This document shows, piece by piece, positions 1 through 28,351 of a stretch of DNA of 28,351 bases. The position numbers were made by a program, and so were the translations under genes. A model generated the notes under the pieces. It saw only the letters and a program-made list of their open reading frames with translations. It did no database searches and had not been told where the DNA came from. The DNA is taken from IMG/VR virus record IMGVR_UViG_3300044951_001627, positions 1 through 28,351 of that record. One strand, 5' to 3'. Origin of the DNA: a virus. Position 1 is the stretch's first letter. Each line of letters starts with the position of its first letter.

Positions 1-387
1 TTCTCCAGCGAGGGCATCCCCCGCCTTGGTCAGCCGCTCGACCTCGGCCTTGAGGCGGGTCTGGTCGTCAATCAAGGCGGCGACCTGCGTCTTCAAACCA
101 TAGACCTCGTTGTTGGCTTTCTGCCATTCACGCACAAGCCTGTCCTCGTTCTCCTTTTCCATCTGAATGTCGGAAGTCAGCCGCTCGACCTCGGCCTTGA
201 GGCGGGCGATTTCCTCGTCGGCGTCGATGGTCGCTTGGATGATGGACACGCGGACGACCTTCAGCACGTCGGCCTTTAGGGCGGCGGCGAAGGCATCACG
301 CTGGGACTCGGCGTGGTGCAACTGCAGGCGAAGCCGGGTGACTTCGTCGTAGTCGTTTGGGTTCTGTTCGGGTGGTTGGGTTTTCAT
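1..387 (-). CDS. coiled-coil phage protein, partial (C-terminus beyond window edge)
   Basis: The frame is open from an ATG at 387 to the window edge, giving 129 codons with no stop, so the gene is truncated by the window. The protein begins MKTQPPEQNPNDYDE and then becomes charged and heptad-rich. It contains the decapeptide RLKAEVERLT twice, 49 residues apart, which suggests a long alpha-helical coiled coil. It starts 10 nt after the stop of the small terminase gene, so it is in the same transcript. The leader is C-rich (TTTCCCACC before the ATG) and has no Shine-Dalgarno sequence. I do not recognise the family. A scaffold or terminase-associated role would fit its position but is inference only. 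Confidence 0.75.
   Translation of the reverse strand, partial: MKTQPPEQNPNDYDEVTRLRLQLHHAESQRDAFAAALKADVLKVVRVSIIQATIDADEEIARLKAEVERLTSDIQMEKENEDRLVREWQKANNEVYGLKTQVAALIDDQTRLKAEVERLTKAGDALAGE
29..206. repeat. 31-bp direct repeat inside the coiled-coil gene
   Basis: Positions 29-59 and 176-206 are identical over 31 bases and lie 147 bp apart, exactly 49 codons. The repeat therefore keeps the frame and encodes the same decapeptide RLKAEVERLT. Identity at the DNA level points to a recent internal duplication or gene conversion rather than old protein-level repetition. Confidence 0.9.
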
Positions 388-397
388 GGTGGGAAAG

Positions 398-937
398 TTA
401 CTTGTCGTCCGGATCTACATTGACGGCACCGTCCATGGCCTTGAGGTCGTCAACGACCTGGCGCATGGAGTCGAGCTGCTTGCGTCCCTTTTCGACGACG
501 TCGGCCAGCTCGGACAGGGACATCTCATGCTGGTCCTTTCGGCCGGCCTTGCCCAGTTGCAGGGCGGCGGCGACGGCCGACAGTCCATGGCCGGAAGCCT
601 CCAGGGTCCAGCGTGCGGCTTGGAACCGTACCTGCGCCGGTGCGGACGGGTCGGTCATCATGGATTGCATGACCTCCCACGCCTTGGTGGCGCCGGCGGT
701 CTTGATCTCCATGTCCCGCTTCAGCTCGATGGCCTCGCGGACCTTGTGGTTCTCGAGCAGCTTGCTTCCGCCGTCGGCGTAGCCGGCGGACTTGGCCGCC
801 TGCAGGGCGTTGCCCCCGTTGGCGACGTAGGCGTCGACGAAGGCGAGCTGTTGCTGGTTGAGCGTGGACTGTTCGGTGTCGTGGCGGATGATGATGCCAC
901 CCTTCCATTGGTCCTTATCGGTTTTGTTTTTTCGCAT
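398..937 (-). CDS. terS: terminase small subunit (Terminase_2-like)
   Basis: DNA-packaging protein that recognises viral DNA and regulates the large terminase subunit. After a polar N-terminus the protein has the pattern typical of Terminase_2 small subunits: LNQQQLAFVDAYVANGGNA, then QAAKSAGYA and LLENHKVREAIELKRDMEI. This is the HTH-containing N-terminal domain. It is followed by a helical region and an acidic C-terminal tail ending DPDDK. The chosen ATG at 937 gives 179 residues and a 23-nt overlap with the upstream HTH gene. An ATG at 976 would add 13 residues and enlarge the overlap to 62 nt, and neither start has a clear ribosome site. The coiled-coil gene follows and the large terminase is expected beyond the left edge. 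Confidence 0.85.
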   Translation of the reverse strand: MRKNKTDKDQWKGGIIIRHDTEQSTLNQQQLAFVDAYVANGGNALQAAKSAGYADGGSKLLENHKVREAIELKRDMEIKTAGATKAWEVMQSMMTDPSAPAQVRFQAARWTLEASGHGLSAVAAALQLGKAGRKDQHEMSLSELADVVEKGRKQLDSMRQVVDDLKAMDGAVNVDPDDK

Positions 938-1361
938 CGAGTACGGATCGTTTGATTTGTTTCCAGTTAAAGTCATTGTCCACGCACCACCGGTGGACGT
1001 TGGACACCGGCACGCCGAGCGTGGCGGCGGCCCTGGACATGGTGCCGCCGGCTTTCCCCTCGGCCATGATGACGACGCCCCACCCGGTCTTGTCGTAGGA
1101 TGTGCCGACCATGCGGCGTCGCTGCTTGGTGAAGCTGATGCCTAGGATGATGGCCCACCTGCGGACGGTCGCCGGCGTGAAGCCAAGCTTGCGAGCGGCC
1201 TCGGGCAGGCACATGCCGGCTTCGGCGAGCCGGCGCATGTGCGGCCGAAACTCATTGATGCGTGCGGCGGTCGACGGGAACATGACATTGCCCCGGAAGA
1301 CGACGGCGCCTCGGTTCTGGAGTCGGATGATCGGCGACTCTATGACTTCGGGCTTACTCAT
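915..1361 (-). CDS. DNA-binding protein with two helix-turn-helix segments
   Basis: A 148-residue protein with two HTH-like segments in series. The first runs GMCLPEAARKLGFTPATVRR (roughly residues 50-70) and the second GTMSRAAATLGVPVSNVHRW (roughly 105-125). Both match the pattern of an A-A-x-x-L-G turn followed by a recognition helix ending in R-W. The ATG at 1361 forms an ATGA overlap with the stop of the endolysin gene (1358-1360), so translation is probably coupled. Its 3' end overlaps the start of the small terminase gene. A role as a late-gene regulator or a second packaging-site binding protein is plausible from this position, but the sequence does not decide between them. Confidence 0.8.
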   Translation of the reverse strand: MSKPEVIESPIIRLQNRGAVVFRGNVMFPSTAARINEFRPHMRRLAEAGMCLPEAARKLGFTPATVRRWAIILGISFTKQRRRMVGTSYDKTGWGVVIMAEGKAGGTMSRAAATLGVPVSNVHRWCVDNDFNWKQIKRSVLDAKKQNR

Positions 1362-1795
1362 TTGACCTTGTTTAGGCGGAACGCCTTCATGAACTTGGAG
1401 TCGGGGACGTTCTGCATGTTGTAGTTGTACCGGGCATAGCCGGCGATGCCCAGGTTCCACGCCAGCCACGTCTCCCCGAGGGTGGGCAATCGGCCGACCT
1501 TGTCGTGCAACCGGCGCCGGGTATAGGCAAGCCAGACCATGGCGTAATCCCGGGCGATCACCGGGTCGGTCGCCTTGCTATAGGGGTAGACAGGCAGGCC
1601 GAGCTTCTTTCTGACGGCCGAACAATCGGACCAGCTGGTATGCCAGAACTGAAACGGTCCGATGGCCTTGCCTCCGTCGCCGGCAGGGGTGGACGATCCT
1701 CGGCCAGAGCTTTCGACTTGTTCGACGGCGTCAACCCATGTGTCTGGCATGGGTGCGAGTAGTGATGCGGCCATTGTTGCGAGTGTCGTAATCAT
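1358..1795 (-). CDS. endolysin, lytic transglycosylase/lysozyme fold
   Basis: Predicted peptidoglycan-cleaving enzyme of the SLT/goose-lysozyme type, 145 residues. The catalytic glutamate is probably E28 in EQVESSGRG. It is followed by GDGGKAIGPFQFW, the usual substrate-groove segment, and later by WLAWNLGIAGYARYN, the family's AWNxGxxxYxRY motif. The first 14 residues (ITTLATMAASLLA) are hydrophobic and could act as an export signal or signal anchor, which would allow Sec-dependent delivery. The ATG at 1795 is preceded directly by CCCCAAC. The holin and spanin-like genes lie about 10 kb away, so the lysis functions are split over two transcripts. Confidence 0.82.
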   Translation of the reverse strand: MITTLATMAASLLAPMPDTWVDAVEQVESSGRGSSTPAGDGGKAIGPFQFWHTSWSDCSAVRKKLGLPVYPYSKATDPVIARDYAMVWLAYTRRRLHDKVGRLPTLGETWLAWNLGIAGYARYNYNMQNVPDSKFMKAFRLNKVK

Positions 1796-1802
1796 GTTGG
1801 GG
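1796..1802 (-). promoter_or_regulatory. start-proximal CCCCAAC motif of the endolysin gene
   Basis: The minus strand reads CCCCAAC immediately before the ATG at 1795, with no spacer and no Shine-Dalgarno sequence upstream. It is one of eight copies in the window and probably a translation-start signal; the function is inferred. Confidence 0.5.
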
Positions 1803-1816
1803 ACACCGACACTTGT

Positions 1817-2014
1817 TCACTTCTTCTTCTTGGCAACGTTTTTCTTAACATCTTTCTTCACCCTGGCCCTGCCCGTTCCGGACACAGGCAGGCCGCCACT
1901 ATCCCCATACTTCTTAACACCATTCTGCACTATTAGTCGGCACCTTTCCCAGAGTGATATATTATCCCGGCCGTCGTCCGCCTGCTTGAGGTAGTCGTGG
2001 ATCTTGCGGTTCAT
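1817..2014 (-). CDS. small basic protein of unknown function
   Basis: A 65-residue protein beginning MNRKIHDYLKQADDGRDN and ending in a strongly basic lysine-rich tail (KKDVKKNVAKKKK). Its ATG at 2014 overlaps the stop of the primase-helicase gene in an ATGA arrangement, which supports it as a real, translationally coupled gene. The endolysin gene begins 21 nt after its stop. No family is recognised. The basic tail would suit nucleic-acid or membrane-surface binding, but nothing in the sequence proves this. Confidence 0.65.
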   Translation of the reverse strand: MNRKIHDYLKQADDGRDNISLWERCRLIVQNGVKKYGDSGGLPVSGTGRARVKKDVKKNVAKKKK

Positions 2015-4278
2015 TTTGTCTTGAGGATTGTTCGGGTGTCTTTGTCGAACTGGTACTCGTCCCAGTCCGGGCCGTCGTAGGCGCCGGAGTTAATCTCGGC
2101 ACCGGACTCGTCGCTGGCGATCGGTCCGGACGGGACGTCGAGCCACTTCTTGTCCTTGCCACCCTTGGCGGCGGCGGCGACGAGTGACTTGGTGAGGAGC
2201 ATCTCCTCGACCATGTGAGAGAACTCGCCTGGGCCGATGGACCGTAGCAGGGCGGGCAGCTCGCCTCGCCGGCGGTACAGTCCGGACTTGGCGTTCTTGC
2301 CTTCGGCCGAGTACGGATGACCGTTGCGTGCAGCCAACTTGACGGAGGCGAGCAGCCACTCCCGTCGCTCGACGAAGTTGACGTCATTGAACTTATCCCT
2401 GGCGGTGACGTCGACGAGCAGGCCGGACTCGGTACGCAACAGCGTACGCTCGCCGTCGTACATCTCCGGGTTGTTGGCCTTGATGACGGCCATCTTCCAC
2501 ATGTGTCCCTTCTTGGGTACCATGTTCAAGCCCTTCATGCGACGGTCGTAGTCGGAGCAATGCCAGATGCCTAGGACGTAGCGGAAGGCCGCCGGCAGGG
2601 CGGAGCTACCGCGGATCGCGGCCTTCATCATCTCGGCGTTGCGGATGGGTTCGTCGCCCTGCTTGCGGATGTGGTGAGGCACGATGAGGGCGGCACCTAG
2701 CTCGCCGCAGACCTGGGATGCGACACGGGCAAACTCGTTGATGACCGTGGCGCTGTTCTCCTCGCCGTGCAGGACGCTGTTCAAGGTGTCGATGACGACG
2801 AGCTGCAGGTTTGGGATCTGCTTGAGCAGGGCGAAGAACTCGAGCCACTTACGGGAGGGCCTGGACTCCTGGGTGCGTGGGTCTTTCTCGACGAGGGAGA
2901 ACGAGCCGCCGGAGTTAATGGTGGGCAGGATGACGAGGTCGTCACCGGCCTCTCGCCGGCGGCTGCCGTCTGGGTCCATGTCGGCGAGGCGGATGTGCAG
3001 CTCGTCCTTGTCGTCCTCGGTGGTGAGGATGACGACGGCACCCTTACGCATGACGGGCATCCCGCCCCATGTGTCGCCGTCACGCTTGGCCGCCACCTTG
3101 AGGGCGAGGTCCAGCATGAGGAAGGTCTTGCCGGCGCCGCCTTCGGCGACGAGCAGGCCGTGCTTCGACGCCAGCACCAGCTTGTCGACGAGGAACTGGC
3201 GGGCCGGGCGGTCGCCCATGGACCAGCGGTGGGCGGCCCAGACGGCCAAGCCCTGGCCCTGCTCGAGGATAGGCTTCTCCGGCTCCGGCATAGGGCCGTG
3301 GGTGGCGATGTCGTTACGCAGTAGGCCCTGCCACTCGGTGTTGAAGCGGGCCTCCGGCCAAGGCGGATCCATGTGGGCCTGCATCCACCCGTAGGTGGAC
3401 AGGCGGGCCTGCTCGAGGTCCATCTTGCCGATGCGTGCGGTGTGGATGTAATGCCCGGCGACGCCGTTGAACGCCGACCACCGGGTGATGGCGCCCTCGG
3501 AGCCGGCCTTGACGTCCTCGGTCAGCAGGTCGGCGGCAGCCGGACCAGCCGGCGTGTTCATGGGGTCGGCCGGCTTCTCGACGATGGCCCACTCGCTGGC
3601 CGGCATGAGAGCGGCGGCCATGCTGGGGTTGGTGACTACGGACTGCCGATCGAAGCTCTCGACGACGACCGGACGGCGGACGCCGTTCTTCCCGTGGATA
3701 GATCCGGCAAGGCGGATGGGCTGATGCGCGCGGCCGTACGGGTTGCCGTCGACGCCTAGCCCGAACTGGATGTCGGCCCCGGCCTTGCGTGCGATGGCGT
3801 CGCGGATGGCAACGACCTCGGCGACGGTGACGTCGTAAATCTGCCAGTAGGCGTGCCGCTTGGCGGTGCCTTCATCTGTGGTGCCGCCGGACAGCACGAC
3901 CATGGCGGGCTTGCCGAAGTGCTGCTCGACGAAGTTGAGCTTGGCCTGGGTGTCGCCGGTATCGAAGTCGGCGCAGATAGTTTTGAATACGTCGCAGTTC
4001 TCGGCCGTGCCACGCTCGTCCTTAAGGGTGCAAGGCACGATGAAGGTGGCGACGTCGTGCTGTCCCCACCGGGTGGCGTGGAAGATCACCGATGACACGA
4101 AGCGTTCCCATCCAAGCGTCGCCGGCTCGAGGATGATGTCCTCACGGAAGATGCCCTCGCGGGTGGTGCCTTTCTCGCCGATGCCCCGGAGGCAGACGTA
4201 GCCCTTGGCGTCCTTGCCGAAGAGCATCTCGAGGTGGGACTCGACGGCGTCGTGGTCGATGTGAATAATGTCGGTCAT
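2011..4278 (-). CDS. primase-helicase: AEP-like primase fused to RepA-type helicase
   Basis: Predicted replication protein of 755 residues. The N-terminal part resembles archaeo-eukaryotic-type primases (prim-pol): an acidic pair D104-F-D106 in CADFDTGD, a GGTTDEGTAKRHAYW segment and a later RLAGSIHGKNG segment. The C-terminal half is a RecA-fold hexameric helicase of the RepA/AAA_25 type. It has Walker A GGAGKT at residues 380-385, Walker B LVVIDT with D497, and a VPHHIRKQ segment with H535-H536 followed by an AIRGSSA stretch. It would prime and unwind phage DNA for a host polymerase, since no phage polymerase is seen here. The ATG at 4278 directly follows a C6AAC motif. Confidence 0.85.
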   Translation of the reverse strand: MTDIIHIDHDAVESHLEMLFGKDAKGYVCLRGIGEKGTTREGIFREDIILEPATLGWERFVSSVIFHATRWGQHDVATFIVPCTLKDERGTAENCDVFKTICADFDTGDTQAKLNFVEQHFGKPAMVVLSGGTTDEGTAKRHAYWQIYDVTVAEVVAIRDAIARKAGADIQFGLGVDGNPYGRAHQPIRLAGSIHGKNGVRRPVVVESFDRQSVVTNPSMAAALMPASEWAIVEKPADPMNTPAGPAAADLLTEDVKAGSEGAITRWSAFNGVAGHYIHTARIGKMDLEQARLSTYGWMQAHMDPPWPEARFNTEWQGLLRNDIATHGPMPEPEKPILEQGQGLAVWAAHRWSMGDRPARQFLVDKLVLASKHGLLVAEGGAGKTFLMLDLALKVAAKRDGDTWGGMPVMRKGAVVILTTEDDKDELHIRLADMDPDGSRRREAGDDLVILPTINSGGSFSLVEKDPRTQESRPSRKWLEFFALLKQIPNLQLVVIDTLNSVLHGEENSATVINEFARVASQVCGELGAALIVPHHIRKQGDEPIRNAEMMKAAIRGSSALPAAFRYVLGIWHCSDYDRRMKGLNMVPKKGHMWKMAVIKANNPEMYDGERTLLRTESGLLVDVTARDKFNDVNFVERREWLLASVKLAARNGHPYSAEGKNAKSGLYRRRGELPALLRSIGPGEFSHMVEEMLLTKSLVAAAAKGGKDKKWLDVPSGPIASDESGAEINSGAYDGPDWDEYQFDKDTRTILKTK

Positions 4279-4311
4279 GTTGGGGGGTGTTAGTCCTGGC
4301 TGTTGGGGTGC
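4279..4311 (-). promoter_or_regulatory. intergenic leader with two C-tract-AAC copies
   Basis: The 33-nt gap before the primase-helicase carries two related minus-strand copies. CCCCAAC lies at 4302-4308 and CCCCCCAAC at 4279-4287, the latter touching the ATG at 4278. No Shine-Dalgarno sequence is present. This is the only gap in the window where the motif is doubled. Confidence 0.5.
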
Positions 4312-4878
4312 CTAGGTCAACTCCACAATCTCGCCACGGGCGGCCGCATCCTCGGCGACGGCCCGGGCAACCTCGTCGTCAAACTGACGCATCTCGTCTG
4401 GCGGGACGACGAAGCTCTGCCGCTCGGCTCCTCGGAAGTACTGCAGCCGGTCCGGTCTGATGACCTCGGCCCTGCCGGCCCAGCCCATGAAGGCGATGGC
4501 CCTGGCGTGGTAGTCGACGTGCATAAGGACGAAGACCTTGACGTCCTCCTTGGTGGTCATCACGCCGCCGATGAGGTAAGCCGGGACAAGCAGGTGCGGG
4601 TTGGGATGGTGGCTGGCCTTAACTTCGATTGACTCCCCATTGGGGGAGATGAAGTCGACCGACCCAGAGCGTGCCTCGATGGTGTCGTCACGCTCCATGC
4701 CGAAAAGCCGGGCGAAGCCGATCTCACCGAGCAGCCCGACCAGGTCGGTGACCTGGCCCGACTGCCGGCCGACCTTGCGGTCGCAGATGCCAGCAGCTCG
4801 CGACACGTCGTGGCGTGCGGCTGCTTCGGCTTCGGCGTGGACCATGACGTGTTCCGGAAGCTTGATGACGAGCTTCAC
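4312..4878 (-). CDS. PD-(D/E)XK-fold nuclease
   Basis: A 188-residue protein with a complete-looking restriction-endonuclease-like active site: E52 in LLGEIGFARLFG, D75 in SGSVDFIS, and E85-V-K87 in ESIEVKASH. This is the usual E...D...ExK layout of the fold. The following strands (LLVPAYLIGGV, KVFVLMHVD) fit the core sheet. The GTG start at 4878 overlaps the upstream stop by 4 nt (GTGA). The gene ends in TAG, which confirms that TAG is read as stop in this genome. It could be a Holliday-junction resolvase, a nicking enzyme or a host-DNA degrading nuclease. The location between recombination and replication genes favours a role in phage DNA processing. Confidence 0.75.
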   Translation of the reverse strand: MKLVIKLPEHVMVHAEAEAAARHDVSRAAGICDRKVGRQSGQVTDLVGLLGEIGFARLFGMERDDTIEARSGSVDFISPNGESIEVKASHHPNPHLLVPAYLIGGVMTTKEDVKVFVLMHVDYHARAIAFMGWAGRAEVIRPDRLQYFRGAERQSFVVPPDEMRQFDDEVARAVAEDAAARGEIVELT

Positions 4879-5174
4879 AGGGAGTGAATAAAGATTGGGG
4901 TATGCGCCCCGACGTAGCTGCCGGTGACATTGAAGTTCATGTGTTCAATGGCATCCTCGTCGGACATGCCTTCGGCCATCAGCACTCGCACACAGGTGTC
5001 ATACTCGTAGATGACCCGGATAGGGCTGAAGTCGGTGATGCCCACGATGGCGGCGTCGAAGCCGTCGGCGGTGAGCGTCTCATCATCCATATCTTCAAGG
5101 ATCTCGGTGAGTCGTTTGCGGTTCTCTTTAGCCAGCTTCTTGAGGTGGCTCTTCTCGGTTTTGTGGATTTTCAT
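4875..5174 (-). CDS. conserved phage protein of unknown function
   Basis: A 99-residue acidic protein starting at the ATG at 5174, which directly follows CCCCAAC. It has a charged helical N-terminus (KTEKSHLKKLAKENRKRL) followed by a compact domain with DGFDAAIVGI, RVIYEYDTCVRVL, SDEDAIEHMNFN and a terminal GAHTPIFI. From memory, similar short proteins with this FDxAIxG...YxYD...EDAxEHxxFN...TPIF order occur in many phage early regions, but I cannot name a function. It sits between two nuclease genes and overlaps the downstream one by 4 nt, suggesting joint regulation. Confidence 0.75.
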   Translation of the reverse strand: MKIHKTEKSHLKKLAKENRKRLTEILEDMDDETLTADGFDAAIVGITDFSPIRVIYEYDTCVRVLMAEGMSDEDAIEHMNFNVTGSYVGAHTPIFIHSL

Positions 5175-5181
5175 GTTGGGG
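5175..5181 (-). promoter_or_regulatory. start-proximal CCCCAAC motif before the 99-residue protein
   Basis: The minus strand reads TTCCCCAAC directly before the ATG at 5174, in a gap of only 12 nt after the nuclease stop codon. There is no Shine-Dalgarno sequence in this gap. Confidence 0.5.
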
Positions 5182-5186
5182 AAGGG

Positions 5187-5966
5187 TCAGCGCAGCCAGC
5201 TAGGGGTGATGTCGGTCGATGGCTTGGCCGGCGTTGGCGTGCCGTGGCACCGCTTCTTGTAGTCGCAGAACTTGCACTTGAAATCATCAGCCCCGCGGCC
5301 GGCTTTGCCCATCTCCTCGGGGGTGGAGGACTTGACGATGCGGACGGCCCGATCGATGTAGCCCTGGCAGTCGCGAGCGTTGAACTTTACAATCTCAATC
5401 CAGACCTCACCGGTATCTCGGTTGATGGCCGTGAACAGGCACGACTCGATGTCGTGGTAGCCCATGTAGATCTGGACCTGGGCGTAGTAGGTTGGCTTAA
5501 ACTCCTTCAGCCCGTTGCGCTTGAAGTCGGAGAAGGTCTTCGACCCGAGGGCCTTGTTCTCCCACAGCATCGGGTACTTGATACCAGCGATGGCCGGGCC
5601 GCCGTGGATGACGCCGTCAAGGTGTCCCTTAAACTTGCCTTCGGCGTCGCTCATGGCGATCTGCCGGCCGTCCTCCGTGTGCGTCTGCAGATCGAAGCCG
5701 GCGAGCTTCATGTACTGGGACATGCGTTCCTCGCCGTCATGCCCCATGTCGAACATGCGGAGGGTGTTGCCACGGAAGCCGGCGCCTTCGTCCTTTGGCG
5801 TCATGTGGAACGAGTAGGCCAGCTGACGCTCGCACTCTCCGCCGATGGCGGAGGCTCCGAGGTACTGGCGTGGGACCTGTGCGGCCACCTTGGCCTGCAG
5901 GGTTTCGTCCATGAGTGCAATGACTTGGACGGTGATCGGGTCGGGTTGTGTTTCGGGTTTAAACAT
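5187..5966 (-). CDS. RecB/Cas4-like exonuclease with Fe-S cysteine set
   Basis: A 259-residue PD-(D/E)XK nuclease of the RecB/Cas4/AddB-like group. The visible catalytic residues are D117 in GHLDGVI and E136-N-K138 in WENKALG, with a later YYAQVQIYM helix that matches the family's QxxxY-type motif. Four cysteines, C45 in GGECERQLAY plus C231, C234 and C240 in CKFCDYKKRC, have the one-plus-three layout of the Fe-S cluster known in AddB and Cas4. It probably resects DNA ends together with the adjacent SF2 helicase. The ATG at 5966 lies 4 nt past the helicase stop. An ATG at 6008 would add 14 residues and overlap the helicase. Confidence 0.82.
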   Translation of the reverse strand: MFKPETQPDPITVQVIALMDETLQAKVAAQVPRQYLGASAIGGECERQLAYSFHMTPKDEGAGFRGNTLRMFDMGHDGEERMSQYMKLAGFDLQTHTEDGRQIAMSDAEGKFKGHLDGVIHGGPAIAGIKYPMLWENKALGSKTFSDFKRNGLKEFKPTYYAQVQIYMGYHDIESCLFTAINRDTGEVWIEIVKFNARDCQGYIDRAVRIVKSSTPEEMGKAGRGADDFKCKFCDYKKRCHGTPTPAKPSTDITPSWLR

Positions 5967-5970
5967 AAGA

Positions 5971-7638
5971 TCAGATAGCGAGGACCTTGGCCTTGACGTG
6001 GTTCTCATGCCACTTCCAAGTTAGCGCGCAGGCGGCGCGGTACTTCGTCATGCCGAAGGCGGCGATGCGCTGGACGGAGAGATGTTCGAGCTGCTTGTCG
6101 GTCGGAGGCTCGGTGATCCATCGCTTGCTCTTGCGGGCGGCGTCCTTGTCGCCGTGTTCCCGGAGGTAGTCGTCGGCCGAGGCGATCGCCTGGAGCCGGT
6201 CGTCGGTTACGGTGATGAGTGTGGCCGTGCCGTACCCCTCTCCCCCGCCGACGGCGTACTGCTTGCCGGCGTGCTGGACGACGCAGGCCCATGCGGTCAT
6301 GGCGGATGCGATGGTCACCATGCCGTCCCAGAATGACTCCCACTTAAAGGGGGACATCTCGAGGATCTCGACCTCGGTCAGCTGGAAGTTCTCGAGGGCG
6401 CCACGTTCCTCGGCTTCCTTCTGTCGGCGGGCTACGCCGTCGAAGATGTGGTCGCAGGCTGGGCAGACGGCGACGCCGAGCGGGACCTGCATGTCGCAGC
6501 TAGGGCATGGCTTAAGCTTGGCCGCACCCTTGATTGGTTCGAGTACGACCTCGGTATCGAGACACCCGTGGGTGAGGATGGAGTAACCAAAGTCGAGGAC
6601 GATGCAGTCGGACTTGACGACGCCTGGGTGCTTCTCCGGGTCGACCTTACGCAGGCCGCGTCCAATCATCTGGATCATGGTACTCTTGTAGCTACACGGC
6701 CGGAGCAGCAGCACGCATGACACGGTCTGGCAGTCGTAGCCCTCGGTGAGGACGGCGACGTTGATCAGCACCTGGGTACGGTCCTTCTCGAAGTCGGTCA
6801 GCGCGCGCTTGCGGGCGTTGTCTGAAAGTCCGCCGTGGACGATGTCGGCCTTCACGCCGGCGTCGCAAAAAGCCTGGGTCACATGCTCGGCGTGGTCCAC
6901 GGTCGAGCAGAAGACGACGGTCTTCCTGGTGCCGGCCTTGTCCTTCCACTCGGCGATGACCTTGCTGGTCACGGCGTCCTTGTCCATGATGGCCTCGACC
7001 TGGGCCATGTCGAAGTCGGCGACGGTCTTGCGTACGTTCGCCAGCTCTGACCGCAGGCCGCAGTCGATGACGAAGACGCGGGGGCGGACGAGGTTGCCAG
7101 CATCGATAAGCTCCTTGATGGAGATGACGTCGGCGACGTTGTCGAAGACCTGCTTAAGGGCTTTCTTGTCGGCCCGCTGGGGGGTGGCGGTTACGCCGAG
7201 GACCTTGACCTTCGGGTTCAGTTCCTTGGCCCGGTCAAGGATCCGCAGGTAGGAGTCGGCGGCGACGTGATGGCACTCGTCGATGACGATGAGGTCCATG
7301 GCCGGCATGGTGGCTAAGTTGTCCTCGCGGCACAGCGTCTGGACCATGGCGAAGGTGACGCCGTCGGACCACTTCTTGCGGTCGGCGGCATAGATGTCGG
7401 ACTGGGCCTCTGGGTCGAACCGCTTGTAGGTGGATCGGTTCTGGGCTACCAGTTCATCTCGGTGCTGAAGGACCAGCGAACGCATGGTGGCGCCGTCACG
7501 CTTGGCAAACTTGATCGCGGCCGAAAGCATGACGGTCTTGCCGGCGCCGGTAGGTGCGACGCCTAGCGTGTTACCCCTGTCAGCAAGGGCGTAGCATAGC
7601 CGGTGGACAAAGTCCGCCTGTCGTGGTCGGAGCTTCAT
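5971..7638 (-). CDS. SF2 DEAD/DEAH-box helicase with zinc ribbon
   Basis: ATP-dependent DNA helicase of superfamily 2 (ResIII-like), 555 residues. Motif I is GVAPTGAGKT ending at T35, motif II is DECHH at 120-124, motif III is GVTATPQR, and motif VI is QMIGRGLRK near 321-330. A four-cysteine ribbon, PCPSC...CPAC, follows near residues 376-396, and a roughly 150-residue C-terminal extension ends the protein. The gene is followed after 4 nt by the Cas4-like nuclease, which suggests a helicase-nuclease pair for recombination or end processing. The start at 7638 has no Shine-Dalgarno sequence and follows a hairpin-rich leader. Confidence 0.88.
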   Translation of the reverse strand: MKLRPRQADFVHRLCYALADRGNTLGVAPTGAGKTVMLSAAIKFAKRDGATMRSLVLQHRDELVAQNRSTYKRFDPEAQSDIYAADRKKWSDGVTFAMVQTLCREDNLATMPAMDLIVIDECHHVAADSYLRILDRAKELNPKVKVLGVTATPQRADKKALKQVFDNVADVISIKELIDAGNLVRPRVFVIDCGLRSELANVRKTVADFDMAQVEAIMDKDAVTSKVIAEWKDKAGTRKTVVFCSTVDHAEHVTQAFCDAGVKADIVHGGLSDNARKRALTDFEKDRTQVLINVAVLTEGYDCQTVSCVLLLRPCSYKSTMIQMIGRGLRKVDPEKHPGVVKSDCIVLDFGYSILTHGCLDTEVVLEPIKGAAKLKPCPSCDMQVPLGVAVCPACDHIFDGVARRQKEAEERGALENFQLTEVEILEMSPFKWESFWDGMVTIASAMTAWACVVQHAGKQYAVGGGEGYGTATLITVTDDRLQAIASADDYLREHGDKDAARKSKRWITEPPTDKQLEHLSVQRIAAFGMTKYRAACALTWKWHENHVKAKVLAI

Positions 7639-7904
7639 CGGAAAAGGATGACCGCCCAGAGCCTCGCAAGAGGATAGGCGGCCGTTTTTTGTGGGACGCT
7701 AGAGCGTCCAAAAGAGGGGGGCGGGGAGAGAGGCAGCCCCAACAGCTGCATCATCCCTGCGAGCGTGGACGGAAGTGTCTGGACCGACGGCCAGGTTGTC
7801 GTCCCGCTCTCACCCTGTTTGTTAGAAAGAACAGACCAGCTCGACCTGCATGCCTTGCAACTTGATGCTGACGACCGTGCATTAAATGTCAGCAACATTC
7901 TCAT
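7635..7904 (-). CDS. uncertain small open frame before the helicase
   Basis: This open frame would encode 89 residues. Two features favour it: its stop overlaps the helicase ATG by 4 nt (ATGA), and CCCAAC stands 6 nt before its ATG. The middle part (GESGTTTWPSVQTLPSTL) has G/C-ending codons typical of the neighbouring genes. Against it, the first 30 residues are serine- and cysteine-rich and atypical, and several strong hairpins lie inside it. Another minus-strand frame gives a more protein-like stretch, VVSIKLQGMQVELVCSF followed by a stop, but it has no usable start codon. The region may instead be non-coding. Confidence 0.3.
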   Translation of the reverse strand: MRMLLTFNARSSASSCKACRSSWSVLSNKQGESGTTTWPSVQTLPSTLAGMMQLLGLPLSPPPSFGRSSVPQKTAAYPLARLWAVILFR

Positions 7905-7958
7905 CGGTGGGTTGGGCAGGTCGAGGGTCTTGCGTGACGCCCCCTTAGAAGGGGACGT
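7639..7958 (-). other. hairpin-rich 300-bp leader between DUF669-like gene and helicase
   Basis: This is the longest stretch without a secure gene. Four inverted repeats are visible. Arms 7937-7945/7950-7958 form a 9-bp stem with a UCUA loop over the DUF669-like stop codon, and its one G-U pair forms only in the minus-strand RNA. Arms 7866-7872/7888-7894 are 7 bp long. Arms 7694-7699/7704-7709 form GGACGC...GCGTCC with a 4-nt loop. Arms 7652-7656/7677-7681 enclose an inner 4-bp stem. An mRNA-processing site, an attenuator, an ncRNA or a replication origin are all possible, and none is shown. Confidence 0.45.
7652..7690 (+). terminator. possible plus-strand intrinsic terminator
   Basis: On the plus strand, CCGCC (7652-7656) pairs with GGCGG (7677-7681) around an inner CCTC-GCAA-GAGG stem-loop. 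CCG and then six T (7685-7690) follow. The shape fits a Rho-independent terminator pointing right, yet no plus-strand gene ends here. It would stop antisense transcription of the helicase gene if it is real. Confidence 0.35.
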
Positions 7959-8553
7959 TGCCAGAAGCCGGCGGCTTGATCACCCAGTTAGGGGCGTTGC
8001 CGACCGACGGAGCGGGCGCGACGAAAGCCTGCGAGCGGGCTTCGGCCACGGCCTGCTGGCCGCCGATCAACTTCTGGTAGTCCTTAAAGCCCGACTTGGA
8101 AGCCGGGTTAGGGGACAGCCACTCGGCGACCTTGTTCTTGTCGGCGTACGCGGGGTCGGTGTTCTTCTCGACCTTGACCTTGATGGCGACGCGCTGGCCG
8201 TCCATGCCGGTCATGATGGCGAGCGTGTCCTTGCCGGCGAAGGCATTGTACGACGCCGGATCAGACGGCTTGAACCAGCCGGACGACTCGAAGATGCGGG
8301 TGATGGACGTGATGCCCATGCTGCGCCACTTCTCGCCGTTGCGGTCGTCCTTGATGTCGGGCAGCATGTCGAAGACCTTGCGGCCCTCGTAGTCGCCGCC
8401 GACGATCGTGAGCGTCACCGGGTAGTAGGTGCCGCCGGACGACTTGGACTGCTTCGCCGCGCCAACCGTGAGGATGGCCCAGGCGAGCGTGCCGTTGGGG
8501 ATGAGTTCGGGAGCCGAGCCGGCGCCGGAGTTGATAGAGAACGGATTTTCCAT
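7945..8553 (-). CDS. DUF669-like protein, probable single-strand DNA-binding partner
   Basis: A 202-residue protein whose core fits the DUF669 phage family. It begins with LIPNGTLAWAILTVG, then SGGTYYPVTLTIVGGDYEGRK, then a helical middle, then GKDTLAIMTGMDGQRVAIKV and YADKNKVAEWLSP. Members of this family usually neighbour Sak4-type recombination ATPases, as here. A single-strand DNA-binding OB-like role is inferred from that context and from the proline-rich flexible C-terminus ending PPASGNVPF. The ATG at 8553 follows a (CA)n-CC leader. Upstream in-frame starts would overlap the ATPase gene and give unconvincing arginine/proline-rich sequence, so I rejected them. Confidence 0.75.
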   Translation of the reverse strand: MENPFSINSGAGSAPELIPNGTLAWAILTVGAAKQSKSSGGTYYPVTLTIVGGDYEGRKVFDMLPDIKDDRNGEKWRSMGITSITRIFESSGWFKPSDPASYNAFAGKDTLAIMTGMDGQRVAIKVKVEKNTDPAYADKNKVAEWLSPNPASKSGFKDYQKLIGGQQAVAEARSQAFVAPAPSVGNAPNWVIKPPASGNVPF

Positions 8554-8582
8554 GGTGTGTGTGTGTTTCTGGGTGGGTGAGA

Positions 8583-9434
8583 TTACTTGGCCGCCGGCAG
8601 GGTGGTGACGACGGAGGTGTCGACGCGCTTGCCGGTGTGGATCTTCTTGATGAGGGCGCCGAGGTCCGGGGCTTCCAGCAGCTCGAGGCGGCCGGAGCGG
8701 TCCTTGGCGGGGTAGCCCCACGGGTTCTGCTGCTGGCAGCAGAAGGCACGGTAGAGCTGGCCGTCCTCAGTCTTGAAGTTCTGCAGGGTGATGACCTGGT
8801 CGAAGATACCCGGGAGTTCGCGGCCGGTCTTGGAACCTTCGACCTGCGGGTTCCAGCTGACACGCTTGAGGTCATCGACCTCTTGGTCGAGGATGCCCGA
8901 CACGACGATGGACTTGGGGCAATGCTGCAGGTGGGTCAGCCAGCGGATCATCTCCTGCCCGAGCAGGCCGTAGGCACCGCGGGTGTCCGGCTTGCCGTCC
9001 TTGTTGAACGTCTCCGGCTGGACCTTGGACCACTTGAAGCACTCGCGGGAAGCGACCGTGATGGAGTCGATGAAGATCGTCTCGTACTTATTAAGGTCGA
9101 TAGCGGCGAACGCCTTGACGACGGCTTCATAGACCGGCTTGCAGTAGGCGCCGTTGGCGTCGGACGGGTCGAAGCCGCCGATGTACAGGGCAAGCGCGCG
9201 GGCGATCTCCCACGGGTACTTGTTGTACTCTTGAGCTACGGCTCGGACGTCGATCACGTCGCCGGCCCAGTCCTGGATGGCGAGGGTGCCGGCCTCGAGG
9301 TCCACGAAGAGGGTGGTCTTCGGGTCGAGGGTGCGGGCCTGCGTGGTCTTGCCCACGCCGGCAGGGCCGAACAGGGCGATGTTGACTTTGGGGACGAGTT
9401 TGAGGCGATCGTCAGCCTTGATGATTTTGATCAT
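8583..9434 (-). CDS. Sak4/AAA_24-type RecA-like ATPase (recombination)
   Basis: A 283-residue RecA-fold ATPase of the phage Sak4/AAA_24 kind, which assists single-strand annealing and recombination. Walker A is GPAGVGKT (residues 23-30), a first acidic strand follows (LFVDLEAG), and Walker B is ETIFIDS with D123. The downstream PKSIVVSG and GRELPGIFDQVITLQ segments match the later strands of the fold. The ATG at 9434 is preceded by CCCCCAAC with a 3-nt spacer. The DUF669-like partner gene follows after 29 nt, a pairing seen in many temperate phages. Confidence 0.82.
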   Translation of the reverse strand: MIKIIKADDRLKLVPKVNIALFGPAGVGKTTQARTLDPKTTLFVDLEAGTLAIQDWAGDVIDVRAVAQEYNKYPWEIARALALYIGGFDPSDANGAYCKPVYEAVVKAFAAIDLNKYETIFIDSITVASRECFKWSKVQPETFNKDGKPDTRGAYGLLGQEMIRWLTHLQHCPKSIVVSGILDQEVDDLKRVSWNPQVEGSKTGRELPGIFDQVITLQNFKTEDGQLYRAFCCQQQNPWGYPAKDRSGRLELLEAPDLGALIKKIHTGKRVDTSVVTTLPAAK

Positions 9435-9437
9435 GGT

Positions 9438-9445
9438 GTTGGGGG
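9438..9445 (-). promoter_or_regulatory. CCCCCAAC motif before the Sak4-type ATPase
   Basis: The minus strand reads CCCCCAAC, then ACC, then the ATG at 9434. The whole intergenic gap is 15 nt and lacks a Shine-Dalgarno sequence. Confidence 0.5.
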
Positions 9446-9449
9446 AGAG

Positions 9450-9896
9450 TTAGGAGGCGAAGGTAAACTTGGGGTCGGAGTACTTGACGGTCCGGGCGTC
9501 GATCAGCTTGTCGAGGAGCTTCTCGTCGCGGACGGCGTTGAACGCCTTCTCGGGGACCGTGAACTTGATAGCGAAGAGACGCTCGACCTCATCGTAGGGC
9601 ATGGACTTGGCGATGGCCTTGAGCTTGTCGCTGTCCCAGTCGCGACGGGCGGTGATCTCGCCGGCGAGCTTTATGCCTTCAACCTCGAAGGTCATCTGGC
9701 CGTGGTTCTTCTCCATGCCCTGGAGGTGGGAGGTCAGCATCGCGTTGAAGCGCGACTGCAGTTCCTGTTGGATGACGTCCATCTGCTCCTTGGCGGAGTC
9801 GATGACGGTTTGGTGGACGACGACCGCCTCGCGGAGTTCCGCGATGGTCAGCTCGTTGACGGCTTTAGCAGCCGGCTTGGTCTTTTTGTTTTTCAT
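9450..9896 (-). CDS. phage early protein of unknown function, helical N-terminus
   Basis: A 148-residue protein starting at the ATG at 9896 after CCCCCAAC and a 4-nt spacer. A lysine-rich start (MKNKKTKPAAKA) leads into a long helix (ELTIAELREAVVVHQTVIDS to roughly residue 65), probably a coiled coil. A mixed domain follows, with IKLAGEITARRDWDSDKLKA, MPYDEVERLFAIKFTVPEK and a terminal DARTVKYSDPKFTF. From memory, the WDSDKLxxIA...FxIKFxVPEK...ARTVKYxD pattern recurs in phage recombination operons, but no function is known to me. A longer in-frame start would run through the regulator gene and look non-coding. Confidence 0.7.
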   Translation of the reverse strand: MKNKKTKPAAKAVNELTIAELREAVVVHQTVIDSAKEQMDVIQQELQSRFNAMLTSHLQGMEKNHGQMTFEVEGIKLAGEITARRDWDSDKLKAIAKSMPYDEVERLFAIKFTVPEKAFNAVRDEKLLDKLIDARTVKYSDPKFTFAS

Positions 9897-10155
9897 GTCG
9901 GTTGGGGGAAACTTCCTTGCCGGCGTTGGGAGCCGAGCGGAGGACAAAGGTGTTGAGGTCGAGCGGCCGGCGTTCGTGCTGCGCCAGATCCATAAGCTGG
10001 ACCAGACGCACGGCCGGGATGTTCTCACGCTCCATCCACTTCTCGATCGTCTTGACCGAGAGCTTGGTGCCACGGGCTTCAAGCCGACGATGCAGCTCGC
10101 CGCGACCACCGAAGTGGGCGACGAGTTTGCGAGTATCGATGCGGCTAGAGTTCAC
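9865..10155 (-). CDS. HTH transcriptional regulator, first gene of the leftward operon
   Basis: A 96-residue protein with a GTG start at 10155, directly preceded by CCCAAC. The first 55 residues form an HTH-like domain: LVAHFGGRGELHRRL, then GTKLSVKTIEKWMERENIPA as the turn and recognition helix, then VRLVQLMDLA. This looks like a Cro/Xre-type DNA-binding fold. It is the first leftward gene after the divergent region shared with the integrase, the usual place for a lysis-lysogeny switch regulator. The polar C-terminus overlaps the next gene by 32 nt. No second repressor candidate is visible near the integrase. Confidence 0.7.
   Translation of the reverse strand: MNSSRIDTRKLVAHFGGRGELHRRLEARGTKLSVKTIEKWMERENIPAVRLVQLMDLAQHERRPLDLNTFVLRSAPNAGKEVSPNRHEKQKDQAGC
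9901..9908 (-). promoter_or_regulatory. CCCCCAAC motif before the 148-residue early gene
   Basis: The minus strand reads CCCCCAAC, then CGAC, then the ATG at 9896. The motif lies inside the coding end of the regulator gene, so its presence there is not explained by intergenic base composition. Confidence 0.5.
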
Positions 10156-10161
10156 GTTGGG
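10156..10161 (-). promoter_or_regulatory. start-proximal CCCAAC motif of the HTH regulator
   Basis: The minus strand reads GTCCCAAC directly before the GTG at 10155. It helps select the GTG as the start, since no ATG is available near the front of the HTH domain. Confidence 0.45.
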
Positions 10162-10268
10162 ACCAGTTGGATGAGTAGAGTTCTGCCTACTTCATGTCGG
10201 TCGTCAACGCCTAAAAACATTTTTTTCTGATGCCTTGACTGTCCTCCAATATGTAGGGACTGTTACTG

Positions 10269-10275
10269 CCCCAAC
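10269..10275 (+). promoter_or_regulatory. start-proximal CCCCAAC motif of the integrase
   Basis: CCCCAAC ends exactly at the ATG at 10276 on the plus strand. The same motif precedes leftward genes, so it follows the direction of the gene and is not a strand composition effect. Confidence 0.5.
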
Positions 10276-11349
10276 ATGCCCAAGAATAACAACGGTCCCC
10301 GGCTCGACCTTAATGAAGCCGGCATCTACGAGATCCGCTGGACGGAGAACCGCCGCAGCAAACGCAAGTCCACAGGCACGGCGAACCACGCCGAAGCCCA
10401 GGCCACGCTTGGCCGACACCTACTTGGCATGAGCGAGCAGCACAAGCCCAGGCCGTGCAACGTCGCCGAGGTGCTGTCGACGTATCAGTCTGAACATGTC
10501 GACCACAAGGTGATCGCCAAGGAGCGGCAGGAAGGATGCATCGACGTGCTTACCGCCGGCCTTGGCAAGCTCGACGTGCAGCAGCTGACGCCGTCGGTAA
10601 TCATGGACTACCGCAAGCGCCGCAAGGCCGGCACGGTCAACGGTCACGTCGCCGGCGACAGCACGCTCCGCCGGGAACTGAACTGCCTCATCGCCGCCAT
10701 CAATCATGCGGCTAGGCATCGCCGCATCGCGCAAGCCGACGTGCCGCACATCGCCCTGCCGGACGCTCCGCCGCCGAAGGACTTGTGGTTGAATGAGGTC
10801 AAGCTCGACACCTTTGTGGCCGCCGCCGGCAAGCTCTTCACGGGCGAACGCATGTCTAGGCTTTACCGGTTCGTCGTGATCGCGTCGGAGACTGCGGCCC
10901 GAAAGACCAGCGTGCTGACGCTACGCTGGAAGCAGGTCGACCTCGCGGCCAGGCTGATCCACTACCAGAACGACGGCAACCAGCGGACCAAAAAACGCCG
11001 CGTGCCAGTACCGATGTCGGACCTGCTGTTCGACGTGCTGACCCGTGCGTACGTCGAACGCACGCAGGACGAGTGGGTGCTGGATACTCCGTACTCCATC
11101 CAACACCATTTTGAGATGCTGGTTAAAATGGTCGGAGCCGGCTTCGATGATGTCACGCCGCACACATTGCGTCACACCTGGGCTACGCAGGCCGCGCGCG
11201 CCGGCGTGCCGCTGTTCGAGATCGCTGGCGTTCTTGGCGATACCCTCGCGACGGTCATGCGCGTGTACGCCCACCATTGCCCCGACCACCTTCGCGGTGC
11301 CGTGAACTTCCGCGCCTCACGAAACGCATCGCAAGAGCTATTGCGATAA
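10276..11349 (+). CDS. int: tyrosine recombinase / phage integrase
   Basis: A 357-residue site-specific recombinase for integration and excision, the only clear plus-strand gene. After an arm-binding and core-binding N-terminal part, the catalytic domain shows R209 in ETAARKTSVL, the beta-hairpin lysine near residue 240 (RTKKRRVPVP), H296-x-x-R299 in PHTLRHTWAT and the nucleophile Y331 in RVYAHH. The position usually held by a second His or Trp is D322 in VLGDTLATVMRVY. A non-histidine at this place is known in some phage integrases. The ATG directly follows CCCCAAC, the same motif used on the other strand. No attP core could be recognised. Confidence 0.92.
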   Translation: MPKNNNGPRLDLNEAGIYEIRWTENRRSKRKSTGTANHAEAQATLGRHLLGMSEQHKPRPCNVAEVLSTYQSEHVDHKVIAKERQEGCIDVLTAGLGKLDVQQLTPSVIMDYRKRRKAGTVNGHVAGDSTLRRELNCLIAAINHAARHRRIAQADVPHIALPDAPPPKDLWLNEVKLDTFVAAAGKLFTGERMSRLYRFVVIASETAARKTSVLTLRWKQVDLAARLIHYQNDGNQRTKKRRVPVPMSDLLFDVLTRAYVERTQDEWVLDTPYSIQHHFEMLVKMVGAGFDDVTPHTLRHTWATQAARAGVPLFEIAGVLGDTLATVMRVYAHHCPDHLRGAVNFRASRNASQELLR

Positions 11350-11617
11350 GGATTAATGCCACGCTAAACACGCCGACGATTTTCTCGGTGTCTTGAAAGC
11401 AGAGTCGTGCGTTCTCCAGCATGCCCTCGGCTTTTTTGTTGTCTGACTTGATGCTGTCCTCGGTGATGAGGATTGCCATCGTCATTGGGTCGGTGAGGGC
11501 TTGTCGTATGTCCGACATGATCATCCAAAGTCTTACGCAGATTAGGGACGCCATGAGCAGGGTCCCGACCATCGCCACCTCCAGGGCTGGCAGCTTACCT
11601 CTTTGCTCGCTTTCCAC
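11255..11617 (-). CDS. small two-helix membrane protein at the end of the lysis cassette
   Basis: A 120-residue protein with two predicted membrane helices, near residues 14-34 (VAMVGTLLMASLICVRLWMI) and 78-97 (VGVFSVALILIAIALAMRFV). A soluble acidic loop of about 45 residues separates them. The GTG start at 11617 has a clear AAAGGAG ribosome site 6 nt upstream, within the end of the holin-like gene. The arginine-rich tail (RRGSSRHREGGRG) is encoded antisense to the last 95 bp of the integrase. A role as a second holin or an antiholin fits the neighbours, but no family is recognised. Confidence 0.6.
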   Translation of the reverse strand: MESEQRGKLPALEVAMVGTLLMASLICVRLWMIMSDIRQALTDPMTMAILITEDSIKSDNKKAEGMLENARLCFQDTEKIVGVFSVALILIAIALAMRFVRRGSSRHREGGRGNGGRTRA

Positions 11618-11963
11618 GGGTGGCTCCTTTCTTTACTTTTGCAACCTCGGCCCGACCCTTGGCCTTCACCCACTCGATTGCAAAGTCCACGACATGGGTG
11701 GCTGCCGCCCCCGATACGCCCAGGCATGCGGTCTTCAACCCCTCGGCCATGCTGACTTCCTTTAGCCCTTGGCTGACCAGCCAGGCAACGATGCCGGCGG
11801 CCAAGACGTGCCTAGCTGCCTTGCCCCATGTCATGGTTTCGTCGTTAGACAGAAGGATCTTAGCGACCATGCCGGCCATGCCGATCACGGCTGCCGTGAA
11901 GCCGCCCTGCCGCAGATGGTCAAGCAGCGTCACGCTACCAGTTGCTTCTTCTACGGGCTTCAT
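11595..11963 (-). CDS. holin-like membrane protein
   Basis: A 122-residue protein with three hydrophobic segments: TAAVIGMAGMVAKILL (about residues 25-40), HVLAAGIVAWLVSQGL (about 52-68) and a weaker LGVSGAAATHVVDFAIEW (about 82-100). A strongly basic tail follows (KGRAEVAKVKKGATRGKRAKR). The size, helix number and basic C-terminus fit phage holins of the LydA/holin-3 kind, which open the inner membrane at lysis. The ATG at 11963 forms an ATGA overlap with the preceding gene. An upstream in-frame start at 11990 would deepen the overlap and is less likely. Confidence 0.65.
   Translation of the reverse strand: MKPVEEATGSVTLLDHLRQGGFTAAVIGMAGMVAKILLSNDETMTWGKAARHVLAAGIVAWLVSQGLKEVSMAEGLKTACLGVSGAAATHVVDFAIEWVKAKGRAEVAKVKKGATRGKRAKR
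11624..11630 (-). promoter_or_regulatory. Shine-Dalgarno site AAAGGAG for the two-helix membrane protein
   Basis: The minus strand reads AAAGGAG with 6 nt before the GTG at 11617. It is the clearest classical ribosome site in the window. It supports the GTG start and shows that Shine-Dalgarno-type initiation is also used in this genome. Confidence 0.7.
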
Positions 11964-12205
11964 CGCTTTTTGCGGTAGCCCTGCTTCCACAGCACGGCGG
12001 TAATCTCCCTGGAGACTCGGTCTACTTTTAGTTCGCTGGCCTTCCAGTCAGCCAGGTGCAGGGCTTCGTGTATATAAACGCGCAAGGTTTCCTGCTGGCC
12101 GATGATCCGCGGATCGATCTCAATAGTGTTCGTCTCCTTGCAAGCTAGGCCGCCGGTGTTGCCCGGTAGCTGGCGGACGATGACTTTAGGCGGGCGGCGT
12201 TTCAC
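11960..12205 (-). CDS. small HEALH putative metallopeptidase-like protein
   Basis: An 81-residue protein containing HEALH within VYIHEALHLADWKASE. This is an HExxH zinc-binding and catalytic motif with acidic residues shortly after it that could give the third ligand. The order is a short beta-rich N-terminus, the HExxH helix, and a C-terminal helix ending AVLWKQGYRKKR. I recall small phage proteins with this HExxH...ALWxxGYR layout, but not their substrate. The GTG start at 12205 overlaps the upstream gene by 20 nt, and the stop overlaps the holin ATG. Location inside the lysis cassette suggests action on the envelope or on a lysis protein, which is inference. Confidence 0.65.
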   Translation of the reverse strand: MKRRPPKVIVRQLPGNTGGLACKETNTIEIDPRIIGQQETLRVYIHEALHLADWKASELKVDRVSREITAVLWKQGYRKKR

Positions 12206-12929
12206 GGCGGAGTAGGCGCCAGGATTTTATTCCCATGACGACTGCGAGGTTTAGGGCTAGGAAGATTAGGGTGCCGAGCAGAACCCACTCGGATTTCTCC
12301 CCGCCAAAAAAATCGATAAGCGGCCGGGCTGTGGCTGCGACCAGCACGCCGGCTCCGATGGTCAGACCGGCGACCCACTTCTGGATACCAAGCAGGTGAC
12401 CGAACAATAGGGCCAGGACGCCCAGGCCGATGGTCCAGGTTCCGTACTCGGTCAGCTTGCGAGCCGACTCCGACAGACTGGCAGCCTTGTCGGCCGCTTC
12501 CTTGTCGGCCCTGGCTTGCTTGGCCTGCGACTCAGCAATGGCCCTGGCGGCCTTCTCCGCGGCGACGTCCTTCTCGAGTGCGTCGGTCTTCTTGTCCAGG
12601 GCGACCTTTTCGGCCCGAAGCTTTTGCAGATCCTTTGGGTCTGGCTTGGCGATCCACGCCTTAAACTTGTCGACGTCCCTTGCGGTCGGCTCACCGGCCA
12701 GGCTAGTAAGCCCCTGCGTCGCGGAGTCGTACAGGGACAGGGCTGCGGCCGGCGCTGACAGGCTACTGCGGATGGCCTTTAGGATGGCCGCGTCCTCGAT
12801 CACCTCGTCCTGCCATAGCTCAAGCAGGGCGGTCTGCTGTACCGCCGGCGGCGGAAGCAATGGCAACGGCTTATCCTCCGGCGGCGTCGCGCAGCCGGCC
12901 AGCAGGAGGATGACCGCGGCCAGCCTCAC
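12186..12929 (-). CDS. lipoprotein with C-terminal membrane helices, spanin-like
   Basis: A 247-residue protein. The N-terminus (MRLAAVILLLAGC) is a lipoprotein signal with lipobox LLAG-C13. The mature part starts PPEDKPLPLLPPP and leads to a long charged coiled coil (residues about 95-160, rich in KALDKKTDALEKD-type heptads). Three hydrophobic segments follow near residues 170-235. A lipid-anchored N-terminus, a periplasmic coiled coil and a C-terminal membrane anchor match the plan of unimolecular spanins, which fuse inner and outer membranes. Known u-spanins are shorter and have one membrane helix, so this is a variant or a different envelope protein. The GTG start overlaps the preceding small gene by 4 nt (GTGA). 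Confidence 0.65.
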   Translation of the reverse strand: MRLAAVILLLAGCATPPEDKPLPLLPPPAVQQTALLELWQDEVIEDAAILKAIRSSLSAPAAALSLYDSATQGLTSLAGEPTARDVDKFKAWIAKPDPKDLQKLRAEKVALDKKTDALEKDVAAEKAARAIAESQAKQARADKEAADKAASLSESARKLTEYGTWTIGLGVLALLFGHLLGIQKWVAGLTIGAGVLVAATARPLIDFFGGEKSEWVLLGTLIFLALNLAVVMGIKSWRLLRRETPPA

Positions 12930-13063
12930 TTGCCTTTGATTTCGTCGACAAGGGTCTTGGCCTTGGCTTCAACGTTCTGAAGCTTGGCAACGTTGTTTCG
13001 ATACGACATGGCGCCGATGGCAACACCAAGGAAAAACGAAAGGGCGCAGAAGATTAGGATCAT
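12926..13063 (-). CDS. 45-residue membrane-anchored peptide
   Basis: A short gene starting at the ATG at 13063. The peptide begins MILIFCALSFFLGVAIGAMS, a single membrane helix, and continues with a charged helical tail (about 25 residues, ending DEIKGK). Its stop codon overlaps the GTG of the spanin-like lipoprotein in a GTGA arrangement, which supports co-translation. The topology (N-terminal anchor, short coiled tail) is that of an i-spanin-like or phage membrane accessory peptide. It is the first gene behind the promoter at 13070-13097. No family is recognised. Confidence 0.6.
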   Translation of the reverse strand: MILIFCALSFFLGVAIGAMSYRNNVAKLQNVEAKAKTLVDEIKGK

Positions 13064-13069
13064 TCCATC

Positions 13070-13097
13070 ATGATATAATCCAAGTCCGGCCAGTCAA
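13070..13097 (-). promoter_or_regulatory. sigma70-type promoter of the lysis cassette
   Basis: The minus strand has TTGACT (13092-13097) and TATCAT (13070-13075) with a 16-nt spacer, each one mismatch from the consensus. Transcription would start about 7 nt downstream, near 13063, which is the A of the first ATG. The mRNA may therefore be leaderless or nearly so. TATATC, two bases upstream, is an alternative -10 box. Confidence 0.55.
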
Positions 13098-13109
13098 CCA
13101 GCTCGGGAC

Positions 13110-13493
13110 CTACTTTTTGTCGGTTTGCAAACGGGACCTTTTTGACACCCATTTGTAAACTTTTTCCAGCTGCTTGGGGGTGGCGTTGGACTTGATTGCG
13201 TTGGCGATATGGCTGATGACAGCAATGTTTCCAGGGACGTACCCAAGGCGAGGGTTAAGCCGATCGATCGACGGCGAGCTGTTGCGTCGTCTCTTTTTCT
13301 TGCCTTGCTTCAATCGCAGGCCCAACACCGGGCAACGTTTAGGTATGCGGATGTCGGCTTCGGTGATTGAGAATGGGATGCCCGTCCTAGATGCCCGCTG
13401 CTTTGCGAGCTGCAGGAGAACGCGAGCTGGGTTGTCCGCCCTGTATTGGCGGATCCACTCGACCCTCTCTTCCTTGGTCTTTGCGATCGTCGC
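13110..13493 (-). CDS. HNH endonuclease, start codon missing or altered
   Basis: The frame between TAG at 13494-13496 and TAG at 13110-13112 encodes about 127 residues that read as an HNH endonuclease. It has a charged helical N-terminus (KTKEERVEWIRQYR), DIRIPKRCPVLGL, and the diagnostic SPSIDRLNPRLGYVPGN-IAVISHIANAIKS block with a C-terminal helix. No ATG, GTG or TTG lies in frame before the conserved core. The first GTG (13328) is inside the CPVLGL motif and would remove the N-terminal third. The second codon is ACG (GCG-ACG-ATC), one change from ATG-ATC. The gene may be decaying, start at ACG, or contain a sequence error. Such HNH genes are often mobile. Confidence 0.7.
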   Translation of the reverse strand, partial: ATIAKTKEERVEWIRQYRADNPARVLLQLAKQRASRTGIPFSITEADIRIPKRCPVLGLRLKQGKKKRRRNSSPSIDRLNPRLGYVPGNIAVISHIANAIKSNATPKQLEKVYKWVSKRSRLQTDKK

Positions 13494-13828
13494 CTAGCGC
13501 CACTTGCCCGTACGAAGGAGCAGGCCGATGACGCCGTAGTTTGCGAGGTCCGACCAGGAGTCGTTGATAGACTCGTTGTTCGCTTCGCCGTCACCCTTAA
13601 GCTCCTTTGTGAGGAGGTTGCGGATCGGCTGACCTTGTCCTGGGTGCGTACCATCACGCCCAGTTCGCCGTTGAGGCTGATGTTGCTGCTCCCGTAGTCC
13701 TGCTGCTTGCGATCCATGAGGAGGGCAAGGGGCAGGATGGCGCGGAGGTATTCCCGCCCCATCTCGGTCTTCAGACCAAGGTCGGAGTGCAGCTTGTCGG
13801 CCAGAACGTCGGTATCAATGTTGGGCAT
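13494..13828 (-). pseudogene. Nmad1/DUF1599-like gene with a one-base frameshift
   Basis: The first frame starts at the ATG at 13828 (MPNIDTDVLADKLHSDLG) and contains QQDYGSSNISLNGELGVMVR, then TQDKVSR. This is the conserved core of the phage DUF1599/Nmad1 family. Just after KVSR, near 13624-13630, the family pattern jumps to another frame that reads NLLTKELKGDGEANNESIND, SWSDLANYGVIGLLLRTGKW and R, then TAG at 13494. One base is missing between AGCCG and ATCCGC; restoring it gives KVSR-IRNLL. Nmad1 proteins are associated with modified phage nucleotides. The break could be a real loss of function or a sequencing indel. Confidence 0.65.
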
Positions 13829-13877
13829 TGTGCCTGCATAGTGGACCCGCCTATGCCGTGCCGTCAACAGGTTTCCC

Positions 13878-16800
13878 TTATTTCTCCCCGATAAACTCGT
13901 CCCGGACGCTGTCTTGGCGCATGACCTGGTTAGCCATAAAGCCAAGGAACGGGTGGACAGCGGCAGCCCCACCCACCACGACGGGCTTGCCTACGGCGTT
14001 GTAGAGCTGCTTCTTCGCCTCGCGGGCCGGGTCGTCGCCAGACATCGTGTATCCGCCGGCTGCAGCCACGGTCTTGCCGGCAGCTTCCAGGCCAGGGCCA
14101 ACAGGGATCTGGCCGCGATTGACGAACTTGGCGAGTAACTCGAACTTCTTGCCGAACATGCCAGCGTAGGACGCGGCGTCAACGAGCTTACGTTTGTCTT
14201 CCATCTCTTCCCGCTTTTCAGTACCTTCGGTCGGCCAGAGTGCGCCGACGATTTGCTTGCCAGCTTCGGCAGCCAGGACGGTGAGAGTGCCGCCGACGAT
14301 CAAAGGAACGGCAAGTCGCGCGCGGTCCAGCATCTTTATCTGGTCGCGCTGGCCGGTCGCCGCGGTCTTGGCCTTGTTGTACATCGCGTCCTTCACCAGG
14401 TTGGCGTAGGCGTACGAGTAGTTCATCAGTTGCATCAGCATCTTGCCTTCTACCTTGTCGGCGCTGTCCATCTTGAGCGCCGGGTTGGCCTTGATGGACA
14501 TGCCGTTCGACATGCGCTGGATAGCCTGGCGGTACAGGAAGGCCATGCGGGTGTTGCCCATGATGGACGCCTGGTAATCGGCATCGGACTTTCCTTCCAG
14601 CCCCATGACGAAGCTGGCAAAATCCTGGTGTTCGGCTTCCGGCACGCCGTTCTCGTTGAGGATGATCTTGGAGGAACCCGGAGCCGTGACATCCATGCCA
14701 AGCTTTTTGAAGAACTTCTGGATCGGCGCTTCGCCGAGCATGAAGCGTACGTTGTCGCGTACGGCCAGGCGGGCGATGCCGACCGAGGCGGCTACCTTTG
14801 CCTGCTCGGTCTGCTGCATGAGGTTGGCCTGCTGCACGCGCTGGATCAGCCAGCGAGCCTTCGGACTGCCGTTCTCCTCGGTGTAGTTCCAATGGGCGTC
14901 CAGGAAGCTGTTCTCCATCTCGCGCTGGAGCAGGCCGAGCTGCTCGGCCATGGCCTCGTTGAAGGACTGTTCCATGCCTAGCCTAGTTCCGAAAGCCTTT
15001 TCGATGCGAGCGTTCATCGCCGGCGAAGGGCGTGACAGCGCGCGGACGGTGTTGACCCAGGTGTCTGCTACGGCCTTAACCCCGAGGTACGGATTGCCCG
15101 TGCGGACCGTGTAGCTGACCGGCTCAAGCAGGATGTTGTTGATGAAGCTGAAGCCCAGGTAGCCAGCGGCGACCATGGCGTTGGACCAGTCGATGACGGA
15201 CGCGGCAAGCGGGCCATGGCGTTCGACGCCGTACCCAAGGGAACGTCGGACAAGTCCGACCGTCTCCTCGATTGTCGCCATGGGGACCTTATCTTGCCCT
15301 AGCTGCGCGATCATCGCGGTGAACCTTTCGCCCTTAGGCCCGAAAGCGCGGGCGATCTCGGCGGCCTTGGTAGACCGGCCGATGTACGCGAGCGTGATCT
15401 TATTGATGTCCTTTGACAGGAAACTGTCAGCTAGTGCAGCCTCTTCGTCGCTGAACTCGCGTGTCTTCGTCGACGACGGCATCTCGGATTGCTCTGGCAT
15501 GACCGCGCTGTTGAGCTGAACCTGGTCGACGTTTCCGTTCTGGATCCGGAAGGCCCATTGGCCGGCGAGGGTCTGGTACTCCTGGTCGCTCTTGATCGGG
15601 TTGCCGAGGCGTTCGTCGCGCATGCGGTACATTTCCGCGGCCGTGTCGATGAAGCCCTGCAAGTCTGCTTCGAGGGCTTCCGGGCTGTATACGCGAGGGA
15701 AGTAGTTCCCGCCGCGGTCACCCATCTCGACGCCGGCGTCGCGCTGGAAGGCGAGAAGCTCGCCCATCATCTGGCGGTACTCGGCAACGGCCTTGGCTAC
15801 CTTCGGGTCTGTGGGCTTCTTGTTGCCCAGGACGTAGTCGCGGAAGTCGATGTCCCATTGCTGGCGGGCGGCTTCATCCATGCCGGCGAACTCGTTGCCG
15901 AACGGCTCCAGGATACGGGCAAAGGCGTTGGCGAACTTGATGCGTTCCTCGCGCATGCGCTGCGGGATCGAGCTGACCTCGCCGGACGCCTCGGTGCCGT
16001 CCTTGGTGTGCAGCAGGTTCGCGAGCTTGCGGAGCGTAGGCGACTGCGGATTGCGGGAGACGTTCTGCCAGATCTTGTCGGCGCGGCTCGAAAAGTAGCG
16101 GACCGTAAAGATGTCGTAAGCGTTCTGGCGGATGGCCTTAGAGTCGGACCAGACCTGCTTGAGGAAGGGCTTGATCTTCGGGCCGTAGGTCTGGACCATC
16201 TGCGACGACCATTGCGAAAAGCTGACGACGGCCTTCTGCATAGCTCGAGCGGTTTGCCAGGCTAGTGCAGCCAGGTGGTTGGGACCGAATGACAGGAGCT
16301 GGCCCTTGGGCAGCGTCTTGGCCGCCCAGGCGTCGATGTGACCGGCGATGGTCTTCTCGTCGGCGCCGGACGCGACGGCGTCCTTGATGTTCTTGATCAG
16401 CTGGCGGTCTTCGGCCGTGTACTGCGGCAGCTTCGTCTCGACCCAGCGATGGACCTCGGGGTCGCCACCGGTCTGCTCGGACGTGAAGCGGTCCTCTTCG
16501 ACAATCTCGGTGTTGCCCTGCCCGAAGACACGCTCGCGCGACTTGATGGGCCGCTGGTCCTGGTCGATCACCTTGCCGTTCAGCATGGTGACGCCCTGGC
16601 GAATGAGGCGTTCGCCGGCTTCGGCGTAGAGGAGCTTGGACAGGCCCTGGTTCTGCGAACCGGAGTCGACATCGACACGCTCGACGACAGCCGTGCCGTC
16701 CTCGTTGACGGTGATCCGCATGCCGGCGACGGTTTCCCGGTTGCCGTTCTCGAGCTGAAGGTAGAGGTCGCCGAACTTGTTCGTCTCGGCGGTGAGCTTG

Positions 16801-19800
16801 CCGCCCCAGTAGACGCTCTCCGGCAGGTTTTCGGAGGCGTAGTTCGTGATCCAGCCGCGCGCCGCAAGGCCGGGCTTGGCGTGGTTGGCTACCTCGCCGT
16901 CCTTGGTGACGGGCGGCTTGTTCTGGTTGATGGACTTCCGGAGGGAAGACACCCCATCGTCGGCTACTCCGGATCCGACAGGTCCATCTTGACCCCAGCC
17001 TTCATTTTCTTGCTGACTGAAGTTAGCCCCTCCCGCATCCGTTTCAGCTGCTCGTCGCGAGACGGTCGGCCGTTGCTTGGAGCTTGCTGAGAAGACCTCG
17101 AAGTCTCCTTGCGGGGTATATCGCTCGGTTTTTTTGTTGAGTTCTGCAAATCGTTTCGCGAAGTCGGGTTTTCCATAGAGGTCGTTTTTTAGTGCAAAGG
17201 TGGTGCTGTCAAGGCTGCTGTGTCCAACCGGCTCGTTCTTGCCGATGTTCCAGGTCAGCCAATGCATCTTAAACGGTTCAACTACCTCGTTCGGACCAAG
17301 TCCAAACATAGGGTTCAACCATTCCTTGTTTTGTTCAGCGATGTGCCGAAGGGCATTCTCGATGATCTGGTAAGACCCCTCGGCGACGGCGTTGTCGTTG
17401 AGAAGTCCGCCGATGAGAGCGTACGCCTTCGTGCGGTCCTCTGGAACACCGTTCTTATCGAAGGTGAAGACGTCGGTTGATCCGTCCTCAAGGGGCATGC
17501 TCTTGGCAGCCTCGACAAGGTGGGGCATCCAGTAGTTAACGACCTGCCAGCGGTCGAGGACGACCGGCTTCATGGTCGCCAGCGTAGCAAGCGTGAACGA
17601 CAAAACTTTGTGTTTGATGCCGGCTCCAGAGAAGCCCTGCTCGAAGAAAGCCTGGCGCATCTTGATGACGTCGCCGCCGGAGTTGTTGACGATGTCGGTG
17701 AGTTCGGTCCATCGACCGTTCCACTTCTCGAGCATCGCGTGGAACGCGTTCGCGTTCGACGTCGCGCCTCGGCCGGCAGGCGTCTCCCCTTCGGCCTTCT
17801 CCATGGAAGATTTGACGAGTGCCTTCCACTCGTCCTTGGTCATCTTGAACTCTCCGTTGACGGAGTCGACGATCGCGTTGACGACGGCTTCGTTGTTGAA
17901 GAGCCGGATCCAGCCTGCTTCCTGGTTGTAAGGGTCCAACATGCGCGACAGCAGGCCCCACGCCATGTGGGAAGCTACCATCTCCGGCGGAAGCGCGCCG
18001 CGGGCGGCGGCTTCATGTGCGTCCCTTAGTGACGCCAGTCCCTCGAGAGCAGACTTGATGAGCTGCGGGTTCTTCTTTGCGGCATCCTCGACAAAGCGTC
18101 GGAAGGAAGACGGGTCTTTAATCCACTCATGGAGCTGGAGCGGAGCCGGCGGAATGATGCCGCTGCTCGAGCCGTGTTTAACGATGGCAAGGCTTTCCTG
18201 CCACCCTTCGGTCGACACCCCTTTGTCCTCGCGGCTGGAGGCTTGGCGTGCGGCTCGAGCAGCGGCGTTGAACAGCTTGCGCCATCCAAGCCTGGTGGTC
18301 GGAGCCTTGGTGATTTGAGGAAGCTCATCCAAGTCGAAGACACCGGGCTTCACGGCAAAGCCCTCGAAGTTGCCTACAATCTTTCCTGCTTTAAGGCGCA
18401 CACTTGATGCTGGGATTTCAAGTTTGCTTGCAACAGATGCGATAGCCCTCTGTCGAGCCTCCTTCATGGTGGCGCCGTATGCATTGACGGTCTTGTCCTT
18501 GCCGCCGCTCCTGTATCCGAACTCGTAGACAGACAGCTTGACTGGCTTGAACGAGCGGCGAGCGGCTTCGGCTTGCTTGGGGGTAAGCGGTCCGGTGGGA
18601 CGCTCCGCCTCGATGATGTCGAGGACCTCGGCCTTGAGCTTCGGGTCCTTGGCCTTGGCGATGATGTCCTTGATGTGCTGGCGGATCGGCTCGCCGTATT
18701 CCTTGACCAAGGCGGCGGTGATGTCGGTTACCTTCTTGATGCCGCGAGCGGACATGAAGGCGACCTTGAAAGCGGCGGCAGCGAGTAGAACTGGGTCAAT
18801 CGCACCGGCGACAGAGTTGAGCCTTTTTTGACCTTCCTTGAGGGTCTTGTCTGCCCACAGCTCGAGCTGCGAAGTCTGCTTCGGATCGTTCGCCGCGACG
18901 TCTGCGATGTCTGGCTGGGTTTCTACGGTTTCGCTGGTCGCGGTCGGGGCAGCCGGCTCGCCCATAATCTGGCGCTTCAGATCAGCGTGCTGCTCCTTGG
19001 TGATGATGCCGACGTCCAGCTGCTTGTCGATGCGGGCGAGCTGCGCCTCCTTCGTCTGCTGCGGATTGACGGCCGAAGCCGGCTTGGCTTCGGTCGTGGA
19101 CTGCGGGTCTGCCTGTTCGGCAGCCTCGCGGAGGTTCGACGCAAGGTCATTAAGACCGTCGATCAGACTGCCACGGCCATCGAAGGTGTCTTCGCGGCCG
19201 GCGTTCTCGATGTTGTCCGACTTCTCCTGGTGTTCATCGGCCAAGCTCTCGGCCTTGTCCGCCAGATCCCTGGCCTGCTCGGCGAACTCCTTCGGGTCCA
19301 TGTCGCCAGCAGCCTCGAGCAGGGCATCAGCCTTGGTGACGATGCCGTTCTTGCCGTTGACCTGCTTGTCGGCGGTAGCCTGTTCCTGGGCGGCGCCTTC
19401 GAGATCGTCGCGGAGGATGTCGTAGCCCTCGCGGAACGTCGCGACGTGTGCCGGCTCTTCGGCCTGGGCTTCCTGCTGGGCCTTCTCGGCCGCCTGCTCG
19501 CGGGCAGCCTTCTCGGCTTCCTGGCGGGCAAGCTCCTGCTCGATCTCTGCGTCCGAAGGCATCTGGCCTTCTTCTTCGATAGGATCCTGCTTGGTTTGCT
19601 GTTGCTGCTGCGTGTCTTGGGCAACGGGGGCGGCCTGCTCTACAGGCGCAGCTTCGGCTACCGGATTGGCCGTAGTAGGAGCGGCGACAGGCGCGGTCGG
19701 CTGATCGTTAGTGTCTGCGTTGACGTCTCGGAAACGAGACAGATTGATCCTCTTCAGCAGCAGGTTTGCCAGCCGGTGCGGTTGAGACAACACCTCTTGC

Positions 19801-22652
19801 TTGGTGTCGTTGTTGTACGGCATCGGCTGCTTTGCCAGGTTTTCATCGCTTGTAACAGCCTCGACAATGCCAGGGAAGCGACGCTCCGCCATGGCGATTA
19901 GACGCTTAAGCTGGCTTTCTGCTTCCGACTTCTGACGCTGGTTCTGACGATAGTTCTCCACGGAGTCCAAACCTTCGGCCAAAGATCGAAGCGATACGTC
20001 TTCTTCGCTGCCGGACTGGGTTGGTTCCCACACAGGAGTGCCGTTTGAAGGCACCGTCGGCGCAGATTTTTCAGCGCGAGGGGTAGTGGGGTAGGTCAGC
20101 GGGAGCTTGTTCTTATTCTCGTAACTGGTAATGTTCTGCTTCCGCTCGTTGAAGCGGTTGCGGAGCTTCGTCGCCTGTGGCGTGCGGCCTTGGCCGGCAG
20201 CCTCAAGCTTGGAGATCTGTTCCTTGATCTGGGCGGCTTCCTGCCTGGCCTTCGTGATACCCTCTGGCTCGACCAAGGCGGCAGGTTCCTCGATCGGCGC
20301 AGCCTGGGCGGGAGCCGGAGCCGAACGTTCCGGTCGGGCAATTGGTTCCGGACGCGGAGCGGACTGAGCAAGGACAGCCTCAATCTGGTTGTTGATGTTG
20401 TTGAGACGCTTCTCGAACTGCTTGGTCGACTCGCCGCGTCGGGAAGCTCGATCTCGATTGAAGGTAGCTTTGTCTCGCTGGGCGACAAGCGAACGGATCT
20501 CGCCTTGCTGGTCGCGGTAGAGGTTCTCCCAGCGAGGGTCGGCAAGCGGGTCGAAGCTTGCGCGGTTAGCCCCAGGAGCCGGCGTAGGCTGCGGAGAAGG
20601 GGTAGTAGGCTGCTGGGCCTGCGGAGCGGGCGGAGCGGCAGGAGCAGGGGCGGGAGTAGGAGCCGGCTGGGCGGCAGCCTGCGGAGCGGGCTGGGCTGGG
20701 GCGGGAGCCGGCTGGGGCTGCTGGCCGCGAAGCTTGGCGGCGTCCTCGCGCAGGCCGGCTACGAAAGACGACGTGGGCTTCTGGGCCGGCTGGGCTACGG
20801 GCTGGGCCGGAGCTGGGGCGGCTGGCTCGGCGGCTGGCTCGGCGGCTGGCTCGGCGGCCTGCGGAGTAGGGGCGGATGGCTGGGCCGGAGCAGGGGCGGC
20901 TGCTTGAGGGGCGGGGACGGGAGCGGGTGCAACCTGGGGCTGCGGAGCAGGCGCCGGATTGCGGGCCGCATCAGCGGCGACGTTGGCAGCCTGGACCTCC
21001 TCGGTCTTGGCTTGAAGGGCGGACATGGCCGCGTACTGCGCAGCAGCAGCAGCGTCCACTTCCTGTTTAGCGGCGATGGTATCCGGATGGTCGTTACCAA
21101 GTTCTTCGACGATGGCAACCCACCTTTCATGGGCCGCCAAAAGTGCATCCGCTGCGGCGCTAAAATTAGACTCAAGTTGCCGACGTTCGACTTCGAGCTG
21201 GAGAGGATCGGCAGCCGGAGCGGCAGGCGCGGCCGGTGCTTCGGCGGGAGTTACCCCGGCACCAGGAACGATCGGTGCAGCAGCCGCCGGCGCGGCCGAC
21301 GGTGAAGGAGTGGGAGCCGGTGCAGGAGCGGGAGCCGGTGCAGGGGCAGCCGCCGGCTGGGCTGCGGCAGGAGCAGCAACTGGAGCCACCGTTGCGTTCT
21401 TCGTGAAGAGACGCCCAAGGCCAGACACGCCAGCGTCTCCAACTGACTCAAGCCAGGCACCAAGCGTTCCGGCCAGGGCATAATCCTTGATGCTGCTCAA
21501 CTTTCCTTCAGCGAGGTCGGTGGCGGCAAGAGTTCCGATTTCTTCAACGCCTCCCTTGGCGCCACCAATAAGCAATTTGGACAGGAACTTGTCGCCACCT
21601 GGGATAAGTTTCCCTAGGCCGCCTAGAGCCGTGGTCGCGCCGCCTTCGGCAACGCCGACCTTGAGGGCCAAGTTCTTCGAGTCGACGTACGCCTTCTCAA
21701 AATTGGTAGGATCCTTAAGGGCGGCAGCGTACCACCCTTCCGGGTCGTTCAGAACATCTACGCCGGTCTTATTGCCCCATTCGACGAGCGTCTCCATGAG
21801 CTTACTGTCGTACGACTCCATGCCGGCGGCGATGCCGCCGCCCAACAGGCCGGCCCCCTGCACTACCAGCGAGGTGCCACCAGAAAGACCAGCAGCAACG
21901 GCGGAAGCTGCACCAACGACGGCCGCCTTGGCAGATACGACGGACGACTCCGCGGCACCTTGAGCAAGGATAGGACCAAGGTTGACGGCAAGTGTGCCAA
22001 GAGCGTCCCAGCCTTCGGCCTTCTTAAAGTCTTCCATGCCCTGGGTTGAACCCTGGGCATTAGCCAGCACGGCGTTCGTCTCGCGCAGCTTCTTTACGAT
22101 CTCCTCGCGATTGGCCTTAAGGGTGGCAAGGCGTTCGCTCGGAGAGGGAACAGCAACCGGAGTTACCATGTTGAACCCGCCCATGCCGCTGTAAGCAGCT
22201 GCTGTCTTGTTGGGCTGCGTCGCAGGATTGAACACGCTGCGACCGACCGATGCGTAGTTCGGATCTGAAAGGATACGCGTTTGCTCGGCCATATTGGCCG
22301 ACAGTTCGCCGACAAGGTCGGCTTGCGTTTCGCCTTCCCACGCGCGCGTGAATGCGTCGTGGACGGCGCCGGTCTTTCCGGTCGTGAAATCGAACGCTGG
22401 CTTGACCACGGTCTTGCCGATACGGGCAGGGTACTGCGAAGGCTTGCCAAGGGCTTCCCCCTGGTTGAACGCAGCCGCCAGGGGGCTGGTCGGTGCAACC
22501 GGCTGACCGAGCATGACGCGGTCGACGTCGGTCGCGGCAGGAACATCAGCAGGCAACAGCCCGCCAATGTTCAGCTTCGGTTCCTCGTCCAGCGGAACCA
22601 GGCCGCTGACGTCGAGGGGGATCAGTTTAGAGGTGTCGAATTGTTCAGCCAT
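13878..22652 (-). CDS. giant internal virion protein, T7 gp16-like position, polyvalent architecture
   Basis: A 2924-residue protein placed where T7-like phages encode the DNA-ejection protein gp16 (about 1300 residues in T7). Visible parts in order are a glycine/alanine-rich hydrophobic region (about 224-277); a proline/alanine-rich linker (about 424-692, with a helical island about 474-550); charged coiled coils (about 1030-1070); helical domain copy 1 (about 1258-1335); a large helical region containing VVLDRWQVVNYWM (within about 1490-1825); a GNAT-like segment (about 1930-2060); helical domain copy 2 (about 2105-2172); YFPRVYSP (about 2315); and a C-terminal hydrophobic segment (about 2776-2806). 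No lytic transglycosylase domain was recognised. The ATG lies 3 nt after the gp15-like stop. It probably enters the host with the DNA. Confidence 0.85.
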   Translation of the reverse strand: MAEQFDTSKLIPLDVSGLVPLDEEPKLNIGGLLPADVPAATDVDRVMLGQPVAPTSPLAAAFNQGEALGKPSQYPARIGKTVVKPAFDFTTGKTGAVHDAFTRAWEGETQADLVGELSANMAEQTRILSDPNYASVGRSVFNPATQPNKTAAAYSGMGGFNMVTPVAVPSPSERLATLKANREEIVKKLRETNAVLANAQGSTQGMEDFKKAEGWDALGTLAVNLGPILAQGAAESSVVSAKAAVVGAASAVAAGLSGGTSLVVQGAGLLGGGIAAGMESYDSKLMETLVEWGNKTGVDVLNDPEGWYAAALKDPTNFEKAYVDSKNLALKVGVAEGGATTALGGLGKLIPGGDKFLSKLLIGGAKGGVEEIGTLAATDLAEGKLSSIKDYALAGTLGAWLESVGDAGVSGLGRLFTKNATVAPVAAPAAAQPAAAPAPAPAPAPAPTPSPSAAPAAAAPIVPGAGVTPAEAPAAPAAPAADPLQLEVERRQLESNFSAAADALLAAHERWVAIVEELGNDHPDTIAAKQEVDAAAAAQYAAMSALQAKTEEVQAANVAADAARNPAPAPQPQVAPAPVPAPQAAAPAPAQPSAPTPQAAEPAAEPAAEPAAPAPAQPVAQPAQKPTSSFVAGLREDAAKLRGQQPQPAPAPAQPAPQAAAQPAPTPAPAPAAPPAPQAQQPTTPSPQPTPAPGANRASFDPLADPRWENLYRDQQGEIRSLVAQRDKATFNRDRASRRGESTKQFEKRLNNINNQIEAVLAQSAPRPEPIARPERSAPAPAQAAPIEEPAALVEPEGITKARQEAAQIKEQISKLEAAGQGRTPQATKLRNRFNERKQNITSYENKNKLPLTYPTTPRAEKSAPTVPSNGTPVWEPTQSGSEEDVSLRSLAEGLDSVENYRQNQRQKSEAESQLKRLIAMAERRFPGIVEAVTSDENLAKQPMPYNNDTKQEVLSQPHRLANLLLKRINLSRFRDVNADTNDQPTAPVAAPTTANPVAEAAPVEQAAPVAQDTQQQQQTKQDPIEEEGQMPSDAEIEQELARQEAEKAAREQAAEKAQQEAQAEEPAHVATFREGYDILRDDLEGAAQEQATADKQVNGKNGIVTKADALLEAAGDMDPKEFAEQARDLADKAESLADEHQEKSDNIENAGREDTFDGRGSLIDGLNDLASNLREAAEQADPQSTTEAKPASAVNPQQTKEAQLARIDKQLDVGIITKEQHADLKRQIMGEPAAPTATSETVETQPDIADVAANDPKQTSQLELWADKTLKEGQKRLNSVAGAIDPVLLAAAAFKVAFMSARGIKKVTDITAALVKEYGEPIRQHIKDIIAKAKDPKLKAEVLDIIEAERPTGPLTPKQAEAARRSFKPVKLSVYEFGYRSGGKDKTVNAYGATMKEARQRAIASVASKLEIPASSVRLKAGKIVGNFEGFAVKPGVFDLDELPQITKAPTTRLGWRKLFNAAARAARQASSREDKGVSTEGWQESLAIVKHGSSSGIIPPAPLQLHEWIKDPSSFRRFVEDAAKKNPQLIKSALEGLASLRDAHEAAARGALPPEMVASHMAWGLLSRMLDPYNQEAGWIRLFNNEAVVNAIVDSVNGEFKMTKDEWKALVKSSMEKAEGETPAGRGATSNANAFHAMLEKWNGRWTELTDIVNNSGGDVIKMRQAFFEQGFSGAGIKHKVLSFTLATLATMKPVVLDRWQVVNYWMPHLVEAAKSMPLEDGSTDVFTFDKNGVPEDRTKAYALIGGLLNDNAVAEGSYQIIENALRHIAEQNKEWLNPMFGLGPNEVVEPFKMHWLTWNIGKNEPVGHSSLDSTTFALKNDLYGKPDFAKRFAELNKKTERYTPQGDFEVFSASSKQRPTVSRRAAETDAGGANFSQQENEGWGQDGPVGSGVADDGVSSLRKSINQNKPPVTKDGEVANHAKPGLAARGWITNYASENLPESVYWGGKLTAETNKFGDLYLQLENGNRETVAGMRITVNEDGTAVVERVDVDSGSQNQGLSKLLYAEAGERLIRQGVTMLNGKVIDQDQRPIKSRERVFGQGNTEIVEEDRFTSEQTGGDPEVHRWVETKLPQYTAEDRQLIKNIKDAVASGADEKTIAGHIDAWAAKTLPKGQLLSFGPNHLAALAWQTARAMQKAVVSFSQWSSQMVQTYGPKIKPFLKQVWSDSKAIRQNAYDIFTVRYFSSRADKIWQNVSRNPQSPTLRKLANLLHTKDGTEASGEVSSIPQRMREERIKFANAFARILEPFGNEFAGMDEAARQQWDIDFRDYVLGNKKPTDPKVAKAVAEYRQMMGELLAFQRDAGVEMGDRGGNYFPRVYSPEALEADLQGFIDTAAEMYRMRDERLGNPIKSDQEYQTLAGQWAFRIQNGNVDQVQLNSAVMPEQSEMPSSTKTREFSDEEAALADSFLSKDINKITLAYIGRSTKAAEIARAFGPKGERFTAMIAQLGQDKVPMATIEETVGLVRRSLGYGVERHGPLAASVIDWSNAMVAAGYLGFSFINNILLEPVSYTVRTGNPYLGVKAVADTWVNTVRALSRPSPAMNARIEKAFGTRLGMEQSFNEAMAEQLGLLQREMENSFLDAHWNYTEENGSPKARWLIQRVQQANLMQQTEQAKVAASVGIARLAVRDNVRFMLGEAPIQKFFKKLGMDVTAPGSSKIILNENGVPEAEHQDFASFVMGLEGKSDADYQASIMGNTRMAFLYRQAIQRMSNGMSIKANPALKMDSADKVEGKMLMQLMNYSYAYANLVKDAMYNKAKTAATGQRDQIKMLDRARLAVPLIVGGTLTVLAAEAGKQIVGALWPTEGTEKREEMEDKRKLVDAASYAGMFGKKFELLAKFVNRGQIPVGPGLEAAGKTVAAAGGYTMSGDDPAREAKKQLYNAVGKPVVVGGAAAVHPFLGFMANQVMRQDSVRDEFIGEK
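20821..20856. repeat. three 12-bp tandem repeats in the Pro/Ala linker
   Basis: GCTGGCTCGGCG (plus strand) is repeated three times without mismatch, encoding EPAA units of the giant protein. The perfect copies suggest slippage expansion. Nearby PAPAPA runs at about 21300-21370 are more diverged. Confidence 0.85.
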
Positions 22653-22655
22653 CGC

Positions 22656-24095
22656 TTACGGCTTACGCATGCGCTTGCCGTTAACGATTAGGATTGCCCC
22701 GCTTGGCGCGTTGTCAATGTCGGCCTGCGTCTGAACAACAATCTCGCCGACCGCGGGGGTAGCCGCGGTAGATGGAGCCATGGTGGGGGCGGGCGTAGCC
22801 GGCGTCCCTTGGGTGGCAGCACCGGTGACGGTGTCGGCCAGAGCCGATGGCATCTTAAAGCCATCCAGGGTGATCTTGCCGTCCGGGGACTTCTTCAGAC
22901 CGAAGAGGGTGGACTTTTGGCCCTTTACCGTACCGCCGGTCAAACCGTGGTCGGTTTCGGACTTCTTCATGGCCGTACCCAGGTCTAAACCTTTCTTGAC
23001 GTACTCTAGGGTGCGTTCGGTTAGGGCGCGCTTCTGGACCGGGTCCACTTGCTCCCACGCGCCAGGCTTTCCAAGGTTCTCGGAGAACTCCTTGCCGTAG
23101 AACTGGCTGATGGTGTCTCGCAGCTGCCCCTCGGCGTTGGCCTTCTTAATAGGATCAACACCATTTGATGCGTCGGCAGCTGCCTTGAGGGCGTCGTTAT
23201 TGATGTTGGCGTTGATGCGATTGATGCGGGCGTCCGTCTCGCGGGTTTTATCGGTAGCACCCTGGCCGATGGCACCCTGCTTGGCGGTTTCAGTTCCAAC
23301 GCGGGCCGCAGTCAAGTCAGCCAGGCTGACACCCCTAGCCTTGAGGAAATCAATCTGTGCCTGGGTAAAGTTTGTAAGGTTCTCGGCCTTCGACTCGGCG
23401 GTGGTGGTAGCGGCGCCGGCTTGCGCCTGGCGGAGGTCTACCGTGGCGTCGCCGGTCTTCGTGATGGCTCCAGCGCGGGCTGCGTCGACGGTGTTTTGGG
23501 AGGTGGTTCGGCTGGTATCGTTGACACCCTGGGTGCCAAGTAGTCCGACCCTGGCCTGGCCCTCGGCGGTGACAGGGCCAAGCGTCCACTTTCCGTCGGC
23601 ACCTAGCTGGACCAGGTTGCCGCCACGTTCGGCGGAGCCGCCGGCGAGGGCGGCAAGGATCTCACGGTCAAAAGTGCCGCCAGGGGTGCGGACCAAGGCG
23701 TCGTAAGCTGCACCCTTGTTGTAGTCATCAAGGGCGGCGGCCTGTCCGAGCAGCGGCAAGGCCGTGGCGGGCTTGCCAGCTTCCAGGGCGGTACGACCGC
23801 GGAGGGCGTTCTGACCGTGGACGATGTCGTAAACGCTGCCGGAGCGGGCCGCTCGCATCGCAGCAATTTCGCCGGGGGTGTAGCCGGCGGATGCCAGGTA
23901 CGCCTCGCCAAGGGCGGAGTTCTGATCCTCGGCACCGGCAGCGCGAGCTGTGTTGTAGCGGGCATCCGACTCAAGCGAAGCACGCTTCGCGCGCAAGGCG
24001 GCACCTTCGGCTTCGACCTTCGGGTCGTGCATGCCGGCGATGTTGTTAAAGACGGAAGCCCAAGCCGGGTCACCGCCTGTGGCGAACTTTGTCAT
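22656..24095 (-). CDS. internal virion protein, T7 gp15-like position
   Basis: A 479-residue alanine-rich, mostly helical protein beginning MTKFATGGDPAWASVFNNIA. Long helical stretches run through the middle (KVEAEGAALRAKRASLESDA, later ATTTAESKAENLTNFTQAQI). A low-complexity TPATPAPTMAPS linker precedes a short C-terminal module, QADIDNAPSGAILIVNGKRM. A QADIDxLPSGA-type tail recurs in phage internal proteins of this type, as far as I recall. Its order after two gp14-like genes and before the giant gp16-like gene supports a DNA-ejection channel role, inferred from synteny. The ATG overlaps the upstream stop by one base (TAATG). Confidence 0.7.
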   Translation of the reverse strand: MTKFATGGDPAWASVFNNIAGMHDPKVEAEGAALRAKRASLESDARYNTARAAGAEDQNSALGEAYLASAGYTPGEIAAMRAARSGSVYDIVHGQNALRGRTALEAGKPATALPLLGQAAALDDYNKGAAYDALVRTPGGTFDREILAALAGGSAERGGNLVQLGADGKWTLGPVTAEGQARVGLLGTQGVNDTSRTTSQNTVDAARAGAITKTGDATVDLRQAQAGAATTTAESKAENLTNFTQAQIDFLKARGVSLADLTAARVGTETAKQGAIGQGATDKTRETDARINRINANINNDALKAAADASNGVDPIKKANAEGQLRDTISQFYGKEFSENLGKPGAWEQVDPVQKRALTERTLEYVKKGLDLGTAMKKSETDHGLTGGTVKGQKSTLFGLKKSPDGKITLDGFKMPSALADTVTGAATQGTPATPAPTMAPSTAATPAVGEIVVQTQADIDNAPSGAILIVNGKRMRKP

Positions 24096-24904
24096 TATCG
24101 AAGTCGAAAGGTAGTTGCCCCAGGAAGGGCAGGGTTAGCAATGCCGCCGGTCAGCTGCGTGCCAAAAGGCACAACGCCCCCGGTCATGTAGTTCTGGCCG
24201 GTGAGAGGGACGACGTTCTGCAACGTCATGCCAGGCTTAAGCGTCTGGCTTGCAATGGTGCCGATGTTGCCGGCTTGGGACGGGGCTGCACCCCACCAGC
24301 CTGCACCTGCACCCATGCCGGTGATACCGCCGGCGGTGTTCAGTAGGGCGCCAAGTGTCTGCAAGCCTTGACCCTTCTGCGACGCAGCCTGCATCTCTAG
24401 GCCAAGGACGTCGGACGATCCGCGCATGAAGTTGCCAAGGCGGGCCTGCTCTTGGGCGGCACGGGAGTTAGCTAGGGCGTTGCCCAGCTGAAGGTCGTAA
24501 AAGCCCTGCAGGCCAGCCTTGGCGTTGCCCTGCTGGCCGGCGTAGCCAAGGGCATTGGCCTTGGCCTTGTTTTGCTCGGCCGCGATGATGGCGTTGGCCG
24601 ACTGGTCGCCGGCTAGGTTTTCACCGGTCGTTGCGACGGGAGCCTGGGCAGCCTCGGTGGCTGCGGCATATTCAGATCGCCGTTCGGCTTCAGCCCTGCC
24701 CTGCATCGCGTCTTGCTCACCTCGCGTGGACCTACCTTCGTTGGCGGACTGCACGGCAGCTGACTGATCCTGCAAGCCCTTCTGGCGAATGCGTTCGGCA
24801 GACTGCGCGCCTTGCATCGCCTTTTTCGCGCGGTTGGCTCCAGCGGCTTGAGCGGCGGTGCCGGCAACCGTTAGGGCGATGGAAGCTGTAATGGGGTCGC
24901 ACAT
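24095..24904 (-). CDS. gp14-like internal virion protein
   Basis: A 269-residue protein starting MCDPITASIALTVAGTAAQA. The Met-Cys start and hydrophobic first helix followed by long alanine/glutamine-rich helices match T7 gp14-like core proteins, which are ejected into the outer membrane early in infection. A helical region to about residue 170 (SAERIRQKGLQDQSAAVQSA and similar) is followed by glycine-rich sequence (ITGMGAGAGWWGAAP). It starts 3 nt after the stop of the preceding Met-Cys protein. Confidence 0.7.
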   Translation of the reverse strand: MCDPITASIALTVAGTAAQAAGANRAKKAMQGAQSAERIRQKGLQDQSAAVQSANEGRSTRGEQDAMQGRAEAERRSEYAAATEAAQAPVATTGENLAGDQSANAIIAAEQNKAKANALGYAGQQGNAKAGLQGFYDLQLGNALANSRAAQEQARLGNFMRGSSDVLGLEMQAASQKGQGLQTLGALLNTAGGITGMGAGAGWWGAAPSQAGNIGTIASQTLKPGMTLQNVVPLTGQNYMTGGVVPFGTQLTGGIANPALPGATTFRLR

Positions 24905-24907
24905 GGT

Positions 24908-25915
24908 TTAGACGACGCGGGGTCCGGATGAGCGGGGCTTGCCGATGCCGAAGTAATCCTTGTAGGCACCCAAGCCAGGACCGCCAGAATAAGCGCCGGC
25001 CTGGTTGGCCGCGGATAGGACGCCGGTAGTGTTCTGGAAGAGGTTGGCGACGGGGTTGAAGCCGGTCTGCATTTGAAGGACGCCGGCCTGGCGGAGGGCA
25101 TTGTTGGCCGCCATCGTAGGATCGCTCGACGCCTGGAGCTGGCTGATAAGGTTGGAACGCTGATCCTCGACGGCCTGGCGTGCCTTCTGGGCTTCGCCGG
25201 TAGCGCCTTCGGCAACCTGCTGCCGGGCCATCGCGTTGTCGCGCATCAGAATGCCGCCCTGGCGCGCGCCTTCGCTGGACTGACCAAGGCCGCTTCGTGC
25301 AAGTGAATAGGCCATCTGGTCTGCGTTCTGCTTGAACTGCTCGCCGACCTGGGGCAGGGCGAAGTTCGAGTAAGCCTGCTTGCGCTTGTTGAAATAATCG
25401 TCGCCGAACTGGGCGAACTGGGCATCAATGTTAGAGACACCCTGCTTGATGCGGGCCTGGCGTGCTTCCTCGTCAGCGCGAGCTTGAGCAGCGCCACCGT
25501 CACCGCCTCCTCCTCCAAAGCACATTAGGAGATGACCCTCGATGCTAGGTTGACGAGAAGCAGCGCGAGCAGTTGCAGAAGCAGCAGCCGCGTTATTGTT
25601 TGTAACACCAAGACGAGCTTGGGTTGGAAGTTGGGTCCCCATTGCATTAACGGTAGGCTGAACCGGCGCTACGGCATCGGCAAGCGGAGATCCGTCTGCT
25701 TTCGACTGATAGGTCGTGAAGGTCTGATTTTGAGGTGTAACGCCAGTAGGAGCGTTACTGAAGTACACGTTCTTTCCAGAGGTCTTGTTCGCCCAGGCGG
25801 AAGCAGCGTTGTTCTCCGGAGTAGCCTGCATGAGGTTGTACCCGTTCCAGTTGCTTTCGCCACGGTTATAGGCGTCGGTAGCCTCCTTCTTTTTGCCTGC
25901 TGACATGAAGCACAT
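24908..25915 (-). CDS. gp14-type virion protein, possibly two genes fused
   Basis: A 335-residue frame from the ATG at 25915. Residues 1-130 begin MCFMSAGKKKEATDAYNRGE and are polar and low in charge. Residue 131 is a second Met in MCFGGGGGDGGAA, from which a helical gp14-like protein (ARADEEARQARIKQGVSNID, LARSGLGQSSEGARQGG) runs to the end. Both halves start Met-Cys-Phe, and at the junction the DNA reads CTCCTAATG, a hidden TAATG stop/start in another frame. It may be a natural fusion or two adjacent genes merged by loss of a stop or a one-base change. The gene starts 4 nt after the gp13-like stop. The in-frame ATG at 26050 would overlap the gp13-like gene and is rejected. Confidence 0.65.
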   Translation of the reverse strand: MCFMSAGKKKEATDAYNRGESNWNGYNLMQATPENNAASAWANKTSGKNVYFSNAPTGVTPQNQTFTTYQSKADGSPLADAVAPVQPTVNAMGTQLPTQARLGVTNNNAAAASATARAASRQPSIEGHLLMCFGGGGGDGGAAQARADEEARQARIKQGVSNIDAQFAQFGDDYFNKRKQAYSNFALPQVGEQFKQNADQMAYSLARSGLGQSSEGARQGGILMRDNAMARQQVAEGATGEAQKARQAVEDQRSNLISQLQASSDPTMAANNALRQAGVLQMQTGFNPVANLFQNTTGVLSAANQAGAYSGGPGLGAYKDYFGIGKPRSSGPRVV

Positions 25916-25919
25916 AATG

Positions 25920-26408
25920 TTATGCTTTCGATTGTGTCTGTGCTGGTTCATTTGTCCAGCAATACACAAAGAACCGCTCCCCGCCCTTGCCGTACTTGGC
26001 AGTCTCCGACTCTTTGTAGGCACCGAATGACTCGAGCCAACGATGGGCAATGTCGTGGCTGTCTAGGCTTCGGCATTCCATTCGATGCCAGCCGGCGGCA
26101 TCCAGGGCCGGGAAGAACACTCGCTTGCCGAACTTGGTAGTGGACATGGCAATCTCGTCGAAGCGATCCGTCGCGAACATCCAAACCGACCACACGCCAG
26201 GCCACATAGCCAAAGCCCCGCAACAGACCACCGGCTCACCGTCGTCGGCGTGAAGCACGAAGCCGAAGTCTCCGCACTTGAGGACGCCGTTGGCGAATGA
26301 CCACGGGTCGTCCGACCATTGGGTTGCGAAGATCTCCTTCTGGTCCTTCTCGCGCATCTTGTGGACGACGTGGTGAACCCCCTCCGGATAGAGTTCAGTT
26401 ACTTTCAT
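25920..26408 (-). CDS. gp13-like protein with GNAT-like fold
   Basis: A 162-residue protein matching the plan of T7 gp13-type proteins, a GNAT-like fold used in podovirus morphogenesis. It runs MKVTELYPEGVHHVVHKMRE (strand-helix), then DDGEPVVCCGALAMWPGVWS and VWMFATD (central strands), then KFGKRVFFPALDAAGWHRM and HDIAHRWLESFGAYKE, the helix and GF-type turn near the C-terminus. T7 gp13 is needed for particle assembly, though it is not an obvious enzyme. Gene order (nozzle, gp13-like, gp14-like, gp15-like, gp16-like) is exactly that of T7. The start overlaps the nozzle stop by 14 nt. Confidence 0.72.
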   Translation of the reverse strand: MKVTELYPEGVHHVVHKMREKDQKEIFATQWSDDPWSFANGVLKCGDFGFVLHADDGEPVVCCGALAMWPGVWSVWMFATDRFDEIAMSTTKFGKRVFFPALDAAGWHRMECRSLDSHDIAHRWLESFGAYKESETAKYGKGGERFFVYCWTNEPAQTQSKA

Positions 26409-28257
26409 TCGCCTCGAAGTGAGCGATGATGTTGGCGATGCGTGCGTAGCCGGACGAGTTGTTGACCATGCGGATGCCGACGTGCGTGCCGGTTCCGTTA
26501 GCCATCACTCGACCAAGGCTGAAGGTCGGATGGGTGATGGTACCGCAGTCGTCTCGGGCGTTGATGGCAACCGGGTCCATGCCGATGAACACCTTCCAAT
26601 TTCCCTCGATCGTCATGTCCAATCCGTTGAGCGTCTTCTGGTGTGCCGGCTTGCCGGCGTCAAGGTATGGCAGGACAACCTCGACCTCGCTGTTGTCGTA
26701 CTCTGCGTTGTTCGTGCCTCCGTACAGGTAGACCACATTGCCGGCGCGAGCGTACACGCGGCCGTCCTTGGTAGTGAACTTGGTGATCGCAAAGCCGGGT
26801 TCATAGACCGACCAGGCTGCGACTTGGCTGTTCGGGAAGTAGGAGTAGACGTATACCTTTGAGCCGATTGCCAGCCAGTATCGACCATCAATCGGCTCGA
26901 TGATGGCGCAACACGCCGACTTCTGGATTTCGGTCATGGCGGCAAGCTCCCCTAGGATGATGCCGTCAACGGGAGTACCTACGTCGTTGACGACGGCAGC
27001 ATTGGATGCGTCTCGCGCGCGGAGGGATCGTACGCCGGAGTCGGATAGGTAGAAGACGTCAATCTCCCCGATGGACACGACGCTGTTAGCTGCGAATGTG
27101 CCGGTATTGGAAAGCACCTGGCCCTGGCGGTTGTTGGCTGGGTCGGTATCGATGGCCCACAACTGGATTGACCGTCGAGCAAAGGCCGCAAGCTGCCCCT
27201 GGTATAGGGCAAGCGCAGTAAGAACCTCATTTCCACCGCTGTTATTGGACAGGTTGATGAAGCCAGACCCTGTTCCGTTAGAACTCCACTTTGTCGGCTG
27301 GTTTACGCCAGAGAAGAAAAGGCTGGAGCCGCTGGTGATGTGTGCCTTTGTCTTGAACGTTAGGGCTGATACCGGGGTCAAGTTAGACACGCGGCTTGCT
27401 CCAATCGAAACCACGTTAACAGGGTCAAGTTCTGGAGCGAAGTTGAATGTGATCTTGACGTTGTTCGCGTAAGACCCTCCAAGCGTGAAGTTCGTCTTCT
27501 GCGGCAAGCCTACGATTGCGTTAACACCTCCGGAGAAAGACACCACGTTTCCGATTTCCACATTCCCGGTCGTAGTGACGGAAACAACCCTTCCATTCGG
27601 AGATGCCCCGGAGCCTTGTGTTGCCGTTAGCACTACAGATCCATTGGAGACAGATGCCGTGTATTCAGTTGAAGACGTGTAGGCATTGATGTTCTCCGCC
27701 AACAGATCCATCGTAGATGTGTTTGAACGATACCACTTCGTTGGAGTACCAAGGATCTCAACGCCGTCTACCTTCACGGACGTGATCGCGCTAGTACTAC
27801 CGCCTTGAAGCACGGCAAACCTTCCAACGTATCTCCCAGGATTGAATGGGCTTACTGCAATCGTTGATACATCAACAAGCTCGCTGATGTTCGGGAAGGA
27901 AGTGGGATCTGCATCAAACTCAACCCATAGGGTCTGACCATTCCATTGAGACGGGTTGTCGTAAAACTGCGAAGAAGGAGGATTGCCAACATAGTCACTA
28001 ATGTGGGTTTTGAAAGTGATGGCAGTACCGCTAGAGATGACGCCAATGTCCGGAAAACCAACGACTCGAGAGACACCACCAGGCACGGTAACAGCTTGCA
28101 GGCGGCATTGATCTAGGAACTGATAGATGTTGTACGCCAGTCGATGAGCTGGAGTTGACGAAGGGAGATACGTTGGTGCAACAGTAGTGTAGTCAAATCC
28201 ACCGGTAGCCCAACTGGACGCATTGGCAACGATTTGCGAGCCAATGTAAAAGGCCAT
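26395..28257 (-). CDS. tail nozzle/tubular protein B, T7 gp12-like
   Basis: About 620 residues from the ATG at 28257 (MAFYIGSQIVANASSWATGG). The protein is beta-rich with repeated propeller-like strands: LYQGQLAAFARRSIQLWAID, VVSIGEIDVFYLSDSGVRSL, RYWLAIGSKVYVYSYFPNSQ and VYARAGNVVYLYGG. This is typical of podovirus nozzle proteins at the tail tip. The frame stays open to the window edge. A GTG at 28332, or a start outside the window, would add glycine-rich sequence (VTGRGGSGAAYGGRVLSGIA). The N-terminal half uses many A/T-ending codons while the C-terminal third is strongly G/C-ending. Confidence 0.78.
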   Translation of the reverse strand: MAFYIGSQIVANASSWATGGFDYTTVAPTYLPSSTPAHRLAYNIYQFLDQCRLQAVTVPGGVSRVVGFPDIGVISSGTAITFKTHISDYVGNPPSSQFYDNPSQWNGQTLWVEFDADPTSFPNISELVDVSTIAVSPFNPGRYVGRFAVLQGGSTSAITSVKVDGVEILGTPTKWYRSNTSTMDLLAENINAYTSSTEYTASVSNGSVVLTATQGSGASPNGRVVSVTTTGNVEIGNVVSFSGGVNAIVGLPQKTNFTLGGSYANNVKITFNFAPELDPVNVVSIGASRVSNLTPVSALTFKTKAHITSGSSLFFSGVNQPTKWSSNGTGSGFINLSNNSGGNEVLTALALYQGQLAAFARRSIQLWAIDTDPANNRQGQVLSNTGTFAANSVVSIGEIDVFYLSDSGVRSLRARDASNAAVVNDVGTPVDGIILGELAAMTEIQKSACCAIIEPIDGRYWLAIGSKVYVYSYFPNSQVAAWSVYEPGFAITKFTTKDGRVYARAGNVVYLYGGTNNAEYDNSEVEVVLPYLDAGKPAHQKTLNGLDMTIEGNWKVFIGMDPVAINARDDCGTITHPTFSLGRVMANGTGTHVGIRMVNNSSGYARIANIIAHFEANESN

Positions 28258-28351
28258 GATTTTTGGGGTTGATGCAATGCCAGAAAGCACCCTGCCTCCG
28301 TAAGCAGCACCACTTCCACCCCTTCCCGTCACCGAAAACTTTCCAGATGAT

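Follow-up and report, generated by a model that had tools for sequence, protein, structure and literature searches.

A structured RNA encoded by environmental phages presents an invariant loop complementary to a word at phage start codons

The sequence analysed here is a virus record from IMG/VR (IMGVR_UViG_3300044951_001627), whose whole stretch of 28,351 bases is referred to as the window. Its minus strand carries genes for a Sak4-like ATPase, a helicase, a Cas4-type exonuclease, a primase-helicase, a terminase small subunit and an internal virion protein, together with a gene that is named here for lying at the usual position of SSB; the integrase gene lies on the plus strand. A region encoding a conserved structured RNA lies between the SSB-position gene and the helicase gene, and several starts are preceded by a C-tract followed by AAC (Table 1). 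As relatives, about 140 viral loci were gathered by searching with two window proteins, while control loci were taken mostly from proteobacterial genomes and represent hosts that use Shine-Dalgarno (SD) sequences. Starts were called by codon usage (codon model) and by conservation of starts, and a start was regarded as gapped when located 5-60 nt after the preceding stop codon. Searching bacterial genomes with the family of the protein starting at 9434 yielded no close relative, the best matches being proteobacterial proteins of at most 55% identity. Phage isolate records contained no match for 2011-9434 and only distant matches for the protein starting at 4278, and the plasmids searched gave three matches only (48-52%). 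That the host is verrucomicrobial is our guess.

Table 1 Start-site words and RNA features in the window. Energies are predicted for duplexes with the RNA loop.
Feature	Position	Strand	Context	Duplex (kcal/mol)
CCCCAAC	1796-1802	-	abuts ATG of transglycosylase-like gene 1358-1795; present in relatives	-13.3
CCCCCCAAC	4279-4287	-	abuts ATG of AAA/DnaB-like primase-helicase gene 2011-4278	-13.5
CCCCAAC	4302-4308	-	second upstream copy for the gene starting at 4278; found by regular expression and in relatives	
CCCCAAC	5175-5181	-	abuts ATG of gene 4875-5174	-13.3
CCCCCAAC	9438-9445	-	3 nt before ATG of Sak4-like ATPase gene 8583-9434	-13.4
CCCCCAAC	9901-9908	-	4 nt before ATG of gene 9450-9896, within the upstream gene	-12.1
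CCCAAC	10156-10161	-	abuts GTG of gene 9865-10155, which opens the leftward operon	-10.7
CCCCAAC	10269-10275	+	abuts ATG of integrase gene 10276-11349	-13.4
ATGCCCAAC	13820-13828	-	codons 2-3 of a conserved ORF with its start at 13828 contain the word; may be an additional target	
Conserved structured noncoding RNA region	7639-7944	-	between SSB-position gene 7945-8553 and helicase gene 5971-7638	
5' long hairpin, then U-rich stretch (terminator-like)	7831-7933	-	includes CCCAAC at 7911-7916	
RNA core, model R1	7709-7852	-	three-way junction, covarying helices	
Recognition hairpin (arm P3)	7728-7753	-	UGA-UGC-AGC-[UGUUGGG]-GCU-GCC-UCUC	
Invariant loop UGUUGGG	7738-7744	-	reverse complement of CCCAACA	

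A regular-expression search on both strands of the whole window returned 21 copies of C3-6AAC. Seven of these sit 0-6 nt before one of the 22 called starts, where 0.057 would be expected (Poisson P 4e-13), and at these seven starts the distance between word and start is 0-4 nt. The first-pass annotation had pointed to such copies at many starts on both strands; all of them exist at the distances it gave, and starts without the motif mostly overlap or abut the preceding gene, as it had also claimed. The window helicase gene directly behind the RNA is among the genes without the motif. In relatives at 70-99% protein identity, the same starts also bear the motif, which runs counter to the refuting outcome named in the first-pass annotation; there it often reads TCCC(C)AAC and either abuts the ATG or is separated from it by ACC or CCACCGAC. 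Two copies had been taken as arguments against chance. The doubled copy upstream of the gene starting at 4278 is genuine and recurs in many relatives. The copy inside a coding region holds as to its location within the upstream gene, but not as to its exact AAC, since a relative of 97% identity reads CCCCCCACC there. Position 7904, which had been listed as a possible gene start, received no call from the codon model, and the CCCAAC copy 6 nt from it falls inside the RNA region and not at a gene start.

The start-site word was then evaluated across the family by a test that is free of gene calling, in which all 4096 hexamers were ranked by how frequently an ATG that opens a frame of 100 codons or more occurs within 20 nt downstream. 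CCCAAC ranked first in the phage family (212/736, z = 22), whereas the same test placed AAGGAG first in the control loci. At gapped starts, an SD core was present in 7.5% of cases in the family compared to 83% in the controls, so that the lack of SD sequences noted earlier for the window is borne out for the family as a whole. CCCAAC was found within 26 nt of 36% of the gapped starts (controls, 1.3%) and at 6% of the overlapping starts of the family, and its distance to the start peaks at 0 and 3 nt with tails to about 13 nt. The family leaders are C/A-rich, G-poor and unfolded. G accounts for 9.8% of codons 2-5 versus 29.5% further on and is also depleted in the leaders, and the fold energy around starts is -7.5 kcal/mol compared to -17.7 kcal/mol in mid-gene. 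C is found at position -1 in 73% of the leaders, A at -3 in 50% (controls, 22%) and A at -6 in 54%, the latter being similarly common in the controls (48%). The family thus combines rare SD cores with A at -3/-6 and reduced structure, the features of an SD-scarce start context. Exact leader strings found elsewhere in IMG/VR were mostly chance matches.

Base composition does not account for the word. When letters were shuffled within leaders, CCCAAC was observed 100 times versus 18.3 expected (5.5-fold) and CCAACC was 3.4-fold over-represented, while CACCAC reached 0.54-fold, AACCCC occurred 3 times versus 18.5 expected, and ACCCCA was absent with 18.7 expected. Balanced across 44 gene families, the value for CCCAAC is 13.2 versus 2.87 in shuffles (sd 1.07). 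This constrained word order within leaders rules out pure composition as an explanation, and the signal is the ordered word CCCAAC(A) and not the C-tract alone. The reversed pattern was dropped as a whole-genome control, because genomes that use SD sequences likewise contain more CCCAACATG than its reverse. Certain leaders are expanded into CCCAA repeats.

The region around 7904 encodes a structured RNA. The nearest relative is 98% identical over 240 nt, and others are 76-79% identical; indels in relatives disrupt the 7904 frame. When 32 sequences were aligned, 26 pairs were obtained, 21 of which show double-sided changes, with 95.4% of the cells paired. The covariation score of 0.601 compares to 0.190 (sd 0.013) in shuffles and was reached by none of 500 shuffles, while slid versions of the structure scored at most 0.12. 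A covariance model derived from this alignment detects the RNA across the family, even in lineages whose third arm is altered or absent, and gave no match in the proteobacterial control loci. No family in Rfam 15 matched the window region, or the RNA in loci with loop types A, B and C (L140, L156 and L112), at E ≤ 0.5. The structured RNA is thus well supported as an uncatalogued family with a defined position and forms the solid part of our finding; presumably it exists as a transcript.

Arm P3 of this RNA has the form GC-N3-UGUUGGG-N3-GC inside UGA...CCUCUC. In the lineages carrying this loop (loop A), all 26 distinct sequences of the alignment keep UGUUGGG, on a variable stem with forms such as GCAGC/GCUGC, GCGAC/GUCGC, GUGAC/GUCAC, GCUUC/GAAGC and GCGGA/UCUGC. 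Scanning 2.9 million viral contigs of IMG/VR with unconstrained stem letters returned 51 contigs with 13 distinct hairpins, and all 51 have complementary stems with 3/3 further stem pairs. UGUUGGG is the exact complement of CCCAACA, that is, of the start-site word extended by the first letter of AUG. Including a flanking G, eight contiguous pairs can be formed at the starts 1795, 4278, 5174, 9434 and 10276 (-13.3 to -13.5 kcal/mol), and for six window starts the predicted duplexes with UGUUGGGG range from -12.1 to -13.5 kcal/mol, with a 1% quantile of the background at -11.5 kcal/mol. Loop types A to D all keep UUGG, a YUNR-type sequence as described for the loops by which antisense RNAs recognise their targets (PMC4485353). 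Against pairing of loop and leader speaks that a match of 6-8 nt is short and that GUUGGG is present in 16S rRNA as well.

Loop type and leader word were also compared across lineages. Counting leaders, which are not independent of each other, CCCAAC occurs in 87/186 leaders of loop-A lineages (47%; 4.8-fold over shuffles) and CCCAACA in 36 (6.0-fold), while CCAAAC is depleted (0.4-fold). Lineages with another loop or none have CCCAAC in 12/84 leaders (14%; 1.8-fold) and CCCAACA in 2 (0.7-fold), with CCCAAA and CCAAACC 3.6-fold and 6.2-fold over shuffles, respectively. Loop-B lineages (CCUUGGUUGGC) carry CCAACCAA in 3/16 leaders versus 4/254 elsewhere. In the leaders of loop-C lineages (CCGUUGGU), ACCAACGG was not seen and some CCCAAC remains. 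Two other phage lineages, L276 and L281, have CCCAAC leaders but gave no match to the RNA model; their records are possibly partial. The link between loop and leader was noticed post hoc. Two changes of loop A suffice on the protein tree, which provides just two phylogenetically independent contrasts and leaves a sign test without power. With these two contrasts, and with loop C not following, the comparison is suggestive of an association between loop type and leader word across lineages.

The word could have a role other than as a partner of the RNA loop. It may merely be part of the host's SD-independent, Kozak-like start context, an unstructured C/A leader in which A occupies -3 and -6 and C occupies -1 and which the ribosome itself reads, while the RNA does something else. 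The family-wide scarcity of SD cores, the low G content of codons 2-5, the weak folding around starts and the frequencies of A-6, A-3 and C-1 would all fit such a context, as would the C/A-rich leaders that also occur in lineages without loop A. In addition, initiation in Flavobacterium johnsoniae and in E. coli increases with A at -3 and -6 (PMC6847099), C directly upstream of the start and C/A near -15 have been reported for non-SD genes in several phyla (PMC5397173), and SD sequences are scarce in some Verrucomicrobiota (PMC10783764). However, a preference of this kind fails to give the word itself, as the excess of CCCAAC and the complete lack of ACCCCA are found within the same leaders; CCCAAC is only weakly enriched in sister lineages that share the leader style but have a different RNA loop; and the exact match to an invariant loop would be left as a coincidence. 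We therefore consider this explanation rather unlikely.

A DNA element, either part of a promoter or an operator for a transcription regulator, would be suggested by those copies that adjoin promoter-like sequences (integrase gene; ORF 13828) and by inverted repeats (ATGTTGGGC..GCCCAACAT) that surround the promoter of 13828 in a few relatives. Most copies, however, are located in gaps of 12-33 nt within an operon, and leaders extend as CCCAA repeats. The -35-like TTGAC occurs at similar rates with (14%) and without (15.5%) the motif, and the -10-like TANNNT precedes it in 59% of cases when a stop is adjacent but in 5% when it is not, because it derives from the TAA stop codon. A promoter reading was therefore rejected for most sites, and a DNA element in general appears very unlikely to us. 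As the motif lies in short intercistronic gaps, lacks a link to promoter hexamers and is accompanied by G depletion into codons 2-5, a role at the RNA level at translation starts is indicated. The first-pass annotation, which had considered an initiation element, a processing signal or a regulator site, is supported in this respect, but it missed the structured RNA as the apparent partner and took 7904, which is part of that RNA, for a possible gene. An RNA-level role could also be exerted through the ribosome, if the motif, in place of SD pairing, bound to GUUGGG in 16S rRNA, for example within the conserved GUUGGGUUAAGUCCC region. GUUGGG occurs three times in a Limnohabitans 16S rRNA, once within the GUUGGGUUAAGUCCC region, and 28 leaders contain AACCCAAC, compared to 2.6 after shuffling. 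Yet tandem CCCAA repeats alone generate AACCCAAC, and the letters 5' of CCCAAC (AA, CC, TT, CA or CT) do not consistently extend the match beyond the hexamer. The control loci of SD-using hosts show next to no CCCAAC at their starts. The 16S segment of the GUUGGGUUAAGUCCC region is moreover base-paired in known ribosomes, and we regard pairing with 16S rRNA as extremely improbable.

We lean towards the reading that the phage-encoded RNA pairs with the start-site motifs and controls the translation of many phage genes, including that for the integrase. The C-tract-AAC words would then be RNA target sites at translation starts. Leaders that lack SD sequences and are G-poor, C/A-rich and unfolded would be expected if the host initiates without SD pairing, and in the window lineage these leaders bear the ordered word (C)CCCAAC(A). 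Arm P3, whose UGUUGGG is flanked by G in the window, could form 6-8 contiguous pairs with (C)CCCAACA; at starts that the motif directly adjoins, the A of AUG would be among the paired letters. We infer in vivo pairing of loop and leader with an effect on translation, so that the genes concerned would be under joint translational control. Because the pairing would cover or abut the AUG, masking of the start region, and hence repression, would be the simplest effect and the likeliest direction; activation is also possible. As the putative targets include replication and recombination genes and the integrase gene, the RNA could act in timing or in the choice between lysis and lysogeny, possibly by helping to switch early genes and the integrase on or off.

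Both SD-independent initiation and recognition loops on antisense RNAs are already known. With the U-turn (YUNR) antisense and trans-acting RNAs, such as plasmid copy-number RNAs and hok/sok, the phage RNA shares a conserved secondary structure and an exposed YUNR-type loop, here UUGG, that is complementary to the translation start regions of its candidate targets (PMC4485353). It differs in that its loop matches many genes of its own genome through a shared word of 6-8 nt and in that it is not encoded opposite its targets, as in plasmid-type cis-antisense pairs: 7639-7944 lies on the same strand as most of them and away from them. Regulation by the phage RNA is, in this comparison, a presumed property. 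SD-independent initiation, as described for Flavobacterium johnsoniae (PMC6847099) and for non-SD genes (PMC5397173), likewise involves the absence of SD sequences, an unfolded leader, A-3/A-6 and C before the start, but as a loose base preference, whereas the phages have a specific ordered word that appears tied by lineage to the loop of a phage RNA. Like the phage structured RNAs in Rfam, the RNA is phage-encoded, multi-helical and well conserved, and it is set apart from them by its lack of an Rfam match. We know of no other phage in which one RNA loop corresponds to a word that recurs at many start codons of the same phage.

A broader possibility, which we put forward tentatively, is a genome-wide translational code, in which a single self-encoded structured RNA with an invariant U-turn-type loop would address the word that replication, recombination and integrase genes share at their start codons, and would switch these genes together in a non-SD host. 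The leader analysis reveals a clear pattern of SD replacement in environmental phages. If the proposed pairing is true, a phage RNA would control many of the phage's own genes via one short shared start-site word, and this would make available an orthogonal switch of translation in bacteria that lack SD sequences.

In several relatives, among them the related viral locus L015, a hairpin with the sequence GTCGGTG-TCCCAACC-CACCGAC lies immediately 5' of the ATG of the transglycosylase-like gene at 1795 (z = -5.1), and the leader word CCCAAC is displayed in its loop. The window's own leader of this gene adopts a fold unlike that hairpin. Coordinates are compiled below, together with tRNA gene clusters of related phages.

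Features in the window and in related loci
Feature	Location	Strand	Remarks
1795 gene leader	relatives of window 1795-1830, e.g. L015		hairpin directly before ATG
Integrase upstream region	window 10190-10276		TTGAC box, then inverted repeat in relatives
Conserved ORF start and promoter-like sequence	window 13820-13870	minus	also L089, L085, L115, L117, L120, L091, L107
tRNA gene cluster	L059:2544-3190		seven genes
tRNA gene cluster	L140:16865-17096		three genes

Leaders of the 7945-8553 gene ortholog (SSB position) are expanded in L131 and L156 by tandem, telomere-like CCCAA repeats, and G-quadruplexes could form on the opposite DNA strand. In the neighboring structured noncoding RNA, the second arm contains GUCGG-UUCCAUU-CCGGC when the P3 loop is of type B, C or D (L140, L150, L146, L156, L055), resembling a tRNA T-arm with its 7-nt loop; type A RNAs lack this form.

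The inverted repeat that relatives have 5' of the integrase gene, of the CCTACA-TGTAGG type, is likely a repressor operator; in some of them, a similar repeat also precedes the divergent gene at 10155. The conserved ORF begins with ATGCCCAACAT and has a TATnnn box about 21 nt downstream of TTGAC. As only 4-6 nt separate this box from the ATG, the mRNA may be leaderless. Inverted repeats (ATGTTGGGC..GCCCAACAT) span this promoter in several relatives.

Distant relatives of the Sak4-like gene (L083, L076 and L080; about 50% identity) carry ordinary Shine-Dalgarno sequences, GAGAGGA and GGAG. The start signal therefore tracks the lineage or host, not the gene.
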